Assembly: GCF_001418225.1 (NCBI RefSeq)
Contig: NZ_LIPT01000012.1
Span: 1-64,000 of the forward strand
From: Pannonibacter indicus
Lineage (GTDB): Bacteria > Pseudomonadota > Alphaproteobacteria > Rhizobiales > Stappiaceae
Direction of reading: 5' to 3'
DNA length: 64,000 nucleotides
Positions 1-64,000 of this stretch are shown here, in pieces. Every line of letters starts with the position of its first letter. Position 1 is the first letter of the stretch. The notes beneath the pieces were generated by a model. The model worked only from the letters and a program-made list of their open reading frames with translations, was not told the DNA's origin and did no database searches. The position numbers and the translations under genes were made by a program.

Positions 1-252
1 CAGGATCAGCTTGTCCAGCGTCAGATCCGCCACCGCCTTGCGAAGCCGTTCGTTCTCCTTCTGGAGATCCTTCAACTGCCGAAGCTGGTCACGGCTCATG
101 CCGCCATATTGCTTACGCCACCGGTAGAACGTCAGCTCGGAAACGCCGATCTGGCGAACGGCATCCGCCATCGCCATGCCTTGGCCGCGCAAAACCTCAA
201 CCTGCCGAAGCTTCGTGACGATCTCGTCGGGCTTGTGTCGCTTGTTTGCCAT
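1..252 (-). CDS. IS3-family transposase OrfA, partial (C-terminus outside window)
   Basis: Eighty-four codons are visible, beginning MANKRHKPDEIVTKLRQVEV at the ATG complementary to 250-252. The product is the small helix-turn-helix subunit that binds the IS ends; the HTH is the stretch with FYRWRKQYGG (about residues 42-51), followed by a leucine-zipper-like helix with KENERLRKAV that mediates multimerisation and the fused OrfAB product made by -1 frameshifting. A purine-rich ribosome binding site (GGAGGACC) sits just before the ATG. The frame is open to the window edge, so nothing shows that this copy is inactive. Confidence 0.9.
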   Translation of the reverse strand, partial: MANKRHKPDEIVTKLRQVEVLRGQGMAMADAVRQIGVSELTFYRWRKQYGGMSRDQLRQLKDLQKENERLRKAVADLTLDKLIL

Positions 253-315
253 TGTGGTCCTCCTTCAGGGTCAAAACCATACTTCAAGGTGGACCCGTTC
301 AATGGGGGTGGATCA
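1..315 (-). mobile_element. 5' end of an IS3-family insertion sequence (IS407-like group)
   Basis: The element runs off the left edge of the window. Its transposase orfA starts at 252 on the minus strand and its outer end reads TGATCCACCCCC from 315 inward, the TGA-N-CC-N-CCCC type of terminus typical of this IS3 group. It is inserted in, or has brought about truncation of, a methyltransferase gene whose coding frame resumes right after 315. The distal part (orfB and the other terminus) lies outside the window. Confidence 0.85.
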
Positions 316-871
316 CGATGAGAAGGCCGCGTTCATCGCGGCTCTGTTAGCGGAATATAAACCTGAAATCTGTGTGGAAATCGGTGTTTATGGTGGTCGT
401 TCTTTGATCCCTGCTGCTGCGGCGCTGAAAGCGAATAACCAAGGTGTCATTTTTGGAATCGAGACTTGGAATAGTCAAGTGGCTACAGAGTACGCGACGA
501 ATGATGTAAACGACGAGTGGTGGTCAAAAGTAGATTTTAAGTTAGTTAAGTCCGATTTGATAAGGTTTATTCTAGATCATGATCTCGTTGAGTTTGTCAA
601 ATTTGTTGAATTTCCGTCTTCTAAAGCAAGCAACGGCTTCTTTGAGATAGATTATTTGCACATAGACGGCGCGCATTCAGTATTTAATGCGGCCGAAGAC
701 GTTGTTCTTTACGCGAAAAAAGTGAAAAAAGGAGGTGTAATTATTATGGATGACGCAAATTGGAAGACAACAAATGCCGCAGTTCAAATCCTTGATGCCC
801 TTGGAAGTCGAATAAAGACATTTACTGACGAAGAAAATAATATAAATTGCATAGTTTTTAGGAAAAATTGA
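314..871 (+). pseudogene. SAM-dependent methyltransferase fragment (Methyltransf_24-like), 5' end cut by IS3
   Basis: About 185 codons remain, ending at TGA 869-871. Visible class I methyltransferase features are the motif CVEIGVYGGRSL near the start (SAM-binding glycine loop), YLHIDGAHS in the middle and GGVIIMDD near the end, matching the small Methyltransf_24 family often found in cell-surface polysaccharide or secondary-metabolite clusters. The reading frame continues upstream into the IS, so any ATG at 176 or 302 belongs to IS sequence and is not the original start. Base composition from about 340 to 900 is visibly much more AT-rich than everything around it, a sign of horizontal transfer. 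The catalytic role and acceptor cannot be told. Confidence 0.75.
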
Positions 872-913
872 TTTAGTCCGTCGACTCATAAATGTACAGA
901 AACGGTATTCACT

Positions 914-1308
914 TGACCGTGCCGCGTTTTGAAGCGGGTTCAGGCGGTTTGGGTTTCTGGTTGGGTTGAAACCTCTTTGGCCCTGACCTGCCAGTGAGTT
1001 TTCATCCATCGGCAATTAGTGCCTTGTGGCATTTTGCGCCCCGCAGCGCGGGTAAAGCAACTGGCGATCGGCGTATCCTGTTGGGGTTAGACAGCCGATC
1101 GCGCGTTGCGGAGAGTAGGACTGCATGGGCTAGGCTGCCGGCGGATGTAGTCGTTCGCCCAGGTCGCGATGGTGGCGTGGCCAAGATCGAGGCCAAGGAG
1201 CTGGCTCTCATTCAGAATCTCGTCGCGCATGCGTCTATTGCAGCTCTCGCAGAAGCAGTTCTGCATCGGCTTTCCGGAGCGATGAAGTGCCAGGCCGCAG
1301 GGCGCCAA
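914..1308 (-). pseudogene. 3' remnant of an IS3-family transposase OrfB, frameshifted
   Basis: On the minus strand, codons from 1308 contain SGKPMQNCFCESCNRRMRDE, the C-terminal DDE catalytic-domain signature of IS3 OrfB (the conserved glutamate lies in the CES segment), then continue to WANDYIRRQ where PHSSLGY would be expected. The frame then breaks: the neighbouring frame (1211 to 1002) supplies the usual IS3 tail, including DRLSNPNRIRRSPVALPAL. The upstream two thirds of the transposase is missing. The 3' terminus is probably at the TGACC near 914. This is a different IS copy from the one at 1-315 but lies in the same orientation. Confidence 0.7.
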
Positions 1309-1309
1309 G

Positions 1310-1903
1310 CTGGACCCGAGTGAACGTGCGCGGATCAGGGATATTCTGGCCGAGAAGAACCAGGTTGATGCGATCGTCTTCGCGGAGGCGCAGAAACGTT
1401 TCGCCCGGCACGTGCAGGACTATCACGATGCGCTGTTCCAGCTGCGCGGCGGCCAGAGGCTGCGGGCGCTGGCGCCGGGGGAGGAGGCCACATTCGGCAT
1501 GGAGAGCGCGCTGGTGGGCGAGGGCTGGCATGAGCGTGAGGCCGGGCTTGGCGGCGGTTGTGCCAGATGGGGCGGCCCCGGGCCATCCTCGGTGCTCTAT
1601 CCCGCCGTTGCGCTGCAGGGCGAAACCTCGATTGATTTCAACATCGTGTCGGTGATCAATGATGAAATCTATGCCTCGATGCAGATCTTCATCAACGGGT
1701 CCTACGCACCGCACGAAACCTCGATCCGCGATGGTTTTCTCGTCGCCTCGGTGAAGACGCGCAGCAGCCAGGACAACACATCCGGCACGCGCATCGAGTT
1801 CCGCTTCTCCGGTGTGAAGTCGGCCTTCGAGGCCCATGGCGTCCCGGACCACCGGCGCAAGACCATCGCCCTGCAAAGCCTGCAGATGCGCCGCACGGGC
1901 TGA
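1310..1903 (+). pseudogene. C-terminal remnant of a surface-polysaccharide-type transferase, 5' end lost
   Basis: An open frame without its own credible start runs from the junction with the IS3 remnant to TGA at 1901-1903. Its first part (LDPSERARIRDILAEKN onward) looks like the end of a sulfotransferase-type domain. The rest, with GEGWHEREAG, ARWGGPGPSS and a beta-rich tail including FNIVSVINDEIYASMQ, resembles the beta-sandwich C-terminal domains found in exopolysaccharide and sulfotransferase or glycosyltransferase proteins. The gene was cut at about 1308 by the adjacent IS fragment. The family assignment is by pattern memory only and is tentative; the truncation itself is clear. Confidence 0.45.
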
Positions 1904-2199
1904 GGCCAGCAGTCATGGAGCTTGACCGGTTGAATACCGGTCAAGCCCATGCGTCCCCGGTCATCCCCCCGGCGTCTGCAGTGCGGATGTCAAATCTGTT
2001 TATGTTCCATAAGATAGATTACGCGATGAACTGCGGTGGAGATGTTGGGCCTTCCCGGAATTAATTGCCTTCCCCAATGTGTGCCGGGAGCGCTTGCTGC
2101 CGGGATCACCGCGTCATTGTGAAACGGATGGAACGCCGTGAAACCGTCAGGCGGCTGTGGTACAGGGCCGGAGCTTGGACGCTTGCCGGAGCGCGATTG

Positions 2200-2577
2200 A
2201 TGGGACGTCTGCCTGATCCGGCCGAAACCTGCATTGATACCTATGACCGCAAGGACGCCGGGGGCATGCTGATGTGCCTCGCCGGGAACGTGGTCTTTCA
2301 GAACATCTCCGGCGGCGAGGTGACGGCGGAGGCGCTGGACAAGCAGAGCTTTGCGCAGATGGCGAGGTTCGGCGCGTCCGCATTCGAGACCCGGCACCAG
2401 AAGGTCTTGAACGCGATCACCGTGGCGGGCACCACACTGGCCAAGACCGGCTATACGGCGGCCGTGGCAGCCGGCCTGCCGGACGGATGGAAGGCTGGCC
2501 AGAAGCCCGCGTTCTCAGGCGCATCCGCCTTCCGCACCGAAGGCGGAAAGATCATCAGCATCGTCGATGAAAGCTGA
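2200..2577 (+). CDS. SnoaL-like / nuclear transport factor 2-fold protein
   Basis: From the ATG at 2200 the product is 125 residues, the usual size of a one-domain SnoaL-like (NTF2-fold) protein; an upstream in-frame ATG at 2128 would add 24 residues of arginine-rich sequence unlike the family. Family-like segments are DTYDRKDAGGMLMCLAGNVV (first helix and strand of the cone) and ASAFRTEGGKIISIVDES (last strands). Such proteins are small steroid-isomerase-like enzymes or binding proteins; no catalytic residues can be assigned here. It stands alone, downstream of the decayed polysaccharide gene and convergent with hicB. Start choice is uncertain. Confidence 0.55.
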   Translation: MGRLPDPAETCIDTYDRKDAGGMLMCLAGNVVFQNISGGEVTAEALDKQSFAQMARFGASAFETRHQKVLNAITVAGTTLAKTGYTAAVAAGLPDGWKAGQKPAFSGASAFRTEGGKIISIVDES

Positions 2578-2613
2578 GGTCTGACGCCTCTCCCGAAACC
2601 CCTGCCCGCTCTA

Positions 2614-2946
2614 TCACCCCGCAGCCCGGTCGAGCACTTCTTCGGCCCACTGGTTCAGGCTCTTGCCGGACAGTTCGGCGGCCTGTGCGGCCTTGCGGTG
2701 AACCTCGGGGCTGATGCGGAACATGACCTGCCCTGAATAGGATTTCTGCGGCTCCTTGCCGATCCTGGCGCAGGTTTCGATATAGTCCCCGACAGCCTCA
2801 TGGAAGGCTTCGCGCAGGCCTTCCACCGTGTCAGCATGAAAGCCCACTGTATCGCGGATGCCGGCAATGCGGCCGCTCAGGATGCCGTCCTCGTCGTCAT
2901 ACTCGATCCGGGCTGCATAGCCCTTGTAAGTCATGGTGTTGCTCAT
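2614..2946 (-). CDS. hicB: HicB-type antitoxin
   Basis: The product is 110 residues, starting MSNTMTYKGYAARIEYDDED. The N-terminal half is the degraded RNase H-like fold of HicB that caps the toxin active site (YDDEDGILSGRIAGIRDTVGF, child-like DUF1902 pattern), and the C-terminal half is a ribbon-helix-helix DNA-binding domain (VMFRISPEVHRKAAQAAELS). The start codon overlaps the stop of the hicA frame as ATGA at 2943-2946, the standard hicA-hicB arrangement. Because the toxin gene next to it is frameshifted, this antitoxin is probably kept as a repressor or as residue of a former module. HicB normally neutralises HicA, an mRNA interferase, and represses the operon. Confidence 0.85.
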   Translation of the reverse strand: MSNTMTYKGYAARIEYDDEDGILSGRIAGIRDTVGFHADTVEGLREAFHEAVGDYIETCARIGKEPQKSYSGQVMFRISPEVHRKAAQAAELSGKSLNQWAEEVLDRAAG

Positions 2947-3223
2947 GGCCTGACCCCGATCCGGTCCAGAAAATCGCGTGCATCGCGCACCTGGTACCGC
3001 TTTGCTTCCTTCGCGGGATGCGGGCGTTTGCTTCCTTCGCGGGATGCGGGCGGTGAAACGCCACCACCTCGCCATCCTTCTCGAACCGCACACGTGACCC
3101 GCGCCCTTCGATCAGCCGTGCCCCTGCGGCCAGCAGCAGGCCTTCGATCGCCGCCCATTCGATGCTTCCCGGCACCGGTTCGCTAAAGATGGCGGCAAGA
3201 GTCTTGCGGTGCTTGCTGTTCAT
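2943..3223 (-). pseudogene. hicA: HicA-type mRNA interferase toxin, frameshifted by a 26-bp tandem duplication
   Basis: The gene starts at the ATG complementary to 3221-3223 (MNSKHRKTLAAIFSEPVPGS) and reads normally through RGSRVRFEKDGEVVAFHRPH. At 3052-3001 a perfect 26-bp unit is present twice. With one copy the frame would run on through HPAKEAKRYQVRDARDFLDR and stop at 2943, overlapping hicB by ATGA as expected. With two copies the frame shifts (26 is not a multiple of three) and the translated protein instead acquires about 35 unrelated residues and stops at 2897, inside hicB. The C-terminal helix needed for the dsRBD-like HicA fold is therefore lost. No other lesion is visible. Confidence 0.85.
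3001..3052. repeat. Perfect 26-bp tandem duplication inside hicA
   Basis: The unit beginning TTTGCTTCCTTCGCGGGATG occupies 3001-3026 and again 3027-3052 with no mismatch. It lies within the toxin coding sequence and causes its frameshift. The perfect identity of the copies indicates a recent event or a reversible slippage or recombination site. Confidence 0.95.
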
Positions 3224-3368
3224 CGGAGAGAGGTAGGAGGCGCTAGCGTTAATTGCAAGCGCAATTACTCCTCTCCGCAAGATCAGCCCTGAATTCCCCC
3301 TCGTCACGCAGCCGTCACACGGCTAGGGTTAGTGGGCACCTGACACTCTTGAGGAGACACCGGCGGGG

Positions 3369-4601
3369 ATGACCAGCGGAGCGGGACCGGAAAAGGCCGC
3401 GAGGCCGGTGGGAACGGCCAAGGAGGTGTTCGGGGTTTTCCTGAAGCTGGGGCTCACGTCCTTCGGCGGGCCGATTGCCCATCTTGGCTATTTCCGCGAT
3501 GAGCTGGTGACGCGGCGCGGCTGGCTGACGGACCGGGCCTATGCGGATCTTGTGGCGCTGTGCCAGTTTCTGCCGGGGCCTGCCTCCAGTCAGGCGGGCT
3601 TTGCGCTGGGGATGCTGCGGGCCGGCTGGCTGGGGGCGCTCGCCGCCTTCACCGCCTTCACTTTGCCCTCGGCGCTGGTGCTCTTCGTCTTTGCCCTGAC
3701 GGCGGCGCGCATGTCTGGGCCCTTGGGCACCGGCGCGCTGCACGGGCTGAAGATCGTTGCCGTTGCCATTGTGGCGCAGGCGGTCTGGGGCATGGCGAAA
3801 AACCTCTGCCCGGACAGGGAGCGCGCGGCCATTGCCGTTGGCGCTGCCGCCCTGCTTGCCCTTTTGCCCGGCGCTGTTGGAATGGTGGCGGCGATCCTGC
3901 TGGGGGCCAGTTCCGGTCTGGTGCTGGGCCGGGGGCAAGGGGCAGCGGCCGCCCCGCCTGCCCCCTTGCCCGTGACGCGGGGTGCGGCCCTTGCGGCGCT
4001 GGCCGTTTTTGCGGCGCTGCTGGTGCTGCTGCCGCTGCTGGCGGGGCACAGCCAGAGCCTTGCGGTGATGGACAGTTTCTACCGCGCCGGGGCGCTGGTC
4101 TTCGGCGGCGGCCATGTGGTGCTGCCGCTGCTGGAAGCGGAAGTGGTGCAGCCCGGCTGGGTGACGCCGGACGCCTTCCTTGCCGGTTATGGCGCGGTGC
4201 AGGCGATGCCGGGGCCGCTCTTCACCTTTGCCGCCTATCTCGGCGCGGTGCTGGGGCCTGCGCCCAATGGCCTTGCGGGGGCGGCGCTGGCGCTTGTCTT
4301 CGTGTTCCTGCCCGGCTTCCTGCTGCTGGTGGGCGCCCTGCCCTTCTGGGACCGGTTCCGCACCCTCGCCCCGGCGCAATCGCTGATGCAGGGGGCCAAT
4401 GCCGCCGTGGTTGGCATTCTGGGCGCCGCGCTCTATACGCCCGTTTTCACCAGCGCCATCGGCGGCCTGCCGGATTTCACGCTTGCGCTTGCCTGTTTCG
4501 TGCTGCTCGTGGCCTTCAAGGCCCCGCCCTTCGCCGCCGTTGTGCTGGCCGCCGCAGGCGGAGCGGTACTGGCGGTTTGGGCAAGCCCGGGCGGCGTTTG
4601 A
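3369..4601 (+). CDS. chrA: Chromate transporter, ChrA (CHR) family
   Basis: The 410-residue protein is a two-domain (long-chain) CHR permease, an inner-membrane exporter of chromate driven by the proton-motive force. The N-terminal repeat contains the family signatures LTSFGGPIAHLGYFRDELV and QFLPGPASSQAGFALG; the C-terminal repeat contains FGGGHVVLPLLEAEVV and AMPGPLFTFAAYLG, the inverted-topology duplicate. Hydrophobic segments fill most of the remainder. The ATG at 3369 follows GAGGAGACACCGG. No chrB regulator is present nearby. The gene is flanked by a broken toxin module and a broken phosphotransferase, so it may have arrived with accessory DNA. Confidence 0.9.
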   Translation: MTSGAGPEKAARPVGTAKEVFGVFLKLGLTSFGGPIAHLGYFRDELVTRRGWLTDRAYADLVALCQFLPGPASSQAGFALGMLRAGWLGALAAFTAFTLPSALVLFVFALTAARMSGPLGTGALHGLKIVAVAIVAQAVWGMAKNLCPDRERAAIAVGAAALLALLPGAVGMVAAILLGASSGLVLGRGQGAAAAPPAPLPVTRGAALAALAVFAALLVLLPLLAGHSQSLAVMDSFYRAGALVFGGGHVVLPLLEAEVVQPGWVTPDAFLAGYGAVQAMPGPLFTFAAYLGAVLGPAPNGLAGAALALVFVFLPGFLLLVGALPFWDRFRTLAPAQSLMQGANAAVVGILGAALYTPVFTSAIGGLPDFTLALACFVLLVAFKAPPFAAVVLAAAGGAVLAVWASPGGV

Positions 4602-4617
4602 GCCTTTTCAAGGCGTG

Positions 4618-4998
4618 ATGCGTCAGCATCGGACGCCTTGGCATGAGAAAAAGGACAAGCTGGTGCATGCAGATGATCTTCCCGTCACGGAGGCCCTGAG
4701 CCATGCGCTGCTGACCTGGCAGGCCCCGCAATGGGCGCATCTGCCGGTCTCCCGGATGGCCTCCACGGGCACGGACAATGCGCTGTACCGGATCGGGAAC
4801 GGTCTGGTGCTGCGCATTCCCCGGCTGCGCCATCGCGGGCATGCCGGGCCTGAGATGGGCTGCGAATTCGGCATATTTGACTGGAGGGAGGGCGAGGTTG
4901 CCACGCCGCAGAACATTGCCAGCGTGACGGAGCGGGGCGGACTATGTGGCGGCGGCCCTCAGAACACGCGGATCTCGTCGTCCGCGCTGCTGGCATAG
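4618..4998 (+). pseudogene. Truncated aminoglycoside/choline phosphotransferase-family gene
   Basis: From ATG 4618 the frame encodes the N-terminal lobe of an APH-type kinase: VHADDLPVTEALSHALLTWQ, then APQWAHLPVSRMASTGTDNA with LYRIGNGLVLRIPRL, which is the glycine-rich loop and first ATP-binding strands. After about residue 80 the similarity stops and a different sequence begins (GIFDWREGEVATPQNIASVT) that may itself be the tail of another gene, frameshifted near 4940. The catalytic loop (HGDxxxxN) and magnesium motif are absent, so no kinase can be made. The stop at 4996-4998 overlaps the end of the convergent downstream gene. Confidence 0.65.
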
Positions 4999-5423
4999 GT
5001 GCCAGAGGAAACGGCTTTCTTGCGTGGGACGAGCGTGACCTTCAGGTCATCCGGCAGGGAGGCGGTGATGATGTCGCCCACCCGGCCGATGCTGAGCAGG
5101 GACAGGCCCGCCTGCGGGTCCAGCTCATAGGACAGGTTCACCTCCTGCCCGGTGGAAGGCTCGCCCCGGGCGAGCGGGCCGGTGAGATAAAGATGCAGGA
5201 GGCCGAGGCGCATCAGCCGCTCCTTCTGGGCGCGCAGGAGGTGGATGACCTCCGTCGCCGAAGGCTCGCGCCGGTTCAGTCCGTCCATGTAGCTGGCGAG
5301 CAGCTCGTTGAGAAGGTCCTGCACCTTCAGCCCCCGCTGCGCCGCGACGGCCTTGAACCTGTTCCTCAGGCTCACCGGCACGCGGGCGGAGAGAAAGGCG
5401 GTCTTTTCAGGTCCGTCGGTCAT
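4959..5423 (-). CDS. Ribbon-helix-helix protein fused to a degenerate minimal nucleotidyltransferase-like domain
   Basis: From the ATG complementary to 5421-5423 the product has 154 residues (an upstream TTG at 5432 is also in frame). Residues about 5-45 look like a ribbon-helix-helix DNA-binding unit (KTAFLSARVPVSLRNRFKAV). Residues about 60-140 follow the pattern of MntA-type minimal nucleotidyltransferases: helix LLRAQKERLMRLGLLHLYL, then GPLARGEPSTGQEVNLSYEL in place of the canonical GSxARGexxxxSDvDL. The second serine and the metal-binding aspartates are replaced (GQEVNL), so catalysis is unlikely. A 7-bp inverted repeat 80 bp upstream could be its operator. No HEPN partner is present. 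It may be an orphan antitoxin-like repressor; function unknown. Confidence 0.55.
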   Translation of the reverse strand: MTDGPEKTAFLSARVPVSLRNRFKAVAAQRGLKVQDLLNELLASYMDGLNRREPSATEVIHLLRAQKERLMRLGLLHLYLTGPLARGEPSTGQEVNLSYELDPQAGLSLLSIGRVGDIITASLPDDLKVTLVPRKKAVSSGTYASSADDEIRVF

Positions 5424-5505
5424 GCGGGGCAACCCATGAGCTCAGGGCGCGGCGGCACCCCGTCTTGAGAAGGCTTAGGCACTGAAGAAACTGGAGAAAA
5501 CCAGC

Positions 5506-5523
5506 CTGTGCACAAATGCACAG
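5506..5523. promoter_or_regulatory. Inverted repeat, possible operator of the upstream-facing RHH gene
   Basis: CTGTGCA and TGCACAG face each other across CAAA, a perfect 7-bp inverted repeat about 80 bp upstream of the ribbon-helix-helix gene and about 180 bp upstream of the parD-like gene. Assignment as an operator is inference from position. Confidence 0.35.
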
Positions 5524-5701
5524 TAGGCCCCTCCCCTGCCCGCTGTCCAGAGGAGAGACGGCGCGCGGCGCTGGATTTGCGCAAGCGCTTGAGCCGCGCG
5601 CGAAAGGGAAGGCTCTTCCACAACTGGCACGAGGTGTTTCTATCAAGAATTATTGGATCTTGTTATGCGTGGTAAAATGGCCGGAAAGGAAGGCTACACC
5701 C

Positions 5702-5962
5702 ATGCGCACCCTGACCGTATCCCTCACTCCGCACCAGGCTGCGATGATGCAGGCGGCCGTTGACAGCGGCGGCTATGCTTCAAACAGCGGAATCGTCCGC
5801 GAAGCCCTGCGGTTGTGGGAGCAGCGGGAAGAGGTTCGCCAGCTGGAGCTGGCTCGCCTGAAACAGGCCTATGATGAAGGCATGGCAAGCGGTGAAGGCC
5901 GCCAGCTGGATGCCGGCGGGCTTCTGAACGAACCGAGAGCGGAAGCGCGCAAGCGTGGCTAG
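5702..5962 (+). CDS. parD: ParD-like antitoxin without a toxin partner
   Basis: The 86-residue product has an N-terminal ribbon-helix-helix (MRTLTVSLTPHQAAMMQAAV, then GGYASNSGIVREALRLWEQR) typical of CC2985/ParD antitoxins and a C-terminal toxin-wrapping tail (LDAGGLLNEPRAEARKRG). Its stop overlaps a GTG that begins VARAVFSP, the usual opening of a ParE toxin, but that frame ends after eleven codons. The antitoxin is therefore complete and orphaned. ParD proteins bind their own promoter and neutralise ParE, a gyrase poison. Confidence 0.8.
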   Translation: MRTLTVSLTPHQAAMMQAAVDSGGYASNSGIVREALRLWEQREEVRQLELARLKQAYDEGMASGEGRQLDAGGLLNEPRAEARKRG

Positions 5963-5990
5963 GGCGGTCTTCAGTCCCCCTTCCCCTTGA
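5955..5990 (+). pseudogene. Eleven-codon stub of a ParE toxin gene
   Basis: Starting at GTG 5955, overlapping the end of parD in the normal parDE manner, the codons read VARAVFSPPSP and stop at TGA 5988-5990. The first eight residues match the typical ParE N-terminus (MARxxxSPxA); the rest of the gene is replaced by a dispersed-repeat sequence. The identification rests on eight residues and gene position. Confidence 0.4.
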
Positions 5991-6110
5991 GCTACTGCAT
6001 GCACACGTCGTGCAGAAAGACGTTCAGGGCTTTTGCAACAGGTGATAGCCGTTGTTTCAACGGCGGGGCCTATCTGTCCTCCTCCCCCTTGAGGGGAGGG
6101 GAACCGGGAG
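5985..6110. repeat. Dispersed non-coding repeat with palindromes
   Basis: The core 5991-6012 (GCTACTGCATGCACACGTCG then TG) recurs at 30981-31002 with 18 of 22 bases identical, in both cases just after a CCTTGAG. Further along, CCTCCCC/GGGGAGG around CTTGA (6081-6099) forms a 7-bp stem, and a related CCCCTCAAGGGG palindrome lies beside the second copy at about 31075. No gene is visible between 5991 and 6188. The repeat abuts the ParE stub and supplies its stop codon. Confidence 0.5.
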
Positions 6111-6188
6111 GCCTTAGCCAGAGGCGCAAAACTTTGAAACGGCTTGCCTTTCCGGCATCAAAGCAACATCTGCGGCCCGCCTTGATGC

Positions 6189-7022
6189 TCAGCGCACCAG
6201 GGCCACCGGGTGGCCGGAGGTGGTGGCGGGCAGGACGTCCATGTCGACGTTGTAGATGCGCCGCAGCGCCTCGCTGGTCATGATCTCCGCCGGGCTGCCT
6301 TCAAGGATCTTCTGCCCCGAATGCAGCGCCACGATGTGATCGCAGAAACGGGCGGCCATGTTGATGTCATGCAGCACGGTGATGGCCGTCAGCCCCTTGT
6401 CGCGCACCAGATCGCGGATCAGGCCAAGCACCTCCAGCTGGTGGCCGATGTCGAGGGCGGAAATCGGCTCGTCCAGCAGCAGGCAGTCCGCATCCTGCGC
6501 CACCATCATGGCGAGCCACGCGCGCTGGCGTTCGCCGCCGGACAGCGTGTCCACCAGCCGGTCTGCAAAGGGCTCCATGCCGGTGCGGGCCAGTGCTTCT
6601 TCCACCTTGGCCTTGTCGGAGGCGCCAAAGCGGCCAAGGGCGCCATGCCAGGGATAGCGGCCAAGGGCCACGAGTTCGCGCACCAGCATGCCGGGCGCCA
6701 CGGGCGTGTGCTGCGGCAGATAGGCGAGCTTGCGGGCAAAGGCACGGGCGTTCCAGCGGCTCAGGGCCTCGCCCTGAAAGCGGATGGTGCCGCCGGCGGC
6801 CTCCTGCTGGCGGCCGAGCAGCTTCAGCAGCGTGGATTTGCCCGAGCCGTTATGGCCGATGAGCGCGATGGATTTGCCCGCCGGCAGGTCCAGGTCCAGC
6901 GGCTGCAGCAGCACCTTGCCGCCAAGGCGGAAGCTGACATTTTCCAGAGAAAAGGCGGGAGCCAGCGGAAGATCGAGGGACGGCGCGGCGTCAGCCCGGA
7001 GGGCGCTGGCGGACATGGACAT
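6189..7022 (-). CDS. fhuC: Ferric-siderophore ABC transporter, ATP-binding protein (FhuC type)
   Basis: The 277-residue ATPase energises import of ferric hydroxamate siderophores from the inner face of the cytoplasmic membrane. Walker A GHNGSGKST is at residues 56-64, the Q-loop in YLPQHTP near 104, the signature LSGGERQ near 160, Walker B CLLLDEP followed by the D-loop SALD, and the H-loop histidine in VLHDIN. The spacing and the sequence RYPWHGALG are typical of FhuC/FepC proteins. It is transcribed away from fhuD-fhuB, leaving a 137-bp shared promoter region. Two in-frame ATGs (7022 and 7016) are possible starts. Confidence 0.92.
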   Translation of the reverse strand: MSMSASALRADAAPSLDLPLAPAFSLENVSFRLGGKVLLQPLDLDLPAGKSIALIGHNGSGKSTLLKLLGRQQEAAGGTIRFQGEALSRWNARAFARKLAYLPQHTPVAPGMLVRELVALGRYPWHGALGRFGASDKAKVEEALARTGMEPFADRLVDTLSGGERQRAWLAMMVAQDADCLLLDEPISALDIGHQLEVLGLIRDLVRDKGLTAITVLHDINMAARFCDHIVALHSGQKILEGSPAEIMTSEALRRIYNVDMDVLPATTSGHPVALVR

Positions 7023-7159
7023 GAAACCCGGATTCCGTTACTGGTCAAACTGGAGTTATGTTTTCATGTTTCGCGGATCGGGGCGGAAAGGTCAAGCGGC
7101 GGCGCCTGCTGCTGCGCTCCACCCGCCCGCCATCACGCTGTCTGATACTGGTTTGTCCC

Positions 7160-8062
7160 ATGAAAAGAACGGCTACGAGGCTTTGCAGCCGGCGAAGCAT
7201 CCTTGCGGGCGCTGCGTGGCTTCTTGCTGCCCGTCCGCTCCATGCCCTTGCGGCGGCGGCAGTGCCGCGCGTGGCTTGCGTGGACTGGGCCATGCTGGAA
7301 ACCGCCATGGCACTGGGGGTGACCCCTGTGGCGGCAACGGAACTGCTGCAGTTCCGCAGATCCGCCGTGGAGCCGGTGATCCCGGAGACGGTGGCGGATC
7401 TTGGCCTGCGCGGCGCACCCAATTTCGAGCTGCTGTATCTGCAAAGGCCGGAGCTGATCCTCTCCTCCCCCTTCTATGCCAGCAGTCAGGCAGCGCTGCA
7501 GGCCATCGCGCCGGTGCTGTCGCTGCCTTTCTATCTGCCGGGCGAACCGCCTTTCGCAAAGGCGCTGGCGGCGGTGGAGCAAGTGGCCGCCCGGCTGGGC
7601 GTGCCGGAGAAGGGGCGCACGGTGCTTGTGGAGGCTGATGCCCGGCTTGAGGGGTACCGCAAGCGCCTTGCCCGCTTTGCAGACCGTCCGTTCCATCTCA
7701 TCAACATCGGTGATGCCCGCCACTTCCGGGCTTTCGGGGCGGACAGCATGTTTGGCGATGTGCTGAAGCGCCTTGGTCTTGAGAATGCCTGGACGGACCA
7801 GTCCCGCTTCAGCTTTGCCGCGCCCGTGCCGCTGGAAATGCTGGCAGAGCGCCCGCAGGCGCGCATCGTCATCGTCTCGGAAGTGCCGGTCGAGGCGCGC
7901 AGCGGCTTTGAGGGCAGCATGATCTGGAACATGCTGGAACCGGTGCGCGAGGGCCGGGTGATCCGGCTGGCAAACATCAATCCTTATGGCGGCATCACCG
8001 CAGGCCTGCGCTTTGCCCGGCTGCTGACGCAGGCTCTTGAAGGGGGGCGAGAGCCCGCATGA
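7160..8062 (+). CDS. fhuD: Periplasmic ferric-siderophore-binding protein (FhuD type)
   Basis: The 300-residue protein begins with a twin-arginine-like signal (SRRSILAGAAWLLAARPLHA), as is common for FhuD proteins. The mature part has the two-lobed class III binding protein layout: VACVDWAMLETAMALGVTPV in the first lobe, ELLYLQRPELILSSPFYA for the lobe-1 strand, a long bridging helix region, and a second lobe ending in GGITAGLRFARLLTQAL. It delivers ferric hydroxamates (ferrichrome, coprogen and relatives) to FhuB. The ATG at 7160 was preferred because it places the signal peptide at the terminus. Its stop overlaps the fhuB start as ATGA. Confidence 0.9.
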   Translation: MKRTATRLCSRRSILAGAAWLLAARPLHALAAAAVPRVACVDWAMLETAMALGVTPVAATELLQFRRSAVEPVIPETVADLGLRGAPNFELLYLQRPELILSSPFYASSQAALQAIAPVLSLPFYLPGEPPFAKALAAVEQVAARLGVPEKGRTVLVEADARLEGYRKRLARFADRPFHLINIGDARHFRAFGADSMFGDVLKRLGLENAWTDQSRFSFAAPVPLEMLAERPQARIVIVSEVPVEARSGFEGSMIWNMLEPVREGRVIRLANINPYGGITAGLRFARLLTQALEGGREPA

Positions 8063-10122
8063 GCCTGATGCACGCCCCTTCCCCCTCCCCTTCCCCTGCT
8101 TCCTCTTTCCGGCGTCCTGCCCTGCCCGGCCTTCTGCTGTGGCTGGTGCTTGCGGCTGCGGCCTTTCTGTTCTTCGCCACGGGCACGCTCTCGCGGCTGC
8201 CGCTGGCCGAATGGCCCGATCCTTTCAGCGCGCCGCAGGCCATGAGCATGGATCAGCTGATCTTCGTTCATGCGCTGCTGCCGCGCACGGCGGTGGCCCT
8301 GCTGGCCGGGGCGGCGCTGGGGCTCGCGGGGGCCCTGCTGCAGGCGGTGCTGCGCAACCCCATTGCAGATGCCTCCACCCTCGGCATTGCCGCCGGGGCA
8401 CAGCTGGCCATTGTCGCGGCAACGCTGCTGTTTCCCGCCTTCCTCGATGGCAACCGCCAGCTGACAGCCTTTCTCGGGGCGGGCCTCGCCGCTGCTATGG
8501 TCTTCGGGCTTGGCGCGCGCCAGCGGTTCGAGCCGGTGACCATGGTGGTGGCAGGCATGCTGATTGCCATCCTGTGCAGCGGGCTTGCGGCGGCGCTCAC
8601 CCTGTCGCGGGGCGAATATCTGATGTCGCTGGCCATCTGGAACGGCGGCTCGCTGAGCCAGCAGGACTGGAGCCCTGCCCTCTGGCTGGCGGGGCAGCTT
8701 GCCCTTTATGGCGTGCTGGCGGCGCTGGCCATCCGTCCGCTGGTGATGCTGGATCTGGGGGACACGTCCGCCCGGGCGCTCGGCGTCAATCTGGGTCTTG
8801 TCCGCTTGCTGGTGGCGCTGATCGCGGTTGGCCTGTCGGCCATGGTGGCAGCGGCGGTGGGGCTCGTCGGCTTTGTGGGGCTTGCGGCCCCTGCCCTCGT
8901 CCGCGCTGCGGGCATCCGCCGCCGTGCTGCCGTGCTGGCTGCCTCTCCGCTGATGGGCGCGCTGCTGCTGTGGCTGTGCGACGGCATGGTGCAGACGCTG
9001 GCGGTGACGGGCGGTGACACGTTCCCCACGGGCTCGGTTGTCGCCCTGCTGGGCGGGCCGCTGATCCTGTTTCTGCTGGTCCGCATGCGCCACACCAGCC
9101 TTGCCAGCGGCATGACGGCCGGTCATGCACCTGCGGCCAGCCCCCTTCGCTCTCCTTTGGCCTTCCTGCTGGTCTGCGGCGGGCTGATCGCCTTTGCGGT
9201 CCTGTCCCTGTTCCTTGCCAGAACGGGTCAAAACTGGACGGGGCCAAACTGGACCGGACAAGCCTGGATCTGGCTCGATCCCGCCAGTTTTGCCGGACTG
9301 CTTCCCTTCCGCCTGCCGCGCATGGCGGCGGCTGCTGCTGCGGGCGGGCTGCTGGCGCTCAGCGGGGCGATCCTGCAACGGATGACGGGCAACCCCATGG
9401 CAAGTCCGGAGGTGCTGGGCGTTAGCGGCGGCGCAGGCACCGGTTATGCGCTGTCGCTCCTGCTGCTGCCTGCGGCGGGGTCCTGGCAGCTTCTGGGCGG
9501 TTCCCTTGCCGGTGCGATGGTGGCCCTGCTGATGGTGCTGGCCTTTGCCCTGCGGCGCAATCTGGCACCGGAGCGCCTGCTTCTGGCGGGCATTGCCGTC
9601 AGCGCCTTCTGTTCGGCGCTGCTGGCCGCTCTTGTTGCCACGGGAAACCCCAGGGCCTGGCAGATCCTCGCCTGGCTCGGCGGCACGGCCGCTTCCGCCA
9701 CGCCTGAAACGGCGGCGGCGCTCATCCTGTGCCTTGCGCTTGCCCTCGGTGCCAGCCTGCTGGCCTCGCGCTGGCTCACCATCCTGCCGCTCGGGCAGGC
9801 GGTGCCCCTGTCGCTGGGCCTGCCGCTGCGCGCCAGCCGGGGCGTGCTGATCCTTGTGGCAGCACTGGCAACGGCGGCGGCTTCGCTGCTGGTGGGGCCT
9901 TTGAGCTTTGCCGGGCTCATCGCCCCGCATATCGTCAGCCGGGCGGGCATCCGCCGCACACCCGGCTTTCTCGCCGGATCGGCATTGCTGGGCGCAGCAC
10001 TCATGGCCATGGCCGACTTCGGTGCCCGCACAGCCGCCTTTCCCTACGAGTTGCCGTTAGGGCTGTTTGCATCCATGGCCGGAACGCCGTATCTGATCTG
10101 GCTGATGGCCCGAAAGACATGA
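8059..10122 (+). CDS. fhuB: Ferric-siderophore ABC permease, fused double-length FhuB
   Basis: The 687-residue membrane protein contains two FecCD-type permease halves in one chain, as in FhuB. Half 1 has PRTAVALLAGAALGLAGALL and NPIADASTLGIAAGAQL; half 2 repeats the pattern with PRMAAAAAAGGLLALSGAIL and NPMASPEVLGVSGGAGTG. Each half ends with the conserved GLVGFVGLAAPALVR / GPLSFAGLIAPHIVS coupling motif that contacts FhuC. About ten membrane segments per half are evident. Start overlaps fhuD by four bases, so translation is coupled. The linker near residues 345-400 contains a short direct repetition (QNWTGPNWTGQAW). Confidence 0.93.
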   Translation: MSLMHAPSPSPSPASSFRRPALPGLLLWLVLAAAAFLFFATGTLSRLPLAEWPDPFSAPQAMSMDQLIFVHALLPRTAVALLAGAALGLAGALLQAVLRNPIADASTLGIAAGAQLAIVAATLLFPAFLDGNRQLTAFLGAGLAAAMVFGLGARQRFEPVTMVVAGMLIAILCSGLAAALTLSRGEYLMSLAIWNGGSLSQQDWSPALWLAGQLALYGVLAALAIRPLVMLDLGDTSARALGVNLGLVRLLVALIAVGLSAMVAAAVGLVGFVGLAAPALVRAAGIRRRAAVLAASPLMGALLLWLCDGMVQTLAVTGGDTFPTGSVVALLGGPLILFLLVRMRHTSLASGMTAGHAPAASPLRSPLAFLLVCGGLIAFAVLSLFLARTGQNWTGPNWTGQAWIWLDPASFAGLLPFRLPRMAAAAAAGGLLALSGAILQRMTGNPMASPEVLGVSGGAGTGYALSLLLLPAAGSWQLLGGSLAGAMVALLMVLAFALRRNLAPERLLLAGIAVSAFCSALLAALVATGNPRAWQILAWLGGTAASATPETAAALILCLALALGASLLASRWLTILPLGQAVPLSLGLPLRASRGVLILVAALATAAASLLVGPLSFAGLIAPHIVSRAGIRRTPGFLAGSALLGAALMAMADFGARTAAFPYELPLGLFASMAGTPYLIWLMARKT

Positions 10123-10190
10123 GACGCTGGATGGCCCTGCCCTTCCCCCGCCTTCCCTTCCACTGCGCCTTCCCTTCCTGAAGAGCTTCC

Positions 10191-11915
10191 ATGACCAAGA
10201 CCGAGCTGATCCGGCGCTTTGCCGCCTATTACAAGCCGCACAAGGGCCTTTTCGCGCTGGACTTCGGCAGCGCAGTTGCTTCCGGAATGCTGGAGCTGGC
10301 CTTCCCGCTGGCCGTGACGCTGTTCATCGATCAGCTGCTGCCGACAGGCCAGCTCGGCCTCATCGCGCTGGCGGTTCTGGGGCTGATGGCGATCTATTTC
10401 TTCAACGCGGGGCTTCAGGTCATCGTCACCTACTGGGGCCACATGCTGGGCATCGCCATCGAGACGGAGATGCGGCGCAAGGCCTTTGATCACTTGCAGA
10501 AACTCTCCTTCGGCTATTTCGACAATCAGAAGACCGGCCATCTCGTCGCCCGGCTGACCAAGGACCTGGAGGAAATCGGTGAGGTGGCTCACCATGGCCC
10601 GGAAGATCTGTTCATCGCCCTGATGACGTTGACCGGCGCCTTCTTCCTGATGCTGCATGTCCATACGGAGCTGGCGCTGATCACCGGCGTTGTCGTGCCG
10701 GTCACCGCCTGGGTGACGACCCACTACGGCAGCCGCATGACCTCCACCTGGCACGCGCTTTATGGCCGGGTGGCGGATTTCAACGCCCGCATCGAGGAGA
10801 ATGTCGGCGGCATCCGCGTGGTGCAGGCCTTTGCCAACGAGGACCACGAGCGCGCCCTCTTTGCCGACAGCAACATCCGCTACCGCGACACGAAGCTGGC
10901 CGCCTACAAGGTGATGGCTGCCTCCATGTCCCTGTCCTACCTGTCCATGCGCTTCGTGCAGGTGGTGGTGATGCTGGCGGGCTCCTGGTTCGTGGTGCGC
11001 GGGGATCTGAGCGCGGGCGGCTTTGTCGGCTTCCTGCTGCTGGTCAACGTGTTCTTCCGTCCGGTGGACAAGATCAACTCCGTGATCGAGACCTATCCGA
11101 AGGGCATCGCCGGCTTTCAGCGCTATCTCTCCTTCCTAGCGGTGAAGCCGGACATTGCCGACCGGCCCGGCGCGCGTGCCGTGGGGCGGCTGGACGGGGA
11201 CATCAGCTACAAGGATGTGCGTTTTGGTTACAAGGCGGATGCGCCGCTTCTCAACGGGGTGTCCTTCGCCATCAAGGCCGGTGAAACGGTGGCCTTTGTC
11301 GGCCCGTCGGGCGCGGGCAAGACGACCATCTGCTCCCTGCTGCCGCGCTTCTATGACGTGACCGGCGGTGCCATTTCCATCGACGGCACCGATATCCGCG
11401 ATCTGACGCTGAAGTCGCTGCGGTCCAACATCGGCATTGTGCAGCAGGACGTGTTCCTCTTCGCCGGAACCATCCGCGAGAACATCGCCTATGGCCGCCT
11501 TGGCGCCAGCGAAGCGGATATCCGCGAGGCGGTGCGCCGGGCAAGGCTGGACGAGCTGGTGGAAAGCCTGCCCGATGGCCTTGATACGGTGATCGGCGAG
11601 CGCGGGGTGAAACTCTCCGGCGGGCAGAAGCAGCGGCTGGCCATTGCCCGGATCTTCCTGAAGACCCCCCCCATCCTTATCCTCGACGAGGCGACCTCCG
11701 CCCTCGACACGGAGACGGAGAAGGCGATCCAGCAGTCGCTGGCCGAGCTGTCCACCGGCCGCACCACGCTGATCATCGCCCACCGGCTGGCCACCATCGC
11801 AGGCGCAGACCGTGTGTTCGTGGTGGAACAGGGCCGCATTGTCGAGGAAGGCAGCGAGGCTGAACTGCTGGCCCGCGAAGGCAGCCGTTATGCCCGGTTG
11901 CGTCTGGCGCAGTGA
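10191..11915 (+). CDS. ABC exporter, fused membrane and ATPase domains (half-transporter)
   Basis: The 574-residue protein is a type IV (B-family) ABC half-transporter that would work as a homodimer. Six membrane segments occupy about residues 15-305. The nucleotide-binding domain follows, with Walker A VGPSGAGKTT, Q-loop IGIVQQDVFLF, signature [11 protein letters not shown], Walker B ILILDEATSALD and the H-loop in LIIAHRLATI. It lies in the same direction 68 bases after fhuB and before the siderophore regulator and receptor, so a role in siderophore release, recycling or inner-membrane uptake (as in YbtPQ-like importers of this fold) is plausible but unproven; a general lipid or drug exporter is the alternative. 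Confidence 0.85.
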   Translation: MTKTELIRRFAAYYKPHKGLFALDFGSAVASGMLELAFPLAVTLFIDQLLPTGQLGLIALAVLGLMAIYFFNAGLQVIVTYWGHMLGIAIETEMRRKAFDHLQKLSFGYFDNQKTGHLVARLTKDLEEIGEVAHHGPEDLFIALMTLTGAFFLMLHVHTELALITGVVVPVTAWVTTHYGSRMTSTWHALYGRVADFNARIEENVGGIRVVQAFANEDHERALFADSNIRYRDTKLAAYKVMAASMSLSYLSMRFVQVVVMLAGSWFVVRGDLSAGGFVGFLLLVNVFFRPVDKINSVIETYPKGIAGFQRYLSFLAVKPDIADRPGARAVGRLDGDISYKDVRFGYKADAPLLNGVSFAIKAGETVAFVGPSGAGKTTICSLLPRFYDVTGGAISIDGTDIRDLTLKSLRSNIGIVQQDVFLFAGTIRENIAYGRLGASEADIREAVRRARLDELVESLPDGLDTVIGERGVKLSGGQKQRLAIARIFLKTPPILILDEATSALDTETEKAIQQSLAELSTGRTTLIIAHRLATIAGADRVFVVEQGRIVEEGSEAELLAREGSRYARLRLAQ

Positions 11916-11989
11916 AATCCACAGAATCTTGACTTTTATATTCAGCTTTTATAAGGGGGAGGCTGTATTTTCATCGCAGGGCTGCGGAC

Positions 11990-12874
11990 ATGACCTTTCA
12001 TCCGAACATGGAAAGCCATGTGGAGGGCGTTTCGCCCGTGGATGGCCTGCGCTGGCGGGCCTGGTCCGGCATGCTGGCCGATGTGTGGGATGTGGAGTGC
12101 CGGGCCGGGGCGCATGGGCAGTATGTCTCCCCTGCCCCGCGCCTGTTCGTCATGCTGGAGACGGAGAGTGATGCGGCCATCGACCTGATGGTGCATCCGC
12201 AGGCGCCGCAGCGCATGACCTTCGACCGGCGCAATCCCATGTGTTTCATCCCCGCCGGGCTGCCGGTCTGGTCCTTCATGGGCACACTCGGGCGCCTGCG
12301 CCATCTGGACATTCACCTTGATGTGCCGGCCCTTGCCAGCCGCTTTGGCAGCCGGTTTGACCTTGCCGCCCTCAACGCCGCCAGCTTTTCCTTCCATGAC
12401 GAGCGCGTGCTGGCGCTGGCGCGCCTCATCGCGCTGGAATGCTGCGAACCGGGGGATCTGGACGCGCTTTATGCGGACAGTCTGGCGGCGGCGCTTCTGA
12501 CCGCCCTTGGCAAGGTCAGCCGGGAGCCGGAACATCCCGCCTCCGGCCTTGCTCCCCGCCGCCTCAACCGGGTGCTGGACCATATTGCCCGCAATTGCAG
12601 CCGCAATCTTCCCCTTGCTGAACTGGCCGCCGTGGCGGGGCTCTCCACCTCGCATTTCGCGCAGGCCTTCAAGGTGTCCATGGGCATGCCGCCGCACCGC
12701 TGGCAGATGGCGCAGCGGATCGAACGGGTGAAGGCGCTGCTGGAAGAGGGCCATGTGAGCGTGACAGACGCAGCACTGGCAGCAGGCTTTGCCGACCAGT
12801 CGCATCTGACCCGCGCCTTCCGCCGTTTCGAGGGCACGACACCGGGGGCTTGGCTGCGCAAGCGGCTGGGATAA
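11990..12874 (+). CDS. AraC-family transcriptional regulator of the siderophore locus
   Basis: The 294-residue protein has an N-terminal ligand-binding half with no cysteines arranged as in redox sensors, and a C-terminal double helix-turn-helix: first HTH LPLAELAAVAGLSTSHFAQA with FKVSMGMPPHRW, second HTH VSVTDAALAAGFADQSHLTR with FRRFEGTTPGAW. Position between the transport genes and the TonB-dependent receptor, in the same direction, suggests it activates siderophore uptake genes when it binds ferric siderophore entering the cell, as known for PchR, AlcR and YbtA. ATG 11990 is preceded by an A/T-rich stretch (TTTATATTCAGCTTTTATAA) that may be its promoter. Confidence 0.85.
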   Translation: MTFHPNMESHVEGVSPVDGLRWRAWSGMLADVWDVECRAGAHGQYVSPAPRLFVMLETESDAAIDLMVHPQAPQRMTFDRRNPMCFIPAGLPVWSFMGTLGRLRHLDIHLDVPALASRFGSRFDLAALNAASFSFHDERVLALARLIALECCEPGDLDALYADSLAAALLTALGKVSREPEHPASGLAPRRLNRVLDHIARNCSRNLPLAELAAVAGLSTSHFAQAFKVSMGMPPHRWQMAQRIERVKALLEEGHVSVTDAALAAGFADQSHLTRAFRRFEGTTPGAWLRKRLG

Positions 12875-13016
12875 ACCATCTTTGCCGGAATTTCGTTCAA
12901 GCGATCACAAGATCGGACAATCGTGGCCTGAAAACATGGTCTAGAAACTCATGTTTAGTGGGCTGCGGGGGCGGATGCCCTGCGCGGCGGTGAGTTTGCC
13001 GTTAGGAAAAGACAAC

Positions 13017-15149
13017 ATGATACGGGGCGTTTTCCGGGCCAGCCTGCTTGCTGGCGTTGCTGTGACTGTATTTTCCCCTTCCGTGCTTGCTGCTCAGGAG
13101 GCGGACGCCAGGGTGACGCAACTGGCGCCGGTGGTGATCGAAGGCGAAGCGGGCACGGATCAGGACGTCAAAGACTACGTTGCCCGCTCGGTTTCCGCCG
13201 GCACCAAGACGGATACGCCGCTGACCGAAGTGCCCCAGTCCGTCTCGGTGGTGGGCCGGGAAGAGATTGAGGTGCGCGGCGCACAGAAGACGGATGAGGC
13301 CCTGCGCTATACGGCCGGTGTCTTCGCCCAGCCCTATGGCGCGGACAGCGACACGGACTGGCTGTTCATCCGCGGTTTCGATGCCACCCAGACCGGCGCT
13401 TATCTCGACGGCATGCCGCTGTTCTTCGAAGGCTATGGCTCCACCCTGGTGGACCCTTACACGCTGGAGCGGATCGAAGTGCTGAAGGGCGCAGCCTCGG
13501 TGCTCTATGGCGGCTCCAACCCCGGCGGCCTCGTCAATTACGTGTCGAAACTGCCCACGGGCGAGCGCATCCGCCGGGCCGAGGCGGGCTACAGCAGTTC
13601 AGGCAAGGGCTCGGGCTATTCGGCATTCGACATCAGCGATGCCTTCAACGACCGGTTCGACTACCGCCTCGTGGCCCGGTTTGAAGGCGGCAAGGACTCA
13701 GACAAGTTCGATCCGGATTTCAAGGGCGTGATTTCGCCAAGCCTGCGCATCAACATGACCGATGCAACGCGCCTGACGATCCTGGCCAATTACACCGCCG
13801 TTGACGAGCACCATATCCCCGGCACCTGGCTGCCCTATGAGGGCACCGTCACCGCAGCCTCCTTTGGCCGGATCAGCCGGGACTTCAACGCCAGTGAACC
13901 GGATTACGACTATTACACCCGCACGCAGGGCTATCTTGGTTACGAGCTGGAGCATGATTTCGGCTCCGGCTGGAGCTTCAGCCAGAAGGCCCGCTACACC
14001 CATGTGAATGTGGGCGAGCAGCAGGTGCTGGGCTACGGCTACTATGCCGCGCCGGGCTATCTTGGCCGCGGGGCCTTCAAGCAGAACACCAGCATGGATC
14101 AGTTCGTGGCCGACACCAGCGTGAAGGGTGAATTCGGCACCGGCCCGCTGGCGCACAAGATGCTGCTTGGCACCGATTACCGCATCTACACCAGCCGCTC
14201 CGCTGTCGCCTTCGGATCGGCCGGCTCCATCAGCGTGCTCAATCCGGTCTATGGCCTTGCTGCCCCCAGCGCCACGCTGCCGGCGGAAAGCACGCTGGAG
14301 CAGCAGCAGGCCGGTTTCTACCTGCAGGACCAGATCCGCTTCGGCGGCGGCTGGATCGTCACGCTGAATGGCCGCTATGACAAGCTCTGGACGGACAACA
14401 AGGGCACGCAGAGCCAGGACGGCGCCGCATCGGGCCGGGCGGGCATTGCCTATGAAACCGGCTTCGGCCTGACACCCTATGTCAGCGTTGCCACCTTCTT
14501 CAATCCGCAGCTCGGCACCACCTTCGGCGGTGAGGCCTTCAAGCCCGAAACCGGCACGCAATATGAGGCGGGCCTCAAGTATCAGCCGGGCTTCATGAAT
14601 GTGCTCTTCACCGCCTCCATCTTCGATCTGACGCGCCAGAACGTGCAGACCGCCGACCCGGTGAACGCCTGGCAATATGTCCAGACCGGTGAAGTGCGCT
14701 CGCGCGGCATCGAGTTGGAAGCCAAGGGCGAGATCGCCCGCAACCTCAGGGCCACCCTCGCCTTCACCGCCTATGATCTGGAAATCACGAAGGACAACAC
14801 CGCCGCCAACGTGGGCAAGGTGCCGCTGGCCGCGCCCGAGGTGCAGGGCTCGTTCTGGCTCGACTACGGCTTCGACGGGCGCTTCTTCAACGGCGCGCTG
14901 GATGGCCTGTCCATCGGCGGCGGCCTGCGCTATGTGGGCGAGACATTCGCCGACAATGCCAACCTCTACAAGGTGCCGGCCGTCACCCTCGCGGATGCCC
15001 GCATCGGCTACAAGCGCGACAACTGGGGGCTGGATCTCAACGCCACCAACATTTTTGACAAGCGCTACGTGTCCGCCTGCAACACCGCCGCCTATTGCTA
15101 CTACGGCGAGGGCCGCACCCTGAAACTGCGGCTCCACACCACCTGGTAA
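13017..15149 (+). CDS. TonB-dependent siderophore receptor (FhuA/FoxA-like)
   Basis: The 710-residue outer-membrane protein starts at ATG 13017 after AGGAAAAG; an upstream frame from 12951 lacks a signal sequence. A signal peptide ends near VLAAQEADA. Next come a TonB-box-like APVVIEG, the plug (DTPLTEVPQSVSVVGREEIE, DEALRYTAGVFAQPYG, LFIRGFDATQTGAYLDG, RIEVLKGAASVLYGGSNPGG) and a 22-strand barrel ending in the aromatic-terminated LKLRLHTTW. The plug motifs are those of the TonB-siderophore subfamily (FhuA, FoxA, FpvA). There is no N-terminal signalling domain, consistent with control by the adjacent AraC protein. A strong terminator follows at 15190. Confidence 0.93.
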   Translation: MIRGVFRASLLAGVAVTVFSPSVLAAQEADARVTQLAPVVIEGEAGTDQDVKDYVARSVSAGTKTDTPLTEVPQSVSVVGREEIEVRGAQKTDEALRYTAGVFAQPYGADSDTDWLFIRGFDATQTGAYLDGMPLFFEGYGSTLVDPYTLERIEVLKGAASVLYGGSNPGGLVNYVSKLPTGERIRRAEAGYSSSGKGSGYSAFDISDAFNDRFDYRLVARFEGGKDSDKFDPDFKGVISPSLRINMTDATRLTILANYTAVDEHHIPGTWLPYEGTVTAASFGRISRDFNASEPDYDYYTRTQGYLGYELEHDFGSGWSFSQKARYTHVNVGEQQVLGYGYYAAPGYLGRGAFKQNTSMDQFVADTSVKGEFGTGPLAHKMLLGTDYRIYTSRSAVAFGSAGSISVLNPVYGLAAPSATLPAESTLEQQQAGFYLQDQIRFGGGWIVTLNGRYDKLWTDNKGTQSQDGAASGRAGIAYETGFGLTPYVSVATFFNPQLGTTFGGEAFKPETGTQYEAGLKYQPGFMNVLFTASIFDLTRQNVQTADPVNAWQYVQTGEVRSRGIELEAKGEIARNLRATLAFTAYDLEITKDNTAANVGKVPLAAPEVQGSFWLDYGFDGRFFNGALDGLSIGGGLRYVGETFADNANLYKVPAVTLADARIGYKRDNWGLDLNATNIFDKRYVSACNTAAYCYYGEGRTLKLRLHTTW

Positions 15150-15189
15150 GGACGGCCCAGATACAAGGCAAAAACACGCCGATCATGAA

Positions 15190-15217
15190 GGCGGCACCCA
15201 CTCGTGCCGCCTTTTTT
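15190..15217 (+). terminator. Rho-independent terminator after the TonB-dependent receptor
   Basis: GGCGGCAC (15190-15197) and GTGCCGCC (15204-15211) form a perfect 8-bp stem with a 6-base loop, followed at once by six T residues (15212-15217). Confidence 0.9.
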
Positions 15218-15281
15218 GATGAATGGTTGCAAAAGGATAGACTGGAAAAGCAGGATACCCCGGTTCAGGCGCAGCCCGAAC

Positions 15282-15297
15282 CTTCGCAATTGCGAAG
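15282..15297. repeat. Dispersed 16-bp palindrome, copy 1
   Basis: CTTCGCAATTGCGAAG is a perfect palindrome. An identical copy is at 15476-15491 and a variant with a changed centre at 53972-53987. It lies in the 281-bp space between the receptor and the multicopper oxidase remnant, where I see no gene. Confidence 0.6.
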
Positions 15298-15430
15298 TCT
15301 CTGCCGCCGGAGTACTCATATCCGCCATTGCAGATTGTTTCTGGCGCGATCCGCACCTTTCAAAAGCGTCGCGCAGGGTTGCCGGAGCATTCAGCGGCAG
15401 ATCTCTTCGATATGCCCAAATGCAAGATCC

Positions 15431-15886
15431 TTAATGTTGCTCCGCTTCCTCCCCGTTGCCGCCGCGTGAGTGCAGCTTCGCAATTGCGAAGTTTTGGGGG
15501 AGAGGATGTCCTTCCCCTTCCCCCTCTCTTTCCCTTCCCCCTCCCCTCCCCCTTGCCGCTCGGGCGCGGAGCTGCAACTCCGTCATCATGCCGGTCACCA
15601 GATGCGGCATGTGGTGCCAGTGGATCAGGGTTGGCTCGTCCAGCCCGTTGGTCTGGTTCACCTGAAACCGCTGGCCGGCGTCCAGCGTCAGGCCGGGGCC
15701 GGAAGGGCCCTCCAGCCCGAGCACCGTGGCGGCACGGCCCTTCACTTCCAGCGTGCGCTTGACCGCGCGCAAGGGGAGGGGGCTTTTGCCGGTTTGTGTT
15801 GCCGCGAGGATCGGGCTGGCAGGCAGCATTGCACAGGCCGCAAGGGCGGCCCCGCCCTGCAGCAGGGCGCGTCTTGTCGTGATCAT
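15431..15886 (-). pseudogene. Multicopper oxidase with most of the gene deleted (N- and C-terminal ends joined)
   Basis: The frame opens with a Tat signal (TTRRALLQGGAALAACAMLP) and the start of a CopA/CumA-type multicopper oxidase, including GLTLDAGQRFQVNQTNGLDE and the first copper ligands in TLIHWH. Directly after this it reads HMPHLVTGMMTELQLR, which is the family's C-terminal type 1/type 3 copper region (HCHxxxHxxxGMM). A normal protein would have several hundred residues between these. Recombination between the two similar HWH/HCH-coding stretches would explain the joint at about 15620. The remaining tail to 15431 is arginine/glycine-rich readthrough into a dispersed repeat. The product cannot fold as an oxidase. 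Confidence 0.7.
15476..15491. repeat. Dispersed 16-bp palindrome, copy 2
   Basis: Perfect palindrome CTTCGCAATTGCGAAG, followed by TTTTGGGGGAGAGGAT. The copy at 53987-53972 (minus strand) has the same following context TTTTGAGGG and GGGGGA, so the repeat is longer than the palindrome. It lies just beyond the multicopper oxidase remnant, whose open frame reads through it. Confidence 0.6.
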
Positions 15887-15946
15887 GAGTATCTCTCCAC
15901 GGGATGAGGCATCCCTTATGTCGAATGGCCGGCAGTTCCGGCCGGT

Positions 15947-16300
15947 TCAGGCGGAGAGAGCGCGGGGCGGCTGCAGCGGCGGCGCGGCGCCGGTGGGGGA
16001 GGGGAGACGCACGCAGGCGGCCTCATGTGTCTGCAAGGGCGCAGAGGGCAGGGCGGCAGGCTGCGCCGGAAGGGCGAAAGAGGCGAGCAGAAGACAGGCG
16101 ATGGCGCAGGCGGCAAGGCTGGCCGGATCGTCAACGGCGGCTGTGTCTTCATGGTCACCCGCGTGCCCTGCCTGCGCATGGTCCATGGCCGCCATGGCCA
16201 TCCGGTGATGCTGTCCGGAGGGTTTCCCGTCCTGCGCCATGCCATGGGCCAGCGCCACCAGCGGCGAAAGCACCAGTGCGGCAGCAAGAAGCAGGTTCAT
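15947..16300 (-). CDS. Small His/Met-rich secreted or membrane protein, possibly copper-related
   Basis: From the ATG complementary to 16298-16300 the product is 117 residues: a signal or first membrane segment (MNLLLAAALVLSPLVALAHG), a His/Met/Asp-rich stretch (QHHRMAMAAMDHAQAGHAGD), then a second hydrophobic segment (LAACAIACLLLASFALPA) and a proline-rich tail. It resembles DUF2946-like small proteins found near copper genes. It sits just upstream of the multicopper oxidase remnant in the same direction, so it was probably in that operon; binding of copper by the His/Met segment is a guess. An in-frame ATG at 16345 would add 15 residues. Confidence 0.5.
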   Translation of the reverse strand: MNLLLAAALVLSPLVALAHGMAQDGKPSGQHHRMAMAAMDHAQAGHAGDHEDTAAVDDPASLAACAIACLLLASFALPAQPAALPSAPLQTHEAACVRLPSPTGAAPPLQPPRALSA

Positions 16301-16637
16301 CACCAAGCGCGGCACGACAGCACGATAGGGCAGGGGCGGCGGCAAAGTCCAGCACCCGGGCCTTCACGATGCCGTGGACCGGATTTTGCCAGCCGGCGTC
16401 CTCGTTCCGGAAATGCCGGGGCGCTGGCGGGCAGGGTCCCTGAGATTGATGACAAGGCAGGCATTCTGCTCTTTCGTCATGCGGGCCTGTTCCGGCCATC
16501 TGCAAGCGATTGATTTCTATAGATCCTCTGACTAGGCCGAGGATGATGATGGAAAGGCCGCAGATCTGTCATCGCGTCAAGGCGCCCGGCGGGCCGGGCA
16601 CCTTCTGTTCGCAAGAGGATGGTTAATCAACCGTTAA
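16301..16637. other. Intergenic region without a convincing gene
   Basis: Frames here are antisense or short and lack family similarity. The stretch carries the dispersed 33-bp repeat at 16494-16526 and probably the promoter of the His/Met-rich gene. Nothing else is recognised. Confidence 0.5.
16494..16526. repeat. Dispersed 33-bp repeat, copy 1
   Basis: GGCCATCTGCAAGCGATTGA and the following TTTCTATAGATCC match 48256-48288 at 30 of 33 positions; looser similarity continues into GAGGA-rich sequence on the right, and GTTCCGG precedes both. Both copies are intergenic. Confidence 0.55.
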
Positions 16638-17678
16638 TCAGCGGATCTCGGTCACCGGCCGCGGCGTTGCTGCCGTTTCGGCCGGAAGGATCGGGACCGT
16701 TATCACCGGCTGCTTGCCGGTCAGGCTGTCGAGGAAGGCGACGAGCTGCGCCGTTTCTTCCGGCTTCAGCGCTTCGCCGAGCTGGCTTTCGGCCATGATC
16801 TCGACGGCCACCGAAAGATCCCAGACCTTGCCCGAATGGAAGTAGGGCGCGGTCAGGGCAATGTTGCGCAGCGGCGATGCGCGGAAGACATATTCATCGC
16901 CCACCGTCTCGGTCACGGCAAAGCGGCCCTTGTCGCCGGGAGGCAGGATTTCCGAACCCGGCTTCTCGATCAGGCCGAAGGGATAGTAGCCGTGTCCGCC
17001 CACATTGACGCCCGAATGGCAGGCGGAGCAGCCCTTGTCGATGAAGAGCTGCAGCCCGGCTTTGGCTTCCTGCGTCAGGGCGTTGTCATCGCCGTTCAGC
17101 CAGGCATCAAAGGGGGCAGGGGTGATCAGCGTCGCTTCAAAGGCCTCGATGGCCTTGGCCATATTGTCGAAGCTGACAGCATCGCCGTCGCCGGGGAAGG
17201 CAGCCTTGAACTGGCTGACATAGGCAGGCATGGAATTCAGCGTCGCCACCACCTGATCGGGGGTGTTGGCCATTTCGACACCGGCCTGGATCGGCCCCTT
17301 GGCCTGTGCGGCCAGGTCTTCCGCGCGGCCATCCCAGAACTGGGCCTCGTTGAGCACCGCATTCAGCACGGTGGGGGAGTTGCGCGGGCCCTTCTGCCAG
17401 CCGTGGCCGACCGAGGTCTCCATGTTGTCATCGCCGCCCGTTGCCAGATTGTGGCAGGAGTAGCAGGAAAAGACGCCCGAGGCCGACAGGCGCGGATCAA
17501 AGAACAGCGCCTTGCCGAGTTCGATCTTCTCCGGCGTGACGATATTGTCCTTCAGCGCCGGAATGGTGGAGGGCAGGGGCTTGAAGATTTCCAGTGCCGT
17601 CTGCCGCAGGTCATCGGCATGAGCAGCGCCGGACAGCAGCGCCATGGCGAGCATGGCGGCGGGTAAACTACGCGTCAT
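16638..17678 (-). CDS. Di-heme cytochrome c peroxidase, MauG/CcpA family
   Basis: The 346-residue periplasmic protein has a signal peptide (residues 1-21, ending AHA) and two haem-attachment sites: CYSCH at residues 72-76 and CSACH at about 218-222. The sequence GKALFFDPRLSASG before haem 1 and FDGWL/FHSGKVWDLSVAVEIM near the C-terminus are typical of bacterial cytochrome c peroxidases, which reduce hydrogen peroxide with electrons from a c-type cytochrome. The segment between the haems contains ETSVGHGWQKGPRNSPTVLN and QFWDGRAEDLAAQAKGPI, also family features. Transcription is alone; its 5' flank holds no obvious regulator. Confidence 0.92.
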   Translation of the reverse strand: MTRSLPAAMLAMALLSGAAHADDLRQTALEIFKPLPSTIPALKDNIVTPEKIELGKALFFDPRLSASGVFSCYSCHNLATGGDDNMETSVGHGWQKGPRNSPTVLNAVLNEAQFWDGRAEDLAAQAKGPIQAGVEMANTPDQVVATLNSMPAYVSQFKAAFPGDGDAVSFDNMAKAIEAFEATLITPAPFDAWLNGDDNALTQEAKAGLQLFIDKGCSACHSGVNVGGHGYYPFGLIEKPGSEILPPGDKGRFAVTETVGDEYVFRASPLRNIALTAPYFHSGKVWDLSVAVEIMAESQLGEALKPEETAQLVAFLDSLTGKQPVITVPILPAETAATPRPVTEIR

Positions 17679-17783
17679 CGTTATTCTCCGCAGTTTGGAA
17701 CCCCTCCAGAAACAAGCTACGTTGACGCCACGCAGTCCTGTTTGACCTCGGTCAATTCTGGAGCGATTCCAAACCGCTTTCCC

Positions 17784-18137
17784 TCACCGCGCGCCTTCGC
17801 CCCGGATCAGCGACTGGGCGGTGTAGACGAGAATGGCCGCGCCGGCGGCGCCGAGCACGGCAACGCCGAGCAGGACGATGATATCCACCGGGCCACCCAT
17901 GTCGCGCAGGTGCGAGTGGGTGACGCTGAGCACGAACCAGACCGCCGCCACCGCGCCGAAGGGCATGGAAACCTGTGCCCAGAGGAACTTGCGCATGGAG
18001 AGCGCCCGGTCCCGGATCAGCACATAGAGATAGGCGGCGGTGATGAGGCCGGCCACGATGACCATCACCCAGAACAGGCCGCGGCCGAAGATTTCCTCGA
18101 AAACGGCAATGAGGGTTTCAAACGTCAGTTCCTTCAT
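17784..18137 (-). CDS. DUF5368-like small membrane protein
   Basis: The 117-residue protein has three membrane segments (FWVMVIVAGLITAAYLYVLI, SMPFGAVAAVWFVLSVTHSH, DIIVLLGVAVLGAAGAAILV) and begins MKELTFETLIAVFEEIFGRG. It matches my recollection of DUF5368 proteins found in alphaproteobacteria next to sulfide-oxidation flavoproteins. It is 13 bases downstream of the SQR-like gene and surely co-transcribed. A role as membrane anchor or electron-transfer partner for that flavoprotein is inference only. Confidence 0.7.
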   Translation of the reverse strand: MKELTFETLIAVFEEIFGRGLFWVMVIVAGLITAAYLYVLIRDRALSMRKFLWAQVSMPFGAVAAVWFVLSVTHSHLRDMGGPVDIIVLLGVAVLGAAGAAILVYTAQSLIRGEGAR

Positions 18138-18150
18138 GATGTCTCCTCCC

Positions 18151-19497
18151 TCAGGCCTTGCCGCGCAGCATGGCGTTATAGGTTGCCTTCAGCGCCACTT
18201 CCTTCATCAGCCAGCTGATCCACAGCTCCTCCAGCGGCGCGATGAGGCCGGGGAAGGAGGGGACGAGGTTGTTGTGGTAATCAAACTCCACCAGCATGGC
18301 CCGGCCAACACGGGTGATCAGCGGGCAGGAGGTGTAGCCGTCATAGATGGCGGTGCCTTCCTGGCCGGAGATGGCGGCCACCAGATGGTCCTCCACCACG
18401 GGTGTCTGCCACTTTACCGAAGCCGCCGTCTTGCCCTTCGGCACGCCGGCCACGTCACCAAGGGCGAAGATCTCGGGAAAACGCAGGTGGCGCAGGGTTT
18501 TCTGGTCGCATTCCACCCAGCCCTGATCCGTCCATTTGTCCGCCCAGGACAGGCCGGAGGAGCGGATGAACTGCGGTGCCCGCTGCGGCGGGATCACATG
18601 CAGGTAGTCATAGGGCAGCTCCTGCTGCAAGGTCACGTCCGTGCCCGCCGCCGGGTCTTTCGAGGTTACGGCAAAGGTGGCGAGCTTGCGGGCAGGGTCC
18701 ACTGCCTTCAGCACATGGCTGTAATGGGTCTTGATGCCCCGCTCGCCAAAGAGCATGCGCACCTTTTCCGAGACGATGGGCACGGAGAAAAGCGCGTTGT
18801 TATGGGCGGCATAGTGGATTTCATATTTGCTGCGGCCCGCACCGCGGCTGGCGATGTCGTCGATCAGGAACGTGTGCTTCAGCGGTGCGCCTGCGCATTT
18901 CATTTCCGTCGCCGGGCGGGTGAAGAGGCCGATGCCGCCCTTTTCAGTGAAGGCGGAGGCGGCTGCCCAGGTGCGCGCCGCATAGTCCGGCCCGGCATAA
19001 AGCGCGCCGATGCCGTCCTTGCCGACCAGATCCAGCGAAAAGCCCTCGATGGCGTCGTGATCCAGCATGAGGCCGGGGGCGAGCACGAGGAAGTCATAGG
19101 CAACCGTCTGCCCGCCGGTGGTGGAGACCACCTTCGACAGCGGATCAACGGCAGCGGCCGTGTCGGTGATCAGGGTGATGCCCTTCGGCAGCCAGTCGCT
19201 GGTGCGCGACAGGGTGTAGGAGGCGGGTTTCAGCCCGGCGGCGACGAGCGACAGGCCCGGCTGGTAGATGTGCTCGGCGCGGGCATCGATGAGGGTGATG
19301 CTGGCGCCGTTCAGCCGCTCCACCAGCCGGTTGGCGAGGGCCGTGCCCGCAGCCCCTGCGCCGATGATGACGATGCGGGCCTTGGTGCTGACCGGCTGTG
19401 CCTTGCCGGGCACTGCCAGAACGGCCGTGGCCCCCGCGGCACCCGCCAGCCCCATGAAGCTGCGGCGGCTCAGTGTGAAATGCTTGTTTTTGCTCAT
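18151..19497 (-). CDS. Tat-exported flavoprotein of the sulfide:quinone oxidoreductase family
   Basis: The 448-residue protein begins with a twin-arginine signal (SRRSFMGLAGAAGATAVLAV), unusual for SQR, which is normally unsignalled on the membrane. The FAD-binding motif IVIIGAGAAGTALANRLVER follows. Two cysteines characteristic of SQR are visible in MKCAGAPLKHTF and GYTSCPLIT, together with FALGDVAGVPKGKTAASVKW, the second FAD/C-terminal domain motif. It would oxidise sulfide or a related sulfur compound in the periplasm and pass electrons to quinone; flavocytochrome c (SoxF/FccB-like) activity is an alternative. It forms an operon with the DUF5368 membrane protein. Confidence 0.8.
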   Translation of the reverse strand: MSKNKHFTLSRRSFMGLAGAAGATAVLAVPGKAQPVSTKARIVIIGAGAAGTALANRLVERLNGASITLIDARAEHIYQPGLSLVAAGLKPASYTLSRTSDWLPKGITLITDTAAAVDPLSKVVSTTGGQTVAYDFLVLAPGLMLDHDAIEGFSLDLVGKDGIGALYAGPDYAARTWAAASAFTEKGGIGLFTRPATEMKCAGAPLKHTFLIDDIASRGAGRSKYEIHYAAHNNALFSVPIVSEKVRMLFGERGIKTHYSHVLKAVDPARKLATFAVTSKDPAAGTDVTLQQELPYDYLHVIPPQRAPQFIRSSGLSWADKWTDQGWVECDQKTLRHLRFPEIFALGDVAGVPKGKTAASVKWQTPVVEDHLVAAISGQEGTAIYDGYTSCPLITRVGRAMLVEFDYHNNLVPSFPGLIAPLEELWISWLMKEVALKATYNAMLRGKA

Positions 19498-19597
19498 GTT
19501 CCCCCCTTTTCACCAAGGCGTCTGAGATGCAGGCGCATCACGCCTTGAAAATGCCCATACGCCGCACGGGCTTGTTCAGTCCGGACTTCCGCCCGGT

Positions 19598-19633
19598 ATG
19601 AACCTCACTATGAACCTCACTATGAACCTCACT
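19598..19633. repeat. Three perfect tandem copies of a 12-bp unit at the 3' end of tehA
   Basis: ATGAACCTCACT is repeated at 19598-19609, 19610-19621 and 19622-19633. The tehA stop codon (complement of 19629-19631) lies in the third unit. In minus orientation the unit would encode SEVH repeats, so contraction or expansion just past the stop would be harmless. Confidence 0.9.
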
Positions 19634-20606
19634 CAGGCACGCAGATGGTGCCGCTTCTGATTGCCCCTGCCGTCCTCCAGACAAGGCCAATGACCACCAT
19701 GGTGAGCAGGGCCAGAAGCCCGGCACCGATGACTTTATGAGCCAGCGAAGCAACTGCGCCTGCATAGCCGAAGCTGGCAATCGCAAGGGCGGCCAGCGGA
19801 AAGGAAAGCGCCCACCAGGACAGGGCAAAGGGCATGTTGCGCAGCCTGCCGGCCTGCGTGGCGACCACCAGCGCAAAGACATAGGCTGAGCTCAGCAGGA
19901 AGTGGCCGAAATGGCCCGGCTCACCCGTCAGCCGCAGCCAGGCGGTGAAGGCAACGGCGGGCGGCGCGACGAGGATCATCAGCGTCGGCACCATCTTGCC
20001 GGGCAGGGGATCGTGGAACATCAGCCGGTTCATCACCAGCGTCAGCAGCACGATCCAGAAGATCAGCCCGCCGGAAAAGAACAGCCAGGACAGTTCCATG
20101 TAGCCAAGCCGGGCTCCGGCCAGCGGCACCACCACATTGCCCACCGCCGGGATGAACCAGGCGGGCGTCAGGGTCTGGTGCTGGAAGGGGCGGTGGCCGA
20201 TCCAGGCGGAGACGACCGACAGCGCCAGCACGCCCTGCAGGGCCGTGGCGGGCAGCCAGATGGCCGTGGCGATGAGGGGGGCCGGCTCGGCCAGGGCAGC
20301 GGCGAGCAGCAGCAGCGAGATGGGAATGGCCGGAAAGAAGGCGATGCGCACCGGGTGGCGCCATTCGGCGGCCACATCGGCGCTATGGCGCAGCAGCTTT
20401 GCCCCTTAAAACAGGCTGACAACCGCAAGCCCGGCAATGGACAGCGCCAGCAGCGCGCCGGAAACCTGATGCGGCCAGCCAAAGGCCGTCTCTGCGGCAC
20501 GCCAGGCCAGCGTCAGGCCCATCATGCCCATGCCCGTGGCGAAAAAGGTGATGGGAAAATGCTCCAGCCGTGAATGCTTCACGCCGGCAACGGCAGTCTC
20601 GTCCAT
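19629..20606 (-). pseudogene. tehA: TehA/SLAC1-family anion channel gene with an in-frame nonsense codon
   Basis: Start is at the ATG complementary to 20604-20606. The frame encodes HSRLEHFPITFFATGMGMMG, the conserved N-terminus of the TehA/SLAC1 (tellurite resistance/C4-dicarboxylate) family, through codon 66 (GLAVVSLF), then meets TAA at 20408-20406 and continues in the same frame with GAKLLRHSADVAAEWRHPVR and the remaining nine or so membrane helices to 19629. The family normally has an aromatic residue here, so TAC or TAT to TAA is the simplest change. Without readthrough only two helices are made; an internal start could make the 248-residue remainder, but that would lack helix 1-2. A sequencing error is possible. 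Confidence 0.8.
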
Positions 20607-20722
20607 ATCAGGCCCCTCTGTGCACAGGGCAGCCACGTGGAGGCGTCCCGATGCGAGGGATGATATTTTCAAATCTTCGAAACTAATTCAAGTCAGGTAA
20701 ACTGCGAAGGTTTGCCGCAGGG

Positions 20723-21256
20723 CTAGAATTCAAGGGGCAGGACGATATCGAGATCCTGACTGCCGGCGGCTGGGTCCCACGGGGCCGTGCGGTAGAACTC
20801 GTAGCCGCCGTTGCTGTCGGGTGCGAAGGCTTCGCCGGTCTGGTTGATCCAGTCGATGCTGATCCAGGCATAGGCGGCCAGAACGAGGTCATAGCTCCCG
20901 GTGTGGCGGATGTTGACGTAGCGCCCTTCCGGAAAGACATGCGGGTAAAGGCCGGTGCCGGACCAGTCCTGCCCCGTGCCGATCACCGCGCAGTCATGCC
21001 GGTAAAGGCCGGGGGGCGTGATCATGGGGGAGTCGAAAAAGATGCTGACGGGCTGCAGGTCCTCGCGGAACAGCCCCTTGTCCTGCAGATAGGCCTTGAA
21101 CTGCTGCCAATGCTCCTGAAACTGCGGCATGGGGCCATGAAACCGCATGGCCAGCAGCCTGACCGGCTGGCGCCGCTGGGTCACCACAGGCACGGCAGGC
21201 GGAGCAGCTATGCCCGAGGCCGCCGGCAGCAGCTCCGGCACGCTGACGGCGGACAA
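20723..21256 (-). pseudogene. GyrI-like effector-binding domain protein, probably 5'-truncated
   Basis: The recognisable domain covers about residues 30-177 (RRQPVRLLAMRFHGPMPQFQ, FFDSPMITPPGLYRHDCAVI, PEGRYVNIRHTGSYDLVLAA), the SHS2-type small-molecule binding fold found in GyrI/SbmC and behind AraC-type HTHs. The only start codons upstream fall in sequence that belongs, on the other strand, to an autotransporter fragment, so the true N-terminus (possibly an AraC HTH) appears to be lost. The domain itself ends normally at 20723 with DLDIVLPLEF. It could still be translated from an internal site; I see no strong ribosome binding site. Confidence 0.5.
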
Positions 21257-21667
21257 CGGGCTGGTGTTCGGCGATGTGCCTGCAGGCTACGAACTGACCA
21301 TCTCGACTGCAATATCAGGGGAAGTGAATCTCCTCGCCGATTACTCCGCCTCCACCACCTGCACCATCCTGAGTGGTTCCTGCGTGCCGGGCAGCTTCGA
21401 TCCGCTGGTCAGCACCAACTTTGCCTTCCTTGACGCCGCGCTCAGCTATTCGGCGGCGGATGTGCTGCTGACGCTGACCATGGTTCTGGCCGGTGCAACC
21501 CGTTCGCCATCCGTGGCCGGGCGCTGGACCGCGATGCGCTGCTGATCGGCACGGGCGTTTCGATGACGATGACGGAAAAACTGGACCTCACGCTCGCCTA
21601 TCAGGGCGAACTGGCGGCCAAGGCCAGTGACAACAGCGTCAAGGGCAGCTTCCGCCTGAGGTTCTGA
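21235..21667 (+). pseudogene. Autotransporter remnant: passenger end joined to last barrel strands, frameshifted
   Basis: One frame reads TLTADNGLVFGDVPAGYELT through DYSASTTCTILSGSCVPGSF and AALSYSAADVLLTLTMVLAG, a C-terminal passenger segment of a type V autotransporter. Near 21497 similarity shifts frame and continues AIRGRALDRDALLIGTGVSM then EKLDLTLAYQGELAAKASDN, ending VKGSFRLRF and TGA at 21665-21667; the terminal phenylalanine is typical of the last barrel strand. The bulk of the barrel (about 200 residues) is missing between the two parts. No start codon or signal peptide remains. Confidence 0.6.
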
Positions 21668-21671
21668 GCCC

Positions 21672-21885
21672 CGCGCCCCCAGCGCAGGAAGGGCAGAACG
21701 TAATAGACCGCAAGGCACAGCACCAGCAGCCGCCATTTCAGCGTGCGGAACTTGCCCTTGACCGCCTGCGGAATGACGCGGCTGCCATTTGCGGCGGGCA
21801 GGCCCTGCGGCCGGGGCGGCCTTGCAGCGCTTGGTTTTCCGGTGACTGGCTTACCTGTGAGGGGCGGAATGATCTGACAGGTCAT
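21672..21885 (-). pseudogene. ccoG: N-terminal stub of ccoG (FixG/RdxA, cbb3 oxidase assembly ferredoxin)
   Basis: From the ATG complementary to 21883-21885 the frame reads through RVIPQAVKGKFRTLKWRLLV and YYVLPFLRWGRG, the conserved first membrane helix of CcoG, then loses similarity just where the autotransporter remnant ends. The ferredoxin cysteine clusters and remaining helices are gone. The start overlaps the DUF2249 stop by ATGA, so the two were an operon. CcoG is a Cu(II) reductase for cytochrome cbb3 assembly; this copy cannot function, and a complete one may exist elsewhere. Confidence 0.7.
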
Positions 21886-22127
21886 GGCCTGCCGATCCGC
21901 ACCCGCCAGATCTGTGGGCCGCTTTCCAGAATGTCCCAGGTGAAGCCCGCGACGGACCGCTGGGCGAACTGCGCCTTGAGGGGCGAGGGGTCGCGGTCGT
22001 TGACGAGATCGAAGAAGCCGCCGGGCTGCAGGGCGTCGAAGGTTTCGCACACAAGCGCACGGCGGATGACGCAGGGCAGGCCGCAGACATCGATGGCGGG
22101 GATGGTCTCGGACTGCGGAACGGTCAT
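21882..22127 (-). CDS. DUF2249 domain protein
   Basis: The 81-residue product begins at the ATG complementary to 22125-22127 and has the DUF2249 (SirA/TusA-like fold) pattern: IPAIDVCGLPCVIRRALVCE, FDALQPGGFFDLVNDRDPSP, and a WDILESGPQIWRVRIGRP end. These small proteins accompany denitrification, nitrite reductase and hemerythrin genes; a redox- or NO-related role is likely but no reaction is known to me. It is upstream of the broken ccoG and divergent from nnrS, with which it shares a promoter region of about 110 bases. Confidence 0.75.
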   Translation of the reverse strand: MTVPQSETIPAIDVCGLPCVIRRALVCETFDALQPGGFFDLVNDRDPSPLKAQFAQRSVAGFTWDILESGPQIWRVRIGRP

Positions 22128-22240
22128 GCGGGCCTCCGGACATTGTCTTGCAGGATCAGGCAGATCCTGACAGGGCCGGGGGGCTGCTTCTTTGTGCGGG
22201 CACAAACTCGGGAGGCGCAGGCGCCGCTAATGTCCGGCGC

Positions 22241-23419
22241 ATGTCCCGTAACGTTGCACCGGCTTCTCCCGGACTCACGCCCGCTTCTGCACCCCTGCTG
22301 CCGTGCCAGCCGCTGTTCCTGCTGGCCGGCCTCTGGGCGGCGCTCGTGCCGCTGGTCTGGCTGCTTCCGGCCGGATGGCTGCCGGAGCGCGGCATCTGGC
22401 ATGCGCGCGAGCTTCTTCTGGGCATGGCAGGGGCAGCGGCCGGCGGCTATCTGCTGACGTCTCTGCCCGCCTGGACACAGGGGCAGCTTGCCCCGCTCCG
22501 CGTGACGGCGGGCGCCGTGCTTCTGTGGGGCCTGGCGCGGGGTGCGGCGGGCCTGGAGCTGATGGCCGTGCTGCCTGCAGGCGGCAGGATCACGGGCCTT
22601 GCCAATGCCCTGTATTTTCTGTTCGTGGCCATGGTTGTGGCGGTGCCGCTGGCCCGTACCGGAGTGGCGGGCCGGGGCTGGCTTACGGCGGGGCTGATGC
22701 TGGCGGCTGCGGCAGGTGCGGGCCTGTCCGGTTTCGGGTACGGGCCTGCCGCCGCCCTGCTGCTGCCCTTCACCCTGCTGCTGGCCCATGTGGGCGGCAG
22801 GGCGGTGCCTGCCTTCACGGGCGTCTGGCTGTCGCGGATTTCCGCCGCCGCTGCCCCGCCTCAGCTCCTCGCCCCGGTTCCCCTGCTGCCGGTCATTGCC
22901 GCTGCTGGCCTGCTCGAATGGTCCGGCCGGCTGGTGGCGGCCGGCTGGCTGTGGCTCGCCGCGGCCGGGCTCGTACTGGTGCGCCTGCCGTCCTGGAAGA
23001 CCTTCAGAACCTTCCGCTATCCGGCGCTCTTCTGGCTGCACATTGCCTATGCCTGGCTCCCGGCCGCCTGCCTGCTTCAGGCTCTGGCACTCTGGCGGCC
23101 GGACCTGATTGATCCGGCTTCCGCCCGTCATGCCCTGACGATGGGCGCCATGGGCGGCATGATGATGACGGTGATGCTGCGTCCGGCGATGCGGCGGCAT
23201 GACCGGCGCCTGCTCATGACACCGCTGATGACCGCCGCCCTGATGCTGGTGCAGATCTCGGCGCTGCTGCGTGTCCTGGCTGCGGGCATCGCATTTGACG
23301 GGGCGGTGAAAGCGGCCGCGCTCGCCTGGGTCCTCGCCTGGGCCTGTTTCACCTGCGCCTTCTGGCCCGCCGTCTCCGGCCCCGTCCCCCGCCCGGCCTT
23401 CAGCGCGCGGCTGGAGTGA
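22241..23419 (+). CDS. nnrS: NnrS family protein
   Basis: The 392-residue protein is almost entirely membrane-embedded (about twelve helices). NnrS features include QPLFLLAGLWAALVPLVWLL at the start, WHARELLLGMAGAAAGGYLL with the conserved histidine, LAHVGGRAVPAFTGVWL, and ARHALTMGAMGGMMMTVMLR with the family's second conserved histidine region. NnrS is a haem- and copper-containing inner-membrane protein linked to nitric oxide stress and denitrification. The ATG at 22241 was chosen because the upstream extension is hydrophilic; its 3' end overlaps the convergent kinase gene by 20 bases. Confidence 0.88.
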   Translation: MSRNVAPASPGLTPASAPLLPCQPLFLLAGLWAALVPLVWLLPAGWLPERGIWHARELLLGMAGAAAGGYLLTSLPAWTQGQLAPLRVTAGAVLLWGLARGAAGLELMAVLPAGGRITGLANALYFLFVAMVVAVPLARTGVAGRGWLTAGLMLAAAAGAGLSGFGYGPAAALLLPFTLLLAHVGGRAVPAFTGVWLSRISAAAAPPQLLAPVPLLPVIAAAGLLEWSGRLVAAGWLWLAAAGLVLVRLPSWKTFRTFRYPALFWLHIAYAWLPAACLLQALALWRPDLIDPASARHALTMGAMGGMMMTVMLRPAMRRHDRRLLMTPLMTAALMLVQISALLRVLAAGIAFDGAVKAAALAWVLAWACFTCAFWPAVSGPVPRPAFSARLE

Positions 23420-25040
23420 AGCTGGAAGAGGCTGCGCTGGTTCCGTCAGGTTGCTGCAGCATGATCGCGGTGAGTTCTGCGCGGTGGCGCATCATGGTGG
23501 TGTGGAGGGCCTTGTCGCGGTGGAGCGCGGCGGCGGCTTCCGCCTGCGGCGTGAAGATCCGCATGGCAAAGCGCATCGCCTCTCCCGCTGCATGGACAGA
23601 CGGGAAGGCCCCGGCGGCGACGGCGGCATGCAGGGCGGTGCCGAGCAGCACCGCATCGCAGTTCGCCGGAACATGCACGCTTGCGCCCGTGGCATCGGCA
23701 TGGAGCTGGGCCAGCAGCGCGTGCCCGGCAAAGCCACCGCCGAGCAGAAGCCGCTCCGGCCTGCCTGCGCCGGCGGGCTGATGGTCGAGAATATGGCTGA
23801 TGCCGCAGGCCAGCGCGACGCAGCTGCGCCAGTAAAGCCGCAGCAGGCCCTCTTCCGAGGAGTCCAGATCCAGGCCGGCGAGGCTGGCCGTCAGGCGCGG
23901 ATCGGAGACGGGCGAGCGGGTGCCATGGATATCCGGCAGCACGGTGATGGGCAGGCCGAAATCCCTGCCTTCGCTTTGCAGCCGTGTGCCGATGGCATCC
24001 AGTATGGCCCGGTGCCGCGCCTGCGAGGGTTCGCCGCCGCCGGGATGTGTTTTCAGCACATGGTCGAGAAAGGCGCCGGAGGCGGACTGTCCCGCTTCCA
24101 GCAGATACAGCCCCGGAATGGCCGCACCTTCGAAGCCGCCCCAGCAGCCGGGGCCGGAAACGGGCGCCTGCGTCAGCCGGATGATACAGCTGGATGTGCC
24201 TGCGATGAAGGCCGCCTCCTGCGCAAGGGGCACTGGCTCGCGCTCCCCGGCGGCAAAGAGGCCGAGCGCCCCGGCATAGGCATCGATCAGCCCCGGTGCC
24301 ACGAGGCAGGCGGTGGTGAGCCCGAGGGCGTCCGCCGCCTCCGCCGAGAGATGGCCCACCGGCTGGTGGATGGGATGGGACTGCCGCGGCAGGCCTGCGC
24401 GCTCCATCAGATCCTCAAGGCCCGCCTTTTTGAGAAACCCGAGCGGCGGCGCACCGGGTGTTTCCGCCGTGTAGCCCCATTTGGAGGCCATGGGCGAATG
24501 GCTGCGGGCGCTGGCGCCTGTGGCCCGCCAGGTCAGGTAGTCGGCAAGATCGAAGATGAGACCGGCCTTGCGCCAGATCTCCGGCATATGCCGCTTCAGC
24601 CAGAGCAGCTTGGGGATCTGCATTTCCACCGAAAGCCTGCCGCCGAAACGGGCCAGCAGCGGATCGTCGATGGCGTTGCACTGGTCCGTTTCCGCGATGG
24701 CACGGTGGTCCATCCACAGAATGGTGTCGCGGGTGGCAGCGCCCGTGGTGGAGATGGAAAGCGGCTGGCCCTGTGTGTCCCGAACCACCAGCGAACAGGT
24801 GGCGTCAAAGCCGATGGCGAGAATGTCTGCGCCCGCAAGACCGGCCTCGTTCAGGGCGGCGCGGACCGCATGGCAGACGGCGGACCAGATCTCCCCGCTG
24901 TCCTGTTCCATGTGCCGGGCCTGGGGTGTGTGCAGCGACACCGGCACAACGCAGCGGGCGAGTTGCTGGCCGCGAAGATCGAACACACCGGCACGCGCGC
25001 TTCCCGTGCCAACGTCCACGGCCAAGATGTGGTCAGGCAT
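23400..25040 (-). CDS. FGGY-family carbohydrate kinase (ribulokinase-like)
   Basis: The 546-residue enzyme has the FGGY sugar kinase layout. The N-terminal ATP-binding motif is ILAVDVGTGSARAGVFDLRG, the substrate region contains ILWMDHRAI (as in D-ribulokinases of the YgcE/FGGY_YpCarbK type) and the C-terminal domain has FIAGTSSC, GLYLLEAGQSASGAFLDHVL and LLLGGGFAGHALLAQLHADA. It probably phosphorylates a ketopentose or ketohexose made by the dehydrogenases upstream (for example D-xylulose, D-ribulose or D-fructose). It is the last gene of the polyol operon and overlaps the HAD gene by 8 bases. Confidence 0.88.
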   Translation of the reverse strand: MPDHILAVDVGTGSARAGVFDLRGQQLARCVVPVSLHTPQARHMEQDSGEIWSAVCHAVRAALNEAGLAGADILAIGFDATCSLVVRDTQGQPLSISTTGAATRDTILWMDHRAIAETDQCNAIDDPLLARFGGRLSVEMQIPKLLWLKRHMPEIWRKAGLIFDLADYLTWRATGASARSHSPMASKWGYTAETPGAPPLGFLKKAGLEDLMERAGLPRQSHPIHQPVGHLSAEAADALGLTTACLVAPGLIDAYAGALGLFAAGEREPVPLAQEAAFIAGTSSCIIRLTQAPVSGPGCWGGFEGAAIPGLYLLEAGQSASGAFLDHVLKTHPGGGEPSQARHRAILDAIGTRLQSEGRDFGLPITVLPDIHGTRSPVSDPRLTASLAGLDLDSSEEGLLRLYWRSCVALACGISHILDHQPAGAGRPERLLLGGGFAGHALLAQLHADATGASVHVPANCDAVLLGTALHAAVAAGAFPSVHAAGEAMRFAMRIFTPQAEAAAALHRDKALHTTMMRHRAELTAIMLQQPDGTSAASSSFTPAAR

Positions 25041-25740
25041 CCGTCAGGTCTTCCGGTCTCCTCGATGGGAGCACAAACTGAAGCAATTCCGGCATGCCGT
25101 CAAACTGCGCATCGGGCTCAAGGTCCTTCAGCGCGGCGGTGTAGGAGGGGTGGCGGGTGTGGGCGCCGCCGGTGAAGGCAATCACGCCCATGCCTGCGGC
25201 CCGCGCGGCCATGATCCCGGCGGGGCTGTCCTCGATGACGAGGCAGGCCGAGGGTTCCACGCCCATGGCGGCGGCCGCATGCAGGAAGAGATCCGGCGCG
25301 GGCTTGCCATTCTCGACCATGGTGGCGCTGAAGATATGCGGCGCAAGCCCGTCGAGGAGGCCGGTGAGGGAGAGCGAGAACTCGATGCGCTCGCGCTGGC
25401 TGGACGAGGCGACACAGCAGGCGATGCCATTGTCCTTCAGCGCCCCAATCAGCGCCGCCACCCCGGCAATGGGCTGAAGCTCATGCCGGAAGCGCTCATA
25501 CAGCACCTCGCGCATGCGGTTGAGGAACGGCGGATCGATCTCCACGCCGAATTCGGCGGCGACGGTTTCACTCAGCGAGCCAAGGCTGCGGCCCAGAAAC
25601 CGGCGGGCAGCGCCATCCGCATCAAGGTGGATGCCCTTTTCCGCAAGGGCCCCGGTCAGCACGTCGAGCGCAATGGCCTCGCTGTCGACAAGCACGCCGT
25701 CGCAATCGAAAATCACCAGCCGGATCTGCTGCGTGGTCAT
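25033..25740 (-). CDS. HAD-superfamily sugar-phosphate phosphatase
   Basis: The 235-residue protein is a subfamily IA HAD hydrolase with a C1 cap. Motif I is VIFDCDGVLVDSE, motif II VASSSQ, motif III the lysine in ENGKPAPDLFLHAA and motif IV VIEDSPAGIMAARAAGM. This set is that of beta-phosphoglucomutase/2-deoxyglucose-6-phosphatase-like enzymes. Within the polyol operon it probably removes phosphate from a sugar- or polyol-phosphate side product; the exact substrate is unknown. Six bases separate it from mtlK. Confidence 0.88.
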   Translation of the reverse strand: MTTQQIRLVIFDCDGVLVDSEAIALDVLTGALAEKGIHLDADGAARRFLGRSLGSLSETVAAEFGVEIDPPFLNRMREVLYERFRHELQPIAGVAALIGALKDNGIACCVASSSQRERIEFSLSLTGLLDGLAPHIFSATMVENGKPAPDLFLHAAAAMGVEPSACLVIEDSPAGIMAARAAGMGVIAFTGGAHTRHPSYTAALKDLEPDAQFDGMPELLQFVLPSRRPEDLTDA

Positions 25741-25746
25741 GGATCG

Positions 25747-27231
25747 TCAGTTCGCGAGGGTTCCATTCAGATAGCGCCGCAACGTATCTGCTGTGCCATG
25801 CGCCCGCAAGCTGGCCAGCGCCTCGCCAAAGCGCTGGCGGAAGCGCGGATCAAGACCCACGGGCCCGAAGATATCGGCCAGGCCGGTGAAGGCGTCCGGA
25901 TTGGTGCGTGAGGCAAGGGCTGCGGCATGCAGCCGGTCTGCGGCCGGGTCGTTGAAGACAATCGGCTTGCCGCCGTCGCTGGTGCCCTCGAAATAGCGGC
26001 ACCACAGGGCGGAGACGAGGGCAAGGCCCTGCACGTCGAGCCCTTGTGCCAGCCGGTCCGCGGTGGAGGGCAGGATGAATTTCGGCTGCCGGTTCGATCC
26101 GTCCTGTGCGAGGCGCGGGATGGTGTCGCCGATCTTCGGGTTGGAGAAGCGGCTCTCGATCAGCGCGGCATAATCCTCAAGGCGGGTGTCCGGCACGGGT
26201 GGCACCACGGGGATGATTTCCTCATGCTCCAGCTTGGCAAGGAAGCTGCGGATCAGCGGGTTTTCCATCGCCTCATGGACGAAATGGATGTCCATCAGCG
26301 CCGCCGGATAGGCAATCGCCGCGTGGCCGCCGTTGAGGATCCTGAGCTTCATCAGCTCGTAAGGCGCCACATCGGGCACGAAGGTGACGCCCGCCAGTTC
26401 CAGCGCCGGGCGGCCCAGCGGGAACCTGTCCTCCAGCACCCATTGCTTGAAGCCCTCGCAAAACACCGGCCAGCCGTCTTCGATGCCATAGGCCTCCGCC
26501 GTCATGCGGATTTCCCGCTCGCCGGTGGCCGGGGTGATGCGGTCCACCATGGAATTTGGGAAGGCGACGTTTTCGTGGATCCAGTCCGCGAAAGCCGGAT
26601 CGGAGAGGCGCGCCAGCCCGCAGACGGTGGCCTCCGTCACCTCGCCATTGCCGGGGATGTTGTCGCAGCACATGACGGTGAACGGGGGAATGCCTGCCGC
26701 CCGCCGCGCCTTCAGCCCGGCGATGATCAGCCCGAACACGGTCTGCGGGTGCTCCGGGTCCTTTGCGTCGGCGGCAATGGCCGGATGGGCGGCATCGAAT
26801 GCCCCCGTGGCCGGGTCGATGAAATAGCCCCCTTCGGTGATCGTCATGGAGACGATGCGGATCTGCGGGGAGGCCAGCGTTTCAATGATTCGGGCAAAAT
26901 CCGGCGCGGTGATCATGTCCAGCATCGGCCCGGTGACGGTGGCGCCGGAACGGTCCGCATCCTGCTCGACCACGGTTGTGAGGAAATCCTGCCCCTTCAG
27001 CACCTCGTGCATGCGCCGGTCGGAGGGCATGACCCCGGCGCCGATGACGCCCCAGTCCAGATCCCGGCCGGTGTTGAACAGCTCGTGCAGATAGACCGCC
27101 ATATGGGCGCGGTGAAAGTTGCCGGTGCCGAAATGCAGGATGCCGGGCGTGAGGTCTTCGCGGCGGTAGGCGGGCAGGCCGGCCCGGCCCTTGAGGCTGG
27201 CGAGCGTTGCGAGCGATAGCTTCGTCGTCAT
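25747..27231 (-). CDS. mtlK: Mannitol 2-dehydrogenase family protein (D-mannitol/D-arabitol to ketose)
   Basis: The 494-residue protein is a long-chain polyol dehydrogenase. The dinucleotide-binding domain starts ILHFGTGNFHRAHMAVYLHE, and the catalytic region contains the family signature LKLRILNGGHAAIAYPAALM (here MKLRILNGGHAAIAYPA) with the lysine-asparagine-histidine catalytic residues. TVMCCDNIPGNGEVTEATV and FPNSMVDRITPATG are further conserved stretches. It oxidises D-mannitol, D-arabitol or D-sorbitol with NAD at C2. Order smoE-F-G-K-smoS-mtlK matches rhizobial polyol operons. Confidence 0.92.
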   Translation of the reverse strand: MTTKLSLATLASLKGRAGLPAYRREDLTPGILHFGTGNFHRAHMAVYLHELFNTGRDLDWGVIGAGVMPSDRRMHEVLKGQDFLTTVVEQDADRSGATVTGPMLDMITAPDFARIIETLASPQIRIVSMTITEGGYFIDPATGAFDAAHPAIAADAKDPEHPQTVFGLIIAGLKARRAAGIPPFTVMCCDNIPGNGEVTEATVCGLARLSDPAFADWIHENVAFPNSMVDRITPATGEREIRMTAEAYGIEDGWPVFCEGFKQWVLEDRFPLGRPALELAGVTFVPDVAPYELMKLRILNGGHAAIAYPAALMDIHFVHEAMENPLIRSFLAKLEHEEIIPVVPPVPDTRLEDYAALIESRFSNPKIGDTIPRLAQDGSNRQPKFILPSTADRLAQGLDVQGLALVSALWCRYFEGTSDGGKPIVFNDPAADRLHAAALASRTNPDAFTGLADIFGPVGLDPRFRQRFGEALASLRAHGTADTLRRYLNGTLAN

Positions 27232-27279
27232 GAGTGCAGTCCTTGACTGGCGGGGGAGGGCGGGAGGGCCATGCGGCCC

Positions 27280-28052
27280 TCAGCTCATCCAGTTGCCGCC
27301 GTCCACATTGTAGGTCTGGGCGAGGATGTAGGCGGCCTCGGGCGAGGCAAGGAACACCGCCATGCCGGTCAGGTCTTCCGCCCGGCCCATGCGGCCGAAG
27401 GGCACGGCCTCGCCCACCAGCTTCTTCTTCTCGCCCAGTGGCCGGTTCTCGTATTTCGCAAACAGGGCATCCACCCCGTCCCAGTGCTCGCCATCGACGA
27501 CACCGGGGGCGATGGCATTGACGTTGATGCCATGCTTGATGAGATCGAGCCCGGCGGATTGCGTCAGCGAGATGATTGCGGCCTTGGTGGCGCAATAGAC
27601 GGCGACCAGCGGCTCGCCGCGCCGGCCGGCCTGGCTGGCCATGTTGATGATCCTGCCGCCCTTGCCGCGCGCAATCATCGACTTCGCGGCCGCCTGCAGC
27701 ATGAACAGCGTGCCGGCCACATTGACTGCGAAAAGCCGGTCATAGCTCTCCCGCGTGATCTCCGTGATGGGGGCCAGATCGAACAGGGCGGCGTTGTTGA
27801 TGAGGATATCCAGCCCGCCCTGCCGCTCCTCGACTGTGCGCACGGCGGCATCGATCGAGGCCTGATCGGTGACATCCAGCTTCACCGCATAGGCGGCGCT
27901 GCCGATTTCCGCGGCGGTTTCGGTGGCGCGGAGAAAGTCGATGTCGGCAATGGCAACGGTTGCGCCCTCGCGCACATAGGCTTCGGCAAAGGCCCGGCCG
28001 ATGCCCCGCGCCGATCCGGTGATCAGGGCGGACTTGCCCTCCAGTCTGCCGC

Positions 28053-28056
<4 letters not shown>
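27280..28056 (-). CDS. smoS: Short-chain polyol dehydrogenase (sorbitol dehydrogenase, SmoS type)
   Basis: The 258-residue SDR has the nucleotide-binding motif [16 protein letters not shown], the NNAALFDL structural motif, catalytic serine in [13 protein letters not shown], and YCATK (Tyr-x-x-x-Lys). It ends [17 protein letters not shown]. The sequence around [20 protein letters not shown] is characteristic of the D-sorbitol (galactitol) dehydrogenase of the rhizobial/Rhodobacter SmoS group, which makes D-fructose from D-sorbitol. Its ATG overlaps the ATPase stop as ATGA, so translation is coupled. Confidence 0.93.
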
Positions 28057-29051
<995 letters not shown>

Positions 29052-29063
29052 CAGCGGGTTTCC

Positions 29064-29888
29064 TTACTTGACGGCGCCAAAGGTGAGACCGCGCACGAGC
29101 TGCTTCTGGCTGAACCAGCCGAGGATCACGATCGGCGCGATGGCCATGGTCGAGGCGGCGGAAAGCTTTGCCCAGAACAGGCCTTGCGGACTGGAGAAGG
29201 AGGCGATGAAGGCCGTGAGCGGCGCCGCATTGGCCGTGGTGAGCCTGATCGTCCAGAAGGCTTCGTTCCAGGCCAGGATGATGTTGAGCAGCAGCGTCGA
29301 GGCGATGCCCGGCAGGGCCATGGGCGTGAGCACATGCACGATCTCGTTGAAGAGCGAGGCTCCGTCCATGCGCGCCGCCTCCAGGATTTCGCCCGGGATC
29401 TCGCGGAAATAGGTGTAGAGCATCCAGATGACGATCGGCAGGTTGATCAGCGTCAGCATCACGGTGAGGCCGGTGCGCGTGTCGAGCAGGCCGAAGTCGC
29501 GGAATATGAGATAGATCGGCACCAGCACGGCGACGGCCGGCATCATCTTGGTGGAGAGCATCCACATCAGGATGTCCTTGGTGCGTTTCGTGGGCGAAAA
29601 CGCCATGGCCCATGCGGCGGGAATACCGGCGAGAAGCGCCAGCACCGTCGAGCCCACGGCCAGTACCACCGAATTGAGGAAGGGCTTGATGTAGTCGCGC
29701 TGGGTCTGCACCGTGACATAGTTCTCCAGCGTGAAGCTGGGGATCAGGCTGAAGCCGCGGATGGCTTCGGTCTCGGTCTTCAGGCTGGTGATCAGCGTGT
29801 AGAGGATGGGGAAGAAGATCACGAGTGCCACCGTCCAGGCGATGAGCGTGACCGTGATCTTGCGGCGGGTGCTGGTGGCGCGGGCCAT
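29064..29888 (-). CDS. smoG: Polyol ABC transporter permease 2 (SmoG type)
   Basis: The 274-residue membrane protein has six helices. It starts with the short cytoplasmic lead RRKITVTLIAWTVALVIFFP and carries the EAA-loop EILEAARMDGASLFNEIVHV before the last two helices, the coupling element that docks on the ATPase. It belongs to the MalG-like family of CUT1 transporters. Confidence 0.93.
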   Translation of the reverse strand: MARATSTRRKITVTLIAWTVALVIFFPILYTLITSLKTETEAIRGFSLIPSFTLENYVTVQTQRDYIKPFLNSVVLAVGSTVLALLAGIPAAWAMAFSPTKRTKDILMWMLSTKMMPAVAVLVPIYLIFRDFGLLDTRTGLTVMLTLINLPIVIWMLYTYFREIPGEILEAARMDGASLFNEIVHVLTPMALPGIASTLLLNIILAWNEAFWTIRLTTANAAPLTAFIASFSSPQGLFWAKLSAASTMAIAPIVILGWFSQKQLVRGLTFGAVK

Positions 29889-29900
29889 GGGCGTGTCTCC

Positions 29901-30773
29901 TTACCGGTCCAGGTTCTTGCCGGCGGCGCGCATCAGGAAGATTGCGGCGATATTGGCGAGGATGACGGCGGTGATACCTCCTGCCGATGCGCCGCCCACG
30001 TCATAGCCAAGCAGCGCCGTGCGGTAGATCAGGAAGGCAAGATTGGTCGAGGCATAGCCGGGCCCGCCATTGGTGGTGACGAGGATCTCGGCATAGACGC
30101 TGAGCAGGAAGATCGTCTCGATCAGGATCACCACGGTGATGGCGCGGGCCAGATGCGGCAGCGTCAGATAGATGAACTGGTTGAAGGCATTCGCCCCGTC
30201 CATCTCCGCCGCTTCCTTCTGCTCCACATCCAGCGACTGCAGCGCGGTGAGCAGAATCAGCGTTGCGAAGGGCAGCCACTGCCAGGCGACGATGATGATG
30301 ATCGACAGCAGCGGATATTGTGCGAACCAGTCCACCGGATTGAGCCCGAGCGCCCGGTTGATATCCGCCAGCACGCCGTAGCCCGGATGCATGATCATGT
30401 TCTTCCACACCAGGGCCGCCACCGGCGGCATGACGAAGAAGGGCGAGATCACCAGAATGCGGACAATGCCCTGTCCGAACATGGGCTGATCCAGCAGCAG
30501 CGCCAGCAGCAGGCCACCCGTGATGGTGATGAGCAGCGCGCCGCCAACGATCAGCAGCGTGTTCCAGACCGACTGGAAGAAGGCCGGGTCCGTGTAGAAA
30601 TAGCGGTAGTTGAACAGCCCGGCGAAGCTGACATTGGCCGGGTTCAGCAGATTGTAGTTCTGGAACGAGAACCACAGCGTCATCGTGAGCGGCACGATCA
30701 TCCAGATCAGCAGCAGCCCGACGGAGGGTGCCATCATCAGACGTGCCAGTGTGCGTGTGTTCTGAGTAGCCAT
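29901..30773 (-). CDS. smoF: Polyol ABC transporter permease 1 (SmoF type)
   Basis: The 290-residue membrane protein, from the ATG complementary to 30771-30773, is the MalF-like partner. Helices include LMMAPSVGLLLIWMIVPLTM; the EAA-loop is EQKEAAEMDGANAFNQFIYL. Twenty-four further upstream codons in frame are hydrophilic and lack a better ribosome binding site, so the shorter form was chosen. It is separated from the binding-protein gene by 437 bases that contain palindromic repeats. Confidence 0.92.
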   Translation of the reverse strand: MATQNTRTLARLMMAPSVGLLLIWMIVPLTMTLWFSFQNYNLLNPANVSFAGLFNYRYFYTDPAFFQSVWNTLLIVGGALLITITGGLLLALLLDQPMFGQGIVRILVISPFFVMPPVAALVWKNMIMHPGYGVLADINRALGLNPVDWFAQYPLLSIIIIVAWQWLPFATLILLTALQSLDVEQKEAAEMDGANAFNQFIYLTLPHLARAITVVILIETIFLLSVYAEILVTTNGGPGYASTNLAFLIYRTALLGYDVGGASAGGITAVILANIAAIFLMRAAGKNLDR

Positions 30774-31210
30774 GATGAAATCTTGCCCTGATGAGCGCTG
30801 CGCCAGAGGCTGCAAGGACCCGGAAAGCCCGCCCGGACCCTTCATGAGAGGCCGGACGGGGGAATGGACGATGGGGACTGGCCTGTCTTTCTAAACTTTG
30901 CGGCCAGTGTTTCTTGACAGCTGCAAGGAGGAGGTAAGCCCTCCCCTTTCGCCGCAGCGCCCCCTTTCCTCCTTGAGGGGGCTACCGCATGTGCACCTCG
31001 TGTTTGAAGCCGGAGACAGCTTGAGGAAAGCCTGAAGCCTGGTCATTCCGGTACAGCCTCTCAGCCTCCCCTCCCCTCAAGGGGGAAGGGGATTGAGAGG
31101 CCGTGCCGTAAACCTGACGCATCGCTGCGAACATCAATCGCGATCCGTTTCAAACACATGTCCCGCAGGCGGGTGCGGAGAGGCTTATCTGAAACCCCTC
31201 CGCCCGCCGC
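30774..31210. other. Intergenic region with palindromic dispersed repeat between smoE and smoF
   Basis: No gene is visible. The second copy of the dispersed core (30981-31002) lies here beside CCTTGAGGGGG, and a CCCCTCAAGGGG palindrome is at about 31075. Placed between a binding-protein gene and permease genes, such structures commonly stabilise the upstream mRNA so the binding protein is made in excess; that role is inference. Confidence 0.5.
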
Positions 31211-32524
31211 TTACTTGATGTAGCCGCCGCGGGTCATTTCGCGGACGGTTATGGTCTGGGCCTGGGCGAGGGCGTCATCGACGGACATCTGGCCGGCGAG
31301 TGCTGCCGAGAAGAGCTGGCCGACCGAGGTGCCGAGGCTCTGGAACTCGGGAATGGCTACGAACTGCACGCCCACATAAGGCACCGGCTTGACGGTGGGG
31401 TTCTTCGGGTCGGCGGCGTTGATGGAGTCCAGCGTCATCTTCGCAAAGGGCGCTGCGGCCTGGTACTCGGCATTCTCATAAAGCGAGGTGCGGGTGCCGG
31501 GGGGAACGTTGGCCCAGCCCTCCTTCGAGGCGACAAGCTCCAGATAGGCCTTGCCGGTTGCCCAGGCGATGAACTTTTCCGCCGCTTCCGCCTTCTGCGT
31601 GCCGGCCGGGATGGCGAGGTTCCAGGCCCAGAGCCAGTTGCCGCGCTTGCCGAGGCCCGTGTCGGGCGCCAGTGCAAAGCCCACCTGTTCGGCGACGGTG
31701 GAGTCCTGCGGGTTCGTCACGAAGGAAGCGGCGACGGTGGCGTCGATCCACATGCCGCACTTGCCCTGCTGGAACAGCGCCAGGTTTTCATTGAAGCCGT
31801 TCGAGGAGGCGCCCTGCGGACCGGCGTCATTCATCAGCTTCACATAGAAGTCGAGGGTGTTCTTCCATTCCGGCTGGTCGAACTGCGGCTGCCAGTTCTC
31901 GTCAAACCAGCGGGCGCCGAAGGCGTTGGACGTGGCCGTCAGGAAGGCCATGTTCTCGCCCCAGCCCGCCTTGCCGCGCAGGCAGATGCCGTTGATGCCA
32001 TTGGCCCGGTCGGTCATCTTGCGCGCCGCATCGGCGATGAAGTCCCAGGTGGGGGCGTCCGGCATGGTCAGCCCGGCCTTTTCCATCAGGTCCTTGCGGT
32101 ACATGACGAAAGAGCTCTCGCCATAGAAGGGCGCGGCATAGAGCTTGCCGTCCTCGCCGGTCAGGCCCGAGCGGATGGCCGGCAAGAGGTCGTCCACGTC
32201 ATAGTCTGCGCCAAGGTTCTCCAGCGGCAGCAGCCAGCCCTGCTTCGTCCAGATCGGAACCTCGTAGGTGCCGATGGTCATGATGTCATACTGGCCGCCC
32301 CGGGTAGCGATGTCGGTGGTGACACGCTCGCGCAGGACATTTTCCTCCAGCGTCACCCACTGGACCTCGATGCCCGGATTCTGCGCCGTGAATTCGGAGG
32401 TGAGGCCCTGCATGCGGATCATGTCGCCGTTGTTGACCGTCGCAATCGTCAGGGTTTCGGCCGAGGCCATGCCGGCAAGGGCCAGCAGCGAGCCCGCGCC
32501 CAGCAGAATCGTCTTCAAGTGCAT
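31211..32524 (-). CDS. smoE: Polyol ABC transporter substrate-binding protein (SmoE type)
   Basis: The 437-residue periplasmic protein starts at the ATG complementary to 32522-32524, directly behind a strong ribosome binding site GGGAGGAAG; an upstream extension has no signal. Signal peptide MHLKTILLGAGSLLALAGMA is cleaved after ASA. The mature protein shows the CUT1 binding-protein pattern (LTIATVNNGDMIRMQGLTSE, QYDIMTIGTYEVPIWTKQGW, LAIPAGTQKAEAAEKFIAWA). It binds sorbitol, mannitol or related polyols, judged by the dehydrogenases in the operon. Confidence 0.93.
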   Translation of the reverse strand: MHLKTILLGAGSLLALAGMASAETLTIATVNNGDMIRMQGLTSEFTAQNPGIEVQWVTLEENVLRERVTTDIATRGGQYDIMTIGTYEVPIWTKQGWLLPLENLGADYDVDDLLPAIRSGLTGEDGKLYAAPFYGESSFVMYRKDLMEKAGLTMPDAPTWDFIADAARKMTDRANGINGICLRGKAGWGENMAFLTATSNAFGARWFDENWQPQFDQPEWKNTLDFYVKLMNDAGPQGASSNGFNENLALFQQGKCGMWIDATVAASFVTNPQDSTVAEQVGFALAPDTGLGKRGNWLWAWNLAIPAGTQKAEAAEKFIAWATGKAYLELVASKEGWANVPPGTRTSLYENAEYQAAAPFAKMTLDSINAADPKNPTVKPVPYVGVQFVAIPEFQSLGTSVGQLFSAALAGQMSVDDALAQAQTITVREMTRGGYIK

Positions 32525-32663
32525 GTCTTCCTCCCAGAAGAAAATGAGCATTCGCTTTGCTCGTGGGCAATTACTCACTTTGAGTGCGCAAAATGTCAAT
32601 CCGGATTCCATGCTGCAATGCCGAAAGAATCAGGTAAGAAATTGATATTGCTTCTAAAAAATC

Positions 32664-33620
32664 TTACGTCCGGGAAAGAAGGTGCCGGGCCGCCTCTTCA
32701 TCGGTGATGAGGCTGTTGATATGCCCGCCCCGCACGGCGGCGAGGATCGCCGCATGCTTGCGCTTGCCGCGGGCGATGCCGATGACGGTGGAGGTCTGGC
32801 GCGAGGGGATTTCGAGGCTGGCGACCCGTTCGTTGACCGGGTGATCCAGCAGCTTGCCGTCCGCGCCGAAGATCCAGCCGCAGATCTCGCCCGCTGCGCC
32901 CGCGCGCAGGATGTCTTCCATCTCCTCCGCCTTCAGGAAGCCGTCTACCAGCAGCGGTGCGCTCATGTTCATCTCGCCGATGCCGACGAAGGTGACATTG
33001 CTGCGGTGCCCGAGGGCGATGGTCGGGGCGACGAGCGGCTGGCTGTGCAGCAGCTTGCGTTCTGCCGGAGAGGACACGATCACCGGCAGCGGCATGGGGA
33101 AATGCGGTGCCTTTACCGCATCGGCCATGGAGAAGATGACGTTGAAATAGGCGGCCGAGCCATCCGGGCTGATGTTGCCGGTGAGCGAGACGATCTTGTG
33201 CTGCGGGCATTCCAAGGGCGGCAGCTGATCGATCATGGCGCGCAGGGTCCGCCCCGTGCCCATGGCAATGACGAGCGGGCCGCTCTGCTTCAGCCAGCGC
33301 TCCAGCTGGGCGGCACCGGCTTCGGCAACGCCGACCGTGGCCGATTCTGCGGCCGGATCGGTGGGCACGATCTCCACATCCTTGAGGCCCCAGCGCGCCT
33401 TCACCGCCTCGGCCAGTTCCAGGCAGGCGGCGATGGGGTGGTCGAGGCGCACCTTGATCAGCCGTTCGGCCACCGACAGCGACACCAGCCGCTGCGCGCT
33501 CTGGCGCGAGATGCCCATGGCGGCGGCGATTTCGTCCTGGGTGCGGCCCGCGACGTAATAGAGCCAGCCTGCCCTTGCCGCATCATCCAGCCTCGTCTGC
33601 CCTTCGCCACGTTTCGCCAT
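32664..33620 (-). CDS. smoC: SorC/DeoR-type sugar-binding transcriptional regulator of the polyol operon
   Basis: The 318-residue protein, from the ATG complementary to 33618-33620, has an N-terminal HTH (AGRTQDEIAAAMGISRQSAQ, RLVSLSVAERLIKVRLDH) and a C-terminal sugar-phosphate-binding domain of the SorC family (LVIAMGTGRTLRAMIDQLPP, IVSLTGNISPDGSAAYFNVI, GICGWIFGADGKLLDHPVN-like region). It heads the operon in the same direction, 139 bases before smoE, and probably represses or activates it in response to a polyol-derived phosphate. Confidence 0.9.
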   Translation of the reverse strand: MAKRGEGQTRLDDAARAGWLYYVAGRTQDEIAAAMGISRQSAQRLVSLSVAERLIKVRLDHPIAACLELAEAVKARWGLKDVEIVPTDPAAESATVGVAEAGAAQLERWLKQSGPLVIAMGTGRTLRAMIDQLPPLECPQHKIVSLTGNISPDGSAAYFNVIFSMADAVKAPHFPMPLPVIVSSPAERKLLHSQPLVAPTIALGHRSNVTFVGIGEMNMSAPLLVDGFLKAEEMEDILRAGAAGEICGWIFGADGKLLDHPVNERVASLEIPSRQTSTVIGIARGKRKHAAILAAVRGGHINSLITDEEAARHLLSRT

Positions 33621-33737
33621 GAAAGCTTTCCCCGTCTCTGGCGACAGTGCTGCCAATTTTGCCCGCCGCTGTCAAATCGGGCGCTGGCGCGGAGGATGGT
33701 ACAGAACGGCATCGTTGGAGTGTGTAAGTGCTGTAAA

Positions 33738-33792
33738 GATACCTTTCTGTAGCTTTTGGGCGTGTTCAGTCCCAATGCTACAGAAAGGTATC
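33738..33792. promoter_or_regulatory. Perfect 16-bp inverted repeat upstream of the HipB-like gene
   Basis: GATACCTTTCTGTAGC (33738-33753) and GCTACAGAAAGGTATC (33777-33792) are exact reverse complements separated by 23 bases. Lying about 60 bases before the HTH gene, they are good candidate operators; the same GCTACA/TGTAGC core recurs at 33817-33832. A role for the divergent polyol regulator promoter is the alternative. Confidence 0.7.
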
Positions 33793-33816
33793 ATCTTGTG
33801 GTTCTCAGCTCATGAT

Positions 33817-33832
33817 GCTACAGATGTGTAGC
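33817..33832. promoter_or_regulatory. Second inverted repeat, GCTACA-GATG-TGTAGC
   Basis: The two 6-bp arms are exact reverse complements with a 4-base spacer and share their core with the 16-bp repeat just upstream. It sits 12-18 bases before the possible starts of the HipB-like gene, over the likely promoter, as expected for autorepression. Confidence 0.6.
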
Positions 33833-33849
33833 AGATTGGCGAGGTGCAG

Positions 33850-34113
33850 ATGGCATTGTCTCCGGCAGAAGAGCGGCTGGCACGGGAGTTCGGCGCGGCC
33901 ATCCGGGCGCGGCGCAAGGCGCTGGCGTATACACAGGCGGATCTTGCCAGCATGATCGGCACCAACCGCCGTTTCGTCAGCGAACTGGAGCGGGGCAAGG
34001 GCACCAGCCATCTCGGCCCAGCACTCGCCGCCGCCGAAGCGCTCGGCCTGCGCATCGGCGCCCTGATGACAGGCCCGCTGCAAACCTCCCCCAGTCCGCT
34101 TCCGCCTTTGTAA
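33850..34113 (+). CDS. HipB-like XRE-family transcriptional regulator without HipA
   Basis: From ATG 33850 (a GTG at 33844 is also in frame) the product has 87 residues with one HTH_XRE domain: FGAAIRARRKALAYTQADLA then SMIGTNRRFVSELERGKGTS. The motif GTNRRFVSELERGK is typical of HipB antitoxins, which pair with HipA kinases. No hipA follows; the next 100 bases hold no gene and the adjacent gene is on the other strand. It is therefore either an orphan antitoxin-like repressor acting on the inverted repeats before it or a regulator of neighbouring genes. Confidence 0.75.
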   Translation: MALSPAEERLAREFGAAIRARRKALAYTQADLASMIGTNRRFVSELERGKGTSHLGPALAAAEALGLRIGALMTGPLQTSPSPLPPL

Positions 34114-34212
34114 GGAACTGAGCCTTGCAGCTTTCTTGCGAGCGCCACCTAGCAGGCAGCATTATGGAGGGGGAAGGGCGTGCGCCGCCGTCACCTATGT
34201 CACGCTTGACCG

Positions 34213-35376
34213 CTAATACGGCGCGGCGGCGCTGCCATTGAGCAGCGGGGCGAGGTAGGGGCCGGTGAGCATGGCGTCCACGTCGAGCGAGGCCGGGTCG
34301 AGCATGCCGGTTGCGGCCAGTTTGCCGCCGGCAAGGCCGCTGATCAGGGTCGCGGCATAGGCTGTGGCGGTGGCCGTGAGGGCGTTGACCGCTTCCCTGC
34401 CATTGCCTCCACCAGCGCCTCCGCCATTGCCTCCATTTGTGCCGAAGCCTGCGGGGCCATGCAGGGGGCCTTGCGGGGGGCCGAAGCGCAGGCACTGGGT
34501 CCGTTCCACCGGCTGGCGGCCGCGCATGGCCTTCACCGTCAGCATCACATGCAGCACGTCATCCTCCACCACCGGCAGCCCGTTGCAGAGCAGGGATTTC
34601 AGCATGTCGCGGCGCTGGCGCAGGCCAAGATCATCGAGCAGAAAGCGCATGTAATCCAGATGGCCGGGATAGCGCAGGGTCTTGAAGGTGACGCTGCGCG
34701 GCGAGAACCGGGCCACCGCATCCAGATCCCCCAGCCCGCCCGACGTGGTGAAGGCCTCGAAGGCGACGCCATCGATGTTGAGGCGCTCGTAGTCCTCCAG
34801 CGGCGACAGTTCCGTGCTGCGGCCTTCGCGCAGGGCGGTGCAGGGGCGGGTGTATTCGTCGATCAGCCCGTCCACATGCCAGATCTGGCCATAGCCCAGC
34901 CGGTTGGCGGGATAGCGGGGCAGGGCGCCGACGCGGATGATGAGATCCGACACCGGCGCATAGCGTTTCAGCAAAGCGCAGGCGAGGGTTCCGGCAAGGC
35001 CCGGTGACACGCCGCAGCCGGGCAGCACGGCGCGGGTTGCCGCCAGTTCCTCCAGCGGCAGGCGGGCCGCCGGTGGCGTGGCGATGAAGTCGAGATAGTG
35101 GACGCGGGCGCGCCGGGCAGCCTCTGCCACGGCGGCGACGGCGCTGTCCGGCACGGCGGCGACCACGAGATCCTCACCCGCCAGAACCGTGTGCAGCTCC
35201 TCCCCATGGCACAGGAGGCGTGTTTCCAGCGGCGCAGTTGCGTGGCGCAAGCCGTCGAGCGCATCCTCGGAGCGGTCAAGCACCCGCACCCGGAAGCTGG
35301 CATCCTGCGCCAGCAGCACGGCAAGGGCCGTGCCCACCCGCCCTGCACCCACGATAGAGATGTTGAAGCCGGACAT
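34213..35376 (-). CDS. Saccharopine dehydrogenase-family oxidoreductase (lysine 6-dehydrogenase-like)
   Basis: The 387-residue protein begins with a Rossmann motif (ISIVGAGRVGTALAVLLAQD) and continues with the saccharopine/lysine-6-dehydrogenase pattern: VHYLDFIATPPAARLPLEEL, VLPGCGVSPGLAGTLACALL, GYGQIWHVDGLIDEYTRPC and YERLNIDGVAFEAFTTSGGL. A glycine/asparagine-rich insertion (GTNGGNGGGAGGGNGR) near residue 325 is unusual. Such enzymes use NAD(P) to oxidise an amine at the side chain of lysine-like amino acids or to reduce the corresponding imine. It is the last gene of the minus-strand amino-acid cluster, 18 bases after the ABC ATPase. Confidence 0.75.
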   Translation of the reverse strand: MSGFNISIVGAGRVGTALAVLLAQDASFRVRVLDRSEDALDGLRHATAPLETRLLCHGEELHTVLAGEDLVVAAVPDSAVAAVAEAARRARVHYLDFIATPPAARLPLEELAATRAVLPGCGVSPGLAGTLACALLKRYAPVSDLIIRVGALPRYPANRLGYGQIWHVDGLIDEYTRPCTALREGRSTELSPLEDYERLNIDGVAFEAFTTSGGLGDLDAVARFSPRSVTFKTLRYPGHLDYMRFLLDDLGLRQRRDMLKSLLCNGLPVVEDDVLHVMLTVKAMRGRQPVERTQCLRFGPPQGPLHGPAGFGTNGGNGGGAGGGNGREAVNALTATATAYAATLISGLAGGKLAATGMLDPASLDVDAMLTGPYLAPLLNGSAAAPY

Positions 35377-35394
35377 GGCTTTCTTGCCTTTCTG

Positions 35395-36189
35395 TCAGGG
35401 CCGGAAACGGGCCACAAACGCCTGGAGACGGGGATTTTCCGGGTTGAGGATGACGCTGTCCGGCGTGCCGCTTTCGGCAATGACGCCCTGGTCGAGAAAC
35501 AGCACCCGTCCGGCAACTTCGGCGGCGAAGGCCATTTCGTGGGTGACGATGGCCATGGTCATGCCCTGTTCGGCGAGCGAGCGGATGACGGCCAGAACCT
35601 CACCGACAAGCTCCGGATCAAGCGCGCTGGTCACCTCGTCGAGGAGCAGAAGCTCCGGTTCCATGGCCAGGGCCCGGGCAATGGCGACCCGCTGCTTCTG
35701 CCCGCCCGAGAGATGGTTGGGGTAGGCCGCGTGTTTTTCGGCAAGGCCGACCTTCGCCAGCAGGTCCATGGCCAGCTCTTCGGCTTCCCGGCGCGGCCTG
35801 CGGCAGACGGTGACCGGGCCTTCGGTGACGTTCTGCAGCACGGTCATATGCGGGAACAGGTTGAAGTGCTGGAACACCATGCCGACATGGCGGCGCAAGG
35901 TGCCGATGCCGATCTTGCCCGCACTGTCCCGGAAACTGTCGCCCACCGGCTGCTGGCGGAAACGGATCTCGCCGCCGGTCGGATGCTCCATGCGGTTGAG
36001 GCAGCGGATGAAGGTGGATTTGCCCGAGCCCGACGGCCCGATCAGGGCCACCACTTCGCCCCGGCTGAGGCTGAGATCAAGGCCCTTGAGGACGTGGTGA
36101 TTGCCATAGCTCTTCTTCAGCCCGGAGGCTTCGATCACCGGGCCTGCGGCGGCACGGCTGATTTCGCTGGTCATGCCCTTCTCCTTCAA
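35395..36189 (-). CDS. Polar amino acid ABC transporter ATP-binding protein (GlnQ/HisP type)
   Basis: The 264-residue protein has Walker [16 protein letters not shown]-loop [18 protein letters not shown], signature [10 protein letters not shown], Walker [12 protein letters not shown] and an H-loop in [20 protein letters not shown] and [16 protein letters not shown] are hallmarks of the PAAT amino-acid family. It overlaps the permease gene by 4 bases. The matching binding protein is encoded divergently at the other end of the cluster. Confidence 0.92.
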
Positions 36190-36851
36190 TCGCTCACGCG
36201 CAGCCGCTTTTCCACCCGGTCGGCGATCTGCGTCACGGGCAGAAGCACCGCGATGTAGAGGACGGCCATGACCGTGTAGGATTCGAGCGGGCGGTAGGTC
36301 TGGCCGTTGACGACGGCCGCCATGTAGGCCAGGTCGGCCACCGAGATCACCGACACCAGCGAGGTGTTCTTGAACTGGATGACGGACTGGTTGATGAAGG
36401 ACGGCAGCATCCGTTTCAGCGCTTGCGGCAGGATGATGCGCTGCATCGACTGCCAGGGGCTCATGCCGATGGCCGCTGCCGCCTCACGCTGGCCCCGGTC
36501 GATCGAGACGATGCCGCCCCGGAAGATCTCCGCATAAAAGGCCCCGACATAGAGCGACAGGGTCAGCATGGCGGCCACCCGGTTGTCGATGGTTCCGCCC
36601 ACCAGCAGCGGGAAGGCGTAATAGAACCACAGCAGCTGAACCAGAAGCGGCGTGCAGCGGAAGATTTCCTGATAGGTGCGGGCGGTCAGGTCGAGCACCT
36701 TCCAGCCGGAGAGGCGCATGGCGCAGGTGAGAAAGCCGATCAGCACCCCGAACAGGATGGAACCCGCTGTGTAGAGGACGCTGATCCAGAGCCCCCACAG
36801 GAACAGATCCCTGTACTGCAAGGCGGAGTGAAAATCCCAGGTGTAGGTCAC
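36186..36851 (-). CDS. Polar amino acid ABC transporter permease
   Basis: The 221-residue membrane protein starts at GTG (complement of 36849-36851) behind GGAGGCGGATC. It has about five helices and the EAA-loop [20 protein letters not shown], typical of HisM/GlnP permeases; [20 protein letters not shown] matches the conserved first loop. Only one permease gene is present, so it probably forms a homodimer. Confidence 0.92.
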
Positions 36852-36942
36852 GATCCGCCTCCTGTTCTGCCGGGGGCCGGCGCATGTGATGTGTCAGTCA
36901 TTCTGGTCCCTCTGGGTCTTCCGGTTCTTGTGTTTCTTGGCC

Positions 36943-36968
36943 GCCCGGCGGTCTTTCCACCGCCGGGC
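36943..36968. other. Strong intergenic hairpin between dapA-like and permease genes
   Basis: GCCCGGCGGT and ACCGCCGGGC form a perfect 10-bp stem with a 6-base loop. In the direction of transcription (minus) no T-run follows, so it is more likely an mRNA processing or stability element, or a partial attenuator, than a classic terminator. Confidence 0.6.
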
Positions 36969-36988
36969 ACGGCAGGCGCCTTGCCGGG

Positions 36989-37909
36989 TCAGCAGGCGCT
37001 GCCGGAAAAGCTGCCGGATGCCGAGCCGAAACGGCTCAGAACGGCGGCAATGGTCTGGCGGCTCCGGTCGGAGACGGGCACCATCGGCAGGCGCATCTCG
37101 GGTCCGGCGAGATTGGCGAGGGCGAGAGCCGCCTTCACCGGACCGGGATTGGACTCGATGAACATGCTGCCGGCAAGCTCCGCGACCAGTTCATGCACCG
37201 CCAGCGCACGGGCCGTGTCGCCCTGTTCCCACGCCTTCACCAGCTCCACCATCTCGCGCGGGGCGATGTTGGAGACGACGCTGGTGACACCGCAGGCGCC
37301 GAGCGACAGGAACGGCAGCGTCAGGCCATCGTCGCCCGAATGAATGATGAGGCGGCTGCCGCAGGCCTGCCGCAGCTCCGTCACGCGGGAAGGGGAGCCG
37401 CCCGCTTCCTTGATGGCAACGATATTGGCGTGCATGTCCATCAGCCGGGCGCAGGTTTCCGGCGCAATCTCGACGCCGCAGCGGCCGGGCACAGAATAGA
37501 GCACCACCGGCAGGGAGGTTGCCTTCGCCACGGCGCTGTAATGGGCGATGAGGCCTGCCTGCTCCGGCTTGTTGTAATAGGGGGTCACGACGAGCACGCC
37601 ATCGGCCCCGGCAGCTTCCGCCCGGCGGACCTTTTCCACGGCCTTTGCCGTGTCATTGGCGCCTGCGCCCGCAAGGATGAAGGCGCGGCCCCGGGCCAGT
37701 TCCACCGTCCGGCGGATCAGGTCTTCGGCTTCCGCATCGGACAGGGTTGCCGCTTCGCCGGTGGTGCCCACGGGCACAAGGCCCGTGACACCGGCTGCAA
37801 GCTGGCGTTCCACCAGGGTGGCATAGGCATCATGGTCAATGCTGCCATTGCGGAACGGGGTGACGAGGGCGGTGAAGACACCGCGGAAGCGGTCAGAAAG
37901 CTGTGTCAT
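36989..37909 (-). CDS. Dihydrodipicolinate synthase (DapA) family protein in a catabolic cluster
   Basis: The 306-residue class I aldolase has PVGTTGEAATLSDAE (threonine pair binding pyruvate), VTPYYNKPEQAGL (catalytic tyrosine), YSVPGRCGVEI with the arginine (PGR) that in true DHDPS binds aspartate semialdehyde carboxylate, and the Schiff-base lysine in IVAIKEAGGSP. It therefore keeps all DHDPS residues that I can check, unlike many catabolic family members that lose the arginine. It is followed 18 bases upstream by a DapB homologue. Alternatives are a hydroxy-pyrroline-carboxylate deaminase or another pyruvate aldolase. The serine-rich tail GSASGSFSGSAC is odd. Confidence 0.85.
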   Translation of the reverse strand: MTQLSDRFRGVFTALVTPFRNGSIDHDAYATLVERQLAAGVTGLVPVGTTGEAATLSDAEAEDLIRRTVELARGRAFILAGAGANDTAKAVEKVRRAEAAGADGVLVVTPYYNKPEQAGLIAHYSAVAKATSLPVVLYSVPGRCGVEIAPETCARLMDMHANIVAIKEAGGSPSRVTELRQACGSRLIIHSGDDGLTLPFLSLGACGVTSVVSNIAPREMVELVKAWEQGDTARALAVHELVAELAGSMFIESNPGPVKAALALANLAGPEMRLPMVPVSDRSRQTIAAVLSRFGSASGSFSGSAC

Positions 37910-37927
37910 GGGGCTCTCCCGTGGAAG

Positions 37928-38671
37928 TCATGTGGTTTGGGTGTCGGCGAGCGTGTAACGCCCGGGGTCTGGTCTGGCCGTGCGGAGCCAGCTGGCGGCA
38001 GCCATTGCGCCTTCGGCATAGGCTGCCAGTGTGTGAACCTGATAGGTGAGCGTCAGCCCGGCGGACCCCAGGTCAAAGCGCACCTCGTTGATGCCGGTGA
38101 CATCGCCCTCGCGGTTGATGGTGATGTCCGGTTCGCTTGCAGCAAAGCCCATGGCCTTGCTCCGCGCCTTTCGCACGGTTTCCGCCAGCCAGCGGGAGGT
38201 GCCGGATGCTTCGGCTTTCTTGCGGGCGTGATAGACCTCCCGCACCGTGGCTTCGGCGCCCGGCATGGTGCTGGCAAAGCGTGCTGCGCACAGGCGGAAA
38301 GCCTCAAAGCCAAGGGCGAAATTGGCGCTGATCACCATCGGCCGGTGGGCGGACCAGCCGGTCAGCTGGTCCTCCTGCGCCCTGGAAAAGCCCGTCGTGC
38401 CGATGACGCAGGGCAGCGGGCTGCTGCCGATCTGCTCCTGCAGCCAGAGTGAGGCGGCGGGCGCCGAGAAGTCGATGATCACATCGCAGCGGGTGTTCAT
38501 GGCCGCTTCTGCGGGCCGGTATTCCAATGCGCCGCCCGCCACCGGCTGCCCCACATGGCGTGAGGTGGGCGAGACAAGCGCGGCCACCAGTTCCAGCCCC
38601 GGACTGGCCAGCACCAGTTCCACCAGCTTTGTGCCGGTACGGCCGGATGCTCCGAAGATCGAGATCCGCAT
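37928..38671 (-). CDS. DapB-family reductase with an altered catalytic motif
   Basis: From the ATG complementary to 38669-38671 (ribosome binding site GGAGGAGC) the product has 247 residues. The N-terminal NAD(P) motif is ISIFGASGRTGTKL. The DapB catalytic loop, normally ExHHxxKxDxPSGTA, reads EVYHARKKAEASGTS: the first histidine is tyrosine and the aspartate-alanine-proline part is changed, while the second histidine, lysine and SGT are kept. CVIGTTGFSRAQEDQL and VISANFALGFEAF are otherwise normal. This suggests a dihydrodipicolinate-reductase-like enzyme with changed substrate, or 2,4-diaminopentanoate-dehydrogenase-like activity. Confidence 0.8.
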   Translation of the reverse strand: MRISIFGASGRTGTKLVELVLASPGLELVAALVSPTSRHVGQPVAGGALEYRPAEAAMNTRCDVIIDFSAPAASLWLQEQIGSSPLPCVIGTTGFSRAQEDQLTGWSAHRPMVISANFALGFEAFRLCAARFASTMPGAEATVREVYHARKKAEASGTSRWLAETVRKARSKAMGFAASEPDITINREGDVTGINEVRFDLGSAGLTLTYQVHTLAAYAEGAMAAASWLRTARPDPGRYTLADTQTT

Positions 38672-38750
38672 TGCTCCTGCTCCTCCTGCCAGCTCTGGCG
38701 ATGCTGGCGCGTCATGCCTTGACATTGTTCATGCCCTGCGCGGGCTGGCG

Positions 38751-40172
38751 TCAGTCGATCACCACCTTGGTTTCGGACATCTCCCGCAAGGTGATGCGCA
38801 CGCCCTCGCGGCCCAGCCCGCTGCGCTTGATGCCGCCGAAGGGCACATGTTCGGCGCGGAAGTCCGGCCCCTCGTTGATCATGACACCGCCCACCGCCAG
38901 CTCGCGGGAGAACAGCTTCACCAGCGAATGGTCATTGGTGAAGACTCCGGCCTGCAGGCCATAGTCGCCCGCATTCACCTCGCAGATGGCGGCCGCCGGA
39001 TCGCGGAAGCTGCGGATGGCGATGACCGGCCCGAAGGTTTCCCCAGCAATGACCGGAGCATCGGCAGCCACATTGCGCAGGACCGTGGGGGCCACGAGCG
39101 TGCCCTCGCGGGTGCCACCGGCCAGCAGCCTTGCGCCGCCCGCAAGGGTCTGGCTGATCCGGCTCTCCACCAGAGCGGCTGCCGCCTCGTCGATGACCGG
39201 ACCCATCACCGTCTCCGCCAGCCGGGGATCGCCTGTGCTTATGCGTGCGACTTCGGCCAGCAGCCGGGCGGTGAATTCCTCTTCGATGTCCTCATGCAGG
39301 TAGAGCTTCTTTACAGCCGCGCAGCTCTGACCGGCGATTTCAAAGCGGTGGCCGATGGCCGTGGCCACGGCCCGGCCGAGATCCGCATCCGGCAGCACAA
39401 ACAAGGGGTCATTGCCGCCCAGTTCCATCAGGCACCGCACCAGTCCGCTGGCCGCCTTCAGCGCAAGGCCGGCCGCCGGGCCGCCGGTGAAGGACAGAAG
39501 GTCGATGGGCGCGCGGGCCAGCGACAGCGCCGTTTCAGCGCCGCCATGCACCACCTGAAACAGCCCGTCCGGCCAGCCCGCCTTTGCGGCGAGATCACAG
39601 AGCATCGCGGCTGCGAGCGGGGCTTTGGGGGATGGCTTGGCGATCACCGCATTGCCCGCGGCAATGGCCGGCCCGAGCTTGTGGCACAAGAGGTTGAGCG
39701 GATAGTTGAAGGGCGTGATGGCCCCGACAACGCCTACCGGCTGATAGGTGACGGTGGCCAGCCGGTCGGCGCCGCCCTCGACGATGGCGCAATGCAGGGT
39801 CTCTCCGTCAAGGAAGGTGGCTGCATCGCCCGAGAGCCGCAGGGTGTTCTGGGCCCGGCGCACTTCATTGCGGGCTTCCGTGATGGTCTTGCCCATCTCG
39901 TTGCAGATGGTCCGGGCCAGTTCTTCCGCATGGGCGGCAATCTGCGCGGCGAGTGACTCCAGCAGCTTGCGGCGCAGCGCCGGGGTGGAGTGCCGGAAGT
40001 CGGCCTGCGCCTTGCGGGCGCGGGCGAGGGCGGCGAGAACCTCCGCTCCGGTGCTGACCGGCACTTCGCCTGCGAGTGCCCCATCAAAGGGATTGCGCAC
40101 CTCGATGGCTGCAGTGCTGGCAGGGGAGAGGGTTGGGGAGAGGGTTGGAGCGGTCTGGACCGGCAGTGTCAT
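38751..40172 (-). CDS. Aldehyde dehydrogenase family protein
   Basis: The 473-residue NAD(P)-dependent enzyme has the cofactor-binding TPFNYPLNLLCHKLGPAIAA, IAKPSPKAPLAA, the catalytic glutamate in MELGGNDPLFVL and the catalytic cysteine in AGQSCAAVKKLYL, and ends FGGIKRSGLGREGVR. The short N-terminus contains PTLSPTLSP repeats. It resembles the semialdehyde dehydrogenase group that includes phosphonoacetaldehyde and succinate/ketoglutarate semialdehyde enzymes. In this cluster it would oxidise the semialdehyde produced from the amino acid. It overlaps the following FAD gene by 4 bases. Confidence 0.9.
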   Translation of the reverse strand: MTLPVQTAPTLSPTLSPASTAAIEVRNPFDGALAGEVPVSTGAEVLAALARARKAQADFRHSTPALRRKLLESLAAQIAAHAEELARTICNEMGKTITEARNEVRRAQNTLRLSGDAATFLDGETLHCAIVEGGADRLATVTYQPVGVVGAITPFNYPLNLLCHKLGPAIAAGNAVIAKPSPKAPLAAAMLCDLAAKAGWPDGLFQVVHGGAETALSLARAPIDLLSFTGGPAAGLALKAASGLVRCLMELGGNDPLFVLPDADLGRAVATAIGHRFEIAGQSCAAVKKLYLHEDIEEEFTARLLAEVARISTGDPRLAETVMGPVIDEAAAALVESRISQTLAGGARLLAGGTREGTLVAPTVLRNVAADAPVIAGETFGPVIAIRSFRDPAAAICEVNAGDYGLQAGVFTNDHSLVKLFSRELAVGGVMINEGPDFRAEHVPFGGIKRSGLGREGVRITLREMSETKVVID

Positions 40173-41557
40173 TGTGTGGCCTCTTCAGCGTGGTCAGCCT
40201 TGCCGGGCTCGGGCCGGATCAGGCTGGAAATGGGAACAGGGCGGACAGGCCAGCGGTGGCCGGTGATCGTGGAAACGGGCAGGCTGCTGCCGGTCAGTCC
40301 GGCCACTGCGGCGGCGGTGTTGGCGGCGCAGAACCGGCCCTGGCAGGCGCCCATGGCAAAGCGCCCGTTCAGCTTCAGCTCACGGCCGGAGAGGCCGGGG
40401 TCTGAGGTGAAAAGCTCGCGCAGATCGCCCATTGTCCTGCCTTCGCAGCGGCAGAGCACGGTGTCATCGGGCAGGCGGTTGAAATGCTCCGGTCCGTCTT
40501 GCGCTGCGAAGACGCGGGCGATGAGATCCTGCATCTTCCCGTATCGGCTCGCCGCGGTTCTCAGCCGCTGCTGCAGGCGCTCCGCAGGCTCTGTCCGGCC
40601 TGCGAGCACGTCAAGGCAGATCTGCCCGGCGGTCTCTCCGCTGCACGCGGCGGCAGGGGCGCCGAGGGCCTGACGGCAATCCCCGGATTGCAGCACCAGC
40701 GGATGGCCGGGCGTATTTTGCGAACTGCCTGAAGGGGCAAGGCCGAAGCTGTTTTCGGCAAGGCCGTCATGCAGCGCGACGCGGTCTGCGGCCAGCGTAT
40801 GAACCCGGCCATGCCGGTCCTGCCACTGCGCCGCAAGGCCGCCTGCCGCCGTTTCGATGCCGGTCAGCCTTGCCCCCCTGTGCCAGGGCACACGGGCGGT
40901 GAGAAGGGAGGCCACATAGCCGCCGGCCTCCAGACAGAGGCCGGGCCAGCGCAGCAGGCCGAGCCCCGCGCGGAGTTGCCGAAAGGGATCACCAGCCTCA
41001 ATGACCGTAAGCGGCGGGGTGCCGAGGCGGACAAGCTGGGCGGCCACGGCCAGCAGCAGCGGGCCGGATCCGGCCAGAACGGTGCGGCCTGCCGGGGCTC
41101 TGCCCGTTTCCTTCATCATCACCTGCAACCCGCCAGCCGTCATCACGCCGGGAAGCGTCCAGCCGGGGCGGGGCAGCACGCGCTCCACGGCCCCGGTGGC
41201 AAGGCACAGGATGCGGCAGCGGAAGGTCTTCACCTGACCGGCCTTCCGGTCCTCCAGCATGACAAGGCCGTCCGCATCAAGGCCAAGATAGAGGTGTTCC
41301 GGCAGGCGCTGGATCGCGGGTGTGTTTTCAAGGCCCGCAAACAGCCGTTCCCGCAGGCGCTTCTGCGCTCTGGCGAGGGACACCGGCGGCACGCCGGGAA
41401 TGGCCATGCGGAAGATGGCGCCGCCGGGGCCGGGCCGCTGGTCCGCCAGCAGCACGCTGGCACCGCCGCGCGCTGCGGTGATGGCGCAGGCCATTCCCGC
41501 CGGGCCGCTGCCGATGACGATGACATCGTGAAAGGACTGGCCGTCAGCCTGCATCAT
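40169..41557 (-). CDS. FAD/NAD(P)-binding subunit A with BFD-like 2Fe-2S domain (opine oxidase/hydroxyproline dehydrogenase type)
   Basis: The 462-residue protein starts with an FAD motif (VIVIGSGPAGMACAITAARG), has a second dinucleotide motif (TVLAGSGPLLLAVAAQLVRL) and a C-terminal BFD-like 2Fe-2S domain with cysteines in VLCRCEGRTMGDLRELF and MGACQGRFCAANTA. This architecture is that of the alpha subunit of octopine/nopaline oxidase, D-hydroxyproline dehydrogenase and related heterotrimeric amine dehydrogenases. It overlaps the small 2Fe-2S subunit gene by 14 bases. Confidence 0.9.
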   Translation of the reverse strand: MMQADGQSFHDVIVIGSGPAGMACAITAARGGASVLLADQRPGPGGAIFRMAIPGVPPVSLARAQKRLRERLFAGLENTPAIQRLPEHLYLGLDADGLVMLEDRKAGQVKTFRCRILCLATGAVERVLPRPGWTLPGVMTAGGLQVMMKETGRAPAGRTVLAGSGPLLLAVAAQLVRLGTPPLTVIEAGDPFRQLRAGLGLLRWPGLCLEAGGYVASLLTARVPWHRGARLTGIETAAGGLAAQWQDRHGRVHTLAADRVALHDGLAENSFGLAPSGSSQNTPGHPLVLQSGDCRQALGAPAAACSGETAGQICLDVLAGRTEPAERLQQRLRTAASRYGKMQDLIARVFAAQDGPEHFNRLPDDTVLCRCEGRTMGDLRELFTSDPGLSGRELKLNGRFAMGACQGRFCAANTAAAVAGLTGSSLPVSTITGHRWPVRPVPISSLIRPEPGKADHAEEATQ

Positions 41558-41816
41558 TGCCTCCTGCGCTGGCAGGCGTCACCGGCCGGACCTCGCTGCC
41601 GCTGCGGGCGGGGGTGAGGCAGGCCTCGCGGATGGTGCCATCAACCAGCACGGCACAGGCCTGACAGGCACCGATACCGCAGAAATAGCGGGCGGGCTGG
41701 CCATTTGCGTCTGTGCCGAGGTGCAGAATGCGGGCCGCTGTCAGCGCCGCTGCAATGGTTTCGCCCGGCCGGAAGGGGACGGTCTCGCCGCACCAGAAAA
41801 AGCTCGGGCCAGTCAT
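41544..41816 (-). CDS. Small 2Fe-2S ferredoxin-like subunit of the amine dehydrogenase
   Basis: The 90-residue protein has the plant-type ferredoxin cysteine pattern in ARYFCGIGACQACAVLVDG and a later cysteine in IREACLTP. The N-terminal half (VPFRPGETIAAALTAARILH) is the usual beta-grasp start. It corresponds to the small gamma subunit (SoxA-like/HcnA-like) of three-subunit opine or hydroxyproline dehydrogenases, passing electrons from the FAD sites. The start overlaps the neighbouring subunit gene by ATGA. Confidence 0.88.
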   Translation of the reverse strand: MTGPSFFWCGETVPFRPGETIAAALTAARILHLGTDANGQPARYFCGIGACQACAVLVDGTIREACLTPARSGSEVRPVTPASAGGNDAG

Positions 41817-42994
41817 GCGGCAAACCTCAGGCTGGCGAAGCGGTCCGGTGCGAAGGGGGCCAGATCCAGCTCCGGCTCCCGGCCGCAGATGAGTGCCGCC
41901 ATGGCCTTGGCCACCACCGGGCCCAGGCAGATGCCGTCGCCCTCAAAGCCGGTGAGAATGTAGCCATTGGTGCAGCCGGGCAGGCGCCCGGCAAGTGGAA
42001 GGGCATCGGCAACGGCTGTGCGCGCTCCCGCGAAGCTGCGCAGCAGCCGCAAGTGGGCAAGGCCCGGCACCAGATCTGCGGCCTGCCGCAGCATGGTGCT
42101 CACGGCCTCAAGGTCCGTCTGGCGGGTGTCGCCGTGGTCCTCACGCGTGCCGCCGATGAGAAACTGTCCTGTCCGCAGCGGGTCGATGACAAGGCCGAAG
42201 CCGCGCTGGTCCCTGGCGCCTGCCGCCTTCTGGCTGCCTTTCGACAGGAGATAGCGGCCCGACATGATCGAGCCCGGCATGCCGGCACTCAAAGCCCGGT
42301 CCCGCTCGGTGACCAGGAGCTGGCCCTTGCGCGGGGTCAGCACACCGGAAAGGCCGAGCAGGGCGGAGGTGCCGTTGCCGGTGGCGATCAGCAGCGCGCC
42401 GGCATTGAGGGTGCCTTTGCTGGTGTGCACGCCGATGATGCGGCTGCCATCGGCGCAGGTCAGGAGGCCTTCCACCTTGCAGTTCCGGTGAACCGTGGCC
42501 CGCGATGCGCTCAGCAGCCGGTGGACGACCTGATAGCCGATGGCGTGACCCTCGCCATGCACTTCCAGCACAAGGCAGGCAGCGGGCGAAAGCGCGGGGA
42601 ACCGGCGGACGATCGCGGGGCCGGAGAAGGCGGTGACCCTGATCCCGGCGCTGGCAAGGGCGGCCCCGTGCCGCTCCAGCACCGCCTCTTCCTCAGCCGT
42701 TGATGCCACGATGAAGGTGGAGCGCTCGTGGAATTCGGCGGCCAGCAGCCCGTCCTGCGCCAGTGACCGGTAGAGCGCGATGCCTTCAAGGGCCGCGCTC
42801 ATCAGCGGGCCCGGCCGCTTGCTGGCGACGGAGACCGCACCATCCGACGCACCCGAGGCCCCGGCCGCAGGCATTGCCGCGTCGAGAACTTCGACGTTCA
42901 GGCCCTGCCGGGCGAGGAAATAGGCAGCCGCACTCCCGGCAATGCCGGCCCCGGCGATGATGATGGGAGAAGTCTGCGCGAGCGGCGTGTCCAC
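41813..42994 (-). CDS. FAD-dependent amine/D-amino acid oxidoreductase subunit B (DAO fold)
   Basis: From the GTG complementary to 42992-42994 (behind AAGGGGACC) the product has 393 residues. It begins with the FAD motif IIIAGAGIAGSAAAYFLARQ and has the DAO-family end EGDGICLGPVVAKAMAALIC (typically GHxxxGi; here FEGDGICLGP). VLEVHGEGHAIGYQVVHRLL and GGTREDHGDTRQTDLEAV are the substrate-domain strands. It is the substrate-oxidising beta subunit of the heterotrimer. First gene of the minus-strand operon, transcribed from the LysR-controlled divergent promoter. Confidence 0.88.
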   Translation of the reverse strand: MDTPLAQTSPIIIAGAGIAGSAAAYFLARQGLNVEVLDAAMPAAGASGASDGAVSVASKRPGPLMSAALEGIALYRSLAQDGLLAAEFHERSTFIVASTAEEEAVLERHGAALASAGIRVTAFSGPAIVRRFPALSPAACLVLEVHGEGHAIGYQVVHRLLSASRATVHRNCKVEGLLTCADGSRIIGVHTSKGTLNAGALLIATGNGTSALLGLSGVLTPRKGQLLVTERDRALSAGMPGSIMSGRYLLSKGSQKAAGARDQRGFGLVIDPLRTGQFLIGGTREDHGDTRQTDLEAVSTMLRQAADLVPGLAHLRLLRSFAGARTAVADALPLAGRLPGCTNGYILTGFEGDGICLGPVVAKAMAALICGREPELDLAPFAPDRFASLRFAA

Positions 42995-43053
42995 CGTCTG
43001 GTCCCCTTGTTCTGACTTGCCTCCAAGTGTGAGGCGGCAGACGGGGCAGCGTC

Positions 43054-43096
43054 GATACAAGAACACAGCATTCCCTGTTCCTGAATTTTGTATCGG
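43054..43096. promoter_or_regulatory. Nested inverted repeats in the divergent LysR promoter
   Basis: CGATACAA (43054-43061) pairs with TTGTATCG (43089-43096), and inside it GAACA (43062-43066) pairs with TGTTC (43077-43081). Both sit between the divergent operon start at 42994 and the LysR start at 43144, the place where a LysR regulator would bind and autoregulate. Confidence 0.65.
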
Positions 43097-43143
43097 CGAA
43101 CTCATTTCCGGCCATTATGGCGGAGGGAGAGAGGTAGACCAGC

Positions 43144-44073
43144 ATGGCCAAGATCAGCCTGACACTCATTCAGACTTTCTACGAAGTCGCCCGCCACGGC
43201 TCGTTTTCGGGCGCCGCGCGGGAGCTTAATCTGAGCTATCAGTCCGCCGCCAATCATGTGCGGCGGCTGGAGCAGCTGCTGAACGGGCGGCTGATCGAGA
43301 CCGAGCAGGGCGCCAAGCGGATCACCCTCACGCCAAGGGGGGTGATGCTCTACAACCTGCTCTATCCGGAACTCGACATCATGCTGGAGCGGCTGACGAA
43401 GCTGATCGAGAACCAGCGGACGGCGCTGCGGGTCGGCATGCCGCAGGCGATCTTCTTTTACCTGTTTCCGAAGGTGCTGAGCCGTTTCCGCGCCCAGTTT
43501 CCCGACATGGAATTCGCCGTCTACGAGCGCGATACGGTCCTTGCCGAACTGGTGAAGAACGGCAGTCTCGACATCTGCATCTCCGAACGCTACTTCGGCG
43601 ATCCCGTGGTGCCGCAGCGGCAGCTTGGCACCTACCGGCTCGCCCTGGTCTATCCGCAGTCCTGGGGCGCCCCGCCCGAGGTGCGCGACATTCCCCGCTG
43701 GGCGCGGGACAAGCCCTTCATCACCTTCGAGCCGGGCCAGACCCTGCGCAATCTGACGATGGATTTCCTCAGCCGTGACGGGGCCAAGGTCCAGCCCACG
43801 ATCACCGCCTCCGGCAGTTCCAGCGTCAAGCGCTGCGTGGAGGAGGGGCTGGGCTTTTCGATCATCCCCGAATGGTGCCTGCTGCCCGAGGATCAGGGCA
43901 TCACCAGCCTGCGCCTCACCAACCTGCCGGAGGTGCGGGTCTATTTCGGCACGGCCGGTTTCCTGCAGAAACATCAGGCCGTGCAGCAGCTGTTTGATGA
44001 CTGCCGCAAGGAACTGGTCGGCCCGATCCTGGAGGCGCCACGCGGCATCGAACTCAACTATCCGGTTCGGTAG
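43144..44073 (+). CDS. LysR-family transcriptional regulator of the amino-acid catabolic cluster
   Basis: The 309-residue protein has the N-terminal winged HTH (LTLIQTFYEVARHGSFSGAA, RELNLSYQSAANHVRRLEQL) and a periplasmic-binding-like effector domain (MPQAIFFYLFPKVLSRFRAQ, LDICISERYFGDPVV). It is divergent from the amine dehydrogenase operon and followed by the amino-acid binding protein, so it probably senses the transported substrate or an intermediate. Ribosome binding site GGAGGGAGAGAGG precedes the ATG. Confidence 0.9.
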   Translation: MAKISLTLIQTFYEVARHGSFSGAARELNLSYQSAANHVRRLEQLLNGRLIETEQGAKRITLTPRGVMLYNLLYPELDIMLERLTKLIENQRTALRVGMPQAIFFYLFPKVLSRFRAQFPDMEFAVYERDTVLAELVKNGSLDICISERYFGDPVVPQRQLGTYRLALVYPQSWGAPPEVRDIPRWARDKPFITFEPGQTLRNLTMDFLSRDGAKVQPTITASGSSSVKRCVEEGLGFSIIPEWCLLPEDQGITSLRLTNLPEVRVYFGTAGFLQKHQAVQQLFDDCRKELVGPILEAPRGIELNYPVR

Positions 44074-44403
44074 GACGGATCGGCATTCAGCGGCCCGCGT
44101 CACGCTGCGCCAATTCCCCCCCCCCCCCCCCGCGCCGCCCGGGCCTTGTGCCGGGGCCTGTAAGGCTGTCACTGCGTCTCAGAGACGGGCAAGGTTTTCA
44201 TCCGGCACTTTTCTCTGCGGCGGGGGTGGTGAGGCTCGGGCAGCGCTGCACATATAAAAAACAGGATAAGGGCGGCCTCTTCCTTAGTATTGTTCAATCC
44301 TGCGCCGCAGCTAGGCTGAAACACGGCCAGTAGTGCTGCCGCTCCACTGGAAGATGTGGAGCAGGCAAAAGCAATTCCAGGGGAACAACGGAGGCCCGGC
44401 AAC
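44074..44403. other. Intergenic region with a 16-base C tract before the binding-protein gene
   Basis: No gene is visible. The region holds an uninterrupted run of 16 C at 44116-44131 and, further on, an A/T-rich promoter-like stretch around 44250-44300 with TATAAAAAACAGGATA. It should carry the promoter of the binding protein and the terminator of the LysR gene; neither is clear. Confidence 0.6.
44116..44131. repeat. Homopolymer tract of 16 C
   Basis: Sixteen consecutive C residues lie 43 bases after the LysR stop and 273 bases before the binding-protein start. Tracts of this length are rare in bacterial genomes and slip readily in replication and in sequencing. Confidence 0.9.
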
Positions 44404-45228
44404 ATGAACTTTCTTGCAAAACTCTGCGGCATCGCCGCCATGGCGCTGGCAGCGGGGACCGCTGCAGCCAGTGCCGGTACGATTGATGATATTCGCGCCC
44501 GCGGTGTCCTGCGCATTCCGGCCATCCTCAATGAGGTGCCCTATTTCAACAAGGACCCGCGCACCGGTGAATGGCAGGGCTTCGTCATCGACATGGCCAG
44601 CGACATTGCCAAGACGCTGGACGTGAAGCTGGAAGTGGTGGAATCGAGCTGGTCCAACGCCATTCTCGACGTGCAGAGCGGCAAGGTGGACATGGCCTTC
44701 GCCGTCACCGCAACGCCGGTTCGTGCCATGTCCGTGTCCTTCTCGGACCCCACCTATTACAACAGCTTCATCATCGTGTCGGCCAAGGACGAGCTGACGG
44801 GCAAGACCTGGCAGGATCTCAACGACCCCAAATACACCTTCGCGGTGGACATGGGCTCGGCGCAGGACCTGATTACCCAGCAGTATCTGCCCAATGCCAA
44901 TATTCTGCGCTTCAAGACACGCGACGAGGCGATCATCGCGGTCACCACCGGCAAGGCGGATGGCCTCGTCAACACCATGCTGAACGGTCTGGTGATTTCG
45001 AAGAAGGCTCCGGCTGTCGGCACCGTGAAGGTTCCGGTTCCGGTGCTCTCGACCCCTTCCGTGATCGCGCTGAACTATGGCACCGACGAAACCTTCAAGA
45101 GCTTCGTCTCCGCCTGGGCCGAATATAACCGCCGCATCGGCAACAACCAGACCTGGATCGTGAAGAGCCTTGAGCCCTTCGGCATCACCTTGACCGATAT
45201 GCCCGAGGGCTTCGGCTTCGGTGGCTGA
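44404..45228 (+). CDS. Polar amino acid ABC transporter substrate-binding protein
   Basis: The 274-residue protein has a signal peptide (MNFLAKLCGIAAMALAAGTA, cleaved after ASA) and the family-3 binding-protein pattern: IRARGVLRIPAILNEVPYFN, WQGFVIDMASDIAKTLDV, VDMAFAVTATPVRAMSVSFS and YTFAVDMGSAQDLITQQYLP. The domain would bind an amino acid or opine through main-chain carboxylate contacts (the usual arginine is in TPVRAMSVSF). It lies across the LysR gene from the permease and ATPase genes but is the only binding protein near, so they should work together. Confidence 0.9.
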   Translation: MNFLAKLCGIAAMALAAGTAAASAGTIDDIRARGVLRIPAILNEVPYFNKDPRTGEWQGFVIDMASDIAKTLDVKLEVVESSWSNAILDVQSGKVDMAFAVTATPVRAMSVSFSDPTYYNSFIIVSAKDELTGKTWQDLNDPKYTFAVDMGSAQDLITQQYLPNANILRFKTRDEAIIAVTTGKADGLVNTMLNGLVISKKAPAVGTVKVPVPVLSTPSVIALNYGTDETFKSFVSAWAEYNRRIGNNQTWIVKSLEPFGITLTDMPEGFGFGG

Positions 45229-45258
45229 TCAGGCATCAGGCCAAAACACCATGCAGCA

Positions 45259-45275
45259 CCCCGCCACAAGCGGGG
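45259..45275 (+). terminator. Possible terminator hairpin after the binding-protein gene
   Basis: CCCCGC and GCGGGG flank the loop CACAA, 30 bases after the stop. The following sequence (CGCCTTGCGTTT) is only weakly T-rich. Confidence 0.4.
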
Positions 45276-45336
45276 CGCCTTGCGTTTGGGGGAGGTTTAT
45301 CCCTTTGCCTCCCCTCTGAACCGCTCAAGCAGCTCT

Positions 45337-45402
45337 GGCGGCTCAGAAGCCCCATGTCTGCGGCCAGATCCGGCAGGCCGATGAAGACGCCGTCCACCCC
45401 GC
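45337..45402 (-). pseudogene. Small remnant of an HpcH/HpaI-type aldolase gene
   Basis: On the minus strand 22 codons read GGVDGVFIGLPDLAADMG followed by unrelated residues. The motif GVDGVFIGPxDLAAxMG is the C-terminal signature of 2-keto-3-deoxy acid/4-hydroxy-2-oxo-acid aldolases (HpcH/HpaI). Nothing upstream or downstream continues the gene. It may mark an aldolase once next to the flavoenzyme gene. Confidence 0.45.
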
Positions 45403-45408
45403 CCCCGC

Positions 45409-47445
45409 TCACATGTCCTTCACCAGCCGCAGCGCATCATAGATGGCGGCGTGGGTGTTGCGGGAGGCGACGGCGTCGCCGATGCGGAAGAGCTGGAAGG
45501 TGCCTTGCGGATTTCGCGTGATCTCCTGCGGCTGGCCCGCGATCAGCGCCTCGTACGACACCTGCCCAAGATTGGACGACAGCGGCTTCAGCTCGAAATA
45601 GAGACCGGCCAGTGGCAGGGTGCCGTGGTTGACGACCACCTGATCCACCGTCCGCGTCTCGCTGGCCCCGCCGTAATCGCTGCCCAGATGGGCGGTGAGC
45701 AGGTTGCCCTGCCGCTCCACCGCCAGCAGCCGCCAGGTGACGGTGAAGCGCGTGCCGAGCTTTTGCAGGCTGCGCATGTAGGGCACCAGGTTCATGGCCA
45801 TCACTTCCGGCGCAAAGCTGCGGTCGGGGGTCATGATCTCGACGCTCGCGCCCGTCCTTGCGATGAGTTCCGCCGCCTGCAGGCCGGTGTGGTCGCCCGC
45901 ATCGTCATAGACCAGCACCTGCCGTCCGGGTTTTGCATCGCCGGAGAGAATGTCCCAGGCGGAGACCACCAGATCATTGCCCGCACTCAGAACCTCAGTA
46001 TCCGGCAGGCCGCCGGTGGCGATGATCACCACATCGGGGCTTTCTGCCAGAACATCGGCGCTTTCCGCCCAGGTGTTGAAGCGGAAGGAGACGCCGAGCC
46101 GCTCGCATTCGGCCATGCGCCAATCGATGACCGGCAGCATCTCCCGCCGCCGTTCGCTCTGTGCGGTCAGGCGGATCTGTCCGCCGGGCCGGGCGGCGGC
46201 CTCGAACACGGTCACCTCATGCCCGCGCTCACCGGCCACCCGTGCGGCTTCCAGCCCGGCGGGGCCTGCGCCCACGATCACCACCTTGCGGCGGCGCGTG
46301 GCGGGGGCGATGTCATGCGGCATCGTCTCCTCGCGCCCGGTGGCGGCGTTGTGGATGCAGAAGGCACGGCCGCCCTGATAGATCCGGTCGAGGCAATAAT
46401 TGGCGCCGGTGCAGGGGCGGATGCGCTCTTCCTGCCCGGCGATGATCTTGCGCACCAGATGCGGGTCGGCCATGTGGGCGCGGGTCATGCCGGCGAGGTC
46501 CACCTTGCCGCTGGCCACCGCATGGCGGGCGGTGGCAACATCGGGAATGCGCGCGGCATGGAAGGTCGGCAGCTGCGTCTCCGCCCGGATGCTGCCGGCA
46601 AAATCCAGATGCGGCGCGCTGGCCATGCCCTGAATGGGGATCACGTCCGTCAGGCCAGCATCCGTATCGATATGGCCGCGCACCACGTTGAGGAAGTCCA
46701 CAAGGCCGCTGTCCTTCAGGCGGCGGGAGATTTCCAGCCCGTCCTCCGGCGTAAGTCCGCCATCCAGCCGCTCATCGCCCGTGTAGCGGATGCCAACGAT
46801 GAAATCCGGCCCGGTGCGCTTGCGGATCTCGCGCAGCACGTCGAAGGCAAAGCGCAGCCGGTTGTCGAGGGAGCCGCCATAGGGGCCGTCCAGCGTGTTG
46901 GTCAGCGGTGACCAGAACTGGTCCATCAGATGGCCATAGGCTTCCAGCTCGATGCCATCCATGCCGCCGGCCTGCATGCGCTCGGCCGCATCGCCATAGT
47001 CCTTGATGATGCGCTCGATGTCCCAGTCCTCCAGCTGCTTGGGGAAGGCCCGGTGCGCGGCCTCCCTCGCATGGGAGGGGGAGACGACGGGCAGCCAGTC
47101 GCCCTTGTCCCAGCGGGTGCGGCGGCCCAGGTGGGTGAGCTGGATCATGATGGCCGCGCCCTGCTCATGCACCGCGTCCGTCAGCTCCCTTGTCCATTTT
47201 ACCACCTCGTCCTTCCAGGCGAGGATGTTGTTGAACACGGGCGGGCTGTCGCGCGATACGGCGGCGGAGCCTGCGGTCATCGTCATGGCCACCCCGGCCT
47301 TCGCCCGCTCCACGTGATAGGCCCGGTAACGGCTCTTGGGCATGCCGTCTTCCGGATAGGCCGGCTCATGCGAGGTGATGATGATCCGGTTGCGCAAGGT
47401 GAGATGCTTGAGCTGGAACGGCTGAAGAAGCGGGTCGCTGGACAT
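45409..47445 (-). CDS. TMADH/2,4-dienoyl-CoA reductase-family flavoenzyme (possible N-demethylase)
   Basis: From the ATG complementary to 47443-47445 the protein has 678 residues. Residues 1-350 form an old-yellow-enzyme TIM barrel with FMN (PFQLKHLTLRNRIIITSHEP, IMIQLTHLGRRT, GFDGIELEAYG-like region). Next come cysteines for a 4Fe-4S cluster in CTGANYCLDRIYQGGRAFCI, then an FAD/NAD(P)-binding half (VVIVGAGPAGLEAARVAGER, QVLVYDDAGDHTGLQAAELI). This matches demethylases for N-methylproline (StcD) or dimethylglycine (DgcA) as well as dienoyl-CoA reductase. SHEPAYPEDG and the neighbouring TetR favour a demethylase; the substrate is unproved. Confidence 0.85.
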   Translation of the reverse strand: MSSDPLLQPFQLKHLTLRNRIIITSHEPAYPEDGMPKSRYRAYHVERAKAGVAMTMTAGSAAVSRDSPPVFNNILAWKDEVVKWTRELTDAVHEQGAAIMIQLTHLGRRTRWDKGDWLPVVSPSHAREAAHRAFPKQLEDWDIERIIKDYGDAAERMQAGGMDGIELEAYGHLMDQFWSPLTNTLDGPYGGSLDNRLRFAFDVLREIRKRTGPDFIVGIRYTGDERLDGGLTPEDGLEISRRLKDSGLVDFLNVVRGHIDTDAGLTDVIPIQGMASAPHLDFAGSIRAETQLPTFHAARIPDVATARHAVASGKVDLAGMTRAHMADPHLVRKIIAGQEERIRPCTGANYCLDRIYQGGRAFCIHNAATGREETMPHDIAPATRRRKVVIVGAGPAGLEAARVAGERGHEVTVFEAAARPGGQIRLTAQSERRREMLPVIDWRMAECERLGVSFRFNTWAESADVLAESPDVVIIATGGLPDTEVLSAGNDLVVSAWDILSGDAKPGRQVLVYDDAGDHTGLQAAELIARTGASVEIMTPDRSFAPEVMAMNLVPYMRSLQKLGTRFTVTWRLLAVERQGNLLTAHLGSDYGGASETRTVDQVVVNHGTLPLAGLYFELKPLSSNLGQVSYEALIAGQPQEITRNPQGTFQLFRIGDAVASRNTHAAIYDALRLVKDM

Positions 47446-47568
47446 GGGTCTTGGCCTCTCTGGAAGGGCGGTTTTCTTCAGCAGAATGGAAATGTTCACC
47501 AGTGTCAAGTTTCAGTGCATGAGTGTCGTTTTCTTTGACGGGCCTGCGCCATCTGCTAGATTTGCGGG

Positions 47569-48231
47569 ATGAAACAGGACACTGACATCACGGGCGAAAC
47601 CGGCATCCCGGCGGAAACCGGCTGGCGCGGCTCTGCCGACCTGTGGCTGGATGCGGCGCTTGAGGCGCTGCTGGAAGCGGGCGTGGAGGCGGTGAAGATC
47701 CAGCCTCTGGCAAAGAAGCTCAATCTGTCGCGCACCAGCTTCTACTGGTTCTTCAAGGACCGGGAGGCGCTTCTGGCCGCGCTGGTGGCGCGCTGGCGGG
47801 AGAAGAACACCGGCGCCATCCTCCGCCAGACGGGCGCCTATGCGGAGACGCTGGCCGAGGCGATGCTGAATGTCATCGACTGCTGGCTCGACCCGGCGCT
47901 GTTCGATTCACGTCTGGAATTTGCGCTGCGCAGCTGGGCGCTGCAATCGCCGGACATTCTGAAGGAGGTGCAGGAGGCCGACCGCCTGCGGCTGGAGGCG
48001 CTGACGGGCCTCTTCACCCGCTTCGGCATCAGCGGCACAGAAGCGGACGTGCGCGCCCGCACGGTCTATCTCACCCAGACCGGCTACATCTCCATGCAAA
48101 CCCGGGAAGACCTCCCCACCCGCATGCACCGCATTCCCGCCTATGTCACCATCTTCACCGGCCAGCCCCCGACCTCGCGCGAACTGGCAAGGTTTCACGC
48201 AAGGCACGGGTTTGTACCTGCTGCCTCATGA
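47569..48231 (+). CDS. TetR-family transcriptional regulator
   Basis: The 220-residue protein has an N-terminal TetR HTH (DAALEALLEAGVEAVKIQPL then AKKLNLSRTSFYWFFKDREA) and an all-helical ligand-binding half. It is divergent from the flavoenzyme gene with a 123-bp shared region, so it is probably its repressor. The promoter region contains a direct repeat of GTGTC (in CCAGTGTCAAG and ATGAGTGTCGT) about 20 bases apart. Confidence 0.88.
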   Translation: MKQDTDITGETGIPAETGWRGSADLWLDAALEALLEAGVEAVKIQPLAKKLNLSRTSFYWFFKDREALLAALVARWREKNTGAILRQTGAYAETLAEAMLNVIDCWLDPALFDSRLEFALRSWALQSPDILKEVQEADRLRLEALTGLFTRFGISGTEADVRARTVYLTQTGYISMQTREDLPTRMHRIPAYVTIFTGQPPTSRELARFHARHGFVPAAS

Positions 48232-48255
48232 AGAAAGTGCTTGTTCCGGACTGAT

Positions 48256-48288
48256 GGCCATCTGCAGGCTATTGATTTGTATAGATCC
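48256..48288. repeat. Dispersed 33-bp repeat, copy 2
   Basis: Second copy of the 16494-16526 element, 30 of 33 bases identical (GGCCATCTGCAGGCTATTGA then TTTGTATAGATCC). It lies in the convergent space between the TetR gene and metC. Confidence 0.55.
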
Positions 48289-48348
48289 GCGGCACAAGGG
48301 CGAGGACGGCGGCGGAGAGCCGAAGGCTTGTCAGCAGTCTGGGCGCCT

Positions 48349-49524
48349 TCACCCGCCCGTCTTCTCCCTGATCCTCTCCAGCAGCGCGTCCACGTCGGCC
48401 ATGAGGTCACGCGGGTCTTCGAGGCCGGTGCTGATGCGCAGGGCGGAGCGGGTGTGCTGCCAGCGGGGGCTGGTCCGGTCCTCGCGGATGGGCTGCGGCG
48501 CCATCAGACTGCGGCTGCCGCCCCAGGAGGCGCCGATGGCGAAGGTGGTGAGGCCGTTGAGGGCAGGGGCCACATGCGGCAGCGCCTCAGGGCGGAACAG
48601 CACGGAAAACAGGCCGCTGACCCCGGCAAAGTCCCGCTTCCAGACGTCATGGCCGGGGCATTCCGGCCGCGAGGGCAGCAGCACGGCTTCCACCAGATCG
48701 TCGGCGGCAAAGCGGGCGGCCAGCTCCTGCGCCACCCGTCCGGCATGGGCAAGGCGCAGGGGCATGGATTCCATGCTGCGCAGGATGTGGCTGGCATCAT
48801 CGGGCGATACGCCGACGCCATAACGGCCGAACTGGCTGCGCAGCTCCTGCGCCAGCGCCGGTTCGCGCACGCTGATGGAGCCCATGAGAATGTCCGACGT
48901 GCCGGAGAAATATTTGGTCAGCGCCTCGGTGACGATATCGGCGCCGTGCGCCAGCGGCTTGAACAGCAGCGGCGTTGCCCAGGTGTTGTCGCAGGCGACC
49001 AGTGCGCCGGAGCGGCGGGCGAGCGCGGCAATCGCGGAAATATCCTGCACTTCCATGGTGGTGGAGCCGGGGGATTCGCACCAGACGAGCCCGGTTTCCG
49101 GCGTCAGCCGCGCTTCCAGATCCGGCAGGGAAAGCGGATCGAAGAAGTCCACGGTGATGGACTGGCGGGCAAGGTCCTGCAGCGCGAAGTCCCGCACCGG
49201 CGGATAGCAGGATTCGGTGATGAGCACCTTCTGCCCCGGCTTCAGCACCGCCAGCATGGCAAAGGCGTTGGCGGCCTGTCCGGAGGGGGCGAGGAAGGTG
49301 TGGAAGCCGCCCTCCAGCGCGTTGATCCGCGCTTCCAGCGCCCGCGTCGTCGGCGTGCCATGAAGCCCGTAGCTGTAGCCATCCAGCCCCCGCTCGCCGC
49401 GGCTTGAGAAGGCCTCCGCTGTGTCAAAGACGATGGTGGACGCCCGGTGCACCGGCGTGGTGAGGCTTGCAAAGCCCTCCTCGCGCACATCCGGCTTCAC
49501 CACGCAGCGGGTCATGTCATGCAT
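48349..49524 (-). CDS. metC: Cystathionine beta-lyase (MetC type), PLP-dependent
   Basis: The 391-residue enzyme is a Cys/Met metabolism fold-type I PLP enzyme. It has YSYGLHGTPTTRALEARINA near the start, the PLP-phosphate site AFLAPSGQAANAFAML-like TFLAPSGQAANAF, and the Schiff-base lysine in VTEALTKYFSGTSDILMGSI. DNTWATPLLFKPLAHGADIV holds the cofactor aspartate. It should cleave cystathionine to homocysteine, pyruvate and ammonia; a C-S lyase for related thioethers is possible. The N-terminal RCVVKPDVREEGFASLTTPV is standard for the family. Confidence 0.9.
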   Translation of the reverse strand: MHDMTRCVVKPDVREEGFASLTTPVHRASTIVFDTAEAFSSRGERGLDGYSYGLHGTPTTRALEARINALEGGFHTFLAPSGQAANAFAMLAVLKPGQKVLITESCYPPVRDFALQDLARQSITVDFFDPLSLPDLEARLTPETGLVWCESPGSTTMEVQDISAIAALARRSGALVACDNTWATPLLFKPLAHGADIVTEALTKYFSGTSDILMGSISVREPALAQELRSQFGRYGVGVSPDDASHILRSMESMPLRLAHAGRVAQELAARFAADDLVEAVLLPSRPECPGHDVWKRDFAGVSGLFSVLFRPEALPHVAPALNGLTTFAIGASWGGSRSLMAPQPIREDRTSPRWQHTRSALRISTGLEDPRDLMADVDALLERIREKTGG

Positions 49525-49599
49525 TTTCAGGTCTCCTGTTCCGGCGGGCAGGAAACCACGGCGCGGTGGCGGCCGTCCAGCATCCGGTGCGGCGCGCGG

Positions 49600-50640
49600 T
49601 TATTGAGACTTGCCGTAAAACGGCTCTGCGGCGGCAAGATCCCACGAACAGACAACGCAGTTGCGCCCGCGCTCCTTGGCCGCATAGAGGGCGGCGTCGG
49701 CGCGCCGGAGGGCGTGCTTGATGCTGGCTTCGCCCTCTTGCACCATCGTCACGCCAAAGCTGGCGGTAATGCCCGCAGTCTCCGGCAGATATTTCGACAG
49801 CCGGTCGCGGGGCATGGCGGCAATGCGCTGCTGCAGGCGCCGCGCCACCTTCTCCGCCACATCGGGCGCTGTGCCGGGCAGCAGGACGGAAAACTCCTCG
49901 CCGCCGATGCGGGAGAAGACGTCCTGCTCGCGCAGGGACGACTGGCAGGTGCGGCTGACTTCCTTCAGCACTTCGTCGCCGGCCGCATGACCATAGGTGT
50001 CATTCAGCTGTTTGAAGAAATCGAGATCGAAAACGATCAGCGCATTCCGCTGCCTGTCTGCGGCGCCACTTCCGTTTCCGCTTCCGTTTCCGGCGGACAG
50101 GATGGCACGGCTGCGCCGCTCGAAGGCGCCGCGGCCGGGAACGCCGGTCAGCCAATCATGGTCAGCCACCCGGCGCAGTTCCAGATTGTGCATGACGATG
50201 GCAGCCAGCTGCTGCAGGATGTCCTCGTCGCGGGGGGTGAAGCGGCGGGGCTTGCGGTCGAAGACGCTGAGCGTGCCGATCCGCGCGCCGCCGGGGGCAA
50301 TCAGCGGCGCACCGGCATAGGCGCGCAGGTGGTCCGGGCCGGTGACATAGGGGTTGTCCCGCGTCCGCTCGTCCGCCAGGGCGTCGGCGATCAGCAGCGC
50401 CTTGTCCGAAAGCACGGTGAAGCGGCAGATTGCATGCTCAAGCGGTGTCTGCCGCTGGTCAAAGCCAGGATGGGACTTGAACCATTGCCGGTCCTTGTCG
50501 ATGAAGCAGATGACGGCCGCGGGCGCATCGAAGATCGTGCGCGCCAGTTCGGTGATCCTGTCGAACCCGGCTTCATAACCGCTGTCAAGGATCTGATAGC
50601 CATCCAGAACCTTCTGCCTGTCCACGTCCTGCAATCCCAT
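49600..50640 (-). CDS. GAF-GGDEF diguanylate cyclase
   Basis: From the ATG complementary to 50638-50640 (ribosome binding site GGAGGGACGA; an upstream ATG at 50697 is weaker) the product has 346 residues. A GAF sensor domain covers about 20-160 (FDRITELARTIFDAPAAVIC, YAGAPLIAPGGARIGTLSVF). The catalytic GGDEF domain follows with VFDLDFFKQLNDTYGHAAGD, the active loop RIGGEEFSVLLP and an allosteric RxxD inhibition site (REQD) five residues before it. It synthesises cyclic di-GMP from GTP. A Gly-Asn-Ser-rich insert (GNGSGNGSGA) near 180 comes from a short repeat of TTCCG units. Confidence 0.9.
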   Translation of the reverse strand: MGLQDVDRQKVLDGYQILDSGYEAGFDRITELARTIFDAPAAVICFIDKDRQWFKSHPGFDQRQTPLEHAICRFTVLSDKALLIADALADERTRDNPYVTGPDHLRAYAGAPLIAPGGARIGTLSVFDRKPRRFTPRDEDILQQLAAIVMHNLELRRVADHDWLTGVPGRGAFERRSRAILSAGNGSGNGSGAADRQRNALIVFDLDFFKQLNDTYGHAAGDEVLKEVSRTCQSSLREQDVFSRIGGEEFSVLLPGTAPDVAEKVARRLQQRIAAMPRDRLSKYLPETAGITASFGVTMVQEGEASIKHALRRADAALYAAKERGRNCVVCSWDLAAAEPFYGKSQ

Positions 50641-50982
50641 TCGTCCCTCCAGACTGCCCGGACGAGCATAATGCGGACTGCTTAAAAACTGTTCCATCTG
50701 AGGCAGGAAAACTGTCCGGGGGGCTGGTTTTTCCCGGTGGTGGACAGGTTTGAGGATACTGCGTGAGCTGCGCTGAAGCTTGTGTGAAGCTTGCCGGGGC
50801 GTCAGATGCAACCAGAGGACAATCGATAAGTTGCTTTACAGGCGTACCTGGCAAAAGTACGAGGGCGTCCAAGTTCCGGTTGTAAGAGGCTGACGGCCGG
50901 TACACTCAGGACGTGCAGCGGAAGCCTGGGCAGGTGTCTTCCGCTGAGTGGAAATCACAAGGAAGATACGCCTTGTTTGGTA
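50641..50982. other. Intergenic stretch left of IS256 with a hairpin
   Basis: No gene is visible. A perfect 9-bp inverted repeat, CAGCGGAAG (50916-50924) and CTTCCGCTG (50938-50946), encloses a 13-base loop without a T-run. The sequence just before the IS shows no short direct repeat of the bases just after it. Confidence 0.5.
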
Positions 50983-52315
50983 GTGTGCTGAGAGTTCTGC
51001 AAATTCGCTGAGAGATGGCGGTCATGGCAGACTGGTGTTGTTCAAGTTCACCGTTTCCCGTGGAAGGAACGCCGCCATGACCAAGTCCAAAGGTAAGACC
51101 GCCAGCGCCAGCGTCAAAGAGATTCTGCTTTCGCACCCAGACGGCCTGCGCAATGTGATCCGCGCCGTCATGCAGGAGGTTCTGGAAGCAGAGATGGACG
51201 AGGCGCCGGGAGCGGCGAAGAGCGAGCGGACGCCGGAGCGTCTGGGCTATCGCTCGGGCCATTACAGCCGCACGCTGGTGACGCGTGTGGGCAAGCTGGA
51301 GCTCAGAGTGCCGCAAGACCGGCAGGGCCGCTTCTCAACCGAACTGTTTGAGCGCTACCAGCGCTCGGAGCGGGCCTTGGTTGCGACACTGGCGGAGATG
51401 TATGTGCAGGGCGTATCGACGCGCAAGGTCAAGGCCATCACGGAAGAGCTGTGCGGCCATGCTTTCTCGGCCTCTTCAATCTCGGCCATCAACAAGCGCC
51501 TCGACGAAAGCCTTGCCGCCTTTGCCGGGCGCCCGCTTCATGAGCCCTTTCCTTACCTCATCCTCGATGCGCGCTACGAGAAGGTGCGGGAGGCAGGCGT
51601 CGTCATGAGCCAGGCGGTGCTGATTGCGGCCGGCACCGACTGGGACGGACGGCGCCAGATCCTGGCCGTCGGGATGGCCAATCGCGAGAGCCGCTCGGCC
51701 TGGCGGGACTTCCTCGCCGGCCTGAAGGCGCGCGGCCTCAAGGGCGTCGAGCTGGCCGTGTCAGACGATCACCCCGGCCTGGCCGCAGCGATCGGCGAGG
51801 TGATCCCTGAGGCCGCATGGCAGCGCTGCTATGTGCATTTCCTCAGGAACGCGCTCGACCATCTGCCGAGAAAGCATGGTGACGACTGCCTGCAGGAGCT
51901 CAGGTGGCTCTACGACCGCCGGGATCTTGACGAAGCAAAGGCTGATCTTGCCGCATGGCTCGCCAAATGGTCGCCCCGCTACCCGCGGCTGACAGCATGG
52001 GCCGAGGAGAACATCGAGCAGACACTGACATTCTTCCGGCTGCCGCGCCAGCACCACAAGCATCTGAAGTCCACCAACATGCTCGAGCGCCTCAACGAGG
52101 AGATAAGACGCCGAACCTATGTCGTGCGCATCTTCCCCAACACCGAAAGCTGCCTGCGCCTCGTCAGGGCCCTAGCTGTCGAAACCAGCGAAAACTGGAT
52201 GGAGGCCAACCGCTACATCAACATGGACGATCTCAAGGAGCACAAAAAGCTCCAACTCCGAAAAGCAGCATGACTAGATTCATGACCGCCCAAATTTGCA
52301 GAACTTGACGCACAC
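50983..52315 (+). mobile_element. Complete IS256-family insertion sequence
   Basis: The element runs from GTGTGC at 50983 to the complementary GCACAC ending at 52315. Both ends share, in inverted orientation, GTGTGC followed after four bases by AGTTCTGCAAATT, with a further shared GGCGGTCATG inside. One transposase gene fills it. The bases outside (TTTGGTA on the left, GACCCATCC on the right) are not the 8-9 bp target duplication expected after a simple insertion, which suggests that a deletion or recombination occurred after insertion. Its right border cuts into an SMP-30-type gene. Confidence 0.85.
51077..52273 (+). CDS. IS256-family transposase
   Basis: The 398-residue DDE transposase starts at ATG 51077. 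The three acidic residues lie in YLILDARYEKVREAG (first Asp), LAVSDDHPGLAAAIGEVIPE (second Asp) and the RRTYVVRIFPN-containing C-terminal part with the glutamate before it in the Mutator/IS256 arrangement (LNEEIRRRTY). The N-terminal RLGYRSGHYSRTLVTRVGKL and VPQDRQGRFSTELFERYQRS are family-conserved. The frame is intact, so the element may be active. The ORF fills the IS. Confidence 0.95.
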   Translation: MTKSKGKTASASVKEILLSHPDGLRNVIRAVMQEVLEAEMDEAPGAAKSERTPERLGYRSGHYSRTLVTRVGKLELRVPQDRQGRFSTELFERYQRSERALVATLAEMYVQGVSTRKVKAITEELCGHAFSASSISAINKRLDESLAAFAGRPLHEPFPYLILDARYEKVREAGVVMSQAVLIAAGTDWDGRRQILAVGMANRESRSAWRDFLAGLKARGLKGVELAVSDDHPGLAAAIGEVIPEAAWQRCYVHFLRNALDHLPRKHGDDCLQELRWLYDRRDLDEAKADLAAWLAKWSPRYPRLTAWAEENIEQTLTFFRLPRQHHKHLKSTNMLERLNEEIRRRTYVVRIFPNTESCLRLVRALAVETSENWMEANRYINMDDLKEHKKLQLRKAA

Positions 52316-52317
52316 GA

Positions 52318-53139
52318 CCCATCCGTGACGGGCGGGTTCACTGGGTGGATATTCCCAACCAGCGCCTGTTGCGGATGCAGCCGGACGGGCAGGGGCTGAC
52401 GCAATGGGATCTGCCGGTCAAGGTCAGCGCGCTGGTGCTGGCCGCAGACGGCGGTTTCATGGCTGCCACGTCACGCGGCTTTGCGCATCTGGCATTGGAA
52501 GAGACCGGCCCCGTTTTCCGCTTCGGCCTGGGCCCCGAGTTGCCGGACGGCTGGCGCATGAATGACGGGGCCTGCGACCGGCAGGGGCGGTTCTGGGCCG
52601 GGTCGCTGTCACCGCGCCCGGCGGAGGACGGCCAGTGCGGCGAGCTTTTCAGTCTGGATGCCGGGGGCAAGGTCAGCGCGCGTGGCGGGCGCTTCCGGGT
52701 GCAGAACGGCCTTGCCTGGAGCCCGGACGGGCGGCGCATGTATGTCTCGGACTCGCATGTTTCCAACGTCCACGTGACGCGCTTCGACTTTGACCCGGAG
52801 ACGGGCGACCGCTCCAATCCGCAGCTTTTCGCCAGCCACGCGCTGCTGGGCGGCAGGCCGGACGGGGCGGCCATGGATGTGGACGGCTGCTACTGGATTG
52901 CCGCCAGCGACAGCGCCCGCATCCTGCGGCTGACGCCGGAGGGGCGGATTGATGCGGAAATCCATGCGGATGTGCCCAACCTGACGAACCTGTGCTTCAC
53001 CGGCCCGGACCTGCGCACCGCCGTCATCTCCTCCCTCAACAACGGCACCTCCGGCGGCGGCATCTACGCCGTGCATCTGCCGTTTCAGGGGCTGGCAGAG
53101 CCTATGTGGCGGGGGGCGAGTTTGGCTTGCCTTGTCTGA
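52318..53139 (+). pseudogene. SMP-30/gluconolactonase/LRE-family protein, start removed by IS256
   Basis: From the IS border the frame reads IRDGRVHWVDIPNQRLLRMQ, a normal interior beta-propeller start, without the preceding GExPxWd metal-binding strand. The rest is complete: LPDGWRMNDGACDRQGRFWA (metal-ligand Asn/Asp), FRVQNGLAWSPDGRRMYVSD (second Asn and Asp ligands), NLCFTGPDLRTAVISSLNNG, ending at 53139. Family members are calcium/zinc lactonases acting on sugar lactones. The first catalytic glutamate, upstream of IRDG, is lost, so activity is doubtful; the first in-frame start is a GTG at 52345. Confidence 0.8.
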
Positions 53140-53183
53140 TCATGCGCATATATGATGCACATAAAGGATGAGGAGTGCGCGTG

Positions 53184-53459
53184 ATGGCTGTTGATACGAC
53201 CGAGAGCAAGTCCGGCCGCGCATTGAGTGGCTTTGGGCGTGGCAAGCGGGCCGTGAATCTGTCTCTGGACCCGGCCCTGCTGGAGGAGGCAAGGGCCATG
53301 GATCTGAACCTGTCTCAGGCTGCGGAAGAGGGGTTGCGGCAGGCTGTGTCGCGGATGCGCGCGGAAATCTGGCTCCGGGAAAATGCTGCCGCGCTCGAAA
53401 GCTCGAACGCCTGGGTGGAAGAAAATGGTCTGCCGCTGGACCAGTACCGGCAATTCTGA
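53184..53459 (+). CDS. ccdA: CcdA-type antitoxin
   Basis: The 91-residue protein starts at ATG 53184, eight bases after AGGAG. It has a ribbon-helix-helix start (GKRAVNLSLDPALLEEARAM, DLNLSQAAEEGLRQAVSRMR) and a disordered, CcdB-binding end (WLRENAAALESSNAWVEENG then LPLDQYRQF). The ending is typical of chromosomal CcdA. Its stop overlaps the ccdB start by one base. CcdA neutralises CcdB and represses the operon. Confidence 0.92.
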   Translation: MAVDTTESKSGRALSGFGRGKRAVNLSLDPALLEEARAMDLNLSQAAEEGLRQAVSRMRAEIWLRENAAALESSNAWVEENGLPLDQYRQF

Positions 53460-53758
53460 TGGCAAGGTTCGACGTTTATCCGGACCCATCAGGACGCGGT
53501 TATCTGCTGGATGTTCAGGCAGGCGTACTTGAGGCCTTGAGCACCCGTATGGTGGTGCCGCTTTTCCCGGAAGACCGGGCGCCCTTGCCCGCCCGCCGGC
53601 TCAATCCGGTTTTCGGGATCGCCGGAGTGCGGCATGTGATGGTGACGCAGTTCATGGCATCGGTGCCGCGATCACTGCTGCGCCAGCCCGTCATGAACCT
53701 TGCTGCACACGATGTGGAGATCAGCAACGCGCTCGACATGCTGTTTTCCGGATTCTAA
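53459..53758 (+). CDS. ccdB: CcdB-type gyrase-poison toxin
   Basis: The 99-residue protein is a full-length CcdB: MARFDVYPDPSGRGYLLDVQ at the start, MVVPLFPEDRAPLPARRLNP and MVTQFMASVPRSLLRQPVMN, ending with ALDMLFSGF. The C-terminal tryptophan-glycine-isoleucine of F-plasmid CcdB, needed for gyrase poisoning, is represented here by FSGF, so potency is uncertain. With ccdA it forms an apparently intact toxin-antitoxin module just beyond the IS256-damaged gene. Confidence 0.92.
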   Translation: MARFDVYPDPSGRGYLLDVQAGVLEALSTRMVVPLFPEDRAPLPARRLNPVFGIAGVRHVMVTQFMASVPRSLLRQPVMNLAAHDVEISNALDMLFSGF

Positions 53759-53965
53759 CGGCAAGTCATCCTGGAGCCTTGGCAGCGGCGCCTTTTCTGC
53801 CTTCGTGGGCTAACTGATCACGCATCGTGCAGAGGACTTGCCGCAGCGCCCTTCTCACCCTCAAGGGGGGAAGAGGAACTGGAGCCAGACTGTCAGTCCG
53901 GAAAAATCACTGCCGGTTCAAGGGCACTGAACGCCCGTCCCAGCCGGCAAATCCTTCCCCCACCC

Positions 53966-54568
53966 TCAAAACTTCGCAGGTGCGAAGATGCGAAGTCCGG
54001 TGGAGAGGTGGGCGAGGGCGTCGCGGGCGAGGGTGAGCATGGCGGGTTGCGGCTGGTTGCTGCCAAGGCCGCGCACTTGCCGCACGTGGTTGATGGCGCT
54101 GTCGAAATCGGCAAAGCGCTCCGGCAGGGCGAGGTGCAGATAGAGCGCGATGACGGTCGCCGAGCGGCTGCGCCCGCCGCGGCAGTGGACCAGCACATGG
54201 CCGCGCCGGTGGGGCGGGTAATGCGGCTTGCCGGGGCTGTCCTGCGTCAGCATGCCATGCAGCGCCATGACGCCCGCCAGCAGATGCTGCGGCGCGTTGC
54301 CCGGCCCGTCGATGAGGCCGATGTGGGTGCGGCGGATGGTGGTGCCATCGGAAAGGGTCAGCGGTGCCATCTCCACATTGACCGCAAGGTTCATGGTGGA
54401 CGTGATGCCCTCATTGAGCAGCAGGGCCGGATCATCCGCCGCCACCTTGTTGCCGATGAACAGGCTGGCGCCGTGGGGGCCGAGGCCGCTTACCACTTCA
54501 CACAGCACCGGCAGGCGGTCCTCTTGTTCTTCCGGCAGAAGCGCGCTGGAGGGGGGCATGCGGGTCAT
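53966..54568 (-). CDS. Dual-specificity/tyrosine phosphatase-like protein
   Basis: The 200-residue protein has the CX5R catalytic loop of cysteine phosphatases in VHCRGGRSRSATVIAL and a candidate general acid in THIGLIDGPGN. The preceding part (SLFIGNKVAADDPALLLNEG, ITSTMNLAVNVE) follows the pattern of DUSP-like bacterial phosphatases. The last residues LRIFAPAKF and the stop codon are supplied by the dispersed palindrome at 53972-53987. It ends the ABC/MBL operon and overlaps the MBL gene by 4 bases. Phosphoprotein or phosphate-ester substrate unknown. Confidence 0.8.
   Translation of the reverse strand: MTRMPPSSALLPEEQEDRLPVLCEVVSGLGPHGASLFIGNKVAADDPALLLNEGITSTMNLAVNVEMAPLTLSDGTTIRRTHIGLIDGPGNAPQHLLAGVMALHGMLTQDSPGKPHYPPHRRGHVLVHCRGGRSRSATVIALYLHLALPERFADFDSAINHVRQVRGLGSNQPQPAMLTLARDALAHLSTGLRIFAPAKF
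53972..53987. repeat. Dispersed 16-bp palindrome, variant copy at the phosphatase 3' end
   Basis: CTTCGCAGGTGCGAAG keeps the arms of the 15282 and 15476 copies with two centre bases changed. On the minus strand it is followed by TTTTGAGGGTGGGGGA, like the 15476 copy. It forms the last codons of the phosphatase gene. The 53760-53965 interval beside it otherwise holds no gene, only C/G-rich repeats including CCCTCAAGGGGGG at about 53861. Confidence 0.6.
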
Positions 54569-55698
54569 ATCGATCTCCTGACCGGCTGCACCGGTCCCAA
54601 TTGCAGGTCAAGTTCCGGCCCGAAGACAAGGCTGCGGCCAGTGTGCAGCCTTTTGCCAAGGGCGGCGGTGAGTTTGGGCATGGCTTCGGGCGCGGCAAAG
54701 GCAGGCACCACATGGCAGGCGCGGGTGTGGTCCGCAAGCCAGAGCGTGTCCTTGAGGCGCGGATGCACATTCCAGCCAAGCCATTCGGCCTGGCCCCGCG
54801 CCAGCAGATCAGCGGCCGGCGTGCCGGGGGGAACGTGGCTGGAAAAGACGAAACGGAACCCCTCGTCCGCCCGCGCCAGCAGGCTGGCGGCAAGGCCGGA
54901 TTCCGCATTGGCCTCAGTACTGACGATCACATCCGCGGGCTGATAGGCCCCGCTGCGCCCGGCGCTGGCAAGAAGCGCTGCCAGCTCTTCCCGTGTGCCG
55001 GGATGGCAGATGCGCGAGGGTGTCCGGGCAAGGGCCATCATTTCGGCTAGAACCACCGGGCAGGCGCGGGGCTTCAATCCCTCACGGGCCAGCGCCAGCA
55101 CCACTTCCGGGCCGCGCCCGGCGGAGGGCACGGGCAGCACCGCGCCGCCGCGCACCGCCTCTGCCATGAGGCTGATCTGGTCCGCAAGGCTGGTGTCCCG
55201 GTCGCCATAGGAGGCGTCGGTGACGAGGCAGGCGGCGCGGGGCGGCGGGTCAAAGGCGAGAAGGCCGGACTCCGGCGTCCAGTCGCCCATGTAGAGAAAG
55301 CCGCAGTCCGCCGCCACATGCAGCCAGATACCGCCCGGCGCATGGCCGCTCCGGCCCGTGGTGATGGCAAGCCCCGCCACTTCCGCAGTTCCGGAGAGCG
55401 GCAGCAGGTTGCGCGTGGCCTGCGGCAGCACCGCTTCCGGGATCTGCGCGAAGGTTTCCGCTGTGGCATAGACCGGCGGGCGGCCCAGCCTTGCCCGCAG
55501 CTGCAGGGCACCGGCATGGTCCTGATGCGCATGGGAGAGGCACAGGGCATCCACAGGGCCAACACGGCTCACATCCGGCAGCACGCCGGGTTCGGGCCCC
55601 TCGCCAAGGTCAAACAGAATGCGGCGGCCGCAGGTTTCCAGCAGAAAGGCTGCGGGCAGCTTGCCGCCCGCGCCGCTGATGATCCTCAGTTCTGCCAA
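54565..55698 (-). CDS. Metallo-beta-lactamase-fold hydrolase
   Basis: The 377-residue protein starts at TTG (complement of 55696-55698). It has the MBL metal motif HxHxDH in LCLSHAHQDHAGALQL, further likely ligands in GRSGHAPGGIWLHV and YMGDWTPESG, and a C-terminal half like the beta-CASP-type enzymes (VLPVPSAGRGPEVVLALARE, FVFSSHVPPGTPAADLL). MBL-fold members of this shape cleave phosphodiesters (RNA or small molecules such as PhnP-type cyclic phosphates). It overlaps the permease gene by 13 bases and the phosphatase by 4, so the three are co-translated. Confidence 0.8.
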   Translation of the reverse strand: MAELRIISGAGGKLPAAFLLETCGRRILFDLGEGPEPGVLPDVSRVGPVDALCLSHAHQDHAGALQLRARLGRPPVYATAETFAQIPEAVLPQATRNLLPLSGTAEVAGLAITTGRSGHAPGGIWLHVAADCGFLYMGDWTPESGLLAFDPPPRAACLVTDASYGDRDTSLADQISLMAEAVRGGAVLPVPSAGRGPEVVLALAREGLKPRACPVVLAEMMALARTPSRICHPGTREELAALLASAGRSGAYQPADVIVSTEANAESGLAASLLARADEGFRFVFSSHVPPGTPAADLLARGQAEWLGWNVHPRLKDTLWLADHTRACHVVPAFAAPEAMPKLTAALGKRLHTGRSLVFGPELDLQLGPVQPVRRSI

Positions 55699-57413
55699 GG
55701 CAGGGCTCCCTTGGGCAGACGGGAGGAGAACAGCGAGGCGGTGCCCATCAGCAGCAGCACGGCCACCACCATGAGGCAGCCGACGGCAGCTGCCAGAGTT
55801 GAAGCGCCGCCTTCCTCAAGGAAGACGATCATCGGGCCGATGGTGCGGGCGCTGGAGGAGACGAGCAGGATGGAAACCTGGATCTCGTTCAGCGCCGTCA
55901 TGAAGACGATGATGCCGCCGGCAATGGCAGAAGGGGCAAGCATGGGCAGGATGATGTCCTTCATCCGGGCGAGGAACCCGGCACCGGCAACGCGGCCCGC
56001 CTCTTCCAGCGAGCGCTCGATCTGGGCAAAGCCGCCCAGCACGGGGCGAAGGGCGAGGGCGAGGAAGTTGGAGAGATAGGCGGCGAGAATGATCCAGACC
56101 GTGCCATAGATGCTGACGTTGATGAAGGGCAGGGGCCTCAGGAAGAAGAGGATCATGGCCACGCCCAGCACGATGCCCGGCAGCGCATAGGCAAGCTCCG
56201 CCGCCAGCTGCACCAGCCGCACGGCCGGGCCTTTGTGCCAGCTGAGGAAATAGGCGAGGAACACCGCCATCACCACCAGAATGAGCGTTGCCGCCAGCGT
56301 CAGGCCGAAGCTGGTGAGAAAAGCCTGCCGGATCGAGGCATGATGCAGCAGCGCATTGGCATAGTTCTTCAGCGTCAGGCTGGCGAATGTCAGCTCCTGT
56401 CCGAAGCCGCTGACCAGCGACGTGGTGACGAGGGCCGAGAGCGGCAGCAGCAGGGTGAGGACGAGGAAGATCCATGCCCCGGCTTCCGCAATGATGCGGC
56501 CCCTGCCGAGGGAGAAGGTGACCGGCTGGCCGAGCCCATCGACCCGGAGATCCCCGCGCCGGGCCATCCATCCGGCAAGGCCGAGGCCGGCCACGGTGAG
56601 GGCGGAGAGCAGCAGGGCGAGTGCGGCCATATCGGACAGGGCCGAGGGGCCGTAGCTGTTGAGCTGCTGGTAGATGAGGGTGATCAGCGTCGGGAAGCGG
56701 GCCGGGATGCCCAGCATCGCCTGAATGCCGAAATTGCCGATGGCCGAGACGAAGGCGAGCGCGGCACCGGCCATGATGCCGGAGCGGGCGAGCGGCAGGA
56801 GGATGGTGAAGAGCATGCGCCGGTTTCCGGCCCCGGCAGCGCGGGCGGCCTCCGCCAGGTTCTGCGGAATGCGGCGCAAGGTGGCGCGCACGGTCAGGAA
56901 CACCAGCGGTGCATTATAGAGCCCCAGCAGCAGGATGATGCCGGTGGCGGAGAACAGCGGGTGTCTTGCTCCCGCAGGCAGGGCAAGGCCGAGCGCGCCC
57001 AGCAGCGGGCTCGACGGCGAGAAGGCCTGCACCCAGGCAAGGGCGGTGACCTGCGGCGGGATCATCAGCGGCAGCACGAAGCAGAAGATCCACGCCGTCT
57101 TGCCGCGCATGTTGGTGTGCACGGTGAGGATGGCCGCGAGCGTGCCAAGGGCAACCGCGATCACCGAGGACAGAACCGCGACCTGCAGCGAATTGAGCGC
57201 CGCCGTGATCACCCGGCCCTTGAGATAGAGCGAGGACAGGCGGTCAAGATCGATCACCCCGTCCGGCGCAAGTCCGGCCATGGCGAGGCGGGCGAGAGGG
57301 GCGAAGGAAAGCAGCCCGACGAGAATGGCCAGTCCGCCAAGGACCAGCCAGTCGGTGCGCAAGGGGAGCGCCAGACGGCGCCCCCCCGATGCGGACAGGG
57401 TGATATCGGACAT
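55686..57413 (-). CDS. Fused double permease of a Fe3+/aminoethylphosphonate-type ABC transporter
   Basis: The 575-residue membrane protein joins two six-helix permease units. EAA-loops are NLAEAARAAGAGNRRMLFTI in the first and SLEEAGRVAGAGFLARMKDI in the second. FbpB/AfuB and PhnV/AepV-type importers have this shape. It lies between the binding-protein gene (3 bases apart) and the MBL gene. Substrate cannot be read from sequence. Confidence 0.9.
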   Translation of the reverse strand: MSDITLSASGGRRLALPLRTDWLVLGGLAILVGLLSFAPLARLAMAGLAPDGVIDLDRLSSLYLKGRVITAALNSLQVAVLSSVIAVALGTLAAILTVHTNMRGKTAWIFCFVLPLMIPPQVTALAWVQAFSPSSPLLGALGLALPAGARHPLFSATGIILLLGLYNAPLVFLTVRATLRRIPQNLAEAARAAGAGNRRMLFTILLPLARSGIMAGAALAFVSAIGNFGIQAMLGIPARFPTLITLIYQQLNSYGPSALSDMAALALLLSALTVAGLGLAGWMARRGDLRVDGLGQPVTFSLGRGRIIAEAGAWIFLVLTLLLPLSALVTTSLVSGFGQELTFASLTLKNYANALLHHASIRQAFLTSFGLTLAATLILVVMAVFLAYFLSWHKGPAVRLVQLAAELAYALPGIVLGVAMILFFLRPLPFINVSIYGTVWIILAAYLSNFLALALRPVLGGFAQIERSLEEAGRVAGAGFLARMKDIILPMLAPSAIAGGIIVFMTALNEIQVSILLVSSSARTIGPMIVFLEEGGASTLAAAVGCLMVVAVLLLMGTASLFSSRLPKGALPWQN

Positions 57414-57416
57414 GCC

Positions 57417-58379
57417 TCAGCCGCCGAAGATCTCGGTGAACCTGGCGCGGGCGGCAGCGTCGGTTTCGACGGCCTTGTCCGCATCCACCGGCAGCAGCTT
57501 GATGGTGTCCAGCTTGGGGAAGCCGGCCGGCGGGGTCATCGCCGGGTCGATCGGCAGGTTGCCCTGCTTCACCACCAGCTCCTGGCCTTCCTTCGACAGC
57601 AGGAAGTCGATGAAGGCCTTGGCGGCATCCACGTTCTTGGCCGTGGACATGATGGCGGCCGGTTCGGTGATGAAGGAGACGCCATCCTTCGGGAAGATGA
57701 AGTCCACCGGCGAGCCGCTGGCCTTGGCGCGCATCACATCGGCATCGACGACGATGGCATATTTGGCCATGCCGCCGGCGACGGCCTTCAGTGCCGGGCC
57801 GTTGCCGCCTTCCGGGGCGATGCCGAGCTTGGCGAGGCCTTCATAGAACTCCCAGCCGATGCCCGGCACGTTGACGACGCTGTGCATGTGGTTGAGCGCA
57901 GCGCCCGAATAGAGCGGGCTCGGCACGGCGATCTGGCCCTTGTTGTCTTCGCTCAGCAGCTCTGCCCAGGTTTCGACGGGCTTGGCATTCTGGGTGTTGT
58001 AGGCAATGCCGGTGGACATGATCTTCGTGCCGAAGAACATCTTGTCCTTGTCATAGGTGCTGGCGTCATAGCCGTCCACCTTGGCTTCCGGATAGGCCAT
58101 CAGCAGGCCTTCGGCCTTGAGCTGGCCCAGGTTGATGGTGTCGGCCACCAGCAGCACGTCCGGCTTCACGTCGCCTGCGGTGATTTCGGCGCGCAGCACG
58201 TTCATCAGCTGGCTGGTGCCGTTGCGGGTCCATTCCACCTCGATGCCCGGGTTCTTCGCCTTGAAGGCGTCAACCGTCTGCTGGGCAATTTCCGGCGACT
58301 GGGAGGTGTAGAGCACCAGCGTTCCGGCGTGAGCCGTGCCGGCCATCAGCATGAGAGCAAGTGCAGAAAGAAGGCGCAT
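57417..58379 (-). CDS. ABC transporter substrate-binding protein, Fe3+/aminoethylphosphonate type
   Basis: The 320-residue periplasmic protein has a signal peptide (residues 1-18, ending AHA) and the class D/F bacterial binding-protein pattern: LVLYTSQSPEIAQQTVDAFK at the start, then VEWTRNGTSQLMNVLRAEIT, PDVLLVADTINLGQLKAEGL and FINEPAAIMSTAKNVDAAKA-like FITEPAAIMSTAKNVDAA. The iron-binding tyrosine pair of FbpA (YYxAR) is not evident near the end, which argues against ferric iron and for an organic or phosphorus-containing ligand. Confidence 0.85.
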   Translation of the reverse strand: MRLLSALALMLMAGTAHAGTLVLYTSQSPEIAQQTVDAFKAKNPGIEVEWTRNGTSQLMNVLRAEITAGDVKPDVLLVADTINLGQLKAEGLLMAYPEAKVDGYDASTYDKDKMFFGTKIMSTGIAYNTQNAKPVETWAELLSEDNKGQIAVPSPLYSGAALNHMHSVVNVPGIGWEFYEGLAKLGIAPEGGNGPALKAVAGGMAKYAIVVDADVMRAKASGSPVDFIFPKDGVSFITEPAAIMSTAKNVDAAKAFIDFLLSKEGQELVVKQGNLPIDPAMTPPAGFPKLDTIKLLPVDADKAVETDAAARARFTEIFGG

Positions 58380-58423
58380 GGTCAGATCCTGTCGTCTTTG
58401 GGGGGGAAAGCCGGCGGGGCATG

Positions 58424-59500
58424 TCAGCCCGCATCCGGAATGATCCAGCCGTCTTCGGCCCGGACATGGATGACGCTGCCGGAGGGCAGCGCGAAGTCAC
58501 CGGGAGCCTGCAGCGTCAGCTGAAGGTCCGGCATGGCGTGGGGGTGGAAATCCACCTGTGTGTGGGAGCCGCGGAAGATCACCTGGGTGATGGTGGCGGC
58601 AAAACCGTCTTCAGAACCGGCGGCAAGCGCCAGCTCGCCCGGATGCACGCAGATGCTCACCGCTGCCTGCTGCTGCTGGCCCGAGCGGGCGCGCACCTCG
58701 TGCCGGTGGCCGAAAATATCCACCATGGCATGGCCTGCGCGGCCCGAAGGGGTGACATCCGTGCCCGGCAGGATCAGGCCACCGCCGATGAAACGGGCGA
58801 CCATTTCGTTCTGCGGCTCGCGGTAAAGCTCACGCGGCTTGCCGAACTGCATCACCCGGCCTGCCTCCATCACCGCAATGCGGCTGGCAAGGGCCATGGC
58901 CTCGGACTGGTCATGGGTGATGTAGATCATGCTGGCGCCGGTGCGGCGGTGAAAGTCGAGGAACTCGCGCTCCATGGAGGCGCGCAGATGCACGTCGAGA
59001 TTGGCCAGCGGCTCGTCCAGCAGCATCACGGACGGACTGGCCGCAAGGCAGCGGGCCAGGGCAACGCGCTGGCGCTGGCCGCCGGAAAGATCAGACGGGG
59101 CGCGGGTGCCAAGCGCCTCCATGCCGACGGTTGCCAGCGCCTCGCGGCAGCGGCGCGCCCGCTCCGCAGAGCTGACACCGGCCACCTTCAGCGCATAGCC
59201 GACATTCTCTTCCACGCTCATGTGCGGCCACAGGGCGTAGTTCTGGAAGACGATGCCGATGTTGCGCTTTTCCGGCGGCAGGCTGGCGGCAGGGGAGGCA
59301 ACCTCGCGCCCGCCAAGGCGGATGGAGCCCGCTTCCAGCGTCTCGAAGCCCGCGATCAGCCGCAGCATCGTCGTCTTGCCGCAGCCGGACGGGCCGAGAA
59401 TGGCGACGAATTCCCCGTCGTTGACCGTCAGGGACACCCCGTCCACCACGCGCTTGCCGCCATAGCTCCTGGCAATATCCGTCAGTTCGATTCCAGCCAC
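58424..59500 (-). CDS. ABC transporter ATP-binding protein, Fe3+/aminoethylphosphonate type
   Basis: From the GTG complementary to 59498-59500, behind AGGATCGG, the product has 358 residues. It has Walker A LGPSGCGKTTMLRL, signature [18 protein letters not shown], Walker B VMLLDEPLANLD, H-loop YITHDQSEAM and a C-terminal TOBE regulatory domain. First gene of the operon, divergent from the LacI regulator with a palindromic operator between. Confidence 0.9.
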   Translation of the reverse strand: MAGIELTDIARSYGGKRVVDGVSLTVNDGEFVAILGPSGCGKTTMLRLIAGFETLEAGSIRLGGREVASPAASLPPEKRNIGIVFQNYALWPHMSVEENVGYALKVAGVSSAERARRCREALATVGMEALGTRAPSDLSGGQRQRVALARCLAASPSVMLLDEPLANLDVHLRASMEREFLDFHRRTGASMIYITHDQSEAMALASRIAVMEAGRVMQFGKPRELYREPQNEMVARFIGGGLILPGTDVTPSGRAGHAMVDIFGHRHEVRARSGQQQQAAVSICVHPGELALAAGSEDGFAATITQVIFRGSHTQVDFHPHAMPDLQLTLQAPGDFALPSGSVIHVRAEDGWIIPDAG

Positions 59501-59566
59501 GTGCCGATCCTGAAAAATTAATAATCTCAGTGACTTAATGCGCTTGATCACAGATAAATCTTGATC

Positions 59567-59580
59567 TGCACACGTGTGCA
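59567..59580. promoter_or_regulatory. Perfect 14-bp palindrome, likely LacI-family operator
   Basis: TGCACACGTGTGCA is a perfect palindrome with the central CG that LacI-family proteins kink. It lies 66 bases before the ATPase start (minus) and 112 bases before the LacI start (plus). A second self-complementary pair (TGCGCA twice around GAAAC) is present near 59657-59673. Confidence 0.75.
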
Positions 59581-59692
59581 CATTACAGGTGTTATGCTTC
59601 GGTTTTATGACGGGGCCAGAGGTTGCAATCCGGCAGGGCTGCCAGTGTGCGTCCAGTGCGCAGAAACTGCGCAAACTTGCGGGGAGAGGTGA

Positions 59693-60697
59693 ATGAGCAA
59701 GGCGGGTTTCGTGACCGCAGCCGATGTGGCGAAGCTTGCGGGCGTGTCACGCTCGGCCGTTTCACGCACTTTCACGCCCGATGCCTATGTTTCCCCGGCG
59801 GTGCGTGAAAAGGTGCTGAGGGCGGCGGATGAGCTGGGCTACCGGGTGAACCGGCTGGCCAAGGATCTGCAGACCTCCCGCTCCAGCATGGTGGCGATTG
59901 TCGGCGCCCGCTTTTACGAGCCCTATGTGGCCGGGCTGCTGGATGACCTCAGCGCCGCGCTGATCGGCGAGGGCCTGCATGCGCTGCTGCTCAATGCCTC
60001 GTCGCAAGACATGACGGCGCTGCTGAACCTTGTGCTGGAATACCGGGTGCGGGCGGTGATCGTGCTCTCCGGCGCGCCCCCGCGTGAGCTGATCGACCAG
60101 TGCCTGCGCGCCCGCCAGCGCATGATCCTCATCAACCGCCACATGGAAGACGTGGAGGCAGGCTCGATTGAGACCGACGACCGCATGGGCGGGCGGCTGG
60201 CGGCGGAGCGGCTTCTGGCGGCCGGGCGGCGGAAGCTCTGTGTGGTGCGCTCGGGGGCAGACACCCCCAGCCAGCGGCGGCGGGCAGCGGGCTTTCTGGA
60301 GCGGCTGGACGAAGAGGGGATCGCCTGCGAACGCTGGGTGGCCGGGCGCGGCAACTATGAAGCGGGCTGCGAGGCCGCCCGCAGCCTTCTGAGCGGTTCA
60401 GGTCCTGCTATTGCCCCGGATATTGATGGCGTCTTCGCCGCCACCGACCGCACGGCCCTCGGCTTTCTCAACACGGCGCGGTTTGAAATGGGCGTTTCCG
60501 TGCCGCAGGACGTGGCGGTGATCGGCTTTGACGACATCCCGGAAGCGGCCTGGTCCTCTCACAACCTCACCACCATCCGCCAGTCCGCCCCGGACGTGGT
60601 GGCCGCCGTGCTGACGCTTCTGGCCGAAGACGGCGAGGACGCGGGCCTTCAGCGTGTGGCCATTCCGGTCAGTCTGGTGGAACGGGGGACGGTGTAG
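59693..60697 (+). CDS. LacI-family transcriptional regulator
   Basis: The 334-residue protein has an N-terminal LacI HTH and hinge (VTAADVAKLAGVSRSAVSRT, LGYRVNRLAKDLQTSRS) and a periplasmic-binding-like effector domain (RMILINRHMEDVEAGSIETD, DVAVIGFDDIPEAAWS). It is divergent from the ABC operon and should repress it through the palindrome until the ligand, or a derivative, binds. Sequence of the effector domain resembles LacI repressors of sugar or phosphorus compounds but the ligand is unknown. Confidence 0.92.
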   Translation: MSKAGFVTAADVAKLAGVSRSAVSRTFTPDAYVSPAVREKVLRAADELGYRVNRLAKDLQTSRSSMVAIVGARFYEPYVAGLLDDLSAALIGEGLHALLLNASSQDMTALLNLVLEYRVRAVIVLSGAPPRELIDQCLRARQRMILINRHMEDVEAGSIETDDRMGGRLAAERLLAAGRRKLCVVRSGADTPSQRRRAAGFLERLDEEGIACERWVAGRGNYEAGCEAARSLLSGSGPAIAPDIDGVFAATDRTALGFLNTARFEMGVSVPQDVAVIGFDDIPEAAWSSHNLTTIRQSAPDVVAAVLTLLAEDGEDAGLQRVAIPVSLVERGTV

Positions 60698-60766
60698 CCG
60701 GTCATGACATTGTCCCGGCAGTCTGATAGGATATGCCCTTGAGACAAAGGCTGGGAGCCCGGCACC

Positions 60767-61039
60767 ATGACAGCGCCTGTCCGTTCGGAAAAACTGGAAA
60801 TGCGGGTATCGCCCGAGGCCAAGCGGCTGCTGCGGGAAGCGGCGGAGCTGCGCCACAAGACCATGTCCGAATTCGTGCTCGACAGTGCTCTTGCTGCGGC
60901 TGAGGAAACCGTTCTGCAGCGCCGCATCCTGCGGCTTGGCGAGGCAGAGTGGCAGGCGTTCGTGGAAGCTCTCGACGCCCCGCCCCTTCGGCACGCGCGC
61001 ATGGAACAATTGCTGACGTCTCCCGGTGTATTCGACTGA
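60767..61039 (+). CDS. tacA: TacA-type DUF1778 antitoxin
   Basis: The 90-residue protein has the DUF1778 ribbon-helix-helix (LEMRVSPEAKRLLREAAELR, KTMSEFVLDSALAAAEETVL) and an acidic, toxin-wrapping end (FVEALDAPPLRHARMEQLLT). It lies 3 bases before a GNAT toxin gene, as in TacAT/AtaRT modules. It binds DNA with the toxin to control the operon and blocks the acetyltransferase. Confidence 0.9.
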   Translation: MTAPVRSEKLEMRVSPEAKRLLREAAELRHKTMSEFVLDSALAAAEETVLQRRILRLGEAEWQAFVEALDAPPLRHARMEQLLTSPGVFD

Positions 61040-61042
61040 AGC

Positions 61043-61552
61043 ATGGGCGGCGGGCCGAAGCTCCGGATCGAAAAGCTCAGCGCACACCATGACCTGCCCG
61101 CCTTCGATTGCGGAACGCAGGCGCTGAATGCTTTCCTGCAAAGACGCGCTCTGGCGAGCCAGAAATCCGGCAGTGCACAGACCTATCTTGCAATGGCAGG
61201 GGAGGCAGTCGCCGGATTCTACAGCCTGACCTTTGGCCAGATCGAATATGCCGGGGCACCTGACCGGCTGCGCAAGGGTTTGCCCCGTCATCCGGTTCCG
61301 GTGATGCTGCTGGCGCGTCTTGCGGTGGACCGTGGCTGGCAGGGACAGCGGTTGGGCTCCGGCCTGCTGAAAGATGCAATCCTGCGCACGCTGCAGGCGG
61401 CGGATATTGCCGGACTACGGGTGCTTGCAGTGCATGCCAAGGACGGTGAAGCCCGTGCCTTCTATGAGACATTCGGTTTCATTCCCTTTGAAGACCAGCC
61501 TCTGGTCCTCTACCGCCTCATCAAGGATATCCGGCAGATGCTTGAAGGGTGA
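61043..61552 (+). CDS. tacT: GNAT-family acetyltransferase toxin (TacT type)
   Basis: The 169-residue protein has the TacT/AtaT start (LRIEKLSAHHDLPAFDCGTQ, LNAFLQRRALASQKSGSAQT) and the acetyl-CoA loop in LARLAVDRGWQGQRLGSGLL (RGxGxG here RGWQGQRLG). It ends LYRLIKDIRQMLEG. Such toxins acetylate the amino acid on charged tRNA and stop translation. A near-copy of its last 19 codons lies after vapC at 62322. Confidence 0.92.
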   Translation: MGGGPKLRIEKLSAHHDLPAFDCGTQALNAFLQRRALASQKSGSAQTYLAMAGEAVAGFYSLTFGQIEYAGAPDRLRKGLPRHPVPVMLLARLAVDRGWQGQRLGSGLLKDAILRTLQAADIAGLRVLAVHAKDGEARAFYETFGFIPFEDQPLVLYRLIKDIRQMLEG

Positions 61553-61681
61553 TGGGTGGCGGGCCGCCTTGAGCAGGTCTTGAAGTCCTGGAAGCCTGCG
61601 GTCCGAACTGGACGGAAGTCAGTGCCTGACATATATTAGCTAAATTAGTCATGTTTTAAAACTGGCCAAGGAGGCAGGGAA

Positions 61682-61915
61682 ATGCAGGTGACCGTTCATG
61701 CCGCCAAAACCAACCTGTCGAAGCTGATCGAAGCGGCACAGGCAGGTGAAGAGGTCATCATTGCCAAGGGCAAGCGCCCTGTTGCGCGCCTTGTGCCGAT
61801 CCCGCAGACCACGTTCAGGACGGGGCTGCTGAAGGGCAGGCTGACGGGAGCTGGCCCGGATTTCTTTGAGCCGTTGGCAGAGGACGAGCTGGCGCTCTGG
61901 GACGGGCGTGAGTGA
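61682..61915 (+). CDS. phd: Phd/YefM-type antitoxin
   Basis: The 77-residue protein starts at ATG 61682 behind AGGAGGCAGG. The Phd/YefM pattern is complete: VTVHAAKTNLSKLIEAAQAG, then EEVIIAKGKRPVARLVPI, and a toxin-binding tail. It overlaps the VapC start by 4 bases. Confidence 0.92.
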   Translation: MQVTVHAAKTNLSKLIEAAQAGEEVIIAKGKRPVARLVPIPQTTFRTGLLKGRLTGAGPDFFEPLAEDELALWDGRE

Positions 61916-62313
61916 AGCATCTGCTGCTTGATACCCACGCCTGGGCATGGTCGCTGACGGCGGACCCGCGCCTGCCGCAATCGGCCATCGCTGCGATTGA
62001 GGCGGCAGAAACCGTATCGATCAGTGCCATCAGCCTGTTTGAAATCGGTCAGAAAGTCCGGCTTGGAAAGTGGCCCGAAATGGCGCCGTTCCTTCACCTG
62101 CTGCCCAGTCTCGCCGGGGAGCAGGGCGCGCGCCTGCTGGATGTCTGCGCCGAAGCCTGCCTTCTGGCGGCAACGCTCGAATGGCCGCATCGTGACCCCT
62201 TTGACCGGTTCATTGCCGCGGTTGCAATGACACGCGGCATGGTCCTTGTGTCGGCAGATACGGCGTTTGATGGACTGGACACAGAGCCGGGCTGGCGCGG
62301 GCGCGTGTGGTAA
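61912..62313 (+). CDS. vapC: VapC-type PIN-domain ribonuclease toxin
   Basis: The 133-residue PIN protein starts at GTG 61912. Acidic residues of the active site are in HLLLDTHAWAW (first Asp), ISLFEIGQKVRLGKW (Glu) and HRDPFDRFIAAVA (Asp pair). It should cleave tRNA or rRNA; Phd-VapC pairs of this kind are common in alphaproteobacteria. Frame is intact. Confidence 0.92.
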   Translation: MKHLLLDTHAWAWSLTADPRLPQSAIAAIEAAETVSISAISLFEIGQKVRLGKWPEMAPFLHLLPSLAGEQGARLLDVCAEACLLAATLEWPHRDPFDRFIAAVAMTRGMVLVSADTAFDGLDTEPGWRGRVW

Positions 62314-62321
62314 GGGGGGCC

Positions 62322-62380
62322 TTGGTCCTCTACCGCCTCATCAAGGACATCCGGCGGATGCTTGAAGGGTGACGGGTGGC
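62322..62380 (+). pseudogene. Second, partial copy of the TacT toxin 3' end
   Basis: TTGGTCCTCTACCGCCTCAT and the following bases to 62380 match 61502-61560 (end of tacT and 9 bases after its stop) at 55 of 59 positions. It is therefore the tail of a second, diverged tacT-like gene whose front was lost, or a scar of recombination that placed phd-vapC here. No start or rest of gene is present. Confidence 0.8.
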
Positions 62381-62428
62381 AAGCTTGCGCCGGGCGGAGG
62401 AGGGATGTTCTGCCAGAGGAATCAAGAC

Positions 62429-62716
62429 TTAAAGATTGCGCTCCACATCCTGCCTTGCATGAAGAATGCGGATGACTTCGATCCTGCCGCTCTTCTCCCG
62501 GAAATAAAGCACATGCGAACCGCAGGGGATTTTCTGATAGTCCGGCCTGACGGTTACGGGTCTGCCCTGCTTCGTGCCTGAGGCAAGTGCTTGGCATGTG
62601 CCGCTGATTTCGTCCGTGTAGCGGTCCGCCTGATCTGGTCCCCAGTTCATCGCGCTGTATTGCCAGATGCCTGCCATGTCCGCCTGGGCCGCCGGGGAGA
62701 AGAAGAGGGCTTTCAT
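62429..62716 (-). CDS. parE: ParE/RelE-family toxin
   Basis: The 95-residue protein has the ParE pattern: FSPAAQADMAGIWQYSAMNW, GPDQADRYTDEISGTCQALA, and the C-terminal strand pair CGSHVLYFREKSGRIEVIRI ending with LHARQDVERNL. ParE toxins poison gyrase. Its start overlaps the parD stop by ATGA. Confidence 0.92.
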   Translation of the reverse strand: MKALFFSPAAQADMAGIWQYSAMNWGPDQADRYTDEISGTCQALASGTKQGRPVTVRPDYQKIPCGSHVLYFREKSGRIEVIRILHARQDVERNL

Positions 62717-62961
62717 CGCGGGATGAAGCCAGACCGCATGCGGGTCTTGAAGGCCTCGAAGTCGAAGGGCTCCGGCTCGCCGGATTGCTCTCCGGTGATG
62801 AGGGCGGCTTCCAGCGCCTTGACGCGGGCTTCATGCTCTTCCAGCAGGCGCAGTCCTGCGCGGACCACTTCGCTGGTGGAGCCATAGCGCCCCGCACGGA
62901 CCTGCTCCTGGATGAAAGCGGTGAAATGGTCACCAATGGTGATGGAGGTGTTCCGTGCCAT
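62713..62961 (-). CDS. parD: ParD-family antitoxin
   Basis: From the ATG complementary to 62959-62961 (seven bases after AAGGA; an ATG at 62967 lies too close to it) the product has 82 residues. The N-terminal RHH is TSITIGDHFTAFIQEQVRAG, RYGSTSEVVRAGLRLLEEHE; the C-terminal wrapping tail is FDFEAFKTRMRSGFIPR. It neutralises ParE and represses the pair. A tetranucleotide overlap couples it to parE. Confidence 0.92.
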   Translation of the reverse strand: MARNTSITIGDHFTAFIQEQVRAGRYGSTSEVVRAGLRLLEEHEARVKALEAALITGEQSGEPEPFDFEAFKTRMRSGFIPR

Positions 62962-63163
62962 GGCCATTTCCTTGTCAGAGTGGGTGTCTTCAGCCTATAC
63001 CAAAAAGTATTACAGTCAATGTCCGGCATTGTGGCTTGCCGTTCTCCGGCATGCTGGACGTGGCTCTGTGCGTCGATCATGTTGACAAGCCTGCTGCCGG
63101 GCACCCCTTGTTCCGGCAAGGGGCAGGGGAGCAGACTAGCGCAGTGGGAAGGATAACGGGGCC

Positions 63164-64000
63164 TTGAGTGTGGACGTGGCGGGCGAAGAGATTGCGCAGA
63201 TTGTCAGCCGCATGCGGCTGAATGCGGCGGCGTTTATCGTCACGGTCTATGGCGACATCGCCGTGCCGCGCGGCGGTGTGCTGTGGACGGGAACGCTGAT
63301 CGAGCTTTGCGCCAGGGCCGGGATCAATGAATCGCTGGTGCGCACGGCTGTCTCCCGTCTCGTCGCCGCCGAGCGGCTGGCGGGCGAGCGCATCGGGCGG
63401 CGCAGCTATTACCGGCTGGCGGAGGCGGCAAGGGCGGAGTTCCAGCAGGCTGCAGATCTGCTTTACGGACCGGACCAGCCGGGCCGGGGCTGGCAGGTGA
63501 TCCATGCGCCGGATTTGACGCCGGACGACGCCCGCCGCTTGCGGCTGGGGCATATGGGCGGGCCGGTGTTCATCCGCCCCGACCGGGGGCAGGCGCCGCC
63601 GCCGGGGGCGCTGGTGCTCCACGCGGGCGAGGTTGCGGACCCGGCAAGGCTCGCCGGTTTCTGGGATCTTTCGGCCCTGCAGGAGGGTTATGCAGAGTTC
63701 ACCGCCAGTTTCTCGCCGCTGCTTGCGGTGGCGGATGAGGGCGGCTGCCGTCTTGCCGGTGGCGACGCGCTGACCGCCCGGCTGCTGCTGGTGCATGCCT
63801 ACCGCCATGTTCTGCTGCGCGACCCGCGCCTGCCGCAGGCGGCCCTTCCGGCAAACTGGAACGGCGGCGAGGCGCGCCGCCTTTTCCGCCGGCTCTATCT
63901 GGCACTGACGCCGGCTACGGAACGGCATGTGGCCGCCCATCTGGAAGGCACGGACGGCTTCCTGCCCGCACGCACAGCGGAGAGCATCAGCCGGATTCCG
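63164..64000 (+). CDS. paaX: PaaX-family transcriptional regulator, 3' end beyond window
   Basis: An open frame begins at TTG 63164 (a GTG at 63170 is also possible) behind GGAAGGATAACGG and runs 279 codons to the window end. The N-terminal winged HTH is RMRLNAAAFIVTVYGDIAVP with RAGINESLVRTAVSRLVAAE; the middle and C-terminal domains include LTPDDARRLRLGHMGGPVFI and VHAYRHVLLRDPRLPQAALP, the PaaX C-terminal signature followed by NWNGGEARRLFRRLY. PaaX represses phenylacetate catabolism and is relieved by phenylacetyl-CoA, so paa genes may lie to the right. There is no ATG at the start. Confidence 0.85.
   Translation, partial: MSVDVAGEEIAQIVSRMRLNAAAFIVTVYGDIAVPRGGVLWTGTLIELCARAGINESLVRTAVSRLVAAERLAGERIGRRSYYRLAEAARAEFQQAADLLYGPDQPGRGWQVIHAPDLTPDDARRLRLGHMGGPVFIRPDRGQAPPPGALVLHAGEVADPARLAGFWDLSALQEGYAEFTASFSPLLAVADEGGCRLAGGDALTARLLLVHAYRHVLLRDPRLPQAALPANWNGGEARRLFRRLYLALTPATERHVAAHLEGTDGFLPARTAESISRIP

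What the first reader, a model, noticed from the sequence alone, without database searches (positions are those of the whole stretch)
34213..45228. Uncharacterised amino-acid catabolic cluster combining DapA, DapB, saccharopine-dehydrogenase-like and a three-subunit amine dehydrogenase
Seen: ten co-localised genes with overlapping or closely spaced frames. A divergent LysR regulator controls a three-subunit FAD/2Fe-2S amine dehydrogenase, aldehyde dehydrogenase, DapB-like, DapA-like, an amino-acid ABC transporter and a saccharopine/lysine-dehydrogenase-like enzyme. Known: the heterotrimer occurs in opine and D-hydroxyproline breakdown; DapA-family enzymes are used in hydroxyproline breakdown, but that pathway has an epimerase and no DapB. 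Inference: the substrate is an imported opine, cyclic or lysine-like amino acid oxidised to an imine or semialdehyde, with the DapA/DapB pair acting on a dipicolinate-like intermediate. I know of no described pathway with this set.
Basis: partly seen in the sequence, partly recalled or inferred. Interest (0 to 1): 0.78.

Follow-up and report, generated by a model that had tools for sequence, protein, structure and literature searches.

The report
Conserved gene cluster degrading unusual amino acid
A set of eleven neighbouring genes, kept together in the same form in many soil, plant-associated and marine bacteria, probably imports and breaks down an unusual, still unidentified amino acid by way of an intermediate that cells normally use to make lysine.

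Summary
The cluster is real: 11 genes, window 34213-45228 (FAD/2Fe-2S trimer, ALDH, DapB', DapA', permease, ATPase, SDH'; LysR and solute-binding protein on the other strand). All 11 recur in 28 further distinct loci, mostly Hyphomicrobiales. Canonical dapA and dapB lie elsewhere. In the 24 clusters aligned, DapA' keeps the DHDPS residues for pyruvate and aspartate semialdehyde (ASA) but has lost the lysine feedback site. It is unlike the hydroxyproline deaminase HypD. DapB' has lost His159 and Arg240 and is missing from two related clusters, so it is an accessory. SDH' is a separate group in the lysine-6-dehydrogenase-like family. Homoserine-type loci also pair ALDH with DapA around ASA. Best reading: an imported N-substituted or opine-like amino acid is oxidised to ASA; ALDH makes aspartate; DapA' (with DapB') drains or supplies ASA. 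The substrate is unknown. Six literature searches aimed at such a pathway showed none with this set. New variant of a known kind.

The parts
34213..35376 (-). SDH': saccharopine-dehydrogenase/lysine-6-dehydrogenase-like NAD(P) enzyme
   Evidence: PF03435 + PF16653; nearest solved chain 3abi/PH1688; separate from 30 paralogues
35395..36174 (-). amino-acid ABC transporter ATPase
   Evidence: PF00005; best NCBIfam TcyN/GlnQ/HisP, all below cut-off
36186..36851 (-). amino-acid ABC transporter permease
   Evidence: PF00528; TIGR01726 over cut-off
36989..37909 (-). DapA': DHDPS paralogue with intact active site and lost lysine feedback site
   Evidence: TIGR00674 315.8 bits, cut-off 206.15; residues
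37928..38671 (-). DapB': diverged DHDPR paralogue
   Evidence: PF01113 + PF05173; TIGR00036 below cut-off; H159Y, R240L
38751..40172 (-). aldehyde dehydrogenase; best curated models are for small acidic or hydroxy aldehydes, all below cut-off
   Evidence: PF00171, NCBIfam; catalytic motifs 24/24
40169..41557 (-). alpha subunit of FAD/2Fe-2S trimer (Pyr_redox_2 with a four-Cys stretch)
41544..41816 (-). gamma subunit, 2Fe-2S protein
   Evidence: PF13510; C-x4-C-x2-C motif 24/24
41813..42994 (-). beta (catalytic) subunit, DAO family
   Evidence: PF01266; start codon as in P. phragmitetus annotation
42995..43143 (.). 149-bp divergent region between trimer operon and LysR (presumed promoters)
43144..44073 (+). 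LysR-type regulator
   Evidence: translated; orthologues annotated LysR
44404..45228 (+). solute-binding protein of the ABC transporter
   Evidence: PF00497; nearest PDB chain AncCDT-1

Best explanation
A LysR-linked catabolic island that imports an unusual, probably N-substituted (opine-like) alpha-amino acid and oxidises it to L-aspartate-4-semialdehyde (ASA). Steps: (1) the SBP-permease-ATPase system imports the amino acid [inferred from family]. (2) The FAD/2Fe-2S trimer oxidises a C-N bond to an imine that hydrolyses, and SDH' (probably NAD+-linked) opens the omega C-N bond, releasing an amino-acid semialdehyde [inferred from families]. (3) That semialdehyde is ASA [inferred from DapA' residues, the SDH' family and the homoserine-type parallel]. 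(4) ALDH oxidises ASA to aspartate [inferred]. (5) DapA', a DHDPS freed from lysine feedback, condenses surplus reactive ASA with pyruvate; the retro-aldol direction is not excluded [active-site residues shown, direction inferred]. (6) DapB' reduces the product or a related cyclic imine [inferred], and is dispensable [absence shown in two loci].
For: DapA' keeps T44, T45, Y107, Y133, R138 and K161 in 24/24 and N248 in 23/24 aligned clusters; PMC5109050 names T44, Y107, Y133, R138, K161 as catalytic and PMC11201819 shows R138 and N248 at the carboxyl of an ASA analogue. The lysine site (S48, H53, H56, E84) is replaced in 24/24 but kept in the genome's canonical DapA. Homoserine-type loci on Agrobacterium and Mesorhizobium plasmids place ALDH beside DapA, with homoserine dehydrogenase and aspartase. 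SDH' belongs to the Lys6DH/saccharopine dehydrogenase family, whose known members handle amino-acid semialdehydes (established knowledge, recalled). B-C-A order and the gamma Fe-S motif match OpnDH/D-HypDH. DapB' is absent from two clusters while DapA' and ALDH stay. The importer and divergent LysR suggest uptake and catabolism.
Against: No substrate, expression or enzyme data. The cluster ALDH is only 39-41% identical to the homoserine-type ALDHs, so ALDH similarity does not point to ASA. The DapA' group is not sister to the homoserine-type DapAs. DapA' differs from E. coli at I203 (Thr in 24/24), so its aldehyde may differ from ASA. A DHDPS sink is an odd outlet for bulk carbon. The alpha subunit's four-Cys spacing (33 residues in the window) is longer than the 15-20 given for OpnDH. 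The trimer's nearest relatives on plasmids outside the cluster (about 50% in beta) sit beside other kinds of transporter, amidases among the neighbours in two, substrate unknown.
Confidence: 0.4

Rival explanations
1. Reverse-lysine route: a diaminopimelate-like or 4-hydroxylated piperidine amino acid is oxidised by SDH' and/or the trimer to HTPA (or THDP then HTPA), DapA' cleaves HTPA to pyruvate + ASA, and ALDH makes aspartate.
For: DapA' has an intact DHDPS active site without the feedback site. SDH' carries Arg159 in 24/24 where only 2 of 29 readable paralogues have Arg, consistent with an extra carboxylate. The ATPase's best curated model is cystine-type TcyN, below cut-off (weak).
Against: If DapB' ran backwards to make HTPA it should be obligatory, but two clusters lack it, unless a canonical DapB substitutes. 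The reverse DHDPR step is thermodynamically unfavourable (recalled). 4-hydroxylated precursors are rare (recalled).
Confidence: 0.2
2. Lysine-type route: SDH' oxidises a lysine derivative (D-lysine, pipecolate or saccharopine-like) to AASA/P6C, ALDH gives 2-aminoadipate, the trimer and DapB' handle the cyclic imine P2C, and DapA' has another aldolase role.
For: SDH' is nearest to PH1688, recalled as a lysine dehydrogenase. In 13 of 29 class loci a paralogous dehydrogenase has an ALDH beside it. The SBP is nearest AncCDT-1, an arginine binder.
Against: The genome already has an ordinary paralogue (C1:35801-36847; no ALDH match beside it in L084). SDH' is a separate group (100/100) in which the paralogues' Asn (28 of 29) is Gly or Thr. 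The retained ASA-binding residues of DapA' would be unexplained.
Confidence: 0.17
3. Hydroxyproline-type route: trimer = D-hydroxyproline dehydrogenase, DapA' = Pyr4H2C deaminase, ALDH = alpha-ketoglutarate semialdehyde dehydrogenase.
For: Trimer + DapA-family + ALDH is the enzyme set of bacterial hydroxyproline catabolism (recalled), and the trimer resembles D-HypDH. 4 of 7 cluster genomes do have an epimerase-family gene somewhere.
Against: No epimerase-family match over cut-off in the own genome, G006 or G801 (3 of 7). DapA' is 28.5% identical to the S. meliloti HypD candidate, which lacks T45, Y107 and R138. The route has no use for SDH' or DapB'.
Confidence: 0.05
4. A biosynthetic or secondary-metabolite cluster that uses DapA'/DapB' to make a THDP-derived compound.
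For: A DHDPS paralogue without feedback site would suit dedicated precursor supply.
Against: A solute-binding-protein importer in each complete cluster examined; trimer + ALDH are degradative in kind; no condensation, tailoring or export gene among the 11; DapB' dispensable.
Confidence: 0.06

Closest known systems
Flavin-containing opine dehydrogenase / D-hydroxyproline dehydrogenase heterotrimers (OdhB-C-A, NoxBA, OoxBA)
   Same: beta-gamma-alpha gene order with overlapping frames, DAO-type beta, 2Fe-2S gamma motif, four-Cys stretch in alpha, amino-acid-type ABC transporter in the cluster
   Different: Substrate unknown; alpha four-Cys spacing longer than that quoted; sits with ALDH, DapA', DapB' and SDH'. 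The main text of PMC4575208 has 0 occurrences of 'dihydrodipicolinate' and of 'saccharopine'
Rhizobial homoserine-type catabolic locus (ABC, homoserine dehydrogenase, ALDH, DapA, aspartase, kinase)
   Same: ALDH + DapA + amino-acid ABC importer, with ASA expected as intermediate
   Different: Here trimer and SDH' stand in place of homoserine dehydrogenase, there is no aspartase, and DapA' has lost the lysine site which the one homoserine-type DapA checked keeps
Bacterial trans-4-hydroxyproline pathway (LhpABC/Hyp)
   Same: trimeric dehydrogenase, DapA-superfamily enzyme, ALDH
   Different: no epimerase over cut-off in the own genome, DapA' not HypD-like, extra SDH' and DapB'
Lysine 6-dehydrogenase / saccharopine dehydrogenase family
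   Same: fold family, NAD-binding motif and shared conserved residues
   Different: separate group; Arg159 in 24/24 and Gly/Thr163 where paralogues mostly have Ala or Ser and Asn
Canonical DapA/DapB of lysine biosynthesis
   Same: DapA' active-site residues complete; DapB' fold family, Thr104, Lys163 and SGT motif mostly kept
   Different: canonical copies lie elsewhere in the genome; DapA' feedback site and DapB' His159/Arg240 lost

Membership tests
DHDPS (DapA) | curated model TIGR00674 over cut-off | tested here: met
   315.8 bits against 206.15
DHDPS (DapA) | catalytic/substrate residues T44, Y107, Y133, R138, K161 | tested here: met
   24 of 24 aligned cluster sequences (24 of the 29 complete clusters incl. 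window were aligned); residue list from PMC5109050
DHDPS (DapA) | lysine feedback site (H53, H56, E84) of Gram-negative enzymes | tested here: not met
   replaced in 24 of 24; not all DHDPSs are lysine-inhibited (recalled)
DHDPS (DapA) | condensation of pyruvate with ASA | not testable with these tools
   needs assay
DHDPR (DapB) | curated model TIGR00036 over cut-off | tested here: not met
   106.8 bits against 122
DHDPR (DapB) | catalytic His159 and Lys163 (roles recalled) | tested here: not met
   His159 is Tyr in 23 of 24; Lys163 kept in 23 of 24
Lysine 6-dehydrogenase | groups with ordinary alphaproteobacterial paralogues | tested here: not met
   25 cluster sequences split from 30 paralogues at 100/100; the paralogues' own function is by homology only
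OpnDH / D-HypDH heterotrimer | B-C-A gene order with overlapping frames | tested here: met
OpnDH / D-HypDH heterotrimer | gamma-subunit motif C-x4-C-x2-C-x11-12-C | tested here: met
   last spacing 11 in the window; 24 of 24 with last spacing allowed 8-16
OpnDH / D-HypDH heterotrimer | alpha-subunit motif C-x-C-x15-20-C-x4-C | tested here: inconclusive
   C-x-C-x(20-45)-C-x4-C in 24 of 24, but the window spacing is 33, outside the quoted 15-20
OpnDH / D-HypDH heterotrimer | Arg-X-Trp motif of the beta subunit | tested here: inconclusive
   a candidate R-x-F-x-G-x-R stretch is in 17 of 17 usable sequences (6 truncated extractions of 23 dropped); whether it is the paper's motif was not established
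Hydroxyproline pathway | hydroxyproline epimerase (PF05544) in the genome | tested here: not met
   over cut-off in 4 of 7 cluster genomes, not in the own genome, where one match (20.6 bits) is below it
Hydroxyproline pathway | HypD-type deaminase | tested here: not met
   S. meliloti HypD candidate has S/M/L/Y at positions 44/45/107/138; DapA' has T/T/Y/R
Homoserine-type ASA locus | homoserine dehydrogenase in the cluster | tested here: not met
   none among the cluster enzymes by Pfam and NCBIfam

The most novel reading that the evidence does not exclude
The cluster is a dedicated route for breaking down amine chelators with 3-amino-3-carboxypropyl arms (nicotianamine, phytosiderophores, or opine metallophores of the staphylopine/pseudopaline type). 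The opine-dehydrogenase-like trimer removes the keto-acid or ring part, SDH' clips each aminobutyrate arm as ASA, and ALDH plus DapA'/DapB' dispose of the ASA.
Probability: 0.1. Interest if true: 0.85.

Novelty: new variant of a known kind. Interest (0 to 1): 0.5.

Why it matters
An 11-gene unit kept intact across many Hyphomicrobiales and in Azospirillum, and seen in six plasmid records (one of them without DapB'), presumably confers growth on a specific nutrient, and nothing in its annotation names it. Finding the substrate would give a function to divergent DapA, DapB and saccharopine-dehydrogenase paralogues that automatic annotation now files under lysine biosynthesis, and would show how a biosynthetic aldolase was recruited to catabolism. 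If the substrate is a plant or bacterial metal chelator, the cluster would be a molecular handle on chelator turnover around roots.

Tried and rejected
Hydroxyproline pathway: rejected on the own genome's lack of an epimerase over cut-off and on non-HypD residues. Strain-specific neighbourhood: rejected. Cluster DapA/DapB as the lysine-biosynthetic copies: rejected; canonical copies exist in the own genome, and 8 of 8 tested cluster genomes carry a canonical-type DapB. Close kinship of DapA' or ALDH with the homoserine-type locus: not found (DapA by tree; ALDH by identity only). Arg159 of SDH' as a unique marker: weakened, since 2 of 29 readable paralogues also have Arg. Emcibacter DapB-like locus (L053): unrelated context, no help. 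Conserved flanking genes that might name the substrate: none that helped. Literature: six searches aimed at such a pathway or substrate in an open-access library listed no paper describing this gene set; four more were for the homoserine locus, the binding protein, HypD and DHDPS residues. Only search listings, starts of abstracts and 'find' passages were seen; passages for PMC4575208, PMC10745273, PMC10228743, PMC7683729, PMC10203105, PMC5109050 and PMC11201819. A tree from the beta subunits was not attempted because my automatic extraction truncated 6 of 23. Structure prediction was not used, because I could not inspect coordinates here. The Chelatococcus chromosome was not searched for DapB'.
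Full report
What is there. The window carries a compact cluster at 34213-45228. Reading along the minus strand, the order is: beta subunit (42994-41813, DAO family), gamma subunit (41816-41544, 2Fe-2S), alpha subunit (41557-40169, Pyr_redox_2 with a four-Cys stretch), aldehyde dehydrogenase (40172-38751), DapB' (38671-37928), DapA' (37909-36989), amino-acid ABC permease (36851-36186), ATPase (36174-35395) and SDH' (35376-34213). On the plus strand lie a LysR regulator (43144-44073; named from its annotated orthologues) and the ABC solute-binding protein (44404-45228). Gaps between the nine co-directional genes are -4, -14, -4, 79, 18, 137, 11 and 18 bp.

Where it occurs. The nearest named relatives are plasmids of Pannonibacter phragmitetus (cluster proteins 92-99% identical to strain BB; strain 31801 annotated alike), so the window is probably from a Pannonibacter. 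A DapB' scan of named genome contigs gave 23 loci. All 11 genes are present in 21 of them; one is a 3.5-kb contig with five of the genes; one (Emcibacter) is an unrelated context. Two of the three loci, L028 and L029, are the same contigs as L031 and L032, as contig length shows, and are not counted twice. Genera in the record titles of the complete loci are Pannonibacter, Stappia, Rhizobium, Ciceribacter, Shinella, Nitratireductor, Neorhizobium, Martelella, Hoeflea, Mesorhizobium, Agrobacterium, Aminobacter, Allorhizobium and Azospirillum, plus a MAG titled Arenimonas that may be misbinned, and Ensifer. In Azospirillum halopraeferens and the unnamed G100 the solute-binding gene sits inside the operon. 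A crude grouping of ORFs from 24 loci and the window gave one family outside the cluster in as many as 3 loci, which are closely similar to each other. The cluster is uncommon: cluster-type DapA' was found in 4 of 397 genomes of the order (E 1e-125) and 2 of 385 of the class (E 1e-110), own genome included. DapB' stood clear of the canonical DapB background in 4 of 61 close relatives, 3 of 297 genomes of the order and, of 398 genomes of the phylum, in the own genome only (scores of the listed matches).

DapA'. It passes the curated DapA model (315.8 bits, cut-off 206.15). Residues were compared in 24 of the 29 complete clusters (window, L030, G100 and the 21 scan loci). By alignment to E. coli, T44, T45, Y107, Y133, R138 and K161 are kept in 24 of 24 and N248 in 23 of 24. 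PMC5109050 (passage) lists K161, T44, Y107, Y133 and R138 as the catalytic residues. PMC11201819 (passages) describes R138 and N248 contacting the carboxyl of an ASA analogue, and lysine contacts at positions 53, 80, 84 and 106. The lysine site is largely gone: S48 is Ala in 24 of 24, H53 is Asp, Glu or Thr, H56 is Ala, Thr or Ser, and E84 is Lys, Arg, Ala, Ser or Thr; N80 and Y106 remain. The genome's own canonical DapA and the one homoserine-type DapA checked keep S48, H53, H56 and E84. I203 is Thr in 24 of 24, which leaves room for a different aldehyde. The 25 cluster DapAs (24 plus Chelatococcus) separate from two canonical and three homoserine-type DapAs on one branch (100/99; few outgroups, bootstrap not fully settled). 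The DapA-family protein of the Sinorhizobium meliloti hydroxyproline-type locus (near a proline-racemase-family gene, an ALDH, a DAO enzyme and aconitase X; my naming as HypD) is 28.5% identical and lacks T45, Y107 and R138. DapA' is therefore DHDPS-like, not HypD-like.

DapB'. It has both DapB domains but falls below the curated cut-off (106.8 against 122). It keeps T104, S168 and G169 (24 of 24) and K163 and T170 (23 of 24). It has Tyr for His159 and Leu for Arg240 in 23 of 24, and Val for Glu38 in 24 of 24 (residue roles recalled). Two related clusters lack it. Chelatococcus sp. CO-6 has LysR, trimer, ALDH, DapA', transporter and SDH' on a plasmid but no DapB' there, and an Asp/Glu-racemase-family gene follows SDH'. 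In G1025 a contig-edge cluster shows ALDH followed directly by DapA'; the two DapB matches elsewhere in that 83%-complete genome score 49 and 30 bits, at canonical or weaker level. DapB' is therefore accessory to DapA', which speaks against a pathway that must run backwards through DapB'.

SDH'. The nearest solved chain is PH1688 (3abi, 100.9 bits), which I recall as a lysine dehydrogenase. A paralogue at C1:35801-36847 of the same genome and 29 others form the other side of a 100/100 branch from the 25 cluster sequences (two cluster rows, G100 and Azospirillum, branch near the divide). In 13 of the 29 other loci that paralogue has an ALDH match beside it, though not in the own genome's stretch L084. 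SDH' has Asp34 and Arg159 in 24 of 24 and Gly (23) or Thr (1) at 163. Of the 29 paralogues whose motif could be read (of 30), 2 have Arg at 159 and 28 have Asn at 163. A changed, perhaps larger or more acidic substrate is likely but not shown; Asp34 fits NAD rather than NADP (rule recalled).

Trimer, ALDH, transporter. The beta-gamma-alpha order with overlapping frames and the gamma Fe-S motif (24 of 24) match the flavin-dependent opine and D-hydroxyproline dehydrogenases of PMC4575208 (passages). The alpha four-Cys stretch is present in 24 of 24 with a loose pattern, but its spacing of 33 in the window exceeds the 15-20 quoted there. The closest trimers on plasmids outside the cluster (about 50% in the beta subunit) are in Shinella and Sinorhizobium beside a LysR gene, with another kind of ABC transporter, and amidases in two of the four loci viewed. 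ALDH catalytic motifs are intact in 24 of 24; its best curated models (sulfoacetaldehyde, lactaldehyde, phosphonoacetaldehyde) are all below cut-off. The solute-binding protein is nearest AncCDT-1, a reconstructed arginine-binding protein (PMC7683729, passages).

Why aspartate semialdehyde. Three points meet there. First, DapA' retains the ASA-binding set. Second, SDH-family enzymes make or use amino-acid semialdehydes (recalled: lysine 6-dehydrogenase, saccharopine dehydrogenase, carboxynorspermidine dehydrogenase). Third, plasmids of Agrobacterium pusense and Mesorhizobium huakuii carry an importer, homoserine dehydrogenase, ALDH, DapA, aspartate ammonia-lyase and a kinase close together; A. 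fabrum has part of it. In that locus ASA is the expected intermediate. PMC10228743 (passages) describes ASA arising from homoserine by homoserine dehydrogenase and refers to a homoserine-catabolic cluster in R. leguminosarum; that it is the same kind of locus is my inference. Against this, the ALDHs are only 39-41% identical and the DapAs are not sisters, so the parallel is one of logic, not shown descent.

Verdict. The cluster is an apparently undescribed catabolic unit assembled from known enzyme families, with ASA as the most probable hub (confidence 0.4) and the substrate open. I rate it a new variant of a known kind.

Noticed in passing
window 44116-44131: A run of 16 C between LysR and the solute-binding-protein gene; no run of 9 or more G or C exists in the P. 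phragmitetus BB locus L125. Possible phase-variable tract or assembly artefact.
   Followed up: partly
window 51035-52273: Mutator-family transposase near the cluster. In P. phragmitetus plasmids hpa-type genes abut the solute-binding gene; the window proteins tested to the right of the cluster had no match in L125, while the two tested to the left are shared with it.
   Followed up: no
L129, L130, L131: Homoserine-type loci on Agrobacterium and Mesorhizobium plasmids include a DapA, with the lysine site kept in the one checked (A. pusense), beside aspartase and a kinase.
   Followed up: partly
L053 9379-10116: A DapB-like protein (38% to DapB') in an Emcibacter MAG beside a TonB receptor, a GntR regulator, a CoA-transferase pair and a class III aminotransferase.
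   Followed up: no
L139, L142: S. meliloti and S. medicae pSymA carry a related trimer next to a LysR gene with another kind of ABC transporter and an amidase; substrate unknown.
   Followed up: no
L050 (Aminobacter carboxidus), DapB' motif region: This DapB' has lost Lys163 and Thr170 of the conserved motif, suggesting decay of DapB' in an otherwise complete cluster.
   Followed up: no
window 34213-35376, about residues 303-330 of SDH': A glycine-rich insertion in the window's SDH' that is a gap in the relatives aligned; the P. phragmitetus gene, not in those alignments, has the same length.
   Followed up: no
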